Part shown: piece after piece, positions 1 to 64,000 of the stretch
Layout of the letters: each line of letters opens with the position of its first letter
Position numbering within the stretch: position 1 is the first letter of the stretch
Assembly: GCF_027924565.1 (NCBI RefSeq)
Contig: NZ_AP027041.1
Coordinates: 3,162,001-3,226,000, forward strand
DNA length: 64,000 nt
Source of the DNA: Lysobacter auxotrophicus
Lineage (GTDB): Bacteria > Pseudomonadota > Gammaproteobacteria > Xanthomonadales > Xanthomonadaceae
Direction: 5' to 3'
Made by a program: the position numbers and the translations under genes
Notes under the pieces: model-generated
Databases searched by the model: none
What the model saw: the letters and a program-made list of their open reading frames with translations, nothing else
Told to the model about the DNA's origin: nothing

Positions 1-1815
1 CTCATCGACACCCCGGGCTATCCGGATTTCCGCGGGCCCGCGCTCTCGGCGCTGGGCGCGGTGGAAACCGTGGCCGTCGTCGTCGATGCCGCCACCGGCG
101 TGGAATACGGCGCGCGCCGGATGATGGAGTACGCGCGCGGCCGCAACCTGTGCCGGGCCATCATCGTCAACAAGATCGACCATGAAGGCGCCGCGCTCGA
201 CGGCGTGCTGTCGGACCTGCGCGAGACCTTCGGCCCGGAATGCCTCCCCCTCAACCTGCCCGCCGAAGGCGGAAAGCGCGTGGTCGATTGCCTGCTCAAC
301 CCGCAGGGCGACAGCGACCTGGGGTCCGTGGCCGACTGGCACCAGAAGATCATCGACCAGATCGTCGAGATCAACGAAACGGTGATGGAGCACTACCTCG
401 ACGTGGGCGAAGAAGGGCTTTCGGGCGAGGAATTGCACGACGCATTCGAGCAATGCCTGCGCGAAGGCCACCTGGTGCCGGTGCTGTTCTGCTCCGCGCG
501 CACGGGCGTCGGCATCGCCGAACTGCTGGACGTGGCCGAACGCTGGTTCCCCAATCCCGCCGAAGCCAACGCGCCGCCGTTCGAGAAGGGCCCCGAACGC
601 ACGCGCATCCAGGCCACGCCCGATCCGAAGGCGCACGTCATCGCCGACGTGTTCAAGATCGTCAACGATCCCTTCGTCGGCAAGCTCGGCGTGTTCCGCG
701 TGCACCAGGGCACGGTGAAGAAGGACACGCAGCTGTTCGTCGACGACGGCAAGAAACCGTTCAAGGTCGGCCATCTGTTCAAGCTGCGCGGCAAGGACCA
801 CGTCGAAATCGAACAGGCGATTCCCGGCGACATCGCCGCGGTGGCCAAGGTTGAGGAGCTGCACTTCGACGCGGTGCTGCACGACAGTCACGACGAGGAC
901 CAGATCCGTCTCTCGCCGCTGGATTTCCCACGCCCGATGTTCGGCCTCGCGGTGGAAGCGGCGAGCAAGGGACAGGAACAGAAGCTCGCCACGGCGCTGC
1001 ACAAACTGTCGGAAGAAGATCCATGCTTCGTCGTCGAACACGAGGCCGAAACCAACGAGACGGTGATCCGCGGCCTCTCCGACCTGCACCTGCGCATCAA
1101 CCTGGAACGATTGAAGGAACGCTACGGCGTGGAAGTGACCTCGCGCCCGCCGCGCATCGCGTATCGCGAAACCGTCAGCGGCAAGGCCGAGGGCCACCAC
1201 CGCCACAAGAAGCAGACCGGGGGCGCGGGCCAGTTCGGCGAGGTGTTCCTGCGCATCGAACCGCTGCCGCGCGGCACGGGGTTCGAATTCGTCGACGAGG
1301 TGAAGGGCGGCACGATCCCGGGCCAGTTCATGCCGGCGGTGGAGAAAGGCGTGCGCCAGGTGCTGCGCAGCGGCGCGCTGGCCGGATACCCGATCCAGGA
1401 CGTACGCGTGATCGTCTACGACGGCAAGCATCATCCGGTGGACAGCAAGGAAGTCGCGTTCGTCGCCGCGGGCAAGAAGGCCTTCCTCGATGCGATCGGC
1501 AAGGCGCGCCCGCAGGTGCTGGAGCCCATCGTCGAGCTGGAAGTCAACGCGCCCGAGCAGCACATGGGCGACGTAAGCGGCGGCCTGGCCAGCAAACGCG
1601 CGCGCATCAGCGGCACCGACAGCGTGCGCGGCAACGAGATCGTCGTGAAGGCGCAGGTGCCGCTGTCGGAGCTGGAAGGCTACGCGGCGGAACTCAAGTC
1701 CGTCACCGCCGGCCGCGGCCGCTACTCGCTGGACTTCAGCCACTACGAGCCGGTGCCGACGAACGTGCAGCAGAAGCTGGTCGAGGCGTACAAGCCGCGG
1801 CACGAGGAGGATTGA
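1..1815 (+). CDS. Elongation factor G-like translational GTPase, 5'-truncated
   Basis: The frame is open from the first base, so the N-terminus (roughly 80 residues with the P-loop) lies outside the window; 604 residues remain. The visible part begins inside the G3 motif (DTPGYPDF), followed by G4 (NKID, residues 57-60 of the fragment) and a G5-like SAR. After it come the EF-G beta-barrel domain II and the domain III/IV region with HHRHKKQTGGAGQFGEV and the GGLASKRARISG segment of domain V. This composition matches the EF-G paralogue often named EF-G2 or EF-G-like protein rather than the canonical fusA of the str operon: no rpsL, rpsG or tuf is adjacent. It probably binds GTP and ribosomes, but whether it supports translocation cannot be told from sequence. 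The family call is secure; the specific role is not. Confidence 0.9.
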   Translation, partial: LIDTPGYPDFRGPALSALGAVETVAVVVDAATGVEYGARRMMEYARGRNLCRAIIVNKIDHEGAALDGVLSDLRETFGPECLPLNLPAEGGKRVVDCLLNPQGDSDLGSVADWHQKIIDQIVEINETVMEHYLDVGEEGLSGEELHDAFEQCLREGHLVPVLFCSARTGVGIAELLDVAERWFPNPAEANAPPFEKGPERTRIQATPDPKAHVIADVFKIVNDPFVGKLGVFRVHQGTVKKDTQLFVDDGKKPFKVGHLFKLRGKDHVEIEQAIPGDIAAVAKVEELHFDAVLHDSHDEDQIRLSPLDFPRPMFGLAVEAASKGQEQKLATALHKLSEEDPCFVVEHEAETNETVIRGLSDLHLRINLERLKERYGVEVTSRPPRIAYRETVSGKAEGHHRHKKQTGGAGQFGEVFLRIEPLPRGTGFEFVDEVKGGTIPGQFMPAVEKGVRQVLRSGALAGYPIQDVRVIVYDGKHHPVDSKEVAFVAAGKKAFLDAIGKARPQVLEPIVELEVNAPEQHMGDVSGGLASKRARISGTDSVRGNEIVVKAQVPLSELEGYAAELKSVTAGRGRYSLDFSHYEPVPTNVQQKLVEAYKPRHEED

Positions 1816-1902
1816 GGTCGGCGGCCGGCACGCGTGCGACGCGATGCCGGCTTCACGCGCCTGTGGCCACTCTGTGCGCTCCGCCACGGACGAGCGCCCC
1901 CC

Positions 1903-3150
1903 ATGCGATCGACACGAACCACGCTGCCGACCGTTGTGATGGTCGCCTTGGGCATGACGCTGGCGGTGTTCGCGAGCCTCCCGGCGTGGGCGCAGACGGC
2001 GCGCAGCGCCAGCCGCGCGATCCCGGCGTTTCCGCGGCCGGCCGGGTTCCCCGATCCGGCGCTGCGCGTGACCTACTCGCGTGCCGACGAAGCGCCGCCG
2101 ATGATGGTGCGCGTGGGCGAGAACCGCTTCGAGCCGCTGTATCGCCGCACGCCCGACGGCGGTTATGCGCCGGCGCGAGCGGCGGGCTATCGCATCGCCA
2201 TGAGTTCGTGTCCATCGATCACCACGCGCGGCGGCGATTACCGCTCGCGCATGATCGACCTCGCCGCCGCGGAATGGGCCTATTTCGGCCTTCCCATCCT
2301 CGACATGGCGGTGGAGCCGGCGGCGATCGTGCCGCGCGTGCTGCAGCCCTCGGGCGTGGTCGAGATCATCTCGCCGCAGCGCAACGCCTCCATCGGCGAT
2401 CGCGTCCTGCGCCAGGCGCCGCGCCTGGGGCTGTCGGAAGACGACTACGAGGTGAGCGGCGCCATCGCCGGCTACTGGGCGGCGACCGGCAGCGAGGAAG
2501 CGATGCGCGTGCAGAGCATCGTCGACTATGGCTGGGAGGGCGCCGGCTGGGCGATGCCGTGGTCGGCGGCGTTCATATCGTGGCTGGCGTGCGAGGCGGG
2601 ATTGTCGACCGAGCAGTTCCGACGCAGCGGCGGGCACATCGACTACGTGCGTGCCGCAGTGCGCGCGCGCGACGGCCAGGATCCGAGCCACGCCTTCGTC
2701 GCGTACGATCTGACCGAAGCGACGCCCGAAGCCGGCGACCTGCTGTGCACGTCGCGCGGCGACAGTTCGTTCGCCTCCATCGCCGATATCCGCTCCGGCA
2801 ACAGCCCGTCGAACGCGCTGCATTGCGACCTGGTGGTGAAGACCGATGCCCAACACAACCGGCTGTATGCCATCGGCGGGAACGTGAACCACGCGGTGAC
2901 CTTGTCGGTGGTCGCCACCGATACGAAGGGCCGGCCGCTGACGGACTCGGACATCATCGGCGCGCATCGCTGGTTCGCGGTGCTCAAGCCGCGCGTGGGC
3001 GGGAAGGTCGCGCACGACCTGGACGGTACGCCGACGGTGCAGATGCTCTATCGCGACTACGCGCGCTACGCCGGCGCCCGACGCGGACAACCGCCCGTGC
3101 CCGTCGAGGCGCGTGGGGCGAAGGCGAAGGCGAATGCGGCATCTCCTTGA
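1903..3150 (+). CDS. Exported DUF2272 domain protein
   Basis: 415 residues. The start at 1903 is preferred over the in-frame ATG at 1834 because it opens directly into a signal peptide (MRSTRTTLPTVVMVALGM..., cleavage likely after AWA-Q). The mature protein carries a DUF2272-like region: a segment of small and aromatic residues (AEWAYFGLP), then MPWSAAFISWLACEAG, resembling the region around the nucleophile in papain-like/CHAP folds, and a late H-A-V-T-L-S-V-V stretch. A periplasmic hydrolase-like role is possible but unproven. The C-terminus is basic and Ala-rich. It lies 87 nt after the EF-G gene and shares no obvious operon logic with it. The family assignment is from recognised motifs, not from a search. 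Confidence 0.75.
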   Translation: MRSTRTTLPTVVMVALGMTLAVFASLPAWAQTARSASRAIPAFPRPAGFPDPALRVTYSRADEAPPMMVRVGENRFEPLYRRTPDGGYAPARAAGYRIAMSSCPSITTRGGDYRSRMIDLAAAEWAYFGLPILDMAVEPAAIVPRVLQPSGVVEIISPQRNASIGDRVLRQAPRLGLSEDDYEVSGAIAGYWAATGSEEAMRVQSIVDYGWEGAGWAMPWSAAFISWLACEAGLSTEQFRRSGGHIDYVRAAVRARDGQDPSHAFVAYDLTEATPEAGDLLCTSRGDSSFASIADIRSGNSPSNALHCDLVVKTDAQHNRLYAIGGNVNHAVTLSVVATDTKGRPLTDSDIIGAHRWFAVLKPRVGGKVAHDLDGTPTVQMLYRDYARYAGARRGQPPVPVEARGAKAKANAASP

Positions 3151-3307
3151 ATCGCGGCCGTTGCCGGGCGGTCGCTGATGCCCACGGCGGCTGGCGGATC
3201 GCAGGACCGACCCACTCGCCTGGCACGACAAACCGTTGCATCGCCGCATTCCCGCCTGCGACACGGCCCACGTAACCTGTGCTCCCGCCGCAGCCCCACG
3301 CTCCGCC

Positions 3308-3949
3308 ATGCCCCTGTTCGACACCGCCACCCTGCTCGCCTACACCGCCGCGGCCGTCGTGCTGGTGCTGCTGCCGGGGCCCGGCACGGCATGGATCCTC
3401 GCGCAGAGTTTCGCCGGCGGCACGAAGCGCGGCATCCAGGCGGGCCTCGGCCTGGAAACCGCGACGCTGCTGCACGCGCTGGCCGCGGGCCTGGGGCTTT
3501 CGGCACTGCTGGCCACCTCGGCGATGGCGTTCGAGTTCGTCAAATACCTCGGCGCGGCGTATCTGGTCTGGCTCGGCATCAAGGCGTGGCGCAACGGCGA
3601 CGCCGGGGCGACGCCTGCCGATGCGGACGCGCCGAAACCCCGCGCGTCCGGCCGCAGCGTCTACCTGCGCTCGGTGGTCACCGGCGTGCTCAATCCGAAG
3701 GTCGCGCTGTTCTTCCTCGCGTTCCTTCCGCAGTTCGTGCATCCCGAGCGCGGCTGGGTGTGGCTGCAGTTCTTCGTGCTGGGCGCGTTGCTGGCACTGA
3801 TCGGGTTCTGCAACGACCTGTTCCTGAGCTTTGCCGCCGGACGCTTCGGTCGACGCTTCGCCGGCGGCAACGGGCGCTGGATGCAGCGCGTGACCGGCAC
3901 GCTCTTCATCGGCCTCGGCCTGCGCCTGGCGATGCAGCAGCGCGGCTGA
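3308..3949 (+). CDS. LysE/RhtB-family amino-acid exporter
   Basis: 213 residues, the usual size for LysE/RhtB translocators. The start at 3308 (MPLFDTATLL) fits the family better than the upstream in-frame ATG at 3236, which adds a hydrophilic leader. About six hydrophobic segments are visible: residues 8-25, 38-66, 67-85, 118-137, 146-168 and the C-terminal helix after about 190. The conserved LPGPGTAW motif follows the first helix, and NPKVALFFLAFLPQF marks the fourth. Such proteins export amino acids or homoserine lactones by proton antiport at the inner membrane. The substrate cannot be predicted. Confidence 0.88.
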   Translation: MPLFDTATLLAYTAAAVVLVLLPGPGTAWILAQSFAGGTKRGIQAGLGLETATLLHALAAGLGLSALLATSAMAFEFVKYLGAAYLVWLGIKAWRNGDAGATPADADAPKPRASGRSVYLRSVVTGVLNPKVALFFLAFLPQFVHPERGWVWLQFFVLGALLALIGFCNDLFLSFAAGRFGRRFAGGNGRWMQRVTGTLFIGLGLRLAMQQRG

Positions 3950-4091
3950 CGTCCATCGGCGCGACGGAACCGCCGGTCGCATCGTCACCCCACGTGGACG
4001 CCGGATCGCTAGCATCGCCGCACGCCACCGCTGCGAGTGGTGTTGTTCATGCGGCGCGGGTATCGTCCGGTGCATCCCCGTGGAGCACGAG

Positions 4092-4664
4092 ATGATCCCG
4101 CGCCGCACTCTTCGCATCGCCCATACCACCCTCTTCGCCATCGCGATGTTCGCGCTGCTGTCGGCCTGTTCGACGATGGGCGCGCTGCTCGGCGACGACG
4201 TCCGCTTCACGCCGATGCAGCTGCAGCATTCGCTGGATCGCAATTTCCCGAAGCATTACGACAAGCTCGGCGGACTCGTCTCGCTGACGCTGATGAACCC
4301 GCGCCTGTCGATCCCGCAGGACGGCAATCGCCTGCGACTGGATTTCGACGTCGGCCTGGGCGCGCTGGGCAGCGACAGCAGCAAGGCGTCGGGGCGATTC
4401 GCGCTCACCAGCGCGCTGCGTTTCGATCCGTCCACGCGCGGGCTGCACCTGCTCGATCCGCGCATCGAACAGGTCGACGTGCCCGCGCTCGGCGGCGTGA
4501 TGAATGCCAGCTCGCGTGCGCTGCTCAACTCGTGGCTGTCCGAGTACGCGCGCGAGGAGCCGGTCTACCGGTTCGACAACAGCCTGCTCGACCGCCTGGG
4601 TTCACGCCGCATCGGCACGACCGCCATCGAGAATGGCAACGTGGTCGTCCACCTGGATCAATGA
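4092..4664 (+). CDS. DUF1439 (YceB-like) lipoprotein
   Basis: 190 residues. ATG 4092 is chosen over GTG 4080 because GGAG at 4082-4085 is correctly spaced before it. A lipoprotein signal peptide ends in LSAC (Cys at about residue 26), so the protein is likely anchored in the envelope. The rest matches DUF1439/YceB: a beta-rich domain with the pattern LGGLVSLTLMNPRLSIP near the start and ALLNSWLSEYAREEPVY further on. Function is unknown; the fold is related to lipid-binding SYLF/TULIP-like proteins in some descriptions, which I cannot test here. The stop is 1 nt from the next start, so co-translation with the following lipoprotein is likely. Confidence 0.8.
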   Translation: MIPRRTLRIAHTTLFAIAMFALLSACSTMGALLGDDVRFTPMQLQHSLDRNFPKHYDKLGGLVSLTLMNPRLSIPQDGNRLRLDFDVGLGALGSDSSKASGRFALTSALRFDPSTRGLHLLDPRIEQVDVPALGGVMNASSRALLNSWLSEYAREEPVYRFDNSLLDRLGSRRIGTTAIENGNVVVHLDQ

Positions 4665-4665
4665 C

Positions 4666-5361
4666 ATGCCGCAGTTCCGACACGTCCTTCTGCTGGCCTG
4701 CGCCGTTGCGTTGTCCGCGTGCGGCGGCGACAAGTCGCGCGCGCCGGGCAGCACGTCCGAAGACGGCACCGAGGCGCTGCCCGCCCCCGCCGGCGCGCGC
4801 GGCAGCGTGACCGGCATGCCCGACGAACCCGGCCCGGGCCAGGTCGGCCCGCCGAAACCCGAAGACGCCGTGGCGCTCGACGCCGAAGGCAATCCCGTGC
4901 TGCCGACGGACGACCCGCTCGCGGGCACGACCGCGCCGGTCGATCCCAATGCGCCGCCCGTGTTGCCCACCGACATCGCGACCAACGAACCCTCGGTCGA
5001 AGACGCCGTCGCCGTCATCCGCGATTACTACGCCGCGATCAATCGCCGCGACTTCGCGCAGGCGTACGCGCTGTGGTCCGACGGCGGGCGTTCGAGCAAC
5101 CAGACGCCGGAGCAGTTCGCCGCGGGGTTCGCCGATACGACGGGCGTTTCGGTGGAGATCATGGCGCCCGGTCGTGTCGATGCCGCAGCCGGATCGCGCT
5201 ACGTCGAGGTGCCCGTCGCGCTGACCGCCACGCACGCCGATGGCCGGCAGCAGCGCTTCGTCGGCGCGTACACCCTGCGTCGCGCCGTGGTGGACGGCGC
5301 CAGCGCCGAGCAGCGCGCGTGGCGCATCGGCACGGCGGACCTTCGCGAAGTGTCGCCGTGA
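4666..5361 (+). CDS. Putative lipoprotein with Pro-rich linker and NTF2-like C-terminal domain
   Basis: 231 residues. The start at 4666 is 1 nt after the stop of the preceding lipoprotein gene. A short signal peptide ends in LSACGG (lipobox Cys at about residue 18). Residues 20-110 form a low-complexity Pro/Asp/Glu/Thr-rich linker. Residues 112-231 (EDAVAVIRDYYAAINRRDF...) look like an NTF2/SnoaL-like cone domain: an opening helix with YYAAINRRDFAQAYALW, then a set of beta strands ending in WRIGTADLREV. I know no function for it. The linker suggests the domain is held away from the membrane. Coupled with the DUF1439 lipoprotein it may form an envelope pair. Confidence 0.7.
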   Translation: MPQFRHVLLLACAVALSACGGDKSRAPGSTSEDGTEALPAPAGARGSVTGMPDEPGPGQVGPPKPEDAVALDAEGNPVLPTDDPLAGTTAPVDPNAPPVLPTDIATNEPSVEDAVAVIRDYYAAINRRDFAQAYALWSDGGRSSNQTPEQFAAGFADTTGVSVEIMAPGRVDAAAGSRYVEVPVALTATHADGRQQRFVGAYTLRRAVVDGASAEQRAWRIGTADLREVSP

Positions 5362-5371
5362 TGCGGACGGC

Positions 5372-5869
5372 ATGGTGAGCGATCCGCGCGAGCGTGACGC
5401 TTCACCGCGCATCGTGCTCGACACCAACGTGTGCCTGGACCTGTTCGTGTTCCGCGATCCGTCGGTGGCGACGTTGCGCGATGCGTTGGCGTCGAACGCG
5501 GTCGTCGGCACGACAAGCGACGAATGCCGCGCCGAATGGCAGCGCGTGCTCGCCTATCCGGTGCTGCGGCTGGACGAAGCGGCCCGCGCAGAGCGGCTGC
5601 GCGAGTACGACGCGGCCATGCATGTGTTCGACGACACGCGACCGCTCGATGTCGTCCTGCCGCGCTGCGCCGATCCGGACGACCAGATGTTCCTGGAACT
5701 CGCCGCGCGATGCGGCGCGCGATGGCTGCTGAGCCGCGATGACGCGCTGTTGCAGCTCGCCCGCAGAACGAAGCGCGAAGGATGGTTCGAGATCCTGACG
5801 CCTCGGCAATGGGTGGAATCGCACATCGCTCGCCGTCATTCCGGCGAAGGCCGGAACCCTGGCCCTTAG
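5372..5869 (+). CDS. PIN-domain protein (putative ribonuclease), orphan
   Basis: 165 residues from ATG 5372; GTG 5375 is a near-equivalent alternative. The PIN fold is shown by VLDTNVCLDLF (Asp17), the SDECRAEW helix (Glu51), DPDDQMFLELA (Asp101/Asp104) and LLSRDDALL (Asp123/Asp124), together the acidic metal-binding set. It resembles the 'PIN family toxin component' group (COG1569-like). No antitoxin-like gene is next to it, so a toxin-antitoxin role is unsupported; it may be a housekeeping or solitary nuclease. The last dozen codons and the stop lie inside a palindromic intergenic repeat starting at 5834, so the C-terminus is repeat-derived. Confidence 0.8.
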   Translation: MVSDPRERDASPRIVLDTNVCLDLFVFRDPSVATLRDALASNAVVGTTSDECRAEWQRVLAYPVLRLDEAARAERLREYDAAMHVFDDTRPLDVVLPRCADPDDQMFLELAARCGARWLLSRDDALLQLARRTKREGWFEILTPRQWVESHIARRHSGEGRNPGP

Positions 5870-5966
5870 CGCCGAGTTTCTTCCTGTTTTCGTTAGCAGC
5901 GCCGGTAGCTGGCGCCGCTATGCAGATCGCATGTTTGCGTGGATCCCGGCCTTCGCCGGGTCACGG
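5834..5966. repeat. Palindromic intergenic repeat, family B, copy 1
   Basis: Two inverted arms flank about 80 nt: the left arm contains CCGGCGAAGGCCGG (5841-5854) and the right arm CCCGGCCTTCGCCGGG (5945-5960). The arms resemble the GTCATTCC-CGGCGAAGGCCGG repeats scattered in many proteobacterial genomes. The 3' end of the PIN gene, including its stop codon, lies inside the left part. A second member is at 21226-21325. Confidence 0.7.
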
Positions 5967-6012
5967 TTTCAGGTGATCTGCCTTCTTCGTGCGAGTGGCC
6001 GCAACGCCCGCC

Positions 6013-8259
6013 TCAAAGCTCGAACCGGTAACTCAACTTCACCAGCAGCTGCTCGTCGTCGCGCAGGTCCAGGCTGTCACGCAGCAGGTCGCTGGCGCGC
6101 TCGGTGAACGGATCCTGCTGGTAACCGCCGCGCCCGTACACGACGTACAGGTACGACAGCGGCGCGAACTCGTAGCGGTAGCGGATCTGGAAGCCCAGGT
6201 TGCGCACGCTGAAGTCTTCGACCAGATCCTCCGACGCGACCGACGCGCCGCCCGGCAGCACGCGATACGCCTGCTGGATGCCCGCGTCCAGGCCGATCGC
6301 CTGCATCTTCACGCGCAGCTCCTGCTTGTTGGTGATCGTCCAGTCCAGGCCGGCATCCACCTGCAGCATGCGTTCCTCGAACTCGCCGATCAGGTTGTCC
6401 TGCTGCCACACCAGCCAGCTGGGAATGCGCTCGTAGAAGCCGCCCAGGTACACGCTGAAGGCGTCGCTGATGAAGTACGTCGGCTGCACGCGCAGGTTGT
6501 AGCCGATCTTGTCGTTGCCGGCGAGGCCGCCGGAGAACACTTCGGCCTCCGTATCCCACGCCCAGTCGCCCTTGCGCGGCCGCTCGTACTCGTAGAACGC
6601 ATTGAAGTTGGCGGGCTTGTCGACGATGCCATTGCCGCGCGTGAGCAGGTCGTCGATGCCGGCGCCGTTGATGTTGATCTGCGCATATTCGTAGCTGCCG
6701 TTGCGCAGGTTGCCTTCGCGGCTGATGCGCAGCTGGCGCGACAACCGGTCGCCGTGGTCGCTGTCCGTGCCGCTGATGCGCGCGCGCCAGTCCTTCATCG
6801 CGTAACGCGATTCCTTCGGCAGGTCGGTGAAACGGCGCATCACCTGCCAGTTCAGGTAGTTGGTGCTGTTGCGCTGCAGGTAGCCGAAATCGTTGATTTC
6901 CAGCTCGTTGCCGAAATGCATCGCAAGCCACTGCTGGCGCCAGCCGTGGTCCATCTCGTAGTTGACCCACATGGTCGCGCCGTTGTCGTCGGTGGTGCGG
7001 CCCTGCTCGTCGATCTGGCTGCCGATGACGCGCGTTTCCACGCTGAGCTTCGCCGTCGGGCGCCAGTTGTGGTCCACGCCCATCACCGTCGCGGTGCGAT
7101 CCAGGAACGGTCGGTCGACGTAGGTCACCATCGCGCCCAGGTTCTGCTTGGCGAGGTCGCGCACCACGCGCACCGCGCCGAACGTGCGGCCGACTTCGTC
7201 GGCTTCGTCCGCGGCGAACACGCCGTACTTGGTCGCGCCGATGCTGCCGTTGAGTTTCACCGCCGCGGTGATGTCGCCGGCGCCGTTGCCGTCGTCCGCC
7301 GGCCCGCCCACGCGGCGCGTATACAGCAGCTGGCTGTAGTCCGACGGCGTGGTGAATTCGAAGATGCCCTGGTTCTCGGTGAAGAACGGGCGCTTGTCGC
7401 TGATGAAGGTTTCGGTGGCGTCGAAGTTGACCACGAGGTCGTCGCTTTCGACCTGGCCGAAATCCGGGTTGATCGTCGCCGACAACTGGAACTGGCCGTT
7501 CGGCTTCCAGAAGATGTCCGCGCCGCCGTCGAAATCGCTGTCGCCGCTGATGTTGTCGTACAGGCCCGACACGTACGGCGTGATCGCCAGCAGCGACTGG
7601 TCGTACTGCGGCATCTCCACCGGCGCGAAGTCGGACAAAAAGCGCGGGCGCGTGTAGCTCGCGCCCGGCCACGCCGCGCGCTCGCCGGTGGAACCGGTCA
7701 CGCGGTCGAGGTAGATCCGCACCGTGCGCACGCCGTCCTTGCCCTCGCGCATCGGCGCGATGTACCAGGGGATGAGCATCTCGACCGACCACGACGTGTC
7801 GTCCTCGCTCACGGCGTGGCGCCAGTTGCCGTCCCAGTCGTCGTTGAACTGGTTCTCGTTGGTGATCACCGCGTCGGAGATGCCGTCCGTCGAGGACACC
7901 GTGAAGTTGTAGCCGGTGCGCGCATCGCCGTCGTAATCGATCATCAGGTTGACGCGGTCGACCTGCTCCTCGAAGTCGCGGCGCACGCGCTGGCGGGTGC
8001 GCGTGTCCATCGGCTGCTCGTTGCGGAACGCGACGGCCAAACCTTCGGGCGTGGCGAGGATCCAGGCTTGCGTCGGCAGCGTCGCCGGCTCGAGCGACAA
8101 CGGCTGGACCTTGCGGAAGTCGGTGACGTGGCGTGCGCCCTCCCATTCGGCAGGGTCGATGCGGCCGTCGATCTCCACGGCGAAGGCGGGCGTGGAAAGT
8201 GCGGCGAATGTGAGGATCGGGAGCAGCGTTGCGCGCATGCGGAGGTCTTCGCGGTCCAT
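6013..8259 (-). CDS. Exported CBM9-like/DUF5916 protein
   Basis: 748 residues (741 if translation starts at ATG 8238, which gives a tighter signal peptide: MRATLLPILTFAALSTPAFA). No convincing ribosome site separates the two starts. The mature N-terminus (EIDGRIDPAEWEGA...) is a carbohydrate-binding-module-9-like domain to about residue 215. A long beta-rich C-terminal region from about 225 (DUF5916) ends in aromatic residues (LVKLSYRFEL) typical of outer-membrane barrels. Related proteins are annotated as surface proteins tied to hydrolase or uptake systems; no substrate can be deduced. It is monocistronic, flanked by a repeat downstream and 224 nt of non-coding DNA upstream. Confidence 0.8.
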   Translation of the reverse strand: MDREDLRMRATLLPILTFAALSTPAFAVEIDGRIDPAEWEGARHVTDFRKVQPLSLEPATLPTQAWILATPEGLAVAFRNEQPMDTRTRQRVRRDFEEQVDRVNLMIDYDGDARTGYNFTVSSTDGISDAVITNENQFNDDWDGNWRHAVSEDDTSWSVEMLIPWYIAPMREGKDGVRTVRIYLDRVTGSTGERAAWPGASYTRPRFLSDFAPVEMPQYDQSLLAITPYVSGLYDNISGDSDFDGGADIFWKPNGQFQLSATINPDFGQVESDDLVVNFDATETFISDKRPFFTENQGIFEFTTPSDYSQLLYTRRVGGPADDGNGAGDITAAVKLNGSIGATKYGVFAADEADEVGRTFGAVRVVRDLAKQNLGAMVTYVDRPFLDRTATVMGVDHNWRPTAKLSVETRVIGSQIDEQGRTTDDNGATMWVNYEMDHGWRQQWLAMHFGNELEINDFGYLQRNSTNYLNWQVMRRFTDLPKESRYAMKDWRARISGTDSDHGDRLSRQLRISREGNLRNGSYEYAQININGAGIDDLLTRGNGIVDKPANFNAFYEYERPRKGDWAWDTEAEVFSGGLAGNDKIGYNLRVQPTYFISDAFSVYLGGFYERIPSWLVWQQDNLIGEFEERMLQVDAGLDWTITNKQELRVKMQAIGLDAGIQQAYRVLPGGASVASEDLVEDFSVRNLGFQIRYRYEFAPLSYLYVVYGRGGYQQDPFTERASDLLRDSLDLRDDEQLLVKLSYRFEL

Positions 8260-8483
8260 GTGGCCAGCGCGGCGAGCCGGCCGCGCGATCGCGCGCCAAC
8301 GGCATTCCGTGCTGCAGATTCGGCTTCGTGCCGGCCCGGGCCGAGTGCCCGAACGGTGCGCAGACTAAGCGGCGCGGGCGAACCCTACGCAGTGGCGTGA
8401 GTCATGGCAACCCTTTGGGTTTTCCGCGCATCAACCCGATGTGGAGCGCCCCCGCGAGGCGGCGCACGACGCGTTGCGCGTCG
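8260..8483. other. Intergenic region with a hairpin after the SDR gene
   Basis: 224 nt between two minus-strand genes. Directly after the stop of the SDR gene (reading the minus strand) lies a perfect stem ACGACGCG/CGCGTCGT with a 3-nt loop (8466-8484). No T-run follows, so it is at best a weak terminator or an mRNA 3'-end stabiliser. I see no clear sigma-70 promoter for the DUF5916 gene. Confidence 0.35.
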
Positions 8484-9293
8484 TTACTGCATGTGCCAGC
8501 CGTGGCTGACCACGAAGCTCTGGCCCGTGAAGGCCGCAGTCGGGAACTCGGCGAGGAAGCGCACCGTGCGCGCCACGTCCTCGACCGTGGTGAAGATGCC
8601 GTCGACCGTGTTGCCGAGCATCACGCGGCTGACGACTTCCTCCTCGCTGATGCCCAGTTCCTTCGCCTGCTCCGGGATCTGCTTGTCCACCAGCGGCGTG
8701 CGCACGAAGCCGGGGCACACGACGTGGCTGCGCACGCCATGTTTGGCGCCTTCCTTGGCCAGCGTGCGCGACAGGCCGAGCAGGCCGTGCTTGGCGGTCA
8801 CGTAGGCCGATTTCAGCGGCGAGGCCAGGTGCGAGTGCACCGAGCCCATGTAGATGACGGTGCCGCCACGCGGCGTGCCGTCGGCTTTGGTGGCGTACAT
8901 GTGCGGCAGCACGGCCCGGGTGGTGAGGAACGCGCCGTCGAGGTGGATCGCCAGCATCTTCTTCCAGTCGGCGTAGGCGAACTGGTCGATCGGGTTGACG
9001 ATCTGGATGCCCGCGTTCGACACGAGGATGTCCACGCCGCCGAAGGCTTCATTCGCTTTGGCGACACCCGCGTGGACGGCGGCTTCGTCGGTGACGTCCA
9101 TCGCGATACCCAGCGCCTTGCCGCCCTGCCCTTCGATCTCCGAGGCGACGGCCCGGGCGCCGGCCTCGTTGAGGTCGGCAATTACCACCGCCGCGCCGGC
9201 ACGTGCCAGTTCGAAGGCGATCTCACGACCGATGCCGCTGGCGGCGCCGGTGACGAGGGCGGTCTGGCCGACGAGGGCGCGGGGCTGGGTCAT
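8484..9293 (-). CDS. 3-hydroxybutyrate dehydrogenase-type short-chain dehydrogenase
   Basis: 269 residues. The start at 9293 ([10 protein letters not shown]) is supported by AGGAG about 8 nt upstream; a longer open frame upstream lacks this. Classical SDR features: TGAASGIG dinucleotide-binding motif (about residues 13-20), NAG (SNAGIQ) and the catalytic Ser...Tyr-x3-Lys (GSVHSH...YVTAK). Length and the C-terminal pattern ([24 protein letters not shown]...) fit the D-beta-hydroxybutyrate dehydrogenase group, which interconverts acetoacetate and 3-hydroxybutyrate with NAD in the cytoplasm. No ketone-body or PHB genes lie nearby, so substrate assignment rests on family resemblance only. Confidence 0.78.
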
Positions 9294-9467
9294 GCGGGGG
9301 CTCCTGTGCGTGGCGCGGTGCGCACCGATCGTGCCGACGCAGTGTGTCCATGCGACGGCAGGAGCGCCATTGTTCGATGGTACGGGATGGGGATTGCGTG
9401 ATTCTTCCGCAGCGCCGGGACGCTGCGGCTTGCCGGCGTTGGGCGGCAACCCGTTCCCTTCTCAGCG

Positions 9468-9550
9468 TTTGTAGCCGGGTAAGCGAAGCGCACCCGGGTT
9501 GGAGACGCGACCGCGCTCCCGGGTGCGCTTCGCTTACCCGGGCTACCAAA
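9468..9550. repeat. Palindromic intergenic repeat, family A, copy 1
   Basis: A long inverted repeat between the SDR and SET genes: GTAGCC-GGGTAAGCGAAGCGCACCCGGG on the left and its complement on the right, with a central loop of about 20 nt. The arms can form a hairpin of nearly 30 bp. Other members are at 16668-16819 and 41745-41823, with a degenerate half at 35606-35642. Confidence 0.85.
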
Positions 9551-9562
9551 GCCGCGCGAGGC

Positions 9563-10159
9563 TTACGCCGCCTTGCGTCCGGCCTTCTTCGCGCCGGTCT
9601 TCTTCGATCCGGCCTTCTTCGAGCCAGCGGCCTTCTTGCCAGCCGCCTTCTTCGAACCGGCGGCCTTCTTCGCCTTCGAAGCCGGCTTCTTCGGCGTCTT
9701 GGGCTGCAGCAGCGTGCCGGTGCAGTTGCGCGAACCGCAGCGGCATTCCCAGATCTTCTTCAGCTCGGCCGTGTGCTTTTCCTCGAGCGTGATGCCGTAG
9801 TTGTACGACAGCTCCTGGCCCGGCTTGATGTCGCGGATCGCCTCGATGAACACGCGGTCCTTCGTGCGGTCGTCCCCGTCGGCCTCTTCCAGCACGGCCT
9901 CGCAGTTGGGCGAGCAGCTGTGGTTGATCCAGCGCGCCACGCCGCCTTCGTAGTTCGCGTCGATGACGTATTCGTCGTTGAGCGTGAACAGGAAGGTGTG
10001 GCCCGAATCGGGATCGCCGGTCACGTCGTTGTCGACTTCCTCGTGCGTCCGGCGCCGGCCCTTGTATTCGATGATGCGTTCGCCCTTGGCGATCGGGGCG
10101 ACGGCGAAGACGCCATTGCCATGGATGGCGGAACGACGGGCGACGATCTTGCGCGGCAT
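9563..10159 (-). CDS. SET-domain protein-lysine methyltransferase with histone H1-like tail
   Basis: 198 residues from ATG 10159 (MPRKIVARRS); ATG 10189 would add ten residues. The SET core shows GNGVFAV (14-20), the NHSCSPNC signature (79-86) and the LSYNYG catalytic tyrosine region (117-122). A post-SET CxCx4C (C139, C141, C146) can form a zinc site with a core cysteine, as in eukaryotic SET enzymes. Residues 152-198 are an extremely Lys/Ala-rich repeat (AAGSKK, KKAAGKK), like histone H1 or bacterial AlgP-type tails, probably DNA-binding or self-methylated. It would transfer methyl groups from SAM to lysine; the target is unknown. The gene is divergent from the suf regulator. Confidence 0.85.
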   Translation of the reverse strand: MPRKIVARRSAIHGNGVFAVAPIAKGERIIEYKGRRRTHEEVDNDVTGDPDSGHTFLFTLNDEYVIDANYEGGVARWINHSCSPNCEAVLEEADGDDRTKDRVFIEAIRDIKPGQELSYNYGITLEEKHTAELKKIWECRCGSRNCTGTLLQPKTPKKPASKAKKAAGSKKAAGKKAAGSKKAGSKKTGAKKAGRKAA

Positions 10160-10327
10160 GCGGAGGTCCGGTTGGGTGAAAGCGGCCATTCTGTACGGAT
10201 CGGCGCGACATCGCCATCGCAGGCCCGTCACGGGACCGAAGATGCGCCCCGATGGCGGCACGATCGCGTCGCCGGCGCACTTGGCCGCTGGCGCCGCGAC
10301 CAGTCTGAATCCCCCCGACCCGGGCCC

Positions 10328-10366
10328 TTGGCCCCGGGCACTTGAAACCGTACAATTCCGGTACGG
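10328..10366 (+). promoter_or_regulatory. Promoter with overlapping dyad, suf operon
   Basis: A sigma-70-like promoter is visible: TTGGCC (10328-10333), 17-nt spacer, TACAAT (10351-10356). A perfect dyad CCGTAC-N7-GTACGG (10348-10366) overlaps the -10 box, an ideal place for a repressor. It lies 20 nt before the start of the Rrf2 regulator gene, so autoregulation is a natural inference; the site does not resemble textbook IscR boxes closely. Confidence 0.5.
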
Positions 10367-10386
10367 ATTCAACCAAGCAGTGCCCG

Positions 10387-10842
10387 ATGCTCCGCGTCAC
10401 CAAGCTCACCGATTACGCCACGGTCGTCATGACCGCCCTCGCCCACGGCGCGGATTCCGTCCTCAGCGCCTCCGAACTGGCCGAGCGCGCGGGCCTGGAA
10501 GCCACCACGGTCGCCAAGGTCCTGAAGCCGCTGGCGCAGGCCGGGCTGGTGGAAGGGTTCCGCGGCGCGAACGGCGGCTACCGCCTGGCGCGTCCCGCCG
10601 ACGAGATCGGCCTGATCGAGATCGTGGAGGCCATGGAAGGGCCGTTGGCGATGACCGAATGCAGCGGCCACACCGGTCAGTGCGATCTGGAGTCGTCCTG
10701 CACCGTCCGCGCCAACTGGCGCCGCATCAACGACGTCGTGGTGGAGGCGCTGCGCGCGGTCACCCTCGCGCAGATGCTCGTCCCGCCGCCCGACGGCGTC
10801 CCCGGAACACCCGCCAAGCGCATCGACCTGCGCCTGGCTTGA
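10387..10842 (+). CDS. Rrf2-family regulator of the SUF operon
   Basis: 151 residues. The N-terminal winged helix (MLRVTKLTDYATVVMTALA...) contains the Rrf2 pattern ASELAERAGLEATTVAKVLKPL and the wing GANGGYRLARP. Three cysteines (in MTECSGHTGQCDLESSC, about residues 98-113) are arranged like the IscR cluster ligands, so it probably senses Fe-S status with a [2Fe-2S] cluster. It is first in the suf gene block, 15 nt before sufB, matching the proteobacterial 'SUF system Fe-S cluster assembly regulator' type. It likely represses its own operon through the dyad just upstream when clusters are plentiful. Start 10387 is the one that gives the canonical N-terminus. Confidence 0.9.
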   Translation: MLRVTKLTDYATVVMTALAHGADSVLSASELAERAGLEATTVAKVLKPLAQAGLVEGFRGANGGYRLARPADEIGLIEIVEAMEGPLAMTECSGHTGQCDLESSCTVRANWRRINDVVVEALRAVTLAQMLVPPPDGVPGTPAKRIDLRLA

Positions 10843-10857
10843 ACAGTAGGCAGCCCA

Positions 10858-12321
<1,464 letters not shown>

Positions 12322-12340
12322 CGCATCTTTCGAACCACAA

Positions 12341-12360
12341 ATCACGAATCACGAATCACG
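12341..12360 (+). repeat. Tandem heptamer repeat before sufC
   Basis: Nearly three tandem copies of ATCACGA fill 12341-12360 in the 44-nt gap between sufB and sufC. A similar run of ATCACGAA-like units lies on the minus strand just before murA (50641-50670). Confidence 0.6.
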
Positions 12361-12365
12361 CCGCC

Positions 12366-13130
12366 ATGCTCAAGATCGAAAACCTCCACGTCTCCGTCGC
12401 CGGCAAGGAGATCCTCAAGGGCCTCACGCTGGAACTCACGCCCGGCCAGGTGCACGCGGTGATGGGTCCCAACGGCGCGGGCAAGTCCACGCTCGGCAAC
12501 GTGCTCGCCGGCCGCGAAGGCTACGAAGTCACTGCCGGCACCGTGACGTTCGATGGCCGCGACCTGCTGGCGCTTGAGCCGGAAGAGCGCGCCGCGACTG
12601 GCGTGTTCCTCGCGTTCCAGTACCCGGTCGAGATCCCGGGCGTGAACAACACCTATTTCCTGCGTTCGGCGCTCAATGCGCAGCGCAAGGCGCGCGGCGA
12701 GAGCGAACTGGATTCGATGCAGTTCCTCAAGCTGGTGCGCGAGAAGCTCGCCGTGCTGCACCTGAAGGACGAGCTGCTGCACCGCGGCGTCAACGAAGGC
12801 TTCTCCGGCGGCGAAAAGAAGCGCAACGAGATCTTCCAGCTCGCGCTGCTCGAGCCGAAGCTTGCGATCCTCGACGAAACCGATTCGGGCCTCGACATCG
12901 ACGCTTTGAAGGCCGTCGCCGATGGCGTGAACGCACTGCGTTCGCCGGAGCGTGCGTTCTTGGTGATCACCCACTACCAGCGCCTGCTCGACTACATCAA
13001 GCCTGACGTGGTGCACGTGCTGGCCGATGGCCGCATCGTCGAGACCGGCGGCCCCGAACTCGCGCTGGAGCTGGAACAGCACGGCTACGCGTGGGTGAAG
13101 GACCGCATCACGCCAACCGCGAGCGCCTGA
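12366..13130 (+). CDS. sufC: Fe-S cluster assembly ATPase SufC
   Basis: 254 residues. ABC ATPase with Walker A GPNGAGKST (about 33-41), signature FSGGEKKRNE and Walker B LAILDETDSGLD, the exact form typical of SufC. It powers rearrangement of the SufB-SufD heterodimer. The chosen start (MLKIENLHVSVAGKEIL) follows the tandem heptamer repeat; a longer in-frame extension overlaps sufB and is not plausible. The stop is 1 nt before sufD. Confidence 0.97.
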   Translation: MLKIENLHVSVAGKEILKGLTLELTPGQVHAVMGPNGAGKSTLGNVLAGREGYEVTAGTVTFDGRDLLALEPEERAATGVFLAFQYPVEIPGVNNTYFLRSALNAQRKARGESELDSMQFLKLVREKLAVLHLKDELLHRGVNEGFSGGEKKRNEIFQLALLEPKLAILDETDSGLDIDALKAVADGVNALRSPERAFLVITHYQRLLDYIKPDVVHVLADGRIVETGGPELALELEQHGYAWVKDRITPTASA

Positions 13131-13131
13131 C

Positions 13132-14433
13132 ATGAGCGCCCTGCTCGATTCCTTCGCCGCGGCTTTCCAGTCGCTGGACCTGCGCGATGCCGCGGGCCTG
13201 CGCGACACCCGCCGCGCCGCGCTCGACGACGCACTGCGCGACGGCGTTCCGCATGCGCGCGTGGAGGCGTGGAAGTACACGCCGCTGCGTGCGCTGGAAC
13301 GCCGTGCGTTCGCCGCGCCCTCGCAATCTCCCGCGGCGTTGGATACCGCGCTGCTCGCCGACATTCCGTCGCCGCGCATCGTGTTCGTCAACGGCCGTTT
13401 CGATGCGCAGCACAGCGATGTGTCGGGCCTGCCGTCCGGCGTGACGTTGCAGCCGCTGTCGCACCTGCTGGTCGAAGGCGAGCCGCGCGACGCCAACTTC
13501 CTCGCACGCCGCTTCGATCGCAGCGACGAGATCTTCGCGCGCATCAACGCCGCGCTCGCCGATGATGGCGTCGTGCTTCGCGCGCAAGCCGGCGTGCAGT
13601 CGTCGCAGCCCATCCACCTGGTGTTCGTCGGCGTCGCAGCCGCTGGTACCGACCAGGCCTGGCATCTGCGTCATCTCATCGAGCTTCGCGATGACGCATC
13701 GCTCGTCGTGGTCGAACACCATCTCGCAGCCGGCGCGCACAGCCATCTTGCGAACCAGCTGATGCACGTGCACCTCGGCGCGAGCGCCACGCTGCGCCAC
13801 GCGCGCGTGCAGGACGACGCGACCGACGCAACGCTGATGGCGCGTACCGAAGCGGTGCTCGCGAAGGACGCGGATTACCGTCGTATCGATCTCGAACTCG
13901 GCGGCGGCCTGTCGCGCCACGAACTCAACGCCGCGCTGCACGGAAACAACGCGCGCCTGCACGCGAACGGCGTGCTGCTCGCGTCGGGCAAGCGTCATCT
14001 GGATACGCGCCTTGGCATCGACCACGTCGGCCGCGACACCTCGTGCGAACTCACGTGGCGCGGCATGGCGGCCGGCCGTTCCAAGGCGGCGTTCCATGGC
14101 GGCATCCTGATCCGCGAAGGCGCCGATGGCACCAACGCGCAGCTGTCGAACAAGAACCTGCTGCTGAGCGAAGGCGCGGAGATCGACACGCAGCCGGTGC
14201 TCGAAATCCACGCCGACGAAGTGCAGGCCGCGCACGGCGCGACCGTGGGCCAGCTGGACCCGACCGCGCTGTTCTACCTGCGCAGCCGCGGCCTGTCGTC
14301 CGACCAGGCGCGCGCGCTGCTCACCGCGGCGTTCTGCCGCGAAACCCTGTCCGTATTCGAGCCGGGCGACGCGCTGCGCAGCGCGCTGGAAGCCCGCCTC
14401 GACGCCGCGCTGGAACGCCTCGGCGCGGCCTGA
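13132..14433 (+). CDS. sufD: Fe-S cluster assembly protein SufD
   Basis: 433 residues. It begins 1 nt after sufC. The N-terminal helical part (ALRDGVPHARVEAWKYTPLRALERR) and the beta-helix core ending in HGATVGQLDPTALFYLRSRGLS match SufD; the conserved His in ...AHGATVGQ is present. It pairs with SufB in the scaffold complex and is needed for iron entry. The core is somewhat divergent from SufB, as expected for paralogues. Confidence 0.95.
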   Translation: MSALLDSFAAAFQSLDLRDAAGLRDTRRAALDDALRDGVPHARVEAWKYTPLRALERRAFAAPSQSPAALDTALLADIPSPRIVFVNGRFDAQHSDVSGLPSGVTLQPLSHLLVEGEPRDANFLARRFDRSDEIFARINAALADDGVVLRAQAGVQSSQPIHLVFVGVAAAGTDQAWHLRHLIELRDDASLVVVEHHLAAGAHSHLANQLMHVHLGASATLRHARVQDDATDATLMARTEAVLAKDADYRRIDLELGGGLSRHELNAALHGNNARLHANGVLLASGKRHLDTRLGIDHVGRDTSCELTWRGMAAGRSKAAFHGGILIREGADGTNAQLSNKNLLLSEGAEIDTQPVLEIHADEVQAAHGATVGQLDPTALFYLRSRGLSSDQARALLTAAFCRETLSVFEPGDALRSALEARLDAALERLGAA

Positions 14434-14444
14434 TTGGAGCCACG

Positions 14445-15689
14445 ATGAACCTTCCCGCCACCGATTCGACCCACGTCATCGACTGGGCCCGCGTCCGCGC
14501 GGACTTCCCGCTGCTCACGCGCGAAGTGCACGGCAAGCCGCTGGTCTATTTCGATTCGGCCAACACCGGGCAGAAACCTGAGTCGGTGATCGACGCGGTC
14601 GACGACTTCTATCGTCGCCACAACGCCAACGTCAGCCGCGCCGTGCATGCGCTCGGCACGGAGGCGACGGAAGCCTACGAAGGCGCGCGCTCGAAGCTGG
14701 CCAAGTTCCTCAACGTGCGCGCAGACGAACTGGTGCTGTGCAGCGGCACCACGTTCGCGCTGAACCTGGTCGCGTATTCGTGGGCGCTGCCGCAGCTCAA
14801 GGCGGGCGACGCGATCGTGCTCACGCGCATGGAGCACCACGCGAACATCGTGCCGTGGCAGCTCGTCGCGCAGCGCACGGGTGCGATCATCAAGGTCGCC
14901 GAGATCGACGGGCGTGGCGAGCTCGACCTGCCGCAGCTGTACTCGCTGCTCACGCCCGAGGTGAAGCTGCTTTCGCTCACCCACGTGTCCAATGTGCTCG
15001 GCACGGTGAACCCGGTGCGCGAGATCTGCCGCGAAGCGCGCAAGCGCGGCATCGTCACGGTGGTCGACGGCTCGCAGGCCGTGCCCCATCGCGCGGTGGA
15101 CATCGCGTCGATCGGCTGCGATTTCTACGCCTTCACCGGCCACAAGATGTCCGGCCCGACCGGCACCGGCGCGCTGTGGGCGCGACGCGAACACCTCGCC
15201 GCGATGCCGCCCTTCATCGGCGGCGGCGAGATGATCAAGGAGGTGCGCTTTGAAGGCACCGTGTTCAACGACGCGCCGCACAAGTTCGAAGCGGGCACGC
15301 CGAACATCGCCGGCTTCGTCGGCCTCGGCGCGGCCGTGGATTACCTCTCCGGCCTTGGCATGCACCACATCGAAGCGCGCGAGAAGGAACTGCTGGCGCA
15401 CTTCAACGAAGCGCTATCGACCGTTGACGGGCTGCGCATCTTCGGCGATGCGCGCGAGAAGTCCGCCGTGGTCAGCTTCCTCGTCGAAGGCGCGCACGCG
15501 CACGACCTTGCGACGCTGCTGGACCTGGAAGGCGTCGCGATCCGTTCCGGACACCACTGCGCGCATCCGCTGATGCAGCATTTCGGCGTACCGGCCACCT
15601 GCCGCGCGTCGCTGGCGTTCTACAACACGCACGAGGAAATCGAGGCGTTCGTGGCCGCCCTTCAGAAGGTTCGCCGCCTGCTGGGATGA
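14445..15689 (+). CDS. sufS: Cysteine desulfurase SufS
   Basis: 414 residues, PLP-dependent fold type I. The PLP lysine is K234 in TGHKMSGPTG. The catalytic cysteine is C372 in RSGHHCAHP, the short group II loop that needs a SufE or SufU partner. It abstracts sulfur from L-cysteine and supplies the SufBCD scaffold. No sufE, sufU or sufA gene is visible in this window, so the sulfur shuttle must be encoded elsewhere. The start is 11 nt after sufD, supported by GGAG at 14436-14439. Confidence 0.97.
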   Translation: MNLPATDSTHVIDWARVRADFPLLTREVHGKPLVYFDSANTGQKPESVIDAVDDFYRRHNANVSRAVHALGTEATEAYEGARSKLAKFLNVRADELVLCSGTTFALNLVAYSWALPQLKAGDAIVLTRMEHHANIVPWQLVAQRTGAIIKVAEIDGRGELDLPQLYSLLTPEVKLLSLTHVSNVLGTVNPVREICREARKRGIVTVVDGSQAVPHRAVDIASIGCDFYAFTGHKMSGPTGTGALWARREHLAAMPPFIGGGEMIKEVRFEGTVFNDAPHKFEAGTPNIAGFVGLGAAVDYLSGLGMHHIEAREKELLAHFNEALSTVDGLRIFGDAREKSAVVSFLVEGAHAHDLATLLDLEGVAIRSGHHCAHPLMQHFGVPATCRASLAFYNTHEEIEAFVAALQKVRRLLG

Positions 15690-15769
15690 TCTCCCACGCC
15701 GCGTCGGATGACAGCGTCGCGGCGAGGCCGGAAAATGGGCCGGTCCGCCCCCACCGACCGACCGCGCCC

Positions 15770-16303
15770 ATGACCGCACAGCCCCTGCAGTTCCGCCACG
15801 CCACGCACGCCGACGTCGACGCGCTCGTCGCGCTGATCGAATCCGCCTACCGCGGCGACGTGAGCAAGCAGGGCTGGACGACGGAGGCGGACATGCTCGG
15901 CGGCCGCCGCACCGGGCCGGACGACGTGCAGGCGTGCATCGACCGCCCGCGCAGCGCGATCCTCATCGCCGAGCGCGATGACGGCGAACTGCTCGCCTGT
16001 GCGCACGTCGCCGAAGAGGATGGCGCCGGCTATTTCGGCATGTTCTCGGTCAATCCCGGCCTGCAGGGTGGCGGCATCGGCAAGCAGGTCATCGCCGAAG
16101 CCGAGCGCCTCGCGCGCGAGGAATGGTCGCTGCCGTCGATGCGCATGACGGTGATCGACATCCGCGACGAGCTGATCGCCTTCTACGAACGCCGCGGCTA
16201 TCGCCGTACCGGCATCAAGAAGCCGTTCCCGTACGGCGACGAGCGCTTCGGCCAGCCCAAGCGCGACGACCTGCGTTTCGAAGTGCTGGAGAAAACGCTG
16301 TGA
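15770..16303 (+). CDS. GNAT-family N-acetyltransferase in the suf operon
   Basis: 177 residues. Start 15770 (MTAQPLQFRHATHADVDALVALI) is preferred over ATG 15686, whose extra 28 residues look non-protein-like. The acetyl-CoA-binding motif A is NPGLQGGGIGKQV, followed by the helix EAERLAREE and the terminal FYERRGYRRTG pattern. Transfer of acetyl from acetyl-CoA to a small amine or protein N-terminus is expected; the acceptor is unknown. Its last codons overlap the start of the Rieske gene by 4 nt, so it belongs to the same transcript as the suf genes. Confidence 0.85.
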   Translation: MTAQPLQFRHATHADVDALVALIESAYRGDVSKQGWTTEADMLGGRRTGPDDVQACIDRPRSAILIAERDDGELLACAHVAEEDGAGYFGMFSVNPGLQGGGIGKQVIAEAERLAREEWSLPSMRMTVIDIRDELIAFYERRGYRRTGIKKPFPYGDERFGQPKRDDLRFEVLEKTL

Positions 16304-16629
16304 GCGGCGAGCAGTGGGTGTTCGTCTGCGCCACGTCCCAGCTGCTGCCGGGCGAGAGCACGGTGGCGTGGGACGGCGATACGGCGATCCTGGTCGTCAA
16401 CTACGACGGCGATTTCTACGCGCTGGAAGACAAGTGCTCGCATGAGGACTTCGAGTTGTCGGCCGGCAATTTCGACGGCGAGGAAGCCACTGTCGAATGC
16501 GTCCTGCATGGCGCGAAGTTCGACGTCCGCGACGGGCGCCCGCTGTGCGCGCCCGCGTATGAGCCGGTGCCGAAGTTCCCGGTGAAGGTCGACGACGTCG
16601 GCGTGTGGACGCGCGACGATCGCGGCTGA
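16300..16629 (+). CDS. Rieske-type [2Fe-2S] ferredoxin
   Basis: 109 residues from GTG 16300, overlapping the GNAT stop (GTGA), so translational coupling is likely. It is a compact Rieske domain with ligands C46-x-H48 (CSHED) and C67-x2-H70 (CVLHG), and the downstream F-D-V-R-D-G-R-P and PVPKFPV strands. Such small soluble proteins are annotated as ferredoxin subunits of non-heme iron oxygenases, yet no oxygenase is near. Position at the end of a suf operon suggests a role as client or electron donor for cluster assembly. Confidence 0.88.
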   Translation: MSGEQWVFVCATSQLLPGESTVAWDGDTAILVVNYDGDFYALEDKCSHEDFELSAGNFDGEEATVECVLHGAKFDVRDGRPLCAPAYEPVPKFPVKVDDVGVWTRDDRG

Positions 16630-16667
16630 CCTCCGCGGATTGGCCCCGCTCCCACCTTCGATCTGCT

Positions 16668-16819
16668 TGTGTAGCCCGGGTAAGCGAAGCGCACCCGGGG
16701 GCCCTCACGCTTGAACCCGGGCGTTGCCATTGGCACCCGTTCTTCCGCCACAGGCGGATGGGCCTTTGAATCTTGCGGGTGAAGCCCCCCGGGTGCGCTT
16801 CGCTTACCCGGGCTACAAA
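16668..16819. repeat. Palindromic intergenic repeat, family A, copy 2 (long interior)
   Basis: Outer arms GTAGCCCGGGTAAGCGAAGC (16671-16690) and the complementary arm ending CCCGGGCTACAAA (16807-16819) match the family found at 9468 and 41745, but about 90 nt separate them instead of about 20. This occupies most of the 331-nt gap between the Rieske gene and the receptor gene; the rest holds the Fur-box promoter. Confidence 0.8.
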
Positions 16820-16884
16820 CGCCTGATTGCTACATAAGCCAAGCGAGCCGCGGGCGCCGCTCATCCGTCCGCGTTCACTTTCCG

Positions 16885-16913
16885 TTGCAAATGAGAATCT
16901 ATCTCATTAACAT
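16885..16913 (+). promoter_or_regulatory. Fur-box promoter of the iron cluster
   Basis: A sigma-70 promoter TTGCAA (16885-16890), 17-nt spacer, TAACAT (16908-16913) encloses a perfect 19-bp palindrome AATGAGAATCTATCTCATT (16890-16908), close to the Fur consensus. Fur-Fe(II) bound here would block RNA polymerase, so the downstream genes should be induced by iron starvation. Confidence 0.8.
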
Positions 16914-16960
16914 CCGACCCCGAACCGCGGCCGTGCCGCACGCCAGTTTTCGGGAGTCCC

Positions 16961-19264
16961 ATGTCCAACAGGAAGTTCGCCGTCTCGCCGCTCGCCGGCG
17001 CCCTCGCGCTCGCCGTCGTCGCCCCCGCCCTGGCCGAACCGGCGGGTGAGCCCGCCAACGCGCGCGATCTGGACAAGATCGAGGTGCACGGCGAGTACGT
17101 CGAGAAGCCCTCGTCGATCAAGTACACGCAGCCGCTGCTGGACACGCCGCAGACGATCACCGTCGTCACCAAGGACGTGATGGACCAGCAGAACCTGATC
17201 GGCCTGCGCGACGTGCTGAGCACGCTGCCGGGCATTACCTTCGGCGCGGGCGAAGGCGGCGGCGGTTACGGCGACAGCATCACGCTGCGCGGCTTCAACG
17301 CGAACAGCGACATCACCACCGACGGCGTGCGCGACAGCGCGCAGTACACGCGCACCGACAACTTCAACCTGGAATCGGTCGAACTGGTCAACGGCGCGAA
17401 CTCGGTGTATTCCGGCGCGGGCTCGGTCGGCGGCAACATCAACCTGGTCAGCAAGGTCGCGCGCAGCGGCGATTCCACGGTGGTGACGGCTGGCGCCGGC
17501 ACCGACAGCTTCGGGCGCATCACGCTCGACAGCAACACCGACCTGGACAACGGGTCGGCGTTCCGCGTCAACGCGATGGTCCACCAGAACGACGTCCCCG
17601 GCCGCGACTACGAGAACTTCGAGCGTTGGGGCATCGCGCCGTCGGTCGCGTTCGGCCTGGATGGCGACACGCGCTTCACCGCGAGCTATTTCCACCAGAG
17701 CGACGACAACCTCCCGCAGTACGGCGTGCCCTACTTCGCGGCGTTCGGCGGCGGCCTGCCGGGCGTGGACACCGAGAACTACTACGGCTACCACAACATC
17801 GACCGCCAGGAGATCGACGTCGACATGGTCACCGGCGTGTTCGAGCACGATTTCAGCCCTAACACCACGCTGCGCAGCCTCGCGCGTTTCCAGCAGGTGC
17901 AGCAGCTGAGCGTCGTCGATGCACCGCAGGGCACGTGGTGCCTGCCGGCCGGATTCAATCCCGCCACGGGCCTGGCCTGCGCCACGCCCGACACCTACCT
18001 GCCCAGCGGCCCGCGCGGTTTCAGCCGCGACACCAAGAACACGCTCGCCGTGAGCCAGACGGACGTGGTCTCGCGCTTCGCGACCGGGTCGATCAACCAT
18101 TCGTTCGTCGCCGGCGTGTCGTTCTCGCGCGAGGAATTCGAGCTCGACACCGGCAACCTGTTCCGCACGGCGACCGGCGCCACGGTGCCGCTGCCGCCGA
18201 TGTCGATCACCCACCCGAACTCGGTCTACGCCGGTCCGATCAACTACATCCGCGGCAGCATCGCCGAGGGCTCGCTCGACAACCAGGCGATCTACGCCTT
18301 CGACACGCTCGAATTCAACGATCGCTGGATGCTGAACCTCGGCGCGCGCTACGAGCATAACGAAGGCGACACGGTCACCACCACGTTCAACACGACCGCG
18401 GGCAGCCCGCAGCTGGGCCAGCCGACCACGCGCGTCGTCGCGGAAAACTCCGACGACCTGTTCTCGTACCGCGCGGGCCTGATCTTCAAGCCGGCGCCGA
18501 ACGCGAGCCTCTACCTGTCCTACTCCAACAGCAAGACGCCGTCGAAGGCCTCGGTGAACGGCTCGTGCACCGCGACCAGCACCACCGGCACCGCCAACTG
18601 CAACGTCGATCCGGAGACGGCGATCAACCTCGAAGCCGGCGCGAAGTGGGACATCAACAGCAAGCTGGCGCTGACGGCGGCCGTGTTCCGCAACGAGCGC
18701 GAGGAATACAAGGTGGCCGATCCGGGCAATCCGGAGAACCCCAGCGGCGAGCAGCAGCTCGACGGCACCGCGCGCGTGGACGGTGTCGCGCTCGGCGCGG
18801 CCGGCCACATCACCGACGCGTGGTCGGTGTTCGCCAACCTGACGTGGCTGGACAGCGAAGTGATCCAGGGCGTGTCCGACTACTGCAAGGCCAACCCGAG
18901 CACCGCCTGCGGCAACACGGCGGCCGATCCCGATCCGCTCGCCGGCCTGCCGATTTCCGGCACGCCGGAGCGTTCGGGCAGCCTGTGGACCACGTACGAT
19001 CTGAGCCAGTGGACGTTCGGCTACGGCCTGACGTACGTGGGCAATTACGACGTCTACACCGGCAACGGCGCGAACATCGCCGAAGCCAAGGGGTACACGA
19101 CGCACCGCGCGATGGTGGGCTTCGACCTCAACGAACGCCTCGCCTTCCAGCTCAACGTCAACAACCTGTTCGACAAGACGTATTACACGCGCATCCGCAA
19201 CAACGGCTGGGCGACGCCGGGCGACGCTCGCCAGGTGGTGCTGCAGGCCATCTACCGTTTCTGA
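16961..19264 (+). CDS. TonB-dependent catecholate-siderophore receptor (Fiu/PiuA-like)
   Basis: 767 residues. A signal peptide ([20 protein letters not shown]..., cleaved near PALA-EP) is followed by a TonB-box-like DKIEVHG. The plug domain follows ([18 protein letters not shown]... to [12 protein letters not shown], about residues 50-170). Then comes the 22-strand barrel ending in VVLQAIYRF with the outer-membrane C-terminal Phe. It imports ferric siderophores into the periplasm using TonB energy. Adjacent piuC and the Fur box match the Fiu-YbiX / PiuA-PiuC pairing of other bacteria. The siderophore itself cannot be named; the family prefers catecholates. Confidence 0.92.
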
Positions 19265-19337
19265 TCGGGCAACGACCCGCCATCACCCAGCCACGCGACG
19301 CCCGCAGCGCCGGGCTTACCGAAGCGAAGGATCCGAC

Positions 19338-20024
19338 ATGCTGCTCCAGGTCCCGCAAGTCCTCAGTGCCGAACAGGTCGCCCATTGCCGCGACCGCCTT
19401 CGGCAGGCCGGGTGGGCCGACGGACGCATCACCGCCGGGCACCAGTCGGCGATGGCGAAGGACAACGCGCAGCTGCCGGAGAACGACCCGGTGGCGCGCG
19501 AGCTCGGCGGGTTGATCCTCGATGCGCTCGCGCGCAACACGACGTTCTTCTCCGCCGCGCTGCCGCAGCGCATCTACCCGCCGCTGTTCAACCGCTACAG
19601 CGGCGGGCAGTCGTTCGGCTTCCACGTCGACAACGCGATCCGTTACGACCGCAGCCGCGGCGGCGTGGACCCGATCCGCACGGACCTGTCGGCCACGCTG
19701 TTCCTCAGCGCGCCGGAGGAATACGACGGCGGCGAGCTCATCATCGAGGACACCTATGGCGTGCAGCGCGTGAAGCTGCAGGCCGGCGACATGGTGCTCT
19801 ATCCCGGCACGAGCCTGCACAAGGTGACGCCGGTGACGCGCGGCGAGCGCATCGCGTCGTTCTTCTGGATCCAGAGCCTGCTGCGCGAGGATGCGCAGCG
19901 CCGGCTGATGTTCGAGCTGGACGTGTCGATCCGCCACCTGACCCAGGACGTGCCGGAGCATCCCGCCCTCGTGCAGCTCACCGGCGTCTACCACAACCTG
20001 CTGCGTCGCTGGGCCGAACCGTGA
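19338..20024 (+). CDS. piuC: Fe(II)/2-oxoglutarate-dependent PKHD-type hydroxylase (PiuC/YbiX)
   Basis: 228 residues, standard PiuC length. The double-stranded beta-helix iron ligands are visible: H96 and D98 in FGFHVDNA and H161 in [11 protein letters not shown], with a following arginine for 2-oxoglutarate. The tail [28 protein letters not shown] is typical of the family. It is co-inherited with Fiu/PiuA receptors and presumably hydroxylates something linked to siderophore handling; its true substrate is not established to my knowledge. The gap to the receptor gene is 73 nt. Confidence 0.93.
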
Positions 20025-20034
20025 GCCACGCGCC

Positions 20035-20679
20035 GTGAACCGCTCGTCCACCGCACCCGACATCGCCGCGCAGCAGCAGCGTCGCGGGTTCTGGCTGCGC
20101 ACGCTGCATTCGTGGCACTGGATCAGCTCGGCGATCTGCCTGGTCGCGATGCTGCTGTTCTCCGTCACCGGCATCACGCTGAACCATTCGGCGGCGATCG
20201 AAGCCAAGCCGGAAACGCTCACGCGCAAGGTCGAGATGCCGGCGTCCGTGCTGCGCGCGCTCGGCACGCGCGAGGACGGCACCGCGCCCCTGCCCGGCGC
20301 CGTCGGCGACTGGCTGGGCGATGTGCTGCCCGTATCGATCGGCGCGCAGCCAGCGGAATGGTCCGCCGACGAGGTCTACCTGTCGCTGCCGCGCCCCGGC
20401 GGCGATGCGTGGCTCAGCATCGATCGCGCGACCGGCGCGGTGGAATACGAACGCACCACGCGCGGGGTCGTCGCCTACCTCAACGATCTGCACAAAGGCC
20501 GCAACGCCGGCGCCGCGTGGCGCTGGTTCATCGACGTCTTCGCGCTGGCGTGCCTGGTGTTCTGCATCACCGGCCTGTTCCTGCTGCAGATGCACGCGCG
20601 GCAGCGCCGCATGACCTGGCCGTACGTCGCGCTCGGGCTCGCGTTGCCGCTGCTGCTTGCGCTTCTCTTCATCCATTGA
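20035..20679 (+). CDS. PepSY-associated transmembrane protein
   Basis: 214 residues from GTG 20035, 10 nt after piuC. Three hydrophobic helices are visible: about 30-52 ([20 protein letters not shown]), 161-184 ([20 protein letters not shown]) and 194-213. A hydrophilic PepSY-like loop lies between the first two. Histidines in LHSWHW (before helix 1), LNH (after it) and LNDLHKG (before helix 2) resemble candidate heme ligands of PepSY reductases. It is a short form of the PepSY_TM family, suited to pass electrons across the inner membrane. Context with DUF2271, apbE and a flavoreductase supports this; heme binding is inferred. Confidence 0.82.
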
Positions 20680-20699
20680 ACCGTCCAAGAGGGAAACCC

Positions 20700-21209
20700 A
20701 TGCGCGTCCAACTGACCATCGCGCTGAGCGGATTGCTCGCATTGCCGGCGTACTCGGCGGAGATCGACGTCAACGTGCAGATCCCGCAGCTCAACGTCGC
20801 CGAATACCACCGCCCGTACGTGGCGATCTGGGTCGAAGGCGCGGACCAGAAGGCGCTGGCGAACCTCGCGGTCTGGTACCAGCAGAAGTCGACATCCGAA
20901 GGCCATGGCACCAAGTGGCTGCCCGACCTTCGCCAGTGGTGGCGCCGCAGCGGCCGCACGCTGAAGGTGCCGGTGGACGGCGTGACCGGTCCGACGCGCC
21001 CGGTTGGCACGCATGCGCTGAAGTTCGACGCGAAGCATCCCGAACTCGGCAAGCTGCCGCCCGGCGACTACACCCTGGTGGTGGAAGCCGCGCGCGAAGT
21101 CGGCGGTCGCGAGCTGGTCAAGGTGCCCTTCAAGTGGGGCGGCGCGGGCAGCGGCAAGGCGCAGGGTGCAAGCGAGCTGGGGCTCGTCAGCGTCGCCAGC
21201 AAGCCGTAA
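20700..21209 (+). CDS. Periplasmic DUF2271 protein with candidate flavinylation motif
   Basis: 169 residues. A clean signal peptide ([20 protein letters not shown], cleavage before EIDV) directs export. The single beta-sandwich-like domain contains [14 protein letters not shown] (35-48), a Trp-rich [11 protein letters not shown] (76-86) and, at 93-99, D-G-V-T-G-P-T. This is close to the D-x-x-S/T-G-A-T sequence in which ApbE links FMN to the last Thr (here T99); only the Ala is Pro. With apbE three genes downstream, the likely role is a covalently flavinylated periplasmic electron carrier. The DUF2271 call is from recognised motifs; flavinylation is inferred. Confidence 0.8.
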
Positions 21210-21225
21210 TCGCACACCTCTCGAT

Positions 21226-21325
21226 CGTCATCCCCGCGCAGGCGGGGCTCCAGCGCCACGACACATCACACTCTTCGGACGCCGTGATTCACGGACAGCT
21301 GGATTCCCCCTTCGCGGGAATGACG
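21226..21325. repeat. Palindromic intergenic repeat, family B, copy 2
   Basis: Arms CGTCATCCCCGCGCAGGCGG (from 21226) and the complement ending CCTTCGCGGGAATGACG (to 21325) are separated by about 50 nt. It interrupts the iron cluster between the DUF2271 and DUF4198 genes, so it lies in their common transcript. Confidence 0.7.
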
Positions 21326-21366
21326 CAAAGGCACGAACACGCAATCAACGAACCCAGGAGCACGCC

Positions 21367-22176
21367 GTGAAGAACTCCCTGAAATTCGCCGCCCTCGCGC
21401 TGGCCCTCACCCTTCCCCTCGCCGCGCAGGCGCACAAGGCGTGGCTCCAGCCGTCGCAGACGGTGCTGGCCGGCAACAATCCGTGGGTGACGGTGGACGC
21501 GGCGGTGTCCAACGACCTGTTCTACTTCAACCACGTGCCGCTGAAGACCGACAACCTCAGCATCATCGCGCCCGACGGCAGCACGGTGCCCGCGCAGAAC
21601 ACCGCGACCGGCAAGTACCGCACCGTGTTCGACGTCGAGCTGAAGCAGGCCGGCACGTACCGCATCGGCGTGGTCAACAACTACGTCACTGGCAGCTGGG
21701 AAGAAAACGGCCAGCCCAAGCGCTGGCGCGGCACCGAAGCGACCTTCGCCACCGAAGTGCCGAAGGACGCGAAGAAGCTGCAGGTCGGCCAGTCGGTGAG
21801 CCGCGTGGAAACCTTCGTCACCAACGGCTCGCCGAACGAGACCGCGCTCAAGCCCAGCGGTGTCGGCCTGGAGCTGGTGCCGGTGACGCATCCCAACGAT
21901 CTGTTCGCCGGCGAAGAAGCGACGTTCCGTTTCCAGATCGACGGCAAGCCGGCGGCGAACCTCGAGGTGGAGATCGTCCGCGGCGGTACGCGTTACCGCA
22001 ACGCGCAGGACGAGCTGAAGGCGAAGACCGACGCGCAGGGCCAGTTCACCGTGAAGTGGCCCGAAGCCGGCATGTACTGGATCGAGGCCAACGCGCAGGA
22101 CGGCAAGACCACGGTGAAGCAGGCCAAGCAGCGTCGCCTCGGCTACGTCGCCACGCTGGAAGTGCTGCCGCAGTAA
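21367..22176 (+). CDS. Periplasmic DUF4198 protein
   Basis: 269 residues. GTG 21367 is preceded by AGGAG at 21356-21360, which decides the start. A signal peptide ([22 protein letters not shown]) is cleaved before HKAWLQPS. The mature N-terminal histidine plus the first beta domain match DUF4198 (NikM-like/GDYXXLXY family); an Ig-like carboxypeptidase-regulatory-type repeat ([27 protein letters not shown]) follows at about 175-240. An exposed N-terminal His can bind metal, so this may present iron or another metal ion. Cysteine-free. Neighbouring DUF2271 and apbE suggest a shared complex. Confidence 0.82.
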
Positions 22177-22192
22177 CGCGCGCCATCCGCAA

Positions 22193-23182
22193 GTGAACAC
22201 GCACGCTTCCGTGTCGCCCGCACGCGCCGTCGATGTCCTCGGCGGCGCGACGATGGGCACGACCTGGTCGGTGAAACTCGTCGCACCGCGCAACGCCGAT
22301 GCGCACGCGTTGCACGCGGGCATCCAGTCGCGACTGGACGCCGTCGTCGCGCAGATGAGCAACTGGGAACCCACGTCGGACCTGAGCCGTTACAACGCGT
22401 CCGATGCGGGCTCGTGGCAGATGCTGCCGGACGACTTCTTCGACGTGCTCTCGTGCGCGCTCGACATCGCCCATGCGAGCGGCGGCGCATTCGATCCGAC
22501 CGTCGGACCGCTGGTGGACGGTTGGGGTTTCGGCCCGTCGGGCCCGACGGCCGAGCGCTTTTCGCCCGACGCGGCGCGTGCGCAGGTGCAATGGCGCCGC
22601 GTGGTGCTCGATCGCGGCGGGCGGCGCGTGCTGCAACCCGGCGGAACGCGGCTGGACCTGTGCGCGATCGCGAAGGGCTTCGGCGTGGACGCGGTCGCCG
22701 CGCACCTTCGTTCGTTGGGCATCGAGGCCGCGCTGGTGGAAGTGGGCGGCGAACTGTTCGGCTTCGGCCGAAAGCCGGACGGCTCGCCGTGGCGGGTGAT
22801 CGTCGAGGGCTGGCAGGGCGACGAGGACGACGCGCACGAGCCGCGCCTGCTGGCGCTCGACAATCTGGCCGTCGCGACGTCGGGTGATCGCTGGCATCGG
22901 CGCGAACATCAAGGCCGCCGCATCAGCCACACGCTCGATCCGCGCAACGGTCACCCCGTGGCGAATGCGCCGGTCGCGGTGACGGTCGCCGCGAACGACG
23001 CCATGCGCGCCGATGCATGGGCGACCGCGCTTACGGTGCTCGGCACGAACGAAGGTATGGAGATCGCGCAGGCCCACGGGCTCGCGGCGCGGTTTGTTGA
23101 CGTGCGTCCCAGCGCCGACGGTCGCGCGGAGGTCGTCGAAGAGCGCATGACGCCGGCCTTCGAGGCGCTGCTGCAGGCATGA
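22193..23182 (+). CDS. apbE: FAD:protein FMN transferase ApbE
   Basis: 329 residues from GTG 22193. Conserved ApbE motifs are present: GATMGTTWSV at the start, CAIAKGFGVDAVA, VEVGGELFGFG, and the metal/FAD site VATSGDRW...ISHTLDPRNGHPV followed by DAMRADAWATAL. The enzyme transfers FMN from FAD to a threonine of a target protein; the DUF2271 protein of this cluster is the obvious candidate. Unusually, no signal peptide or lipobox precedes the catalytic domain, and no upstream in-frame start would add one. The end overlaps the reductase gene by 4 nt (ATGA), so both are translated together. Confidence 0.92.
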   Translation: MNTHASVSPARAVDVLGGATMGTTWSVKLVAPRNADAHALHAGIQSRLDAVVAQMSNWEPTSDLSRYNASDAGSWQMLPDDFFDVLSCALDIAHASGGAFDPTVGPLVDGWGFGPSGPTAERFSPDAARAQVQWRRVVLDRGGRRVLQPGGTRLDLCAIAKGFGVDAVAAHLRSLGIEAALVEVGGELFGFGRKPDGSPWRVIVEGWQGDEDDAHEPRLLALDNLAVATSGDRWHRREHQGRRISHTLDPRNGHPVANAPVAVTVAANDAMRADAWATALTVLGTNEGMEIAQAHGLAARFVDVRPSADGRAEVVEERMTPAFEALLQA

Positions 23183-24822
23183 GCGCGAACGTCACGAACG
23201 CCGCGGGATCGATGCGCGCACGACTCGGAAACGGTGTCGCGCTCGTCGCGTTGTTCGCGGCGATGATCGCGTTCGGAGCCTGGCAGACGGAAGCGTGGTG
23301 GGTGGCGTCGCCGCGCGCGGGCAGCTGGGTGCTCGCGATCGTGGTCGTGCTCGCCTTCGTCGGTTTGTGTGTGTCGACGTGGCGCGACGCGCAGGCGGAT
23401 CGTGCTGGAGCGGACGGGATTGACGTGCCCGACGCCGACGCGATGCTGCTCGCCTGGGCCAGCCAGACCGGCTTCGGCCAGCAGCTCGCCGAACACACTG
23501 CGCAGGCGTTGCGCGACGCGGGCACGGCGGTGCGCGTGCTGCCGCTCCATCGCGTCGACGCGGACGTGCTGCGTTCGCATCGACGGGCGCTGTTCATCGC
23601 CAGCACCACGGGCGAAGGCGATCCGCCGGACCACGCGCTCCGTTTCACGCGACACGTACTCGGGCAACCGATGGCCCTGGCAGGTCTGGAATACGCGGTG
23701 CTCGCATTGGGCGATCGCGCGTACGACCGCTTCTGCGGCTTCGGCCGTCGTCTCGACCAATGGCTGCACCACAACGGCGCGCAGCCGATGTTCGATCGCA
23801 TCGACGTGGACGCCGGCGATGCGGGCGCGCTGCGGCATTGGCAACATCGCCTCGGGCAGCTTGCCGGCAACACCGCGCTGGCCGACTGGAGTGCACCGCG
23901 CTACCGGCCATGGCGATTGCAAGAGCGTCGATGGCTCAATCCGGGCAGCGTGGGCGGTCCGGCGTACCACGTTGCGCTTTCGCCGATGGACACGCGCGAT
24001 CTGGACTGGGAGGCCGGCGACATCGCCGAGATCGGCCCGCGTCACGCGCCATCCGACGTGATGGCGTGGCTGCTCGCCGCCGGTCAGGACGCCGCGGCGG
24101 ACGTCGAACACGGCGGCGAAAGCGTAGCGCTGGCCAGCCTGCTCCAGCGCTCGCGCCTGCCCGAGCCCACCAGCGTTCGCGGTCACTCGCCGCAAACCAT
24201 CGCCAACGAACTGCAACCGCTGCCGCACCGCGAATACTCCATCGCCTCGCTTCCGCAGGACGGCGCGCTGCACCTGCTCGTCCGTCAGATGCGCCACGCC
24301 GACGGCCGGCTCGGCAGCGGCAGCGGCTGGCTCACCGCACATGCGGACGTCGGTGGCCCCGTCGATCTGCGCATCCGGCGCAATGTCGCGTTCCACCCGC
24401 CGCGGGACGACCGGCCGATGATCCTCGTCGGCAACGGCACCGGCCTCGCAGGACTACGCGCACATCTGAAGGCGCGTGCCCTCGCGGGACATCGCCGCAA
24501 CTGGCTGGTATTCGGCGAACGCCAGCGCGAGCACGACTTCCACCACCGGGACGAGATCGAAGGCTGGCTGCGCGACGGCCACCTGCAGCATCTCGACCTC
24601 GCGTTCTCGCGCGACGGCGCGCAGCGCGTGTACGTGCAGGACGTGCTGCGTGCCAACGCCGCACGCCTTCGCGAATGGATCAACGAAGGCGCGGCGATCT
24701 ACGTCTGCGGCAGCCTGGAAGGGATGGCGCCGGCCGTCGACGCGGTACTGCGCGAGACCGTCGGCCTCGACGCGCTGGAAGCGATGGCGGCCGACGGGCG
24801 TTATTGCCGGGACGTTTACTGA
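23179..24822 (+). CDS. Membrane-anchored CysJ-like flavoreductase
   Basis: 547 residues. Two N-terminal helices (about 18-36 and 47-68) anchor it, with the rest predicted cytoplasmic. A flavodoxin-like domain follows (MLLAWASQTGFGQQLAEHTA; STTGEGDPPDHALRF), then an FAD domain with REYSIASLP, an NAD(P) domain with GNGTGLAGLRA, and the C-terminus GRYCRDVY shared with CysJ. It is therefore an NADPH-flavin oxidoreductase related to sulfite reductase alpha, but with no CysI partner in this cluster (true cysJ and cysI are at 30878-34425). It probably feeds electrons to the PepSY protein for iron reduction. The connection is inferred from position. Confidence 0.85.
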   Translation: MSANVTNAAGSMRARLGNGVALVALFAAMIAFGAWQTEAWWVASPRAGSWVLAIVVVLAFVGLCVSTWRDAQADRAGADGIDVPDADAMLLAWASQTGFGQQLAEHTAQALRDAGTAVRVLPLHRVDADVLRSHRRALFIASTTGEGDPPDHALRFTRHVLGQPMALAGLEYAVLALGDRAYDRFCGFGRRLDQWLHHNGAQPMFDRIDVDAGDAGALRHWQHRLGQLAGNTALADWSAPRYRPWRLQERRWLNPGSVGGPAYHVALSPMDTRDLDWEAGDIAEIGPRHAPSDVMAWLLAAGQDAAADVEHGGESVALASLLQRSRLPEPTSVRGHSPQTIANELQPLPHREYSIASLPQDGALHLLVRQMRHADGRLGSGSGWLTAHADVGGPVDLRIRRNVAFHPPRDDRPMILVGNGTGLAGLRAHLKARALAGHRRNWLVFGERQREHDFHHRDEIEGWLRDGHLQHLDLAFSRDGAQRVYVQDVLRANAARLREWINEGAAIYVCGSLEGMAPAVDAVLRETVGLDALEAMAADGRYCRDVY

Positions 24823-24869
24823 TTCACGCTGCCTGAAGTTGGGCGCCCTGGTGCCGCTTGCCCGATGCG

Positions 24870-25493
24870 TCAGCGTTCGCCCTGCACCGGCTCGATCCTG
24901 ATCAGCAGCAACTCCCCGCCGCCGTCGATCACGTGCCGCAGGCGTTCGCTTCCGGCTTCGAAAAACGCCGTATCGCCCGACGACATTGGCGGCAGTCCGG
25001 AGTCGTCGGCGAACTGCGCCTGCCCCGCGATCAGGTGCGCGACCCACGTGGTGCCCGGATCGGCGAACAGCACCATCGGGCCCACCAGCGGCCGATGCCA
25101 CAACGCGGCACGCACGCGGTCGCGCCGCCACATCAGGTTGAAATCGTGCGTCGGGCCGTCCAGCAGTTCGCCGGTCACCTTGCGCTCGCCTGCAAAGCGC
25201 AGGCGGTCGTGCGGCGGATGCAGCTCGTGCGACTCGCCATCGTCGAAGCGCAGGCGCACGCCGTTGCCGCTGAGCAGGACGAGCTCGCGATCTATCCCGG
25301 GGAACGCGGAGAACTCCGAATCGCGTTCGATTTCCGCGATCGACAGTCGCCAGTCCCACGGCGCATCCGGTGTCGCATCGTCGAGGCGACCCGCGTGGAT
25401 CTCGCGCGTCCAGCCCATCTGGTTGCGCCAGCGCTCGCGCCGGTATTCGTTGGCGGGCATCACCCGCGAACGGCTGCGTTGCTCGGAAGCCAT
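24870..25493 (-). CDS. HutD/Ves-family cupin protein
   Basis: 207 residues. HutD-type bicupin features: an N-terminal YRRERWRNQMGWTREI (matching the W-x-N-G-G-x-T-x-E-I pattern of the family), DWRLSIAEIERDSEFSAFPGIDRELVLLSGNG, and DGPTHDFNLMWRR in the second half. HutD proteins occur with histidine-utilisation genes and may act as regulators or scavengers of an intermediate; E. coli Ves is cold-induced. No hut genes lie nearby here. It converges on the iron cluster with only 47 nt between them. Function remains open. Confidence 0.78.
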   Translation of the reverse strand: MASEQRSRSRVMPANEYRRERWRNQMGWTREIHAGRLDDATPDAPWDWRLSIAEIERDSEFSAFPGIDRELVLLSGNGVRLRFDDGESHELHPPHDRLRFAGERKVTGELLDGPTHDFNLMWRRDRVRAALWHRPLVGPMVLFADPGTTWVAHLIAGQAQFADDSGLPPMSSGDTAFFEAGSERLRHVIDGGGELLLIRIEPVQGER

Positions 25494-25562
25494 TCGTCAC
25501 GTCCGGTAATCGTTCCGCACAGTCTAGCGGCGGTTCGGCGACGGACTCAGGCGCGGGTCGCG

Positions 25563-26048
25563 CTACCAGGCGATGGAAGGCGCCATCGCATCGCCGGCCC
25601 GGCGCGCCGGCGCGCAAGGTCGCGCCGCTCCGCCGGGCCGGCATGCGCCCCTCCCCTCGCGTTTTGCCGGCGCGGGCTTCGCGGCGCCCGCGGCGGCGGT
25701 CGCGGGTGCCGGTTTCGCCGCAGCGGCAGCGGACGCGGCCGGTGCGCCGCCGCCCACGGCAATGCGGTCCTTGTTCTTTTCCACCGTTTTGAGCCCGATG
25801 CCCGGCACCTGCGCGAGCTGGTCGGCGCTGCGGAACGGTCCGTTGGTCTTGCGATAGGCGACGATTGCCTCGGCCTTGCTCGGGCCGATGTTGACCAGCA
25901 CGCGATCGAGCGTGGCCGCGTGGGCGGTGTTGATGTTGACCGTCTCGGCCGCCATCGCCGTTCCGGTGAGGACCAGCGACAGCAGCAGGGTGCGGACGAA
26001 CATCGCGAAGGATCGAACGGCCAGGGCCTTCGACGGGAACGGTTTCAT
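25563..26048 (-). CDS. ComEA-like helix-hairpin-helix DNA-binding protein
   Basis: 161 residues. Start 26048 has AAGGAG eight nt upstream. A long signal sequence (to about residue 33, TAMAAE) places it in the periplasm. Two helix-hairpin-helix motifs follow, within VNINTAHAATLDRVLVNIGP and FRSADQLAQVPGIGLKTVEK, which bind DNA backbones without sequence preference; ComEA captures incoming DNA during natural transformation. From about residue 100 the protein turns into an Ala/Pro/Lys low-complexity tail ending in a Cys/Arg-rich stretch of unusual composition, which could indicate a frameshift near the 3' end. No other competence genes are seen here. Confidence 0.85.
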   Translation of the reverse strand: MKPFPSKALAVRSFAMFVRTLLLSLVLTGTAMAAETVNINTAHAATLDRVLVNIGPSKAEAIVAYRKTNGPFRSADQLAQVPGIGLKTVEKNKDRIAVGGGAPAASAAAAAKPAPATAAAGAAKPAPAKREGRGACRPGGAARPCAPARRAGDAMAPSIAW

Positions 26049-26285
26049 TGAGCGACTCCTTGGGCCAGCCGGCCCACGACGTGGATGGTGGATGTCCGCC
26101 ACGGCGATGCGTTGGCGGCCAGCACAGTCTCCGCAGCGGGGCCGTCGGGCCCTATCGGGCAATCCGCCGACTCCGGCAAAGAAAGGCCCGCAACCGCGGG
26201 TAGGCGCGTTCGCGACCTGCGTCGGAAGATGCCGCCGACGCCTCGGAAGCTTCCGGCGACGCGGCGCCCGGTCCGGTCGGGCGTC

Positions 26286-26313
26286 GCGGGGGCGTAAACT
26301 TGTCGTCCCCCGC
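26286..26313 (+). promoter_or_regulatory. GC hairpin in the leader of the M20 peptidase gene
   Basis: GCGGGGG (26286-26292) and CCCCCGC (26307-26313) form a 7-bp stem with a 14-nt loop, ending 18 nt before the start codon. It may influence translation start; nothing more can be said from sequence alone. Confidence 0.3.
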
Positions 26314-26331
26314 AACGAGGCCGAAGCCGCC

Positions 26332-27825
26332 ATGGACATCAGCAAGGTCGACCGCTACGTCGGCGACAAATGGGACGACGAGATCGTTCCCCAGCTCGTC
26401 GAGTACATCCGCATTCCCAACAAGTCCCCGATGTTCGACGCCGACTGGGTCAAGCACGGCTACATGGACGACGCGGTCAAGCTGATGGAAACCTGGGCGA
26501 AGGCCCAGCCGATCCCGGGCATGAAGGTCGAGGTGGTGCGCCTGGAGGGCCGCACGCCGCTGATCTTCATCGACATCCCGGCGGCGAACGGCGGCAGCAA
26601 CGACGATTGCGTGCTGCTGTACGGCCACCTGGACAAGCAGCCGGAAATGACCGGCTGGGATCCGGAATTCGGTCCGTGGAATCCCGTGATCAAGGGCGAC
26701 CGCCTGTATGGCCGCGGCGGCGCCGACGACGGCTACGCGATCTTCGGCTCGCTCACCGCCGTGCTCGCGCTGCAGGAACAGCAGCTGCCGCATGCGCGCT
26801 GCGTGATCCTGATCGAAGCCTGCGAGGAATCGGGCAGCTACGACCTGCCGGCGTACGTCGACCACCTCGCCGATCGCATCGGCAAGCCGTCGCTCGTCGT
26901 GTGCCTGGACTCGGGTTGCGGCAACTACGAGCAGCTGTGGTGCACGACCTCGCTTCGCGGGCTCGCCGGCGGCAACTTCACGGTGAAGGTGCTGGAAGAA
27001 GGCGTGCACTCGGGCGATGCGTCCGGCATCGTGCCGTCGAGTTTCCGCCTGTTGCGCCAGTTGCTGTCGCGTCTTGAGGATGAGAACACCGGCAAGATCC
27101 GCGTGGACGGCCTGTTCGTCGACATCCCGGAAGAACGACTGGCGCAGGCGCGCGAAGCGGCGAAGGTGCTCGACACGGCGATCTTCGACAAGTTCCCGTT
27201 CCTCCCCGGCATGACGCCGATGGCCTCCGACCTCGCCGAGCTCGTGCTCAATCGCACGTGGCGCCCCGCGCTGTCGGTGACGGGCGTGGACGGCATGCCG
27301 GCGCTGGCATCGGCCGGCAACGTGCTGCGCCCGCACACGGCGGTGAAGCTGTCGCTGCGCCTGCCGCCGACGCTGGACGGCAAGAAGGCCGGCGAACTGC
27401 TGCGCGAGGTGCTGACCAAGGATCCGCCGAACGGCGCGAAGGTGACGCTGGATCTGGAGAAATCCTCGTCCGGCTGGAACGCCCCCGCGCAGTCGCCGTG
27501 GCTGACGCGCGCCATCGATTCGGCGAGCCGCGAGTTCTTCGGCAAGCCGGCGATGTACATGGGCGAAGGCGGCTCGATTCCGTTCATGGGCATGCTGGGC
27601 GAAAAGTTCCCCGGCGCGCAGTTCATGATCACCGGCGTGCTCGGCCCGCACAGCAACGCGCACGGTCCGAACGAGTTCCTGCACATCCCGATGGGCAAGC
27701 GCGTGACGGCGTGCGTGTCGCGCGTAATCGCCGAACACCATCACGCGAGCCAGCGCGGCGAAACGAGCGGCGCGTCGGTCGCTCCGGACAGCGGCGATCG
27801 CCACGGCGGCCACGGCTGCTGCTGA
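26332..27825 (+). CDS. M20-family metallopeptidase (dipeptidase)
   Basis: 497 residues. Zinc ligands of the M20 fold are in order: YGHLDKQPE, the bridging Asp in GRGGADDGYA, ACEESGS with the catalytic Glu pair, CLDSGCGN, and GPHSNAHGPNEF near the end. An M20 dimerisation domain lies between. The overall pattern (PNKSPMFDADW, GHLDKQPEMTGW) fits the group acting on dipeptides or peptides in the cytoplasm; no signal peptide is present. The last residues, GDRHGGHGCC, form a His/Cys tail that could bind metal. A rho-independent terminator follows. Confidence 0.9.
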   Translation: MDISKVDRYVGDKWDDEIVPQLVEYIRIPNKSPMFDADWVKHGYMDDAVKLMETWAKAQPIPGMKVEVVRLEGRTPLIFIDIPAANGGSNDDCVLLYGHLDKQPEMTGWDPEFGPWNPVIKGDRLYGRGGADDGYAIFGSLTAVLALQEQQLPHARCVILIEACEESGSYDLPAYVDHLADRIGKPSLVVCLDSGCGNYEQLWCTTSLRGLAGGNFTVKVLEEGVHSGDASGIVPSSFRLLRQLLSRLEDENTGKIRVDGLFVDIPEERLAQAREAAKVLDTAIFDKFPFLPGMTPMASDLAELVLNRTWRPALSVTGVDGMPALASAGNVLRPHTAVKLSLRLPPTLDGKKAGELLREVLTKDPPNGAKVTLDLEKSSSGWNAPAQSPWLTRAIDSASREFFGKPAMYMGEGGSIPFMGMLGEKFPGAQFMITGVLGPHSNAHGPNEFLHIPMGKRVTACVSRVIAEHHHASQRGETSGASVAPDSGDRHGGHGCC

Positions 27826-27848
27826 TCGCCCGCCTGGATGCGGAAACG

Positions 27849-27876
27849 AAAAACCCCGGCTTTCGCCGGGGTTTTT
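27849..27876. terminator. Bidirectional rho-independent terminator
   Basis: AAAAACCCCGGC / GCCGGGGTTTTT with a 4-nt loop between the convergent M20 and cysNC genes. A-run and T-run on opposite sides make it functional in both directions. Confidence 0.9.
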
Positions 27877-27895
27877 CATGCGCGCATGGAGCGCG

Positions 27896-29779
27896 TCATT
27901 GGGTGAGGAAATCGATCACGCGCTGCGCCAGCCGTTCCGCGTTGTCGGACACCGTATCGAGCGACAGCTCCGCCGCTTCGGGCTCTTCGTACGGCGAATC
28001 GATGCCGGTGAAGTTGCGCAGCTGGCCGGCGCGCGCCTTCGCGTAAAGGCCCTTCACGTCGCGCTTTTCCGCAACGGCGAGCGGCGTGTCGACGAAGACC
28101 TCGACGAACTCGCCCGGCGCGAACAACTCGCGCGCCATGCGCCGCTCCGCGCGGAACGGCGAGATGAAACTCACCAGCACGATCAGGCCCGCATCGCTCA
28201 TCAGCTTGGCGACTTCGGCGACGCGGCGGATATTCTCCACGCGATCCTCGTCGGTGAAGCCCAGGTCCTTGTTGAGGCCGTGGCGCACGTTGTCGCCGTC
28301 GAGGATGAAGGTGTGGTAGCCCAGCGCGTGCAGGCGCTTGTCCACGAGATTGGCGATGGTCGACTTGCCCGAGCCCGACAGGCCGGTGAACCACAGCACG
28401 CGCGGCTGCTGGCCCTTGATGCGCGCACGCGCGGCCTTGTCGACGTCCAGGTGTTGCCAGTGGATGTTGCCTGCGCGACGCAGCGCGAACTGCAGCGTGC
28501 CGGCCGCGACGGTCGCATTCGTCTGCCGGTCGATGAGGATGAAACCGCCGAGCGTGCGATTGTCCGCGTACGCCTCGAACGGAACCGGCTGGTCGAGATA
28601 CAGATTGCAGAAGCCGACTTCGTTGAGTTCCAGGTGCTTGGCGGCAAGCGGCTCCTGCGTGTTCACGTCGGTCTTGTGCTTGATCTCCGTGACGCTCGCG
28701 CTCACGGTGCGCGTGCCGATCTTCAGCCAGTACGGACGGCCCGGAAGCAGCGGCTGTTCGCCCATCCACAGCACGTGCGCGGCGAACTGGTCGGCCACCT
28801 GCGCCGGCCGGTGCGCATCGGCGATCACGTCGCCGCGGCTCACGTCCAGTTCGTCGCGCAAGGTCAGCGTGACCGCCTGCCCTTCGCGCGCGACCGCCAG
28901 GTCGCCATCGGCCGTGACGATGCGCGCAACGTGCGAGCGACGCCCCGACGGCAACGCGACGATCTCGTCGCCCGCGCGGATTTCGCCCGAAGCCACGGTG
29001 CCCGCGAAACCGCGGAAATCCTGGTTCGGGCGATTGACCCACTGCACCGGCAGGCGGAAGCCGATGTCCTGCGCATCGCGCGACACGTCCACGGTTTCCA
29101 GGTATTCGAGCACGCTCGGGCCGCCGTACCACGGCGTGCGCTCCGAACGCGCCATCAGGTTGTCGCCCTGCAGCGCGGACAACGGAATCGCCTGCACGTT
29201 CTCGATGCCCAGCGTCGATGCGAGTTCGCGATATCCGGTTTCGATCTCGTCGAACACCGCACGGTCGAAATCGACCAGGTCCATCTTGTTCACCGCCAGC
29301 AGCACGTGGCGGATGCCGAGCAGCGACACGATGTAGCTGTGCCGGCGCGTCTGCGGCAGCAGGCCCTTGCGCGCGTCGACCAGCACGACGGCGACGTCGG
29401 CCGTGGACGCGCCCGTCGCCATGTTGCGCGTGTACTGCTCGTGGCCCGGGCAGTCGGCCACGATGAACTTGCGTTTGTCGGTGCTGAAGAAACGGTACGC
29501 GACGTCGATGGTGATGCCCTGCTCGCGCTCGGCGGACAGCCCGTCGAGCAGCAGCGCGTAATCGATCGCCTCGCCCTGCGTACCGTGCCGGCGACTGTCG
29601 GACGCCAGCGCGGCGAGCTGGTCGTCGAACAGCGCGCGGCTTTCGAACAGCAGGCGTCCGATCAGCGTGCTCTTGCCGTCGTCGACGCTGCCGCAGGTGA
29701 TGAAGCGCAGCAATCCCTTGGTCTCGTGCTGGGCGAGGTAGGCGGCGATCGTCGCGCCCGCGTCGTGTGCGCGCGTCAT
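27896..29779 (-). CDS. cysN: Bifunctional sulfate adenylyltransferase GTPase subunit / APS kinase (CysN-CysC fusion)
   Basis: 627 residues. The CysN half (about 1-430) has GTPase motifs [21 protein letters not shown] and NKMD, followed by EF-Tu-like barrels. The CysC half starts near residue 440 with Walker [10 protein letters not shown] and the [10 protein letters not shown] motif. CysN with CysD makes APS from sulfate and ATP at the cost of GTP; CysC phosphorylates APS to PAPS. The start overlaps the cysD stop (TGATG), so the two are translationally coupled. Fused NC forms are common in Xanthomonadaceae and rhizobia (NodQ type). A terminator follows the gene. Confidence 0.97.
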
Positions 29780-30690
29780 CAGAAATACCCTTCCTGCTTC
29801 TTCTTTTCCATCGACGCCGACGGATCGTGGTCGATCACGCGCCCCTGTCGTTCGGAGGTGGTGGCCACGAGCATCTCGGCGATGATCTTCTCCAGCGTGT
29901 CGGCATCGGATTCGATCGCGCCGGTGAGCGGATAGCAGCCCAGCGTGCGGAAGCGCACCTGCCGGGTTTGCGGCGATTCGCCTTCGCGCAGCGGCAGGCG
30001 TTCGTCGTCGACCATGATCAGCGCGCCGTCGCGCTCGACCACCGCGCGTGGCGCGGCGAGGTACAGCGACGGCACTGGAATCTTCTCGCGGTAGATGTAC
30101 AGCCACACGTCGAGTTCGGTCCAGTTCGACAGGGGGAACACGCGCACCGATTCGCCTTTGTGGATGCGCGTGTTGTAGAGGTTCCACAACTCGGGACGCT
30201 GGTGCTTGGGATCCCAGCGGTGCTGCTCGCTGCGGAACGAGAAAATGCGCTCCTTCGCGCGCGATTTCTCTTCGTCGCGACGCGCGCCGCCGATGGCGGC
30301 ATCGAAGCCGAACTGGTCCAGCGCCTGCTTCAGCGCCTGCGTCTTCATCACATCGGTGTGCACGGTGGCGCCGTGCGTGATCGGCCCGATGCCCTGTGCG
30401 AGGCCGTCGGGATTGGTGTGCACGTGCAGCTGCACGCCGGTTTCCTTCGCACGCTGGTCGCGGAAGGCGATCATCTCGCGGAACTTCCAGCCGGTATCGA
30501 CGTGCAGCAGCGGAATCGGCGGACGCGCCGGCGCGAATGCCTTCAGCAGCAGGTGCAGCAGCACCGAGCTGTCCTTGCCGATGGAATACAGCATCACCGG
30601 ATGGCGGAACTCGGCCGCGACCTCGCGCAGGATGTGGATGCTTTCCGCTTCGAGGCGGTCGAGATGGCTCAGGTCCAGGGGCAGCGTCAT
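29779..30690 (-). CDS. cysD: Sulfate adenylyltransferase subunit 2 CysD
   Basis: 303 residues, matching E. coli CysD in length. Start 30690 gives [20 protein letters not shown], aligning with the known N-terminus; upstream ATGs at 30720 and 30756 would add non-conserved residues. The PP-loop ATP-pyrophosphatase motif is [12 protein letters not shown], and the C-terminus [20 protein letters not shown] is diagnostic. It catalyses ATP + sulfate to APS with CysN in the cytoplasm. It is transcribed divergently from cysJ over a 187-nt region that should hold CysB-controlled promoters. Confidence 0.97.
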
Positions 30691-30877
30691 CGGATCGTGA
30701 TCTTGCGTAATGGCCGGCATGGCGGGTCGCCGAAGCGCGCGGCTAGTTGACCACATTGTAGGAACGGCAGTGCTTCTGGCCGGAAATAAGCCACCGGCAT
30801 GAGCGCATAACCCCTCATCCTTTCTGATGGCCCTCGCGCCGGCCTAGCCTGCAACGGTCCCCTTCGTCCCGTTGCCC
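30691..30877. promoter_or_regulatory. Divergent cysD/cysJ promoter region
   Basis: 187 nt between divergent cys transcripts. The minus strand offers TACAAT (30757-30762) as a -10 box for cysD with a poor -35, as expected for activator-dependent promoters. AT-rich patches AAATAAG (30785-30791) and CATAACCC sit nearby and could be CysB half-sites. I cannot define an operator. Confidence 0.35.
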
Positions 30878-32695
30878 ATGTCGGCCACCTTGCCCAACGT
30901 TCCCGCCGCGCTTGCCGCGCCCCTCACGCAGGACCGGCTCGCTGCACTGGCGCGCGTGACCGACGGCCTGGATACCAACGGGCTGTGGTGGCTTTCCGGT
31001 TATGCCGCGGGCCTCGCATCGCGCGGCGCCGCCGGCGTGCAAACGGTTACAGCGCCCGTGGCCGATGGCGCGCCCGCCGGCCGGCTCACGATCGTCTACG
31101 GCAGCCAGACCGGCAATGCGAAGCGGCTGGCCGAACAACTCGCGCGCCAGAGCGAAGCCGCCGGCCTTCCGGTTCGCCTGCTCCGCGCCGACGCCTACCC
31201 CACCCGCGAGTTGAAGGACGAGCGCACGCTGTACCTGGTGATCAGCACGCAAGGCGACGGCGATCCACCGGACGATGCGCGTGCGCTGGTCGACTTCATC
31301 GCCGGCAAGCGGGCGCCCGAACTCAAGCAGCTGCGCTATGCCGTGCTCGGGCTCGGCGATTCGAGCTATCCGCAGTTCTGCGCGATCGGCAACAAGCTCG
31401 ATGCACGTCTGGCTGAACTGGGCGCGACGCGGCTGCTTCCGCGCGCCGACGCGGACCTGGACCTGGAAACCGTCGCCGAGCCGTGGGTCGCGCAGGCGCT
31501 TGCGAAGGCGAAAGACGCACTGAAGCCGACGACCCCATTGGCGACCGTCACGCCGCTGCGCCCGCTGGCGGCCGCTCCGGCGCACGGGCGCGATGCGCCC
31601 TTCGCCGCCGAACTGCTCGCCAACCAGCGCATCACCGCGCGCGGCAGCACGAAGGACGTGCGCCACATCGAGCTGTCGCTCGAAGGTTCCGGCCTGCATT
31701 ACGAGCCCGGCGACGCGCTCGGCCTGTGGCCGGTAAACCCGCCGGCGCTGGTCGAGGCGATCCTGCGCACGAGCGAGCTCGACGGCGATGCCGTCGTCGA
31801 ACACGGCGGCCAGCGGCTGCCGCTGCGCCAGTGGCTTGGCGAGAAGCGCGAGCTCACGAAACTCGCGCGACCGTTCGTCGCGAGCCACGCCGCGCAGTCG
31901 CGCAGCGACGAACTGAACCGCCTGCTCGCACCAGACCAGCAGGCCGCGTTGACGACGCTGTTGAACGAAGCGCAGGTGCTCGATCTGCTGCGCCGTCACC
32001 CGGCAGCGTGGAGCCCGGAGGAACTCGTCGCCGCGCTGCGCCCGCTCACGCCGCGCCTGTATTCGATCGCGTCCAGCCAGAAGCACGTTGGCGATGAAGT
32101 GCACCTCACCGTCGCGCACGTCGAGTACGACGATGGCGACGGCCTGCGCTGGGGCGCGGCATCGAACCACTTCGCACGCAGCGACGAAGGTACGCGACTG
32201 CCCGTGTTCATCGAACACAACGAGCGCTTCCGCCTGCCGGCCGATGCCTCGCGCGACGTGATCATGATCGGGCCCGGCACCGGCGTCGCGCCGTTCCGCG
32301 CGTTCGTGCAGGAGCGCGCGGCGGTCGGCGCGGGCGGCCGCAACTGGCTGTTCTTCGGCAACCCGCATTTCCGCAGCGATTTCCTCTACCAGGTGGAATG
32401 GCAGCAGGCGTTGAAGGACGGCACGCTGCATCGCTTCGACCTCGCCTTCTCGCGCGACCAGTCGCACAAGGTCTACGTGCAGGACCGCCTCGTCGAACGC
32501 GGTCGCGAGCTGTTCGAGTGGCTCGAAGGCGGCGCGCATCTGTACGTCTGCGGCGACGCGACGCGCATGGCGAAGGACGTGCATGCGGCGCTGTTGTCGG
32601 TGATCGCCCGGCACGGCGGCAGGTCGGCCGAAGACGCCGAAGACTACCTCAACACCCTGCAGCAGCAGGGACGCTACGCCCGGGACGTGTATTGA
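30878..32695 (+). CDS. cysJ: Sulfite reductase NADPH flavoprotein alpha subunit CysJ
   Basis: 605 residues from ATG 30878 (an in-frame TTG two codons upstream is less likely). The flavodoxin domain has [29 protein letters not shown] and [11 protein letters not shown]. The FAD domain has RLYSIASS and the NADPH domain [11 protein letters not shown]; the end GRYARDVY is typical. It transfers electrons from NADPH via FAD and FMN to CysI. The stop overlaps the cysI start (TGATG), opening a tight cysJIH operon. Confidence 0.97.
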
Positions 32696-34425
32696 TGAGC
32701 AGCCATTCCGTCGAGGACATCAAGCAGCAGAGCGCGCGCCTTCGCGGCACGCTGCTGGAGTCGCTCGCCAACCCCGTCACCGGCGCGCTGAACGAGGACG
32801 ACCAGACGCTGATCAAGTACCACGGCAGCTACCAGCAGGACGATCGCGACATCCGCGAGGAACGTCGGCTGGCGAAGCTGGAGCCGGCGTACGCGTTCAT
32901 GATCCGCACGCGCACGCCCGGCGGCGTCGTGTCGCCGACGCAATGGCTCAAGCTGGATGGCGTCGCGACGACCTACGCCGAGCGCGGATTGCGCATCACC
33001 ACCCGCCAGGCGTTCCAGTTCCACGGCGTGATCAAGACCGAACTGAAGCCGACGATGCAGGCGATCAACGCCGCGCTGATCGACACGCTCGCGGCCTGCG
33101 GCGACGTCAACCGCAACGTCGCCGTGGCGGCCAATCCCCTGCAGTCGCAGGCCCATGCGCTGGTGCATGCGCACGCGGCGGCACTGTCGGAATTCCTGCT
33201 GCCCAACACGCGCGCGTACTACGAGATCTGGCTCGACGAGGAACGCGTCGCCGGCAGCGGCAGCGAGGACGAGCCGGTCTACGGCGCGACCTACCTGCCG
33301 CGCAAGTTCAAGATCGGCTTCGCGATCCCGCCGTACAACGACGTGGACGTGTTCGCGCAGGATCTCGGGTTCATCGCCATCGTCGATGCGGACGGCCAGC
33401 TGCTCGGCTACAACGTCAGCGTCGGCGGCGGCATGGGCGCCACGCACGGCGACCCGGAAACCTATCCGCGCCTGGGCGACGTGATCGGCTTCGTCGCGCC
33501 GGAGCAGCTCACGCAGGTGGCCGTCGCCGTCATCGCGGCGCAGCGCGATTTCGGCAACCGCGTGCTGCGCAAGCGCGCGCGGCTGAAGTACACCATCGAC
33601 GACCGCGGCCTTGACTGGTTCAAGGGCGAAGTCGAACGGCGCGCGGGTTTTGCCCTCTCCGATGCGCGACCGTTCGATTTCGTCCACAACGGCGACCGCT
33701 TCGGCTGGGTCGAAGGCGCGGACGGTCGCGCGCACCTGACGTTGCGCATCGTGGCCGGGCGCATCTGGGATCGCGACGGGCTGTCGCACCTCACCGGTCT
33801 GCGCGAGATCGCGCGCGTCCTCGATGCGGAGGCACCGGACGCGCAGTTCCGCCTCACGCCCAACCAGAACCTGGTAATTGCCGGCGTTCCCTCCGCATTG
33901 CGCGATCGCGTCGACGCGCTCACCGCGCATTACGGCCTGGATACGCATGCGCGCGCAACGCCGCTGGCCAAGAACGCGCTGGCCTGCGTCGCCCTGCCGA
34001 CCTGCGGCCTCGCGATGGCCGAAGCCGAACGCTACCTGCCCGAGTTCACCGGCAAAGTGCAGGCACTGCTCGACGCGCAGGGCCTGCGCGATGCGCCGAT
34101 CCACCTGCGCCTCAGCGGTTGCCCGAACGGTTGCTCGCGGCCGTACCTGGGCGAGATCGCGCTCGTCGGCAAGGCGCCAGGCCGTTACAACCTGATGCTC
34201 GGCGCCGACCACCGCGGCCAGCGACTGAACACGCTGTATCGCGAGAACGTCGTCGAAACGCAGATCCTCGAAGCGCTCGACCCGTTGTTCGCGCGCTACG
34301 CGAGCGAACGTCTCGACCAGGAAGGCTTCGGCGATTTCCTCGTCCGCGCCGGCATCGTCGCTCCGCCCCGTCCCACCATCGCACTGCACCTGCACGACAC
34401 CGCGCTGACCGAGAACGCCGCATGA
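32695..34425 (+). CDS. cysI: Sulfite reductase hemoprotein beta subunit CysI
   Basis: 576 residues. The siroheme/[4Fe-4S] binding site is shown by two cysteine pairs, C-x5-C ([14 protein letters not shown]) and C-x3-C ([15 protein letters not shown]). The nitrite/sulfite reductase ferredoxin-like repeats and [15 protein letters not shown] are also clear. It reduces sulfite to sulfide with six electrons from CysJ. It needs siroheme made by the nearby cysG product. It overlaps cysJ and cysH by 1 and 4 nt. Confidence 0.97.
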
Positions 34426-35156
34426 GCCCGCCCGATCCCATCACCGCCGCCGAATCGCCCCGCGCATTGGCCGAGCTCAATGCGTGGCTGGGCGGACTGA
34501 GCGCGTCCGAACGCATCGCCTGGGCGCTGGAACACACGGCCGGCGAGCATGCGCTTTCGTCGAGTTTCGGCGCGCAGGCCGCAGTGTCGCTGCATCTGGC
34601 GACGCAGCAGCGCGCGGATCTGCCTGTGATCCTGATCGACACCGGCTACCTGTTCCCCGAAACGTATCGCTTCATCGACCAGCTCACCGACCGCCTCGGC
34701 CTCAACCTCAAGGTGTATCGCCCGCAGATCGGTATCGCCTGGATGGAAGCTCGCCTGGGCAAGCTGTGGGAAAGCGGCGTGGAAGGCATCGAGCGCTACA
34801 ACCGCATGCGCAAGGTCGAACCGATGCAGCGCGCGTTGAACGACCTCGGCGTGCGCACGTGGATCGCCGGCCTTCGCCGCAGCCAGTCGCGCAGCCGCGC
34901 GGCGATCGATTTCCTGCAACTGCGCGACGGCCGCTGGAAGCTGCACCCGATCGCCGACTGGAGCGATCGCGATGTATGGCAGTACCTGCAGCAGCACGAC
35001 CTGCCCTACCACCCGTTGTGGCACCAGGGCTACGTGTCGATCGGCGACGTGCACACCACGCGTCCGCTGGAGCCGGGGATGAACGAGGAGGAGACGCGCT
35101 TCTTCGGCCTAAAGCGCGAGTGCGGCCTGCATTTCGACGAACCCAACGCCGCCTGA
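34422..35156 (+). CDS. cysH: Phosphoadenylyl-sulfate reductase CysH
   Basis: 244 residues. PP-loop [24 protein letters not shown], and the catalytic ECGLH near the C-terminus (KRECGLHF). It lacks the extra CC pairs of APS reductases with a 4Fe-4S cluster, so it is of the PAPS-specific type, consistent with a CysC kinase being present. It makes sulfite and PAP using thioredoxin. The ATGA overlap with cysI shows operon membership. Confidence 0.96.
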
Positions 35157-35242
35157 CCGGCCGCACGCCGCCGGTCGCGCGCAGGGCTTCCGCCCGGGAT
35201 TTCCGACCGGTTTCCGACGCATGCGCCTCCACCATCGGGCGG

Positions 35243-35605
35243 ATGCGATACGACGCGTTCGACTTCCTGCGCTCCGTGGCGACGACCGTGCTGCTGGCCT
35301 GGTCGGTGTTCGCGGTCATGCGCTGGCAGCGGCCGTTGATCGCGCGCGGACACGGCTGGCTCTGGGTTGCGCTGGCCGGCCTGCTCTCCACCGCGCAGTG
35401 GGCGGTGAACGTGTCGATGCGCAATCCGATCAGCTGCCCGATCGTGGTCTCGCTGCTCGTGCTGGTCTCGATGATCGGGCTGGCACCGGACGACACGGTG
35501 CTGTCATCGACCGCGACCGCGCAATCGCTGTGGTTCCGGCGTGGCGCGGTGTCGGCCCTGGTCGGCACGCTCGGCGGCATGGCCGCCTGGATACTGCTGC
35601 TGTAG
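35243..35605 (+). CDS. Small hypothetical membrane protein
   Basis: 120 residues from ATG 35243, 86 nt after cysH. It has hydrophobic segments at about 10-27 (SVATTVLLAWSVFAVM), 38-56 (HGWLWVALAGLLSTAQWAV), 62-81 (ISCPIVVSLLVLVSMIGL) and 103-120 (SALVGTLGGMAAWILLL). No family is recognised and no good Shine-Dalgarno sequence is visible, so it is only moderately supported as a gene; base composition by codon position looks coding. The stop directly abuts a degenerate family A repeat. Confidence 0.5.
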   Translation: MRYDAFDFLRSVATTVLLAWSVFAVMRWQRPLIARGHGWLWVALAGLLSTAQWAVNVSMRNPISCPIVVSLLVLVSMIGLAPDDTVLSSTATAQSLWFRRGAVSALVGTLGGMAAWILLL

Positions 35606-35642
35606 GTGACCCGGGTACGCTTCGCTTACACGGGGTTTAAAA
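35606..35642. repeat. Degenerate half of family A palindromic repeat
   Basis: CCCGGGTACGCTTCGCTTAC followed by ACGGGGTTTAAA matches one arm of the repeats at 9468, 16668 and 41745 with several substitutions. The partner arm is missing. Confidence 0.6.
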
Positions 35643-35647
35643 CCGGC

Positions 35648-36028
35648 TCACGTATGGATCAGCCGGCCGCCGCCGAACGACCAGTTCTCCCACGTGGTCT
35701 CCTTGAAGGCGACCATCACGTGCTCGGGATCGAGCCCCGCCTGCGTCAGGCGATCCATCAGTTCGGCCAGCAGTTTCTTCTTCACCTTAACGCTGCGGCC
35801 GACCGACCACAGGATCTCGATCAGCACGAAGTCGTCGGTGCGCGGCGAGGCGAGATCCGGATACGCCGGATCGAAACGGAAATCGTCGGCGTCCAGTTCG
35901 AACACACGCTGGAACAGATCGGCCTGCGGCACGCCGCTCGATACGAGGCTCGCGTGAACCGCGTCGAGCACGGACGCCTTGAATCCGGCGGTTTTCGGCT
36001 TGCGCACGGTGAGGGTGACGAGCGGCAC
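35648..36028 (-). CDS. Tautomerase-superfamily protein
   Basis: 126 residues. The start Met is followed directly by Pro (MPLVTLTVRKPKTAGFKASV), the catalytic Pro1 of tautomerases after Met removal. The size and the pattern HVMVAFKETTWENWSFGGGRLIHT match the malonate-semialdehyde-decarboxylase-like group of tautomerase relatives. The substrate is unknown. It lies 36 nt downstream of cysB on the same strand and could be cotranscribed with it. Confidence 0.82.
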   Translation of the reverse strand: MPLVTLTVRKPKTAGFKASVLDAVHASLVSSGVPQADLFQRVFELDADDFRFDPAYPDLASPRTDDFVLIEILWSVGRSVKVKKKLLAELMDRLTQAGLDPEHVMVAFKETTWENWSFGGGRLIHT

Positions 36029-36064
36029 GACGGCTCTCCTCTTCGATGACGATGGCTTGCGTGG

Positions 36065-37048
36065 TCAGGTGGTGATCGGCTGGCTCAGTTCGCGCCACGA
36101 CGGCGCCTGCGGCCACTGCGGTTCCAGGTTGCCTTCGAGCACGCGACGCAGGTCGCGGCGATCCAGCTGCGGCGCGATGCCGTGCAACAGTGCGAGCGCG
36201 TATTCGCGCAGCACGCGGGCGCGCGGGATCACCGCCCAGGTCACGCATTCGGGCAGCGCATCGGGCGCGGGCAACGCGACCAGATCCTCGTCGCGCGCGC
36301 CGACCGCCATTTCCGCCAGAACGCCCACGCCCAGGCCGGCGCGCACGTAGGTCTTGATGAGGTCCGCGTCGCGCGCGGTCATCGCCAGCTGCGGCTCCAG
36401 GCCGGCGTCGACGAAGGTGCGGCGCAGCGAGGACTCGGCGCGCGTGGATGATTCGTAGCTCACCAGCGGATGCGCGGCGAGTTCGGCCAGCGTCGGCGCG
36501 CGCTTGAGCTTCGCGAGCGGATGCGTGCGCGGGATAAGCACCAGTCGCCGCCAGCGATACAGCGGGACCGCGACGCCGCCTTCGGGCTCCGCGCCCGCGG
36601 TGCTGATGACCGCGAGGTCCGCTTCGCCGCGGGCGAGTTGCTCCAGCACTTCGTCGCCCGCGACCGCCTGCAGGTGCATGCTCACCTGCGGGAACTCGCG
36701 CTTCACCGCGGCGATGGCTTCGGGCAGCACGAAACGCGCCTGTGTGTGCGTCGTCGCGAGCACCAGCTGACCGCTGTGCTGGCCGCGCTCGTTGGCAGCG
36801 TAGGCGCGGATGTTGCCGGCTTCTTCCAGGATGCGGCGCGCATGCATCAGCACGCGTTCGCCGGCCGGCGCGACCGCTTCCAGGCTGCGGCCCTTCCGCG
36901 TGAACAACTGGAATCCCAGTTCGTCCTCCAGCTGCTTGAGCTGCTTGGACAAACCGGGCTGCGTGGCGTGCACGCGTTCGGCGGCCAGCGTGATGTTGAG
37001 GCCGGAGTCGGCGATGGCGACGAGGTAGCGGAGCTGGGTGAGGGTCAT
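36065..37048 (-). CDS. cysB: CysB-like LysR-type regulator of sulfur assimilation
   Basis: 327 residues, the length of E. coli CysB. The N-terminal helix-turn-helix reads MTLTQLRYLVAIADSGLNIT and then AAERVHATQPGLSKQLKQLE. The effector domain begins ATTHTQARFVLPEAI, the CysB hallmark around the sulfate/acetylserine site. It should activate cysDNC and cysJIH when N-acetylserine accumulates and sulfide is low. It is divergent from cysG. Location inside a cys island supports the name, although Cbl-like paralogues cannot be fully excluded. Confidence 0.88.
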   Translation of the reverse strand: MTLTQLRYLVAIADSGLNITLAAERVHATQPGLSKQLKQLEDELGFQLFTRKGRSLEAVAPAGERVLMHARRILEEAGNIRAYAANERGQHSGQLVLATTHTQARFVLPEAIAAVKREFPQVSMHLQAVAGDEVLEQLARGEADLAVISTAGAEPEGGVAVPLYRWRRLVLIPRTHPLAKLKRAPTLAELAAHPLVSYESSTRAESSLRRTFVDAGLEPQLAMTARDADLIKTYVRAGLGVGVLAEMAVGARDEDLVALPAPDALPECVTWAVIPRARVLREYALALLHGIAPQLDRRDLRRVLEGNLEPQWPQAPSWRELSQPITT

Positions 37049-37321
37049 GTCGGAGCGGATGGCGAAGGCGGCAGGTCGGGCCCGGGCGTGCGGGCGGCGA
37101 TCGGTTTCGACGTGCACCGACAACACGTGGTCCGAACCGCGGCCGCGTTCATATATCGCTCGATACGAATAAAGGGATGAACAAAAACTACCCTGCGCGG
37201 CGGGCCGTGTCCAGCGCGGGCGGCGGTCATTCCGAAACGGCATGACCGCAGGCGGCGGCGTCATTTCCGCACGCCCGGGTGCATGCGTAGCGTCACGGAA
37301 CCGCCTCCTCGTTCCGGTGCC
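37049..37321. promoter_or_regulatory. Divergent cysB/cysG region with AT-rich dyad
   Basis: 273 nt. An AT-rich island at 37147-37190 contrasts with the GC-rich surroundings. It contains an imperfect palindrome TATCG-CT-CGATA (37154-37165) and distant arms GTTCAT (37147-37152) / ATGAAC (37177-37182), a layout that could hold a LysR-type operator. Promoter boxes are not clear. Confidence 0.35.
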
Positions 37322-38770
37322 ATGAGCCTTCCGCCGGCTTCCGACCTCGCCGCCCCCCTGTTCCCGGTCTTCGCCGACCTGCGCGGCCGCACCGTGCTCG
37401 TGGTTGGCGGCGGGACGGTCGCGCTGCGCAAGGCGACGGCGCTGCGCGAGGCCGGCGCGATCGTGCGCGTGGGTGCGCCGCGACTGAATGCGGAACTCGC
37501 GGCGATGGCCGCGAAGGGCGATATCGAACATCTGTCCGGCGAATTCGCGCCGCACTGGCTCGACGATGCATGGCTGGCGATCGCCGCCACCGATGACGAT
37601 GTCGTGAACCGCGCCGTGGCGCAGGCCGGTGAAGCGCGCCGACTCTGGGTGAACGTGGTCGACGACGCGCGGGCGTCTACCGTGCAGATTCCCGCGCGCG
37701 TCGACCGCGGTCCGTTGCAGGTGGCCATTTCCAGCGGCGGCGCGGCGCCGATGCTCGCGCGCCATCTGCGCGAAACGCTGGAAACGCAGCTCGATGCCTC
37801 GCTCGGCGACCTCGCGCGACTGCTCGGTCGCGAGCGCGGACGCATCCGCGCGCGTTTCCCGCAACTGGGCGCGCGGCGCCGCTTCTTCGATCGCCTGCTG
37901 AGCGGCGCGGTGCCCGGGCTGCTGCGCAAGCGCCAGCACCTGGCCGCCGAACGCGAGTTCGTGGCGCAACTGCACGCCGAGGCTGCGGCCTCGACCGGCA
38001 GCGTCGCGCTGGTCGGCGCCGGGCCCGGCGATCCGGGACTGCTCACCCTGCGCGCGCTCCGCGTGCTCAACGAAGCGGACGTGATCCTGCACGACCGCCT
38101 CGTCAGCGACGAGATCCTGCAGGTCGTGCGTCGCGATGCGCAGCGCATCGAAGTCGGCAAGCAGGCCGGCAACCATCACGCCACGCAGGAGCAGATCCAT
38201 GCGCTGATGCTCGAACACGCGCGTGCCGGCAAGCGCGTCGTGCGCCTGAAGGGCGGCGATCCGTTCGTCTTCGGTCGCGGCGGCGAGGAACTCGAGGTGC
38301 TGCGTACGAACGGCATCGCGTTCGAAGTGGTGCCCGGCATCACCGCCGCGCTCGCCTGTGCCGCGTACGCGGGCGTGCCGCTCACCCATCGCGATCACGC
38401 GCAGTCTGTGCGCCTGGTCACCGCGCACTGCCGCGAATCCACCGACACGCTCGACTGGCAGGCGCTCGCGCAGGAACGACAGACGCTTGCCGTCTACATG
38501 GGCGTGGCCGGGCTGGACCGTTTCAGCGCGCGCCTCATCGAACACGGCCGCGCGGCCTCCACGCCGTTCGCGATCGTCGAGAACGGCTCGCGCGCGAACC
38601 AGCGCGTCATCGTCGGCACGTTGGCCGAGCTGGCGCAGCGCGCGCGCGAACACGACGTGCAATCGCCCGCGTTGCTGATCGTCGGCGAAGTCGCGTCGCT
38701 CGCCGGCACGCTGCACTGGTTCGGCGCCGCGCCGTTGCGCGACGCGCCGGCGATCGCCGCGGCCGCCTGA
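37322..38770 (+). CDS. cysG: Siroheme synthase CysG (multifunctional)
   Basis: 482 residues. The N-terminal precorrin-2 dehydrogenase/ferrochelatase domain (1 to about 210) has the NAD motif [14 protein letters not shown] and [15 protein letters not shown]. The C-terminal SUMT methyltransferase (about 217-460) has [18 protein letters not shown] and [18 protein letters not shown]. Together they convert uroporphyrinogen III to siroheme, the CysI cofactor. The start MSLPPASDL is at 37322; an upstream ATG at 37283 is less likely. Confidence 0.96.
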
Positions 38771-38812
38771 ACCACGCAAGACGCCCCCACACATCGAACC
38801 CGAGACAACGCC

Positions 38813-39790
38813 ATGGCCCTCTACGACAGCATCCTCGACACCATCGGCAGCACGCCCATCGTGAAGCTGCACCGCATCGCGCCCAAGCACGTGACGCTGT
38901 ATGCGAAGGTCGAATCGTTCAATCCCGGGGGTTCGGTGAAGGATCGTCTTGCGCTCGCCATCGTGCTCGACGCCGAGCGTAAGGGCCTGCTCAAGCCCGG
39001 CCAGACGATCGTCGAAGCGACCTCGGGCAACACCGGCATCGCGCTCGCGCTCGTCGCGGCGGCGCGCGGGTACCCGTTCGTCGCGGTGATGACGGAAACC
39101 TTCTCCGTCGAGCGCCGCAAGCTGATGCGCGCCTACGGCGCGAAGGTCATCCTAACGCCCGCCGCCGAGCGGGGCACCGGCATGGTGCGTCGCGCGAAGG
39201 AACTGGCCGACAAGCACGGCTGGTTCCTCGCGCGCCAGTTCGAGAACGAAGCGAACCCGGCCTACCACCGCAGCACGACGGGGCCGGAAATCCTGCGCGA
39301 CTTCGCCGGCAAGCGGCTGGACTACTTCGTCAGCGGCTGGGGCACGGGCGGCACGATCACCGGCGCCGGCGAAGTGCTCAAGCTCGCGCGCCCGGACCTG
39401 AAGGTGATCGCCAGCGAACCGGCCGGCGCCGCGTTGCTGTCGGGCAAGGAATGGCAGCCGCACAAGATCCAGGGCTGGACGCCGGACTTCCTGCCGGCCG
39501 TGCTCAGCCGCACCGTCGCCGACGAGGTCCTGCCGGTCGACGAAGTGCTCGCGCGCGACACCGCGCGCCGCCTCGCCGCGGAAGAAGGCCTGTTCGTCGG
39601 CATCTCGGCGGGCGCGACCGTGGCCGCCGCGCTGAAGGTGGCCGAACGCGCGCCCGAAGGCTCGGTGCTGCTCGCCGTGCTGCCGGACACCGGCGAGCGC
39701 TACCTGTCCACGTTCCTGTTCGAAGGCGTGGCCGAGGGTTCCGACGACGAATGGCTGGAATCGCTGGAGCGCGACGCCGTCGCCGCCTGA
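38813..39790 (+). CDS. cysK: O-acetylserine (thiol)-lyase, cysteine synthase
   Basis: 325 residues. The PLP lysine is K43 in FNPGGSVKDR; TSGNTGIAL binds the substrate carboxylate; GWGTGGTITG binds the PLP phosphate. It condenses O-acetylserine with sulfide to make cysteine, the end of the pathway encoded upstream. It follows cysG by 42 nt. A CysK/CysM distinction is not safe from sequence alone, but the N-terminus LYDSILDTIGSTPIVKL favours CysK. Confidence 0.93.
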   Translation: MALYDSILDTIGSTPIVKLHRIAPKHVTLYAKVESFNPGGSVKDRLALAIVLDAERKGLLKPGQTIVEATSGNTGIALALVAAARGYPFVAVMTETFSVERRKLMRAYGAKVILTPAAERGTGMVRRAKELADKHGWFLARQFENEANPAYHRSTTGPEILRDFAGKRLDYFVSGWGTGGTITGAGEVLKLARPDLKVIASEPAGAALLSGKEWQPHKIQGWTPDFLPAVLSRTVADEVLPVDEVLARDTARRLAAEEGLFVGISAGATVAAALKVAERAPEGSVLLAVLPDTGERYLSTFLFEGVAEGSDDEWLESLERDAVAA

Positions 39791-39968
39791 CGCGTTGCAT
39801 GCGAAGGTCGCGTGAGCCCGGCCGAAGAAGCCGGCGGCCACGCGACCGTCTCCGCTGCGCGATCGCGGCATCGCGACGCGTGCGTCGATGCCGTGATCGC
39901 CGTGCATTCCACCGTGCACATCCCGCGGGCTAACCTGTGCGTGGCGATCTTCGCCCCACGGAGCCTGC
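39791..39968 (+). promoter_or_regulatory. Intergenic region before amgK
   Basis: 178 nt. It contains the small dyad GTGCA-N8-TGCAC (39902-39919) and a possible -10 TAACCT (39931-39936) about 30 nt before the start codon. No terminator for cysK is visible. Confidence 0.25.
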
Positions 39969-41015
39969 ATGACCGTCGTACCCGGTTCGAATCCGTTACC
40001 CGCCCCCGACGTCGCCGAACGCGAGAGCGCGCGCCTGGCGTGGGCGCGTTCCGCCACCGACGTGCCCGACCTCGAACTGGTGCGCGCGTCCGTCGACGCC
40101 GGCCACCGCAGCTACTGGCGCGTGCAGACCTCGGGCGGCAGCCGCATCGTGATGGATTCGCCGCCGCAGCTGGAAGACGTGCGCCCGTGGCTGCGCATGC
40201 GCGCCCTGCTCGAAAGCGGCGGCGTGCGCGTGCCGCAGGTGCTGGTGGAAGACGTCGCCAACGGCTTCCTGCTGATGGAGGACCTGGGCGGTCCGACGCT
40301 CGCGCAGACCATCGACGAGCACACCGCCGACGCGCATTTCGACGCGGCGATCGACCAGCTGCTGCGCCTGCAGGCGATCCAGCCCCCGCTGGGCACGGGC
40401 GAATTCGGCGAAGCGCTGCTGCAACGCGACGCCGGGTTGTTCGAGGACTGGTTCCTGCGGCGCCACCTCGGCCTTGAACTCACCTGCGACGACCTGGACC
40501 GGCTCGAACTCGGCCAACGCCGCCTGATGGACAACGCGCTGCAGCAGGCGCGCGTGCTCACGCACCGCGACTTCATGCCGCGCAACCTGATGCCGGTCGA
40601 AGGCGGCCCGGCGGTGCTGGATTTCCAGGACTGCGTGTGGGGCCCGGTGGCCTACGACCCGGTGAGTCTGTTCAAGGACGCGTTCCTGAGCTGGCCGCTG
40701 GAACGCGTGGACGAATGGCTCGCGCGCTACCACGAGCGCGCGGTGCGAGCGCGCATCCCGGTGCCGCCGCTGCCGGTGTTCCAGCGCGACGCCGACTGGC
40801 TGGGCGTGCAGCGTCACCTGAAGATCCTCGGCATTTTCTCGCGCCTGCACTATCGCGACGGCAAGAGCCGCTACCTGCCCGACGCGCCGCGTTTCATCCG
40901 CTACCTGGATGAAGTGCTGCCGCGTTATCGCGAACTGACGCCGCTGCGCGAAGTGCTGGACGTGCGCATCCGCCCGGCGTTGGAACGCGTCGCCCTGCCC
41001 TCGCCCGCGCCCTGA
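39969..41015 (+). CDS. amgK: Anomeric MurNAc/GlcNAc kinase AmgK
   Basis: 348 residues of the aminoglycoside phosphotransferase-like kinase fold. The catalytic loop is THRDFMPRNLM and the metal-binding Asp is in VLDFQDCVWGP. An adjacent murU gene and the EDLGGPTLA hinge fit AmgK, which phosphorylates N-acetylmuramate at C1 in the cell-wall recycling route that bypasses de novo UDP-MurNAc synthesis and confers intrinsic fosfomycin tolerance in pseudomonads. The gene pair shares an operon with an 18-nt gap. Confidence 0.9.
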   Translation: MTVVPGSNPLPAPDVAERESARLAWARSATDVPDLELVRASVDAGHRSYWRVQTSGGSRIVMDSPPQLEDVRPWLRMRALLESGGVRVPQVLVEDVANGFLLMEDLGGPTLAQTIDEHTADAHFDAAIDQLLRLQAIQPPLGTGEFGEALLQRDAGLFEDWFLRRHLGLELTCDDLDRLELGQRRLMDNALQQARVLTHRDFMPRNLMPVEGGPAVLDFQDCVWGPVAYDPVSLFKDAFLSWPLERVDEWLARYHERAVRARIPVPPLPVFQRDADWLGVQRHLKILGIFSRLHYRDGKSRYLPDAPRFIRYLDEVLPRYRELTPLREVLDVRIRPALERVALPSPAP

Positions 41016-41732
<717 letters not shown>

Positions 41733-41744
41733 CCACATTCGTTC

Positions 41745-41823
41745 TTGTAGCCCGGGTAAGCGCAGCGCACCCGGGTATTCCGGCGCATCGACCCGGGTGC
41801 GCTTCGCTTACCCGGGCTACAAA
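41745..41823. repeat. Palindromic intergenic repeat, family A, copy 3
   Basis: TTGTAGCCCGGGTAAGCGCA on the left and the complement ending CCCGGGCTACAAA on the right, loop of about 16 nt, between convergent murU and hda. It may double as a transcription terminator for both. Confidence 0.85.
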
Positions 41824-41843
41824 GTCACCGCGGCCGCCGACGA

Positions 41844-42560
41844 TCAAGCCGACGCGTCGCCACTCCCCAGCGTCTGCCGCAAAAACGGCACCGTCACCCG
41901 GCGCTGCGCGGCGAGCGACGCGCGATCCAGTCGATCGAGCAGCGCGGTCAAACCGCCGAGATCGCGGCCGACGCGGCGCAGCAGCCAATCCAGCGCGGTG
42001 TCTTCCAGCACCAGTCCGCGACGCTGCGCGCGTTGGCGCAGCACGTCGCGGCGGCCTTCCTCGTCCAGCGGTGCGAGCGTGACGCGCGTGCATTGCCCGA
42101 GGCGCGAACGCAGGTCCGGCAGGCCGAGTCCGATCGCATCGGGAATGTCGCGCGCGGCGTACACGAGCGCCCGACCGGCGGCGCGCGCGCGGTTGTGGGC
42201 ATCGAACAACGCGACCTCATCGTCGCGATGCCCGGCAATGACATCCAGGCCGTCGAGCGCGATGACGTCGTTGCCTTCCAGCGATTCCAGCGCGTCGCGC
42301 AGGCGACCGGCCGCGGCGGCAAGCGGCAGGTAGGCGGCGCGGCGTCCGGCGGCCTCGGTGGCCGCACACGTCGCCAGCAGCAGATGCGTCTTGCCGACGC
42401 CCGCCGGACCGGCGACGTACGTGCTGTCGCGTCGGGCGTCGGCGCGGCCTTCGGCCAGCGCGCGCAACTGCTCGACCGCGCCGATCGGCGCGTGCACGAA
42501 AGTGTCCAGGCGCTGGTCGGGCGGATAGCGCAAGGCCAGCGGCAACTGCGGAACGCTCAC
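41844..42560 (-). CDS. hda: DnaA regulatory inactivator Hda
   Basis: 238 residues. An N-terminal QLPLAL clamp-binding motif (residues 5-10) recruits the DNA polymerase III beta clamp. A DnaA-like AAA+ domain follows with Walker A GPAGVGKTH and Walker B VIALDGLD. It stimulates ATP hydrolysis on DnaA after initiation, preventing over-replication. It follows the PerM-like transporter gene by 6 nt, the usual perM-hda arrangement in gammaproteobacteria. Confidence 0.93.
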   Translation of the reverse strand: MSVPQLPLALRYPPDQRLDTFVHAPIGAVEQLRALAEGRADARRDSTYVAGPAGVGKTHLLLATCAATEAAGRRAAYLPLAAAAGRLRDALESLEGNDVIALDGLDVIAGHRDDEVALFDAHNRARAAGRALVYAARDIPDAIGLGLPDLRSRLGQCTRVTLAPLDEEGRRDVLRQRAQRRGLVLEDTALDWLLRRVGRDLGGLTALLDRLDRASLAAQRRVTVPFLRQTLGSGDASA

Positions 42561-42566
42561 TGCGGA

Positions 42567-43754
42567 TTACTCGTCGGTCGACTCGCGGGAATCACTCGGC
42601 TTGTGTTCGGCCGGCGGCGCCAGGTGCGGATCGACGAGCGAGTCCGGCACGCCGTCCTCCGGCGACGCGTGCGTTCCCACGTAGAGCCGACTATGGCGGT
42701 AACGCTCCTGCGCGTAGCGCAGCAGCACGTTCACCACCGCCGCCACCGGCAGCGCGAGCAGCATGCCGAGGAAGCCGAACAGCTGCCCGCCCGCGAGCAC
42801 GGCGAAGATGACCGCCACCGGATGCAGGCCGATGCGGTCGCCGACGAGCTTGGGCGTCAGCACGTAGCTCTCGATCACCTGGCCGATGCCGAACACCACC
42901 AGCACGCCGGCGACGTGCTGCCAGTCGCCGTACTGCACCAGCGCGGCGATCACGCCGAGAAGGATGCCGCTGGCCGGACCGAGGTACGGCACGAAGGTCA
43001 GGATGCCGGCGATGAGGCCGATGAGGATGCCCAGGTCCAGCCCGACCGCCCACAACCCCAGGCCGTACATCACGCCCAGCACCAGCATCACCAGGAACTG
43101 GCCGCGCAGGAACGCGCTGAGCACGTCGCTGGATTCGCGCGCGAGCCGGCTGACGATGTCGAGGTGGTCGCGCGGGATCAGCGAGGCGACGCGTTCGACC
43201 AGCAGGTCCCAGTCGCGCAGGAAGAAGAACGTGATCACCGGCAGCAGCGCGACGTTCGCGACGATGCCGATCACCGCGAAGCCCGAGCGCGACAGGTAGC
43301 CCAGCACGGTCGCGGCGATGCCGCCGGCGCGGTCCCAGTTGTCGCGGACGAGCTGGCTGATGTGGCTGAAATCCAGCCATTCGGTGAGTTCGACGCCCAG
43401 GCGTTGTTCGACCCACGGCAGCGCGGTGAGCATGAACCATTCGCGGTAATGCGGCCACGACGCCACCAGCGTCTCGATCTGCCGTTCCATCAACGGGACC
43501 AGGATCAGCAGCCCGGCGAGCACGATCAACGCCATCGCGGTGAACACCAGCGTCACCGCGACGTTTCGCGAGCGACCGGCGCGTTCGAGCCGGTCGACCA
43601 GCGGATCGCCCAGCCACGCGAGCATCAGCGCGAACACGAACGGCGTCAGGATCGGTGCGAGCACCCAGACCAGCCAGCACACGGCCAGCGCGAGCGCCGT
43701 CCACTGAAGGCGGCGCAGGAATCGTGCGATGTCGTCCAGGGCTTGCGATTGCAT
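42567..43754 (-). CDS. AI-2E/PerM-family membrane transporter
   Basis: 395 residues. Several hydrophobic helices: 15-34, 36-52, 67-88, about 155-180, 215-250, 255-275, 285-305 and 315-345. The conserved long cytoplasmic/periplasmic loop (about 90-150, LVASWPHYREWFMLTALPWVEQR...) is typical. It belongs to the AI-2E transporter superfamily, which includes PerM and Na+/H+ antiporters; the substrate is unknown. An acidic C-tail follows the last helix. It is co-oriented with hda. Confidence 0.88.
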   Translation of the reverse strand: MQSQALDDIARFLRRLQWTALALAVCWLVWVLAPILTPFVFALMLAWLGDPLVDRLERAGRSRNVAVTLVFTAMALIVLAGLLILVPLMERQIETLVASWPHYREWFMLTALPWVEQRLGVELTEWLDFSHISQLVRDNWDRAGGIAATVLGYLSRSGFAVIGIVANVALLPVITFFFLRDWDLLVERVASLIPRDHLDIVSRLARESSDVLSAFLRGQFLVMLVLGVMYGLGLWAVGLDLGILIGLIAGILTFVPYLGPASGILLGVIAALVQYGDWQHVAGVLVVFGIGQVIESYVLTPKLVGDRIGLHPVAVIFAVLAGGQLFGFLGMLLALPVAAVVNVLLRYAQERYRHSRLYVGTHASPEDGVPDSLVDPHLAPPAEHKPSDSRESTDE

Positions 43755-43785
43755 GCGGTTCCTTTATCGGGCGGGCCGTGGCCCG

Positions 43786-44901
43786 TCAACGCAGCCGGTA
43801 GACCGGCGGCTGGCCTTCCAGGCCTTCCAGGACATCGACCACGCCGTCGCGGGCGAGCAGGCGGTTGAAGCCCGGCATGCCGCTGACGAGGTCGAGCTCG
43901 TATTCCAGACCCTGCGGCGTGGCGCGCACCGGGGTGATCCGGCGCACCACCGACAGCTTCTGCAGGTAACCGGCCAGGCGGATGAAGTCGTCGCTGCTGT
44001 CGATACCGGTGAAGGTCACGCGGTACAGGCCCGGCTCGCCGGAGGGCGCGCGCTTGGCGTAGCGCTTCATCAGCGCATCGGCCGCGCCGTCCGCACCGCC
44101 GGCCATCAGCTGGCGGGCGTCGGCGCCGGTCTGCGACCAGTTCGCGAGCACCTTGCCGGCGTCGACGAAGGTCCAGTCGGCCTTCCAGCCGGCGGTCGTG
44201 TCGCGATAGAGCTTGCCGATCAGCTGCATCGGCGGGCTGTAGCGGGCCGAGGCGCGGGCCACGGCGGCGCTGTCGCCGCGCCAGATCGCGCCGACGGCGG
44301 CCTGTTCGGCGGCGTTGCCGGTCGGCAGGCCGAGCTTGTAACCACGTTCGACCGCGCGGTTGAGCGCGGGCCGGGCCGCATTGACCTGCGGCAGGCCTAC
44401 CAGACGCGGGCCGCTGCCGTCGTCGATCGCCAGCCACAGCACCGGCTTGGGGCGCGGCTGGGGCCAGATCGAGATGCCCAGCGTGGCGGCGAGGTCGTTC
44501 ACGGCCTCCTCGTCGTACTGGATCACCAGCAACGTGCGGAAACTCGGCGCGCCGGTCGGGCCGACGCCCTCGTCCTGGCGGTAGTCGTACTGCTTCACGT
44601 AGGTCCGGGCCTGGCGCAGTTCGTTGCCCACGCCCGGCTTGGACGTGACGGAGCGGTCGCCCGACAGCTTGCCCAGCACCTGCGCCAGGCCGCGCGCGAA
44701 GGCGGCGTTGCGCTCGGTCTCGCCCTGCCCGTTGACCGACACTTCGGTCGCGTAGATGCCCTCGGCGCGGGCGCGATCGCCCTCCACGCGCTGCGCCCAC
44801 GCACCGGAACTGGCCACCAGCAAGGCGGCCGCCATCACCAGGAAGTGGATCTTCCGGAGGAACGTCGTGCGCGGAGTCCCCGCGCGGATTGCCCGAACCA
44901 T
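43786..44901 (-). CDS. Exported DUF2066 protein
   Basis: 371 residues from ATG 44901, supported by AGGGA five nt upstream; ATGs at 44922 and 44961 lie upstream in frame. A signal peptide ends near [11 protein letters not shown]. The DUF2066 region has [31 protein letters not shown] at 46-76 and a C-terminal repeat of similar topology ([16 protein letters not shown]). Function is unknown; it resides in the periplasm. It is next to perM and divergent from purM, a common order in Xanthomonas relatives. Confidence 0.85.
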
Positions 44902-44989
44902 CGCTGTCCCTGAGTGCGTCATCAGCCGAAATGGTGCCGCAGGCAGCCCCGGCGCGTCCATTCGCAGGACGCAGCCGGGCGCCCGCGAC

Positions 44990-44998
44990 TGTTAAAAT
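44990..44998 (+). promoter_or_regulatory. Possible extended -10 promoter for purM
   Basis: TGT-TAAAAT forms an extended -10 element 35 nt before the purM GTG start; no good -35 is visible. It is the only AT-rich stretch in the gap between DUF2066 and purM. Confidence 0.4.
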
Positions 44999-45032
44999 CG
45001 CGACTTCATCTCCGCGACCGACGAGGCCGCCC

Positions 45033-46091
45033 GTGTCCAATCCCCCCGCCGCTCCCACTCCGATCACCTACCGCGATGCCGGCGTCGACATCGACGCGGG
45101 CAACGAGGTGGTCGAACGCATCAAGCCGCTGGTCAAGCGCAGCTTCCGCCCCGAGGTGATGGGTGGCCTCGGCGGCTTCGGCGCGCTGTTCGACCTGTCG
45201 GGCAAGTACAAGGAGCCGGTGCTCGTCTCGGGCACCGACGGCGTGGGCACCAAGCTCAAGCTGGCGCAGCAGCTCAACCGCCACGACACCATCGGCATCG
45301 ACCTGGTGGCGATGTGCGTCAACGACGTCCTCGTGCAGGGCGCCGAGCCGCTGTTCTTCCTCGACTATTTCGCCACCGGCAAGCTGGACGTGGACACCAC
45401 CGTGGCCGTGGTCGGCGGCATCGCGAAGGGTTGCGAGCTGTCCGGCTGCGCGCTGATCGGCGGCGAGACCGCCGAGATGCCCGACATGTACCCGCCGGGC
45501 GAATACGACCTCGCCGGCTTCTGCGTCGCGGCAGTGGAGAAATCCAGGCTGCTCGACGGCGCCAAGGTGCGCGAAGGCGACGTGCTGATCGGCATCGCCT
45601 CCAGCGGCCCGCATTCGAACGGCTACTCGCTGGTGCGCCGGATCTACGACCGCGCCGGCCGCCCGGCCGATCTCGACGTCGGCGGCGTGAAGCTGATCGA
45701 CGCGCTGATGGCGCCGACGCAGCTGTACGTCAAGCCGATCCTGGAGCTGCTCGGCCTGCATGACCTGCACGCCATGGCGCACATCACCGGCGGCGGCCTG
45801 ACCGAGAACATCATCCGCGTGATCCCGGACGGCCTGGGCCTCGACATCGAGGCCTCGGCGATCGTCCTGCCGCCGGTGTTCGACTGGCTGCAGCGGGAAG
45901 GCGCCGTGCCGAGCGAGGAAATGTGGCGCACGTTCAACTGCGGCGTCGGCTTCGTGCTGGTCGTCGCGCCGGACGACGTCGCCGCCGTGAACGCCGACCT
46001 CGACCGCCTGGGCCTGCAGCATCGTCCGATCGGCCAGGTCGTGAAGGCCGCCGCGGGCGCGTCGCTGGAAAGCCGCGTCCGCATCGGTTGA
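45033..46091 (+). CDS. purM: Phosphoribosylformylglycinamidine cyclo-ligase PurM
   Basis: 352 residues from GTG 45033. Conserved segments: [40 protein letters not shown] (nucleotide loop), [11 protein letters not shown] and [14 protein letters not shown]. It converts FGAM to AIR with ATP in purine synthesis. It is followed by the YjdF-like membrane protein and then purN, so the purM-purN pair is interrupted here by one gene. Confidence 0.96.
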
Positions 46092-46104
46092 TCCACGACA
46101 CCCG

Positions 46105-46791
46105 ATGACCATCGCCGCCCTCCGGGAGGGATCCCGGACAAGCGATCCGTACACGTCCCGTTCGCGAAAGCGATGGGCGCGGGGATTGCTGCTCATCGTG
46201 TTCGCCGCCACCTGGTTGAAGCCGGTGTGGCCGCGCGAACAGGCCCTGCACAGCGTCGGGACGGCGGTCGCCATCGCGTGGCTGTGGTGGCACGACCGGC
46301 GCTGGAACACGCGCGTGCGCGACTTCACACTGGTGTGCGGCTTCGTCGCGGTGCATTGCGTCGCGGCGCGCTGGCTGTATTCGAAGGTGCCGTACGACGA
46401 CTGGTTCCGTGCCGCGCTGCACTGGTCGCCGCAGGAAGCCTTCCACTGGGAGCGCAACCATGCCGATCGTTTCATCCACCTGATGTACGGCGTGTGCTTC
46501 ACGCCGCTGCTCGCGCGCCACGCGACGCAGCGCTGGCCGCTGTTGTCCGCCGCCCAGGCATTCGCCCTGGCGGTGATGGCCATCATGTGCACCAGCCTGG
46601 TGTACGAGTGGATCGAATGGGGCATCGCGCTGACGATGTCGGCGCAGGAGGCCGAGTCGTACAACGGCCAGCAGGGCGATGTCTGGGACGCCCACACCGA
46701 CATGCTGCTGGCGACGCTCGGTGCACTGGCCACATGGCCGCTGGTCCGCCCAGCGCGCGAGGCTGCCATCCAGATGACGGAGGCCGCATGA
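46105..46791 (+). CDS. YjdF/DUF2238-family membrane protein
   Basis: 228 residues. About six transmembrane helices. Conserved polar motifs: WERNHADRFIHLMYG and YEWIEWGIALTM followed by EAESYNGQQGDVWDAHTD. The pattern of His, Asp and Glu facing the membrane suggests an enzyme or channel, but no function is established to my knowledge. It sits between purM and purN, 13 nt after purM, and overlaps purN by 4 nt. Confidence 0.85.
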   Translation: MTIAALREGSRTSDPYTSRSRKRWARGLLLIVFAATWLKPVWPREQALHSVGTAVAIAWLWWHDRRWNTRVRDFTLVCGFVAVHCVAARWLYSKVPYDDWFRAALHWSPQEAFHWERNHADRFIHLMYGVCFTPLLARHATQRWPLLSAAQAFALAVMAIMCTSLVYEWIEWGIALTMSAQEAESYNGQQGDVWDAHTDMLLATLGALATWPLVRPAREAAIQMTEAA

Positions 46792-47465
46792 TGCCGAACC
46801 GCATCGCGGTGCTGGTATCGGGGCGCGGCAGCAACCTGCAGGCGATCCTCGACGCGATCGACGGCGCCACGCTGCCGGCGCGCATCGTCGGCGTGTTCTC
46901 CGACAAGCCGGCGGCGGCGGCGCTGCAACGCGTCGAGCCCGCGCTGCGCTGGAGCGCGAGTCCGAAGGATTACGCCTCGCGCGAGGCCTTCGATGCCGCG
47001 CTGGGCGATGCGATCGAGGCGACGCAGCCGGACTGGATCGTCTGCGCGGGGTACCTGCGCATCCTGTGCGATGCGTTCGTGGAGCGTTTCCGCGGCCGGC
47101 TGCTCAACATCCATCCGTCGCTGCTGCCGAAGTACCCGGGCCTGCGCACCCATGTGCGCGCCATTGCCGATGGCGAAGCCGAGCACGGCGCCAGCGTGCA
47201 CTTCGTGATCCCCGAACTCGATGCCGGCACCGTCGTCGCGCAGGCGCGCGTCCCGGTCCACGCAGGCGACGATGCCGACGCGCTGGCGGCGCGCGTGCTC
47301 GAAATCGAACATCCGCTGCTGATCGCCGTGCTGCGGCTGGCGGTCTCGGGCCGGCTGGCTGAACAGGGAACAACCACGACCCTGGACGGTCATGCCCTGT
47401 TTACGCCCCTGCTCCTAGATTCCGCCGGTGCCCTGCGTGCCCCCGGCGCCGATGTCCCCGTCTGA
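46788..47465 (+). CDS. purN: Phosphoribosylglycinamide formyltransferase PurN
   Basis: 225 residues. The start is ATG 46788 (overlap ATGA with the YjdF-like gene) or 46791. The N-terminal VLVSGRGSNLQAILDAI binds GAR phosphate; CAGYLRILC, the catalytic NIHPSLLPKYPGLRTH and DAGTVVAQ segment carry the conserved N-H-D triad. It uses 10-formyl-THF to make FGAR. The C-terminal tail of about 25 residues is longer than in E. coli. Confidence 0.95.
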   Translation: MMPNRIAVLVSGRGSNLQAILDAIDGATLPARIVGVFSDKPAAAALQRVEPALRWSASPKDYASREAFDAALGDAIEATQPDWIVCAGYLRILCDAFVERFRGRLLNIHPSLLPKYPGLRTHVRAIADGEAEHGASVHFVIPELDAGTVVAQARVPVHAGDDADALAARVLEIEHPLLIAVLRLAVSGRLAEQGTTTTLDGHALFTPLLLDSAGALRAPGADVPV

Positions 47466-47486
47466 CGGGCCTTCGGGGGAATCGGC

Positions 47487-48257
47487 ATGGCATGGCATCT
47501 CCCCTCGCACTGGCTGTCGATGAAGCGTCTCTCCCGCATCCTGACCACCGCCCCGTTGCTCTGCTGCGTGCTGGCGTCGTTCTCCGCGCCCGCCTCCGCG
47601 CTGGAGCCGTTCGTGGCCAACTACCAGGTCTTCAACGAAGGCAAGCCGCTGGGCGAAGCGACGATGCAGGTCGTGCCCGATGCCGAACCCTCGCACTGGC
47701 GCATCGACCTCAACATGCGCGGCACCAGGGGCTTGATGGGACTGGCCGGCGCGAACGCGCAGCAGAGCACGGTGTTCGACGTGGTGGGCGACAACGTCTA
47801 CCGCCCGTTGAGCCAGAGCACCGTGCGCAAGGCGATCTTCGTCGGCCGCAAGATGACCGGCACGTACGACTGGAACACGCACACCGCGCGCTGGACGGGC
47901 GACGTGAAGAAGAACCGCCAGGCGCCCGTGCCGCTGAAGGACGGCGACATGAGCGGGTTGCTGATCAACCTGGCGATCATCCGCGACGCGCAGCCCGGCA
48001 AGGCGCTGCAGTACCGCTTCGTCGACAACGGCCGCGCGCGCGACCACCAGTTCGCCGTCGCGCAGGAGCTGGAAGCGGTCAGCGTCGACGGCATGGGATT
48101 CAACGCGATGCGCGTGAGCCGCGTTCAGGGCTCGGGCAAGGACGAAACGGTAGTGTGGGTGGTCGAAGGCGTACCCACGCCCGTGCGCATCCTGCAGCGC
48201 GAAAATGGCGCGGACACATTCGACCTGCGCCTGGTCGACTACAAAGGAGCTCCCTGA
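47487..48257 (+). CDS. Exported DUF3108 protein, first of a tandem pair
   Basis: 256 residues from ATG 47487 with a GGGGGAA stretch upstream; ATG 47520 would give a shorter signal peptide and lacks a ribosome site. A signal peptide is followed by LEPFVANYQVFNEGKPLGEATM and a beta-barrel-like domain with YDWNTHTARWTGDVK. DUF3108 proteins resemble lipocalin/LolA-like carriers of the envelope; the ligand is unknown. It overlaps the second copy by 1 nt, and the two share the Y-D-W and LLINLAI-RDxQxGKAxQYR blocks. Confidence 0.82.
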   Translation: MAWHLPSHWLSMKRLSRILTTAPLLCCVLASFSAPASALEPFVANYQVFNEGKPLGEATMQVVPDAEPSHWRIDLNMRGTRGLMGLAGANAQQSTVFDVVGDNVYRPLSQSTVRKAIFVGRKMTGTYDWNTHTARWTGDVKKNRQAPVPLKDGDMSGLLINLAIIRDAQPGKALQYRFVDNGRARDHQFAVAQELEAVSVDGMGFNAMRVSRVQGSGKDETVVWVVEGVPTPVRILQRENGADTFDLRLVDYKGAP

Positions 48258-48955
48258 TGGCCAAGTTCACCATCCTGCTGCGCCCGGCGTTCGCCGCGGC
48301 GGTCCTGGCCACCAGCCTGGCGGCGGTCAGCGCGCCGGCGCTGGCGATCAAGCCGTTCACCGCCGACTACCAGGCCAGTTACATGGGCATGCAGGGCGCG
48401 GGCAAGATGACCCTCGTCGCCGACGGTGCGAACCGCTGGAAGTACAGCCTCGCGGTGACCAGCCCGCTGGCGAACCTGCGCCAGACGACCGTGTTCGAGG
48501 ACACCAACGGCCAGTGGCGCCCGGTGTCGGGCAACGACAGCTCGCAGGTGCTCACCAAGAAGCAGAACAAGAACGCGACCTACGACTGGTCCAAGGGCGT
48601 GGCGACGTGGACGGGCGACGTGAAGCCCGAACGCGCCGGCCCGATCAAGCTGCAGCCGGGCGACATGGACGCGCTGCTGATCAACCTGGCGATCGTGCGC
48701 GACGTGCAGGCCGGCAAGGCCACGCAGTACCGCATGGTCGAGGACGGACGCGTCAAGGAGCTCGCCTACAAGATCGCCGGCAAGGAAGCGATCACCGTCG
48801 GCGGCCAGTCCAGGCAGGCGACCAAGGTCGTCAGCACGCAGGGCGAGAAGGAAACCATCGCGTGGATCGTGGACGGCATGCCGGTGCCGGCGCGCATCCT
48901 GCAGCGCGACAAGGGGCAGGACGCGATCGACCTGCGGGTGCAGAACGTCCGCTGA
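48257..48955 (+). CDS. Exported DUF3108 protein, second of a tandem pair
   Basis: 232 residues; AAGGAG at 48244-48249 decides the start. A signal peptide ends in PALA-IKPF. It is a clear paralogue of the gene just upstream: TADYQASYMGMQGAGKM, TYDWSKGVATWTGDVK, LLINLAIVRDVQAGKATQYR and VPARILQRDKGQDAIDLR. The duplication is old, as sequence identity is moderate and the ends differ. A strong terminator follows, closing the purM-to-DUF3108 block. Confidence 0.82.
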   Translation: MAKFTILLRPAFAAAVLATSLAAVSAPALAIKPFTADYQASYMGMQGAGKMTLVADGANRWKYSLAVTSPLANLRQTTVFEDTNGQWRPVSGNDSSQVLTKKQNKNATYDWSKGVATWTGDVKPERAGPIKLQPGDMDALLINLAIVRDVQAGKATQYRMVEDGRVKELAYKIAGKEAITVGGQSRQATKVVSTQGEKETIAWIVDGMPVPARILQRDKGQDAIDLRVQNVR

Positions 48956-48978
48956 TCGCACGCGGCATCAGGCATGAG

Positions 48979-49003
48979 AAGGCCCCGCATCGCGGGGCCT
49001 TTT
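48979..49003. terminator. Rho-independent terminator
   Basis: AAGGCCCCGC-ATC-GCGGGGCCTTTT after the second DUF3108 gene; the A/T flanks let it serve the convergent small EF-hand gene as well. Confidence 0.85.
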
Positions 49004-49014
49004 CGTACACGGGA

Positions 49015-49353
49015 TCATTCCGCCGCGGGTTGCACCACGGTGCGGCAATCCACCCGCAGCGTCTTCTCGCTGCCGCGGAACGCGAAGCTGCGGCATTCGC
49101 GCGTGCCGCCCTGGCCGGTCGTGATCGTCGTGGTGACGGTCACCGCGTAGAACGACTGCAGCATCTCGCGCATGGTGACGTTGCCGTCGCCGTTCCAGTC
49201 CATGTCCTTGCGCTCGATGCCGCGCGTGGCGGCCGCACCGGTGAAGTGCAGCCAGCCGACGACGATCAGCAGCGTGACGAAGAACCCCAGCGTCGCCATC
49301 CGGCGCGCGGTGAACGGTGCGCGCTTGCGGCCCGAGAGATCGATCAGCGCCAT
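49015..49353 (-). CDS. Small membrane-anchored EF-hand protein
   Basis: 112 residues. One transmembrane helix (about 20-36, [16 protein letters not shown]) precedes a single canonical EF-hand loop [12 protein letters not shown] at about 52-63 with Asp/Asn/Asp/Thr/Glu in the coordinating positions. The C-terminal part has a pair of cysteines (TRECRSF, RVDCRTV) that may form a disulfide in the periplasm. I recognise no named family. It lies 7 nt after murA on the same strand, so it is likely cotranscribed. Confidence 0.65.
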
Positions 49354-49360
49354 CGCCCGA

Positions 49361-50707
<1,347 letters not shown>

Positions 50708-50944
50708 TCAGGCCGTTCCGGCTTCTTCCGGCGTCAGCGTCTTCAGCGCGAGCGCGTGGATCTCGCCGCCCATGCGATCGCCGAGCGTCGCGTAGACGAG
50801 GCGGTGGCGGGCCAGCGGCAGCTTGCCGCGGAAGGCTTCGGCCACGACGGTGGCTTCGAAGTGCACGCCGTCGTCGCCACGCACGTCGGCGCGCGCGCCG
50901 GGCAGGCCCTGTTCGATCAGCTGGCGGATGGTGTCGGGGTTCAA
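50708..50944 (-). CDS. ibaG: BolA-family protein IbaG
   Basis: 78 residues if translation begins at TTG 50944 (LNPDTIRQLIEQGLPGA), which gives the usual IbaG length; ATG 51025 would add 27 residues that look non-conserved. The BolA fold shows DVRGDDGVHFEATVVAEAFRGKLPLARHRLVY with the invariant His, and GGEIHALALKTLTPEE at the end. BolA/IbaG proteins bind monothiol glutaredoxins and share [2Fe-2S] clusters. Next to murA as in enterobacteria. The start is the least certain part. Confidence 0.85.
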   Translation of the reverse strand: MNPDTIRQLIEQGLPGARADVRGDDGVHFEATVVAEAFRGKLPLARHRLVYATLGDRMGGEIHALALKTLTPEEAGTA

Positions 50945-51122
50945 GGGAGCGGCCTTTGAGTGTCTTTGCTTCGGGGAAAGCGGTTTCGCGCGTCCTGCGC
51001 GCCGCACCGGGCGGGCGGTGGCCATCGGGCCTGGCGCCGAGGGAGGCGCCCGTGACGGGCACTTGCCGGCGCAACCGCCTAGAATGGATGGATTAGCCTA
51101 GCGGAAAGACCCCCGGTCCGAA

Positions 51123-52166
51123 ATGGCGCGCCCCATGGCAAGCATTCCAGTTCCCTCGCGTCCCACGCCCCTCCACGCATCGCCCCACGCCGACGATCCG
51201 GCCACGCTCGCCGCCAGCGGGCGGCGCGTCTTCGAGATCGAAGCGCAGGCGCTGTCGGAGGTCGCATCGCGCATCGACGGCGACTTCAGCGCCGCGTGCC
51301 GGCTCATCCTCGCCTCGCAGGGCCGCGTGGTCTGCACCGGCATGGGCAAGTCCGGCCACATCGCGCGCAAGATCGCCGCGACCCTGGCCTCCACCGGCAC
51401 CCCGGCCTTCTACGTGCATCCGGGCGAAGCCGGGCACGGTGACCTGGGCATGATCACCGACGTCGACGTCGTGCTCGCGCTGTCCTACTCGGGCGAAAGC
51501 GACGAAGTGCTGATGCTGCTGCCGGTGCTCAAGCGCCAGGGCAACAAGCTCATCGCGATGACGGGCCGCGCCAATTCCTCGCTCGCCCGCGAGGCCGACG
51601 TGCACCTGGACGTGAGCGTCCACGCCGAAGCCTGCCCGCTCGCGCTGGCGCCGACGTCGAGCACCACCGCCTCGCTGGCGATGGGCGATGCGCTCGCGGT
51701 CGCGCTGCTGGATGCGCGCGGTTTCACCGCCGACGACTTCGCGCGCTCGCACCCGGCCGGTTCGCTCGGTCGCCGCCTGCTGCTGCACATCGCCGACATC
51801 ATGCATTCGGGCGACAGCGTGCCGCGCGTGGGCGCGGACGCGAGCGTGAGCGAAGCGCTGGTCGAGATGAGCCGCAAGCGCCTGGGCATGACCGCCGTGG
51901 TCGATGCGGACGACCGCCTGCTCGGTCTGTACACCGACGGCGACCTGCGTCGCACGCTGGACGACGATCGCCTCGACCTGCGCAACACGCGCATCGTCGA
52001 GGTGATGACGCGTTCGCCCAAGACCATCGGCAGCGACGCGATGGCGGTGGAAGCGGCGCAACTGATGGAAGCGCACAAGATCAGCGGCCTGCTGGTCGTG
52101 GACGCTGAAGGCCGCGTCGTGGGCGCCCTCAACATTCATGACCTGTTGCGGGCCCGCGTTGTCTAA
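51123..52166 (+). CDS. kdsD: Arabinose-5-phosphate isomerase KdsD
   Basis: 347 residues. SIS domain (about 60-190) with TGMGKSGHIARKIAATLASTG and the SSTTASLAMGDALAV segment; two CBS domains occupy 220-347. It isomerises ribulose-5-phosphate to arabinose-5-phosphate for KDO, the inner-core sugar of LPS. Followed by kdsC and the lpt genes. The N-terminal 25 residues are Pro/Ser-rich and poorly conserved, so a start at 51135 (second Met) is possible. Confidence 0.95.
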   Translation: MARPMASIPVPSRPTPLHASPHADDPATLAASGRRVFEIEAQALSEVASRIDGDFSAACRLILASQGRVVCTGMGKSGHIARKIAATLASTGTPAFYVHPGEAGHGDLGMITDVDVVLALSYSGESDEVLMLLPVLKRQGNKLIAMTGRANSSLAREADVHLDVSVHAEACPLALAPTSSTTASLAMGDALAVALLDARGFTADDFARSHPAGSLGRRLLLHIADIMHSGDSVPRVGADASVSEALVEMSRKRLGMTAVVDADDRLLGLYTDGDLRRTLDDDRLDLRNTRIVEVMTRSPKTIGSDAMAVEAAQLMEAHKISGLLVVDAEGRVVGALNIHDLLRARVV

Positions 52167-52261
52167 CGGCGGGGAACGAGCGCAGCGGAATGCGAGGCGA
52201 TCGGGATCCTCCGGCTCGCCTCCCGCGCTTTTCCCATTCCTCCTTACCCACTTCTAGCTCC

Positions 52262-52843
52262 ATGCCATACAGCCACCTCAACGACTACCCCGCCGACATC
52301 CGCGAACGCGCCACGCGCGTGCGGCTGGCGTGCTTCGACGTCGACGGCACGTTGACCGACGGCCGGTTGTACTTCGATGGCGAGGGCAGCGAGCTGAAGG
52401 CCTTCCACGTACATGACGGCCAGGGCCTCACGTTGCTGGGCAAGGTCGGCATCGCCGTGGCCTTCATCACCGCGCGCGGCGGCCCGATCGCCAAGCGCCG
52501 CGGCGCCGACCTGGGCATCGACGAGGTACACGTGGGCGTGAAGGACAAGCTGGCGTGCGTGCATGACATCGCGGCGCGCCTTGGCATCGGCATGGACCAG
52601 GTGTCCTTCATGGGCGACGACCTCGCCGACCTGCGCGTGATGCTGCAGACGGGATTCGCCGTCGCGCCGGCGGACGCGCATCGCTGGGTGTCCGAACGCG
52701 TGCACTGGCGCACCACGGCGCGCGCCGGCCACGGCGCGGTGCGTGAGTTCTGCGACCTGCTGCTCGCCGCGCAGGGACACGCCGAACGCCTGCTCGACGA
52801 CCTGCTGCGCGTGGAAGGCGTGCGCGTGGAAGGCAACGCATGA
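52262..52843 (+). CDS. kdsC: 3-deoxy-D-manno-octulosonate 8-phosphate phosphatase KdsC
   Basis: 193 residues, HAD phosphatase of the KdsC type. The catalytic DVDGTLTDG (nucleophile Asp), FITARGG, and GDDLADLRVM motifs are present. It dephosphorylates KDO-8P to KDO in the cytoplasm. Start 52262 (MPYSHLNDYP) is chosen; an upstream in-frame extension is not conserved. It overlaps lptC by 4 nt. Confidence 0.95.
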   Translation: MPYSHLNDYPADIRERATRVRLACFDVDGTLTDGRLYFDGEGSELKAFHVHDGQGLTLLGKVGIAVAFITARGGPIAKRRGADLGIDEVHVGVKDKLACVHDIAARLGIGMDQVSFMGDDLADLRVMLQTGFAVAPADAHRWVSERVHWRTTARAGHGAVREFCDLLLAAQGHAERLLDDLLRVEGVRVEGNA

Positions 52844-53424
52844 ATTGGCGGGCGATGAACTGGCGCGCGATCGGCACGCTCGCCCTGCTTGCCGGCGCAC
52901 TGCTCAGCGGCTGGATGATGTGGCAGCAACGCGATCGCGGCACGGCGACGGGCCCGATCGGCAAGCGCCCGGACTACGTGCTGCACGACTTCCAGGCCAC
53001 GGTGCTCAACGACGCCGGGCTCGAATCCTTCACGCTCAAGGCGCCGAAGCTGGAACGCGATCCGGACGTGCGCACGATGCAGATCGCCACGCCGGAATTC
53101 CAGATCCCGCCGCGCCAGGGCAGCCAGGCATCGGCGTGGCAGATCACCTCGCAGAGCGGCTGGGTCAGCGAGAAGGCCGACGAAGTGCGCCTGCTCGGCG
53201 GCGTCCGCGCGCGCAGCACGAACGCCGATGGAAAGCCCATCAAGGTCGACACCGAGGAACTGAACGTTTTCCCCGACGCCAGGCGCGCCACCTCGGCCTC
53301 GCAGGTAACCCTCACGCAGCCGGGCCTTATACTGAACGGCCGCGGCCTGGATGCCGACCTCGATGCCAAGCGCATCACCCTCAAGAACGACGTCAAGGCC
53401 CGATATGAACGTGCTGCGCCCTAG
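52840..53424 (+). CDS. lptC: LPS export protein LptC
   Basis: 194 residues. A single N-terminal transmembrane helix (about 9-27) anchors a periplasmic beta-jellyroll with VLHDFQATVLNDAGLESFTLKAPKL and the LLGGVRARSTNADGKPIKVDTEELNVFPDA segment. LptC links the inner-membrane LptBFG ATPase complex to LptA. It overlaps lptA by 20 nt, an unusually long overlap. Confidence 0.9.
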   Translation: MNWRAMNWRAIGTLALLAGALLSGWMMWQQRDRGTATGPIGKRPDYVLHDFQATVLNDAGLESFTLKAPKLERDPDVRTMQIATPEFQIPPRQGSQASAWQITSQSGWVSEKADEVRLLGGVRARSTNADGKPIKVDTEELNVFPDARRATSASQVTLTQPGLILNGRGLDADLDAKRITLKNDVKARYERAAP

Positions 53425-53917
53425 TGCAACGCTCGCTGTGATGCTGGCACTGGTCCTCGTGCCGGCGACGCTGCTCGCGCGCACGTCCGATCGCAACAAG
53501 CCGATGGACATCGACGCCGGTCGCAGCGACTACTCGATGGACGACAGCCGTCCGACGGTGCTCAGCGGCGGCGTGATCATCACGCAGGGCACGCTGGAAA
53601 TCCGCGCCGACCAGGCCGTGATCACCTCCGCCAACGGCGATCCCGTGCGCGTGGTGCTGACCGGATCGCCGGTGACGCTCAAGCAGGAACTCGACGACGG
53701 CAAGCAGATGGACGCGGTCGCGAAGAAGGTCGATTACGACCTCAAGACCGAGATCGTCGTCTTCACCGGTGGCGTGAAGATCAACCAGCCGTCCGGCTCC
53801 ATCGCCGGCGAGCGCGTGGTCTACAACATGAAGACCGGCCAGGTGCAGGGCGGTGGCCAGGGCGCGAACGATCGCGTGCGCATCCGCATCATTCCGAAGA
53901 ACCAGGGGGGCGGCTGA
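53405..53917 (+). CDS. lptA: LPS transport periplasmic protein LptA
   Basis: 170 residues. The start at 53405 ([20 protein letters not shown], signal peptide) lies inside the lptC end. The OstA-like jellyroll is shown by [38 protein letters not shown] and [25 protein letters not shown]. It forms the periplasmic bridge for LPS. It overlaps lptB by 1 nt (TGATG). Confidence 0.94.
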
Positions 53918-54636
53918 TGCTGGTCGCCCAGGGCCTGCGCAAGGCCTACCGTTCGCGCGAAGTGGTGAAGGACTTCGGCCTCACGCTCGATGCCGGCGAA
54001 GTCGTCGGCCTGCTCGGCCCCAACGGTGCCGGCAAGACGACGTGCTTCTACATGATCGTGGGCCTGGTGCCCGCCGACGCCGGGCAGATCGTGCTGGACG
54101 GCAAGGACATCACCTCCGAGCCGATGTATGCGCGCGCCAAGTACGGCGTGGGCTACCTGCCGCAGGAACCTTCGGTATTCCGCAAGCTCACGGTGGCCGA
54201 CAACATCCGCCTCGTGCTCGAGCTTCGCGACGATCTGGATCGCCAGGGCCGCGACCGCGAACTGGAAAGCCTGCTGGACGAATTGCAGGTCGGCCACGTC
54301 GCCGAGCAGATCGGCGCGAGCCTGTCCGGCGGCGAGCGTCGCCGTGTCGAAATCGCACGCGCGCTGGCCGCGCGTCCGCGCCTGATGCTGCTCGACGAAC
54401 CCTTCGCCGGCGTCGACCCGATTTCCGTCGGCGAGATCCAGCGGATCGTGCGCCACCTCAAGAATCGCGGAATCGGGGTCCTGATCACGGACCACAACGT
54501 CCGCGAAACCTTGGGCATTTGCGATCGTGCGTATATCCTCAACGAAGGCGGCGTGCTGGCGCAGGGTGCACCGGACGCGCTGCTTGCGAACCCCGATGTA
54601 CGTCGCGTCTACCTGGGCGAAACCTTCCGGCTGTAA
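53917..54636 (+). CDS. lptB: LPS export ABC transporter ATPase LptB
   Basis: 239 residues. Walker [15 protein letters not shown], signature [15 protein letters not shown], Walker [14 protein letters not shown] and the switch His ([10 protein letters not shown]). It powers LPS extraction with LptFG, which are not in this window. It stands directly before rpoN, the conserved order in gammaproteobacteria. Confidence 0.96.
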
Positions 54637-54672
54637 TGATGTAGTCGAAGGGTGCGGCTTCTCCGCACGCCC

Positions 54673-54714
54673 AATGCCACGCGGCCGTCGGATCCCCCTG
54701 GTCGCGTTGGCATT
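54673..54714 (+). promoter_or_regulatory. Hairpin overlapping the rpoN translation start region
   Basis: AATGCCACGCG (54673-54683) pairs with CGCGTTGGCATT (54703-54714) with a single-base bulge and a 19-nt loop, ending 5 nt before the rpoN start. No Shine-Dalgarno sequence is visible outside it, so the stem probably limits ribosome access. Confidence 0.45.
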
Positions 54715-54719
54715 CGACA

Positions 54720-56147
54720 ATGAAACCGCGTCTTCAAGCCGCACTCGGACAACAGCTGGTGATGACACCGCAGTTGCGTCAGGCGATCCGCCTGCTGCAG
54801 CTGTCCGCGGTCGAGCTCGAGGCTGAACTGGCCGCGGCGGTGGAAAGCAATCCGCTGCTGGACTGGACCGAGACGACCATCAGCGTCGCCAACGGAACCA
54901 CCAACGGCGAGGCGGGCGGCGAGAACGCGACCAACGGGGCCGAGCCCGAACACCTGCCGCCGGAAGCCGAATGGAGCACCGACGGCGAGCCGTGGTACGA
55001 ACGCCTCGGCCCGGCCGACAGCGACGACGACACGCCCATCGCCGAACAGGTCGCCGAGTCGGACACGCTGCACGACCACCTGCTCTGGCAGCTTCACCTG
55101 AGCCCGCTCTCCGCGCGCGATCGATCGATCGGCGTGGCGTTGATCGAATCCGTCGATGACGACGGTTACCTGCGCGAGCCGCTGGAAAACATCGCCTCGT
55201 CGCTCGATCCCGCGCTGGAATGCAGCCTGGAGGAACTCACCACCGTCCTGCACCAGATCCAGCAGTTCGATCCGGTGGGCGTGGGTGCCCGCACATTGGG
55301 CGAATGCCTGCGCCTGCAGCTCGCACAGCTGCCTCCGGAAACGCCGGGGCGCGCATTGGCCCACCAGCTGGCCAATGGGCCGCTGGAGCGCCTGCCGCGC
55401 GTCGGCGTGGCGGGACTCGCGGCCGAGCTCAAGCTCGATCTGGGCGAGGCCGAAACCGCCGTCCAGTTGCTGCGCTCGCTGGATCCGCGCCCGGGCGCGC
55501 AGATCGGCGCCATCGCCAGCGACACCTACATCGCACCGGACGTGGTGATCTGGCGCCAGCACGGTCTGTGGCGCGTCGCGCTCGCCGATGGCATGCGCCC
55601 GCGCATTTCGATCCACCGCGGCTACGAAAACATGCTGCGCCACGCCAGCGGCACCGACGCGAGCTACCTGCGCGGCCACCTGCAGGAAGCGCGCTGGCTG
55701 CTCAAGAGCCTGGAAGCGCGCGGCGAAACGCTCATCAAGGTCGCGCGCTGCCTGATCAAGCAGCAGGCGGCATTCCTCGAGTTCGGCGACAGCGCGCTTC
55801 GGCCGCTCACGCTGCGCGAGGTCGCGGCCGAAGTGGGCCTGCACGAATCCACCGTTTCGCGCGCCATCGCCCGCAAATACGCGCGAACGCCGCGCGGTAC
55901 GGTGCCGTTGCGCGCATTCTTCGCTTCCGGCATCGAGACCGGCACCGGCGGCGAGGCGTCCAGCACGGCCATCCAGGCGATGATCCGCCGCCTGATCGAG
56001 GCTGAAAATCCCCGCAAGCCTCTCTCCGACGCCCGCCTGGCCGAAACCCTCAAGGCCACCGGCGTGCCCGTCGCGCGACGCACCGTCGCCAAATACCGCG
56101 AGGCGATGAGCATTCCGTCGTCGCAGGACCGGGTAAGGATCGGTTAG
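54720..56147 (+). CDS. rpoN: RNA polymerase sigma-54 factor RpoN
   Basis: 475 residues. The N-terminal activator-responsive region (MKPRLQAALGQQLVMTPQLR, 1-50), an acidic linker at about 55-115, the core-binding domain, the helix-turn-helix (TLREVAAEVGLHESTVSRAI) and the RpoN box ARRTVAKYRE (452-461) are all present. It directs transcription from -24/-12 promoters with enhancer-binding ATPases. It lies in the classical rpoN-hpf-ptsN cluster. Confidence 0.97.
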   Translation: MKPRLQAALGQQLVMTPQLRQAIRLLQLSAVELEAELAAAVESNPLLDWTETTISVANGTTNGEAGGENATNGAEPEHLPPEAEWSTDGEPWYERLGPADSDDDTPIAEQVAESDTLHDHLLWQLHLSPLSARDRSIGVALIESVDDDGYLREPLENIASSLDPALECSLEELTTVLHQIQQFDPVGVGARTLGECLRLQLAQLPPETPGRALAHQLANGPLERLPRVGVAGLAAELKLDLGEAETAVQLLRSLDPRPGAQIGAIASDTYIAPDVVIWRQHGLWRVALADGMRPRISIHRGYENMLRHASGTDASYLRGHLQEARWLLKSLEARGETLIKVARCLIKQQAAFLEFGDSALRPLTLREVAAEVGLHESTVSRAIARKYARTPRGTVPLRAFFASGIETGTGGEASSTAIQAMIRRLIEAENPRKPLSDARLAETLKATGVPVARRTVAKYREAMSIPSSQDRVRIG

Positions 56148-56156
56148 GAATTCGGA

Positions 56157-56178
56157 ACCGCCGCGTGAAATCGGCGGT
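56157..56178 (+). terminator. Hairpin after rpoN, weak terminator
   Basis: ACCGCCG-N8-CGGCGGT ten nt after the rpoN stop. The following bases (CACAAAACC) lack a T-run, so termination is doubtful; it may stabilise the 3' end of the rpoN mRNA. Confidence 0.3.
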
Positions 56179-56300
56179 CACAAAACCTTGCGGGATCAAA
56201 GCGTTCAGCGCGCAATCGCGAAACTGCGGATGCATGCCTCTTGCGCAACGCACCGGGCGTGCCATCCTGTCTACCCGTCGCGACGTAAAGGAGGTCTTCG

Positions 56301-56627
56301 ATGCGTATCGAAACTTACGGCCAGCAGATCGAGGTCACGCCCGCCCTGCGGGACTACGTGGAAAACAAGCTCTCGCGACTGGAGCGCCACTGCGAACAAC
56401 CCTTCGATGTCCGCACCCAGCTGAGCCTTGAGAAACCCAACCACCGCGCCAAGGCCACCGTGAACCTCGCCGGCCGCACGCTGGTCGCCGACGCCCAGGC
56501 GCTGGACATGTACGCGGCCATCGACCTGCTGTCCGACAAGCTCGACCGCCTGCTTCGCGAACACCGCAGCAAGGTCGTCGACCACCATCGCGGCGAAAGC
56601 GCCGCCCGCAGCAACAACTTCGGCTGA
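56301..56627 (+). CDS. hpf: Ribosome hibernation promoting factor HPF
   Basis: 108 residues, short HPF form. Preceded by a very strong ribosome site AAAGGAGGTC (56288-56297). Conserved start MRIETYGQQIEVTPALRDYVENKL, followed by KATVNLAGRTLVADAQALDMYAAIDLL. It promotes 100S ribosome dimers in stationary phase. The C-terminal tail SAARSNNFG is family-like. Position between rpoN and ptsN confirms the call. Confidence 0.95.
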   Translation: MRIETYGQQIEVTPALRDYVENKLSRLERHCEQPFDVRTQLSLEKPNHRAKATVNLAGRTLVADAQALDMYAAIDLLSDKLDRLLREHRSKVVDHHRGESAARSNNFG

Positions 56628-56657
56628 TCGCCCGATCAGGAACCTTCCGACCACGCC

Positions 56658-57155
56658 ATGCCGCTGCATGACCTGTTGTCACACGCGCGTGTCGCCATCC
56701 TGGATGGCCACGCGATAGAGACGGGCGCGCCCGAGGGCGCGCCCGTACTTGCGCGTGTGCTCGATGCAGCGGCCTGGTTATTGGCCGATGGCACCGACAG
56801 CGCGCCCATCGCACGCGCCCTGCGCGATCGCGAAAGCCGCGCGAGCACCGCGCTCGGCGAAGGCGTCGCCGTTCCGCATGCGCGCATCGACGGCTTGGAC
56901 GAATGCCGCGCGGCGTTCATCCGCCTGCAGCATCCGGTGGATTTCGAAGCGGCCGACGGCAAGCCCGTCGATCTCGTACTCGCGCTGCTCGTTCCCGAGC
57001 ACGACGTGAACGCACAACTGCAGCGGCTGGCGGAAATCGCCGACCGCTTCGCCAATCCCGACTACCGCGCCGCGCTGCGAAAGGCACGCGACGCCGGACA
57101 CCTGCGCCAGTTGCTGAGCGGCTCGGGTCCCGACTTCCTTCCCTGCGCCGCCTGA
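56658..57155 (+). CDS. ptsN: Nitrogen-regulatory PTS EIIA component PtsN
   Basis: 165 residues. EIIA(Ntr) fold with phosphorylatable H74 in [11 protein letters not shown], and [23 protein letters not shown] after it. It receives phosphate from an HPr-like carrier and modulates targets such as potassium transport and cell-envelope stress. It sits between hpf and hprK; the phosphocarrier HPr and EI are encoded at 60614-62618, which could feed it. Confidence 0.94.
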
Positions 57156-57163
57156 GGGCCCGG

Positions 57164-58114
57164 ATGAGCACCAGCATCAGCGCAGGGGAACTGTTCGAAC
57201 AACAACGCGATCGTCTCGGCCTGCGCTGGCTGGCCGGGCAGCGCGGCGACCGCCGCATCCTCGAATCGGTCAACACCGTCGCGCGACGTCCGTCGCTGGC
57301 CGGTTACCTCAACGCGATCTATCCCAACAAGGTGCAGATCCTCGGCACGGAGGAACTGGCCTGGCTCGACGCGCTCGAACCGCGCCTGCGCTGGGAGACG
57401 ATCGAGAAGATCATGCAGTTCCGCCCGCTCGCGCTGGTCATCAGCAAGGACCAGCCCTGCCCCGAGGACCTGCGCATCGCCGCCGAGGAAAGCCACACGC
57501 CGCTGTGGGTGTCGCCGCGTCGTGGGCACGAACTGCTCAACCACCTGCAATACCACTTGGCGCGCTCGCTCGCGCCGCGCGTGACGTTGCACGGCGTGTT
57601 CATGGAGATCTACTCCATCGGCGTGCTGATCACCGGCGAATCGGGTTCGGGCAAGAGCGAGCTGGCGCTGGAACTGGTGACGCGCGGCCATCGCCTGGTC
57701 GCCGACGACGCGCCGGAATTCACCCAGATCGCGCCGGACGTGCTCGACGGCACCTGTCCGGAAATGCTCCAGGACCTGCTCGAAGTGCGCGGCCTGGGCG
57801 TGCTCAACATCCGCCAGATGTTCGGCGACACCGCGGTGAAGAACAACAAGTACCTGCGCCTGATCGTGCACCTGGGCAGGCCGATGACCGAGCCCAAGCC
57901 GATGGGCATGGAACGCCTCACCGGCGACAGCGGCGTGCGACGCGTGCTCGACCTCGACGTTCCGATGATCACCTTGCCCGTGATGCCCGGCCGCAACCTC
58001 GCCGTGCTCACGGAGGCGGCGACGCGCCTGCACAGCCTGCGCATGAAGGGGCTCGATCCGGCGGCGGCGTTCATCGCGCGACACAGCAATTTCCTCGAAC
58101 GCGGCGATTCCTGA
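57164..58114 (+). CDS. hprK: HPr kinase/phosphorylase HprK
   Basis: 316 residues. The N-terminal domain is followed by the catalytic domain with Walker A GESGSGKS (158-165) and the HprK signature [15 protein letters not shown] with AVKNNKYL after it. It phosphorylates Ser46 of HPr with ATP and can reverse the reaction. The presence in a gammaproteobacterium-like genome without sugar permeases points to a purely regulatory PTS. The start is 8 nt after ptsN. Confidence 0.95.
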
Positions 58115-58144
58115 CCGCACGCCCTCCTCCTTCCGCCACGCGCC

Positions 58145-59026
58145 ATGAGCGAATCGCCCAACTCCACGCTTGTCATCGTCAGCGGCATGTCCGGTTCGGG
58201 CAAATCCGTTGCGCTCCGGACCTTCGAAGACCTGGGCTATTTCTGCGTCGACAACCTGCCGGCGGACCTGCTCCCGCAGTTCGTTGCCAGCGTCATGCAC
58301 GCCGACGACGGCGTGCCGGCGAAGATGGCGGTGAGCATCGACGTGCGAAACCGCCATAGCGACCTGAGCAACATTCCCGAATGGCTGTCGGCCGTCGGCA
58401 GGCTCGGGCTGGATCCGCGCCTGGTGTTCTTCGATGCCGACGAAAGCGCGCTGCTGAAGCGATACGCCGATACGCGCCGGCGTCATCCGCTGAGTCACCT
58501 CGGGCTGTCGCTGGCCGATGCGATCGCGCTCGAGCGCCAGGTGCTCAAGCCGCTGCGGTCCATCGCCGACGCGGTCGTCGACACCAGCACGCTCAACGTG
58601 CACCAGCTGCGTCGCCAGGTGCTGACCGAGTTCGGCATTGGCGGCGACACCGGCATGTCGCTGCTGTTCGAATCCTTCGCATACCGTCGCGGCGTGCCGC
58701 CGGATGCGGACTTCGTGTTCGACGCACGCGCGCTTCCGAACCCGCACTGGGATCCGGTGCTGCGCCCGTTGTCCGGTCGCGATGCGGCGATCCGCGAATA
58801 CCTCGGCTCGCAGGCCGACGTGAACCTGTTCTTCGACCAGATCCGCCAGTTCCTCGACACCTGGCTGCCGCGCCTGCACGTCGACAGCACGCGCAGCTAC
58901 GCGACGATCGCCTTCGGTTGCACCGGTGGGCGGCATCGTTCGGTCTACCTCGCGGAACGTTTCGCCGAACACGCACGCGAACAGGGCTGGGACGAGGTCG
59001 CCGTCCACCATCGCGAACTGGACTGA
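58145..59026 (+). CDS. rapZ: RNase adapter RapZ
   Basis: 293 residues. Walker [20 protein letters not shown] at the start, the C-terminal domain with [19 protein letters not shown] and HREL. RapZ links glucosamine-6-phosphate levels to RNase E cleavage of small RNAs in enterobacteria; in other lineages it may act mainly as a nucleotide-binding regulator. It ends the rpoN-hprK-rapZ operon-like block, 30 nt after hprK. Confidence 0.95.
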
Positions 59027-59200
59027 CGCGCCTTCACGGCCTCGCCACACGACGGCCTCATCGCGGTGAATGCGTCCTGACTCGCGCCGTCGCGCGGACA
59101 CGCCTCACGAAATTTTCGCATCACGCTTGCGCACGGCTTGCGGTGACAACGCTACGGTCGGGTTGCGCTGCCCAATGGCGCTCGCCCGCAGGAGAGTGCA

Positions 59201-59539
59201 ATGCCGAAATCCACCGTGACGCAGACCTCCATCCTGACCTTCGCGCAGGCCGTCGCGCTGGCCCTCGTGTTCGCCTCCCCTGCCCTTGCGCAGCGAACGG
59301 AACGTCCGACTCCCACCACGCCGCCACCGACCGGCAGCACGACCGACACCACGCCGCGCACGCTCAGCTTCTCCGACCTCGACGTCAACGCCGACGGCGC
59401 GGTCAGCAAGGACGAAGCCGCAGCCGACGCCCGACTCACCGGCCACTTCGCGCAGGTCGATCGCGACGGCGACGGACAAGTGTCCGAAGCCGAGTACGCA
59501 GCGGGCCACCAGCGCACCGACACCTCCACGCCGCAGTGA
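59201..59539 (+). CDS. Exported EF-hand protein (calmodulin-like)
   Basis: 112 residues. AGGAG at 59191-59195 supports the start. A signal peptide (cleaved near PALA-QRTER) precedes a Thr/Pro linker and two canonical EF-hand loops, DVNADGAVSKDE and DRDGDGQVSEAE, about 24 residues apart. Secreted or periplasmic calcium binding is the safe prediction. The pair with the following Thr/Pro lipoprotein shares the TTPPxxST linker style, suggesting joint function at the cell surface. Confidence 0.78.
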   Translation: MPKSTVTQTSILTFAQAVALALVFASPALAQRTERPTPTTPPPTGSTTDTTPRTLSFSDLDVNADGAVSKDEAAADARLTGHFAQVDRDGDGQVSEAEYAAGHQRTDTSTPQ

Positions 59540-59611
59540 TGCGACCACGCATCGCTGCATCCGACCCGACGACAAGAACCTTCCCCTGAAACCGAAAGGA
59601 GCATCGACCGC

Positions 59612-59932
59612 ATGAACACCCATCGACTCACTGGCGCCCTTGCGCTGATCCTCGTGTCCTCGACGCTGGCGCTGGCCGGCTGCCAGAAGCACGAGACCGA
59701 CGTCGTCCCGCCGGCCACCGAAACGCCGCCGGCCGATACGACCACCACGCCGCCTGCCGACACGATGCCGCCGGCCGACACCACCACGCCGACGACGCCG
59801 CCGACCGACAGCACGATGCCGCCGACGGATACGACGACCCCGCCGTCGACCACGCCGCCGCCGACCGAAGGCACGACGCCGCCGGCCGACCAGACCACGC
59901 CGCAGGACAGCACCACCCCGCCGCGCACGTGA
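59612..59932 (+). CDS. Thr/Pro-rich lipoprotein
   Basis: 106 residues. AAAGGAG lies 12 nt before the start. Lipobox LALAGC (Cys at about residue 23) marks a lipoprotein. Everything after it is a low-complexity tract of PPAD, TTPP, DTTT-like repeats without any folded domain, a surface-stalk composition. The high Thr content hints at glycosylation, unproven. It is followed by a terminator. No family recognised. Confidence 0.65.
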   Translation: MNTHRLTGALALILVSSTLALAGCQKHETDVVPPATETPPADTTTTPPADTMPPADTTTPTTPPTDSTMPPTDTTTPPSTTPPPTEGTTPPADQTTPQDSTTPPRT

Positions 59933-59973
59933 TCCACGGCCGGGCTCTTCATGGGCCGGATCTCCCCCTACCG

Positions 59974-59999
59974 ACGGCCCGCGCAAGCGGGCCGTTTTC
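59974..59999 (+). terminator. Rho-independent terminator after the lipoprotein gene
   Basis: ACGGCCCGC-GCAA-GCGGGCCGT followed by TTTTC: nine-base stem, four-base loop. It separates the EF-hand/lipoprotein unit from the PTS genes. Confidence 0.85.
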
Positions 60000-60131
60000 G
60001 TACCCGGCCGGCGGGCTTTCGTGACGGCCTTCAAGCGCCGCCCGGGCGCGCGGACGGCGAGCGTCGCGGAAGTCGCTAGTCGGCGTGTTTCCTGCTTCCG
60101 GCCCGTCACCCGGACCTGTTAAGTTGACGCC

Positions 60132-60524
60132 ATGGCCGTCGGCATCCTCCTGATCACCCACGAAGGCATCGGCACCGCGCTGGTCGCGGTGGCGCGCCGG
60201 CTGCTGAGCCAGCTGCCGCTGCGCACCGAAGCGCTTGAGGTGCCGTTCGAGGGCGATCCCGACGCGCTGCTTCCGCAGGCCAGCGCCGCATTGCGCCGGG
60301 TGGATGCCGGCGACGGCGTGCTGGTGATGACCGATCTCTACGGCGCCACGCCCAGCAACCTCGCGGCCAAGGTCGCGCGACTGGGCACGCCGGTGCGGCG
60401 CGTCTCGGCGGTGAACCTGCCGATGCTGCTGCGGGTAATGAACTACGCGGACCTGGGTCTTGACGAGCTGCCGGCGGTCGCCGCGGGCGGCGCGCGCAAC
60501 GGCGTGATCCTGGACGAAGCCTGA
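60132..60524 (+). CDS. PTS EIIA component, mannose-type
   Basis: 130 residues. The EIIA(Man)-like fold with H10 in GILLITHEGIG as phosphorylation site, and VLVMTDLYGATPSNLAAKVA. No IIB, IIC or IID genes follow, so it cannot form a sugar transporter; in related bacteria this protein is part of a regulatory relay with HPr and EI. It starts a three-gene group with ptsH and ptsI. Confidence 0.92.
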   Translation: MAVGILLITHEGIGTALVAVARRLLSQLPLRTEALEVPFEGDPDALLPQASAALRRVDAGDGVLVMTDLYGATPSNLAAKVARLGTPVRRVSAVNLPMLLRVMNYADLGLDELPAVAAGGARNGVILDEA

Positions 60525-60613
60525 CGCCCGGCGCGGCGCACGAATACAGCTGGACGAAGCATGATTGGAGCAGCACAGACGCGGGACCGGCGACGGGCCC
60601 GGAGGACGCGACG

Positions 60614-60883
60614 ATGATCGAACACGAATTGACCGTCAGCAATCGACTCGGCCTGCATGCGCGGGCCACGGCCAAGCTCGTGCAGACGTTGTCGGGCTAC
60701 CGCAGCAGCGCCACCCTCACCGCCAAGGGGCGCGAGGTGAACGCCAAGAGCATCATGGGCGTGATGCTGCTCGCCGCCGGCCAGGGCACGCAGGTGAAGC
60801 TGCGCGTGGAAGGCGACGACGAGGACCAGGCCGCGCAGGCGGTCGTGTCGCTGTTCGAACGCCGTTTCGACGAAGACAGCTGA
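60614..60883 (+). CDS. ptsH: Phosphocarrier protein HPr
   Basis: 89 residues. H15 in GLHARATAKLV is the EI-dependent phosphorylation site, and S46 in NAKSIMGVMLLAA is the HprK target; both are at canonical positions. The ribosome site is GGAGGACGCG. HPr relays phosphate from EI to the EIIA proteins and, when phosphorylated on Ser46, reports energy status. The start lies 89 nt after the EIIA gene. Confidence 0.95.
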   Translation: MIEHELTVSNRLGLHARATAKLVQTLSGYRSSATLTAKGREVNAKSIMGVMLLAAGQGTQVKLRVEGDDEDQAAQAVVSLFERRFDEDS

Positions 60884-60890
60884 GGCGCGG

Positions 60891-62618
60891 ATGAGGCAGG
60901 CGTTCGTCGGTCACGGGGCCTCGCGCGGAAGCGCGCTCGGCCGCGCACGCGTCCGCCTGCCGCATGCCCTGGAAGTCGCCGAGGAACACATCCCCGCCAA
61001 GCGCGTGGAAGGCGAGATCACCCGCCTGCATGCCGCCATCGCCACCGTGCGCGGCGAGATGTTCGCCCTGCGCGAGCGCCTGCACGGCGCGCTCGCGCAC
61101 GAAGTCGGCGAATTCCTCGACCTGCACAGCCTGCTGCTGGACGATCCCGAGCTGCTGCAGGGCCTGGACGAACTGATCCGCACCGGCCGCTATTCGGCCG
61201 ACTACGCGCTGCGCCTGCAGCGCGACCGCATAGCGTCGGTGTTCCAGACGATGGACGATGCCTACTTCCGCAGTCGCGTGGACGACATCGACCAGGTGAT
61301 CGGCCGCATCCACGCCGCGCTGCATCGCCGCGATGCCGGCATGCCCGGCGTGGCCGGCGAGATCCTGGTGACCGACAACGTCGCGCCGGCGGAGATCGCG
61401 CAGCTGCAGGCGCAGGGCGTCATGGCGATCGTCACCACGACCGGCAGCATCCTGTCGCACAGCGCGATCCTCGCGCGCAGCCTGCACCTGCCGCTGGTCG
61501 TCGGGGCCGAAGGCGCGTTGCAGCGGATCAACGACGGCGACGTGCTCGCCGTCGACGGCGCCACCGGCAACGTCATCCTCGAACCCGACGCGAACGACCT
61601 GCGCGCGCATCGCGGCCGCGTGCGCGACCTCGCGCGCGAACGCAAGCAGCTGCATCGCCTTCGCCGCGAGCCCACGCGCACGGTCGACGGCATCGACATC
61701 AAGCTCTACGCCAACGCCGAATCGCGCGACGACGTGGCCGAGGCGCATGCGCTCGGCGCGGCCGGCGTGGGGCTGTACCGCACCGAATTCCTGTTCCTGC
61801 AGCGCAACGAACTGCCCGACGAGGAAGAGCAGTTCCGCGTTTATCGCGACGTCGTGCTCGGCATGACCGGTCGCGCGGTGACGATCCGCACGCTCGACCT
61901 CGGCGCCGACAAGGCCGACCGCACCGGTCTTGCGTTGCGCGACGAACCCAACCCGGCGCTCGGCCTGCGCGGCGTGCGCCTGTCGCTCGCGCGCGCCGGC
62001 CTGCTCGAAGCGCAGCTGCGTGCGCTGGTGCGTGCCTCGGGCTACGGACCGCTGCGCATCCTGCTGCCGATGGTGTCCACGCGCGAGGAAGTGCGCGAGG
62101 TGCGTGCCACGCTCAAGCGCGTGACGGTGGAGCTGCGCGAACAGGGCCACGCCATCGCCGACAACATTCCGCTCGGCGCGATGATCGAAGTGCCCGCCGC
62201 CGCGATCGCGCTGCCTGCTTTCATCGGCAGCGTGGACTTCCTGTCGATCGGCACCAACGACCTGGTGCAGTACCTGCTCGCCGCCGATCGCAACAACGAG
62301 GCGTTGACCAGCCTCTACACGCCGCTGCATCCGGCGGTGATCCGCCTGGTGCGCGACGTCATCCAGCTGGCGCGCAAGCGCGACAAGCCGGTGGCGGTGT
62401 GCGGCGAGATGGCCGGCGACGCGCATTTCGCGCCGATGCTGCTGGCGCTGGGGCTGATGGAGTTCAGCCTGCATCCGGCCACGCTGCTGGAACTGCGCCG
62501 CACGATCCGCCATTGCAACCTCGCACAGCTGCAATCGCGCGCCCCTGCCCTGCTGCGCGCACGCGATCGTGCGGGCATCGAGGCGTGGATCGCGGAGAAT
62601 GCGCCCGTCATCGCGTGA
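60891..62618 (+). CDS. ptsI: Phosphoenolpyruvate-protein phosphotransferase (enzyme I)
   Basis: 575 residues, normal EI length without an N-terminal GAF domain, so ptsI rather than ptsP type. Active-site H190 in TTGSILSHSAILARSL; the PEP-binding barrel has GLYRTEFLFLQR, SIGTNDLVQYLLAADR and the catalytic Cys in VCGEMAGD. It starts the relay by taking phosphate from PEP. It begins 8 nt after ptsH. Confidence 0.95.
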   Translation: MRQAFVGHGASRGSALGRARVRLPHALEVAEEHIPAKRVEGEITRLHAAIATVRGEMFALRERLHGALAHEVGEFLDLHSLLLDDPELLQGLDELIRTGRYSADYALRLQRDRIASVFQTMDDAYFRSRVDDIDQVIGRIHAALHRRDAGMPGVAGEILVTDNVAPAEIAQLQAQGVMAIVTTTGSILSHSAILARSLHLPLVVGAEGALQRINDGDVLAVDGATGNVILEPDANDLRAHRGRVRDLARERKQLHRLRREPTRTVDGIDIKLYANAESRDDVAEAHALGAAGVGLYRTEFLFLQRNELPDEEEQFRVYRDVVLGMTGRAVTIRTLDLGADKADRTGLALRDEPNPALGLRGVRLSLARAGLLEAQLRALVRASGYGPLRILLPMVSTREEVREVRATLKRVTVELREQGHAIADNIPLGAMIEVPAAAIALPAFIGSVDFLSIGTNDLVQYLLAADRNNEALTSLYTPLHPAVIRLVRDVIQLARKRDKPVAVCGEMAGDAHFAPMLLALGLMEFSLHPATLLELRRTIRHCNLAQLQSRAPALLRARDRAGIEAWIAENAPVIA

Positions 62619-62732
62619 CAGGGGTGGGCATCCAAAACAATCAAGGCGATAATGCCGCGATGAACACCTGACCCTGTCGTGCCCGAGCGGCCCGACGCGA
62701 CCACGCTTCTCACGAAGCCCGGGAAGCCCCGC
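62619..62732 (+). promoter_or_regulatory. mgtE leader region with a mini-ORF
   Basis: 114 nt. GATAAT (62648-62653) may be a -10 box. A four-codon frame ATG-AAC-ACC-TGA (62660-62671) lies after it; the leader shows no resemblance to the M-box magnesium riboswitch that I can recognise. Confidence 0.3.
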
Positions 62733-64000
62733 ATGGCCGAAGCCGTCCGCCACGACAAGACCGCGCGCCAACTGCGCCTGCTTTCCGATGCGCTGGACAG
62801 CGGCCGCCTCGGCCCCGTGCGCCGGCTGGTCAACACGCTCTCCCCCGCGGAGATCGGCAACCTCCTGGAATCCCTCCCGCCCGGCAAGCGCACCGTCGTG
62901 TGGGGCCTGGTCGATGCCGAGGACGACGGCGAGGTGCTGGTCCACGTCGGCGACGACGTGCGCGAAGGCCTGTTGGCCGAGATGGACCCGGACGAGATCA
63001 TCGCCGCGGTCGAAGACCTGGACATCGACGACCTCGCCGACCTGGTCGAGGACCTGCCCGACACCGTCATCGACGAAGTCCTCAAGTCGATGGACCGCGA
63101 GAACCGCGAGCGGCTCGAGCAGGTGCTGTCGTACCCGGAGGACACCGCCGGCCGCCTGATGAACCCCGACGTGGTGACGGTGCGCACCGACACCACCATC
63201 GACGTCGTGCTGCGCTACCTGCGACTGCGCGGGGAGCTGCCCGAGCACACCGACCACCTGTACGTGGTCAGCCGCCGCCACCAGTACCTGGGCCGCATCG
63301 CACTGGCCGCGCTGCTCACGCATGAGCCGGGCACGCCGATCAACAAGCTGATCGACGACGAGCAGCCGGCGATCGACGTGGAAGAGTCGGCCAACCAGGT
63401 CGCACGCAAGTTCTCCGACCACGACTGGCTCAGCGCGCCGGTGGTGGACGACAACAACATCCTGCTCGGCCGCATCACCATTGACGACGTGGTCGACATC
63501 ATCCGGAGCGAAGCCGAGCACCAGGCGTTGAGCGCCGCCGGCCTGGACGAGGACGAGGACCTTTTCAGTCCTGTCTGGCGCGCGATGCGCCGCCGGCTGA
63601 TCTGGCTGTCGATCAACCTCGGCACCGCGTTCCTGGCCGCGAGCGTGGTCGGCGAATTCGCCGACACCATCGACAAGCTGGTCGCGCTGGCGGTGCTGAT
63701 GCCCATCGTCGCCGGCATGGGCGGCAACGCCGGCACGCAGGTGCTCGCGCTGATGGTGCGCGGCCTCGCGCTGGGCCAGGTCGGCGCGGCGAACGTGCGC
63801 ACGCTGCTGTGGAAGGAGTCGCGCGTCGCGCTGCTCAACGGCCTCGTGCTCGGTACGCTGCTCGGGTTGATCGTGCTGCTGTGGTTCCACAGCGTCGGCT
63901 TGTCGATCGTGATCGCGACCGCGCTCACGGCGAACCTGCTGTTCGCGGCGGTGGCGGGCGTGCTGGTGCCGGTGACGATCAAGCGCTTCGGCTACGACCC
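62733..64000 (+). CDS. mgtE: Magnesium transporter MgtE, 3'-truncated
   Basis: 422 residues before the window ends, roughly 30 short of full length. The N-terminal superhelical domain (about 15-135, RLLSDALDSGRLGPVRRLV...) is followed by two CBS domains (about 140-265) that sense cytoplasmic Mg2+. Transmembrane helices start near residue 290; the selectivity segment VLMPIVAGMGGNAGTQVLAL holds the conserved Gly/Asn. It is a Mg2+ channel of the inner membrane. The position after ptsI is not an obvious operon; the 114-nt leader may hold a promoter. Confidence 0.94.
   Translation, partial: MAEAVRHDKTARQLRLLSDALDSGRLGPVRRLVNTLSPAEIGNLLESLPPGKRTVVWGLVDAEDDGEVLVHVGDDVREGLLAEMDPDEIIAAVEDLDIDDLADLVEDLPDTVIDEVLKSMDRENRERLEQVLSYPEDTAGRLMNPDVVTVRTDTTIDVVLRYLRLRGELPEHTDHLYVVSRRHQYLGRIALAALLTHEPGTPINKLIDDEQPAIDVEESANQVARKFSDHDWLSAPVVDDNNILLGRITIDDVVDIIRSEAEHQALSAAGLDEDEDLFSPVWRAMRRRLIWLSINLGTAFLAASVVGEFADTIDKLVALAVLMPIVAGMGGNAGTQVLALMVRGLALGQVGAANVRTLLWKESRVALLNGLVLGTLLGLIVLLWFHSVGLSIVIATALTANLLFAAVAGVLVPVTIKRFGYD

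Follow-up and report, generated by a model that had tools for sequence, protein, structure and literature searches.

A proline variant of the flavinylation motif in a DUF2271 protein as a probable ApbE acceptor in an iron-linked operon of Lysobacter auxotrophicus

The DUF2271 protein encoded at 20700-21209 of a 64,000-nucleotide stretch of the Lysobacter auxotrophicus genome (the window; all features below lie on its + strand) carries a variant flavinylation motif, D-G-V-T-G-P-T, whose last residue, Thr99, is very probably the acceptor that ApbE flavinylates, as judged from conservation and gene content. Thr99 would most likely carry FMN in a Fur-controlled chain for siderophore-iron reduction. 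ApbE has been shown to flavinylate the DUF2271 protein of Amantichitinum ursilacus, where a T-to-A mutation at the predicted site abolished flavinylation (PMC8238504, eLife 2021). The general idea is therefore not new, and the point at issue is the Ala-to-Pro variant. The motif derived from 282 flavinylation-associated sequences is [S/T]GA[S/T] (PMC8238504), and a review defines the acceptor site as D-x-x-[S/T]-G-A-[S/T], with Ala at position 6; an Ala-to-Val substitution there retains ~50% flavinylation (PMC12052999 citing Bertsova 2019). No published mention of Pro at position 6 was found in a search that covered text outside the eLife logo figure.

The DUF2271 protein is 169 residues long (translation of 20700-21206) and aligns with positions 2-135 of the 136 in the PF10029 profile (E = 1e-49), which identifies it as a full-length family member. 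Its first ~20 residues (20700-20759) read as a signal peptide, unfused homologues also have a hydrophobic N terminus, and the protein is proposed to be an FMN-carrying periplasmic domain. Translation places DGVTGPT exactly where the initial annotation had put it, at residues 93-99 (20976-20996; Thr99 codon, 20994-20996). Substitution of Pro for Ala is, as had also been claimed, the sole mismatch to D-x-x-[S/T]-G-A-[S/T]: Asp93, Thr96, Gly97, and Thr99 match and Pro98 does not. When the 64 kb were scanned in all six frames with D-x-x-[ST]-G-[AP]-[ST], two matches were returned, the DUF2271 motif and one in a 39-codon frame, and DGVTGPT itself is present in 62 of 173 homologous DUF2271 domains; together these results rule out a chance occurrence. 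The AlphaFold model is an all-β domain with a mean pLDDT of 73, and the motif falls within a low-confidence loop formed by residues 84-102. A sequence search returned no solved relative of DUF2271, and a fold search returned no solved structure at E < 0.001.

The motif-bearing gene sits in an operon with an iron signature. A Fur-box-like site at 16887-16911, which agrees with the Fur consensus better than any other site in the window (13/19, in two overlapping registers), lies 5' of a gene for a TonB-dependent siderophore receptor (16961-19264; PF00593/PF07715), and similar sites precede the same receptor gene in many relatives. The closest model for the receptor is the catecholate receptor Fiu, which it matches in NCBIfam with E = 2.5e-125, under the model cut-off; TIGR01783 is matched over its cut-off. 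The receptor gene is followed by a gene for an Fe(II)/2-oxoglutarate dioxygenase of the PiuC/YbiX type (19338-20024; PF13640 and PF18331, with NF003975 over cut-off) and one for a PepSY_TM-like membrane protein, a putative heme-type electron carrier (20035-20679; PF16357, E = 2.3e-82). The PepSY protein has three hydrophobic segments, and its His28, His51, and His153 are conserved, as would be expected if it binds heme; by analogy with FoxB, these histidines would act as ligands. Downstream of DUF2271 are genes for a DUF4198 protein with an apparent signal peptide (21367-22176; PF10670, E = 1.4e-64), ApbE (22193-23182), and a membrane-anchored, CysJ-like flavoprotein of the flavodoxin/ferredoxin-reductase type (23179-24822; PF00258 and PF00175), which has two N-terminal hydrophobic segments and is a putative NAD(P)H electron donor. 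The apbE gene is thus two genes downstream of DUF2271 and not the three first reported. The segment between the DUF2271 and DUF4198 genes (21217-21340) contains two opposed CGTCAT...GCGGG-like copies reminiscent of REP elements; the 20-mer tried from it occurs only once in the window, and among reported inverted repeats none of 12 or more lies here. The presence of a PepSY-like protein, DUF2271, DUF4198, and ApbE in one cluster marks a PepSY-like flavinylation system, and the PepSY/DUF2271/DUF4198 grouping is already published (PMC8238504). The gene order of the window (Fiu-like TonB receptor, PiuC-type dioxygenase, PepSY, DUF2271, DUF4198, ApbE, CysJ-like flavoprotein) is the commonest among the loci; the cluster recurs in this order in 47 loci that include the receptor and dioxygenase, and in further loci that lack these two. 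The Caulobacter counterpart, CCNA_03155-03159, is Fur-regulated and needed under chelation with EDTA (PMC8238504, PMC11870441).

Conservation of the motif was analyzed in 173 DUF2271 domains drawn from 155 genome stretches, including the window itself, and 20 named loci, partly from the same genomes. The acceptor column holds Thr in 152 domains and Ser in 21, and every full domain sampled has one or the other. At position 6, 88 of these domains have Pro and 83 have Ala. The sample leans to Xanthomonadaceae, and the Pro share falls to ~23% once close sequences are down-weighted. Other motif positions vary as well, with T/S/A at position 4, G/S/R/A/Q at position 5, and A/P at position 6. In a DUF2271 tree built without the motif columns, a 60-row clade (support 100/97), mainly of Xanthomonadaceae, has G-P-T throughout, and Pro is found in further lineages, with at least eight state changes on the tree of unfused proteins. 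These state changes and the uniform clade indicate that Pro has been repeatedly tolerated and stably held, and the fixation of G-P-T in so large a clade makes it highly likely that flavin can be attached at this variant. The closest named relatives are from Lysobacter. Two departures from this pattern were observed. Fused ApbE-DUF2271 proteins (L191, L193, L196, L199, L200, L240) keep the acceptor Thr and have lost the Asp and the S/T-G, their motif reading x-x-x-A-R-P-T, or A-R-E-T in L240. A second DUF2271 subfamily (L192, L194, L195, L197, L198, L245-L256, L258) has a motif ending in Ser (G-A-S) and mostly adjoins a reductase and ApbE, with no PepSY or DUF4198 nearby.

The genome of the window encodes a single ApbE, and family searches for further acceptors returned no FMN_bind, NqrB/RnfD, or DUF3570 protein, which leaves Thr99 as the only acceptor of known type in the genome. 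Among 149 genomes of the family, ApbE is found in 75 of the 76 DUF2271 carriers and 47 genomes have neither (Fisher p ~1e-18, with relatedness ignored); the locus of the lone carrier without ApbE (G466) ends at a contig end. DUF2271 occurs with exactly one ApbE and no FMN_bind in 57 of the 149 genomes, 39 of which have G-P-T. The motif is present in 135 of the 173 DUF2271 domains versus at most two members of any other operon family, where it is not a conserved trait. The initial annotation had expected Thr99 to be conserved only with a nearby apbE. This expectation failed: Thr/Ser is equally kept in all domains without a local apbE. ApbE is encoded somewhere in 24 of 24 genomes searched, mostly those without a local apbE, which accounts for the retention of Thr/Ser in the absence of an adjacent gene. 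The proposal that DUF2271 is a variant ApbE acceptor stands in that Thr99 occupies the acceptor column, the column is always Thr/Ser, and Pro is fixed in a clade that keeps a dedicated apbE; its principle was already published (PMC8238504).

Several explanations for the distribution of Pro were considered and rejected. An apbE is co-encoded with 87 of the 88 Pro domains, the remaining one being cut by a contig end. This raw count fits a tie between Pro and a local apbE, but no more than five independent pairs fall on branches of the tree with support, and the association does not reach significance. The same five-pair limit, again without significance, applies to a tie between Pro and signal-less ApbE, for which no unfused Pro pair has an ApbE with a convincing signal peptide. 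In these sequences, the association of Pro with ApbE type is inseparable from ancestry. Convergent adaptation of ApbE to Pro was also discarded, the discriminating columns being lineage-specific, and no residue tracks Pro over its independent origins among the linked ApbEs compared. Some operons are reduced. The loci at L262:8528-9643, L263:8551-9681, and L264:7770-8900, all from one genus, keep the receptor, PiuC, and an intact-looking ApbE in genomes that have lost PepSY, DUF2271, DUF4198, and the reductase and have no FMN_bind, so an ApbE of this clade may serve, or may once have served, some other purpose. A remnant operon at L267:4154-5511 has a shortened PepSY that runs into a truncated ApbE frame, with DUF2271 and DUF4198 missing.

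The window's ApbE is an FAD:protein FMN transferase (PF02424, E = 2.6e-76) that keeps the catalytic Ser230, His246, and Asp274, which are shared with solved ApbEs and invariant in the linked ApbEs compared. It lacks the export signal typical of ApbEs that act on exported proteins. Its frame contains no hydrophobic segment between the stop codon upstream and the conserved MGTT, whichever start codon is used, and no twin-arginine signal was seen. Judged by a crude hydropathy score and not a trained predictor, with borderline cases settled by eye, ~115-121 of the 136 unfused ApbEs beside DUF2271 also lack a hydrophobic N-terminal segment, about fifteen DUF2271-linked ApbEs clearly carry a signal peptide or lipobox, and unfused DUF2271 proteins have signal-peptide-like N termini. 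An ApbE without a signal peptide has a precedent in Klebsiella pneumoniae, where its acceptor, fumarate reductase, is cytosolic, and ApbEs acting on exported proteins are themselves exported according to the review (PMC12052999). A signal-less ApbE and a signal-bearing DUF2271 would normally reside in different compartments, and the pairing implies that the flavin is attached ahead of export. One engineered flavoprotein could not be flavinylated after it had folded, as would fit an ApbE that acts on unfolded chains. We put the chance that FMN is attached before Sec export at about even. The pairing of a signal-less ApbE with an exported acceptor is not discussed in those parts of the literature that were covered.

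We propose that DUF2271 is an exported flavoprotein whose Thr99 would be loaded with FMN by the product of the apbE gene two positions downstream, and that the ApbE of this lineage tolerates Pro in place of Ala directly before the acceptor. The flavin would most likely be put on the unfolded precursor in the cytosol, followed by Sec export. Electrons would pass from NAD(P)H to the CysJ-like membrane flavoprotein, then to the PepSY cytochrome and to periplasmic FMN-DUF2271, and in the periplasm they would release iron from a catecholate-type ferri-siderophore imported by the TonB receptor. In its broader form, the proposal is that in many Pseudomonadota a dedicated signal-less ApbE flavinylates DUF2271 while it is still in the cytosol, that the protein then leaves through Sec loaded with FMN, and that this pairing let one branch settle on G-P-T; this could go either way.

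The Pro variant could instead be a poor or dead acceptor, its motif kept for structural reasons and the local ApbE acting on a different target, such as a protein of the cytosol. The signal-less ApbE, the retention of Thr/Ser in domains without a neighboring apbE, the orphan ApbEs of three genomes without DUF2271, and the Ala at position 6 of the reported motif definitions are consistent with such a role. Nevertheless, we consider it improbable: DUF2271 is the sole acceptor-family member found in the genome, the motif is not conserved in any other protein of the operon, in the 149 genomes ApbE and DUF2271 mostly occur together or are both missing, and ApbE is encoded elsewhere where the local gene is absent. 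A dead site would also be expected to have lost its Thr/Ser somewhere in the 60-member clade.

Two further alternatives accept a flavinylated Thr99. Attachment could occur in the periplasm with no pre-export step, ApbE being exported by an unrecognized route. In its favor, the ApbEs with exported substrates in the review are themselves exported (PMC12052999), and about fifteen DUF2271-linked ApbEs have a signal peptide or lipobox. The absence of a hydrophobic segment upstream of MGTT, here and in ~115-121 of 136 unfused neighbors, and of a visible twin-arginine signal makes this route unlikely. Flavinylated DUF2271 might also serve a redox process unrelated to the release of siderophore iron, as some DUF2271 genes are distant from TonB receptors. 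This is quite unlikely for an operon that, here and in many relatives, combines a TonB receptor, a PiuC-type dioxygenase, and a Fur-box-like site, and whose related Caulobacter system is a Fur target (PMC11870441). Thr99 flavinylation within siderophore-iron reduction is the reading we prefer. If T-G-P-T works as an acceptor, strict G-A-[S/T] searches and tags miss half of the sampled DUF2271 domains. If signal-less ApbEs act on exported DUF2271, the flavin would be loaded before Sec export, whereas exported ApbE is usually held to serve exported proteins, and periplasmic FAD would be unneeded for such proteins.

The A. ursilacus DUF2271 belongs to the same Pfam family as the window protein, shares its acceptor column according to the published motif, and has apbE in its cluster (PMC8238504). 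It differs in that the published motif is [S/T]GA[S/T] and its ApbE is described with a signal peptide, whereas the Lysobacter pair has T-G-P-T and an ApbE without one. K. pneumoniae ApbE resembles the window's ApbE in having no export signal, but its fumarate reductase acceptor is cytosolic (PMC12052999), whereas the window's acceptor bears a signal peptide. The ferri-siderophore reductases FoxB and HiuB, like the window's PepSY protein, are PepSY transmembrane heme-type proteins encoded near a TonB receptor; DUF2271 and ApbE, unmentioned in the main text of the hiuABC paper (PMC13001220), are both present in the Lysobacter operon. The PepSY-like flavinylation systems, including Caulobacter CCNA_03155-03159, share with the window PepSY, DUF2271, DUF4198, a flavin reductase, and iron regulation (PMC8238504, PMC11870441). 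Unlike them, the window joins these components in one gene run to genes for a Fiu-like receptor and a dioxygenase of the PiuC type.
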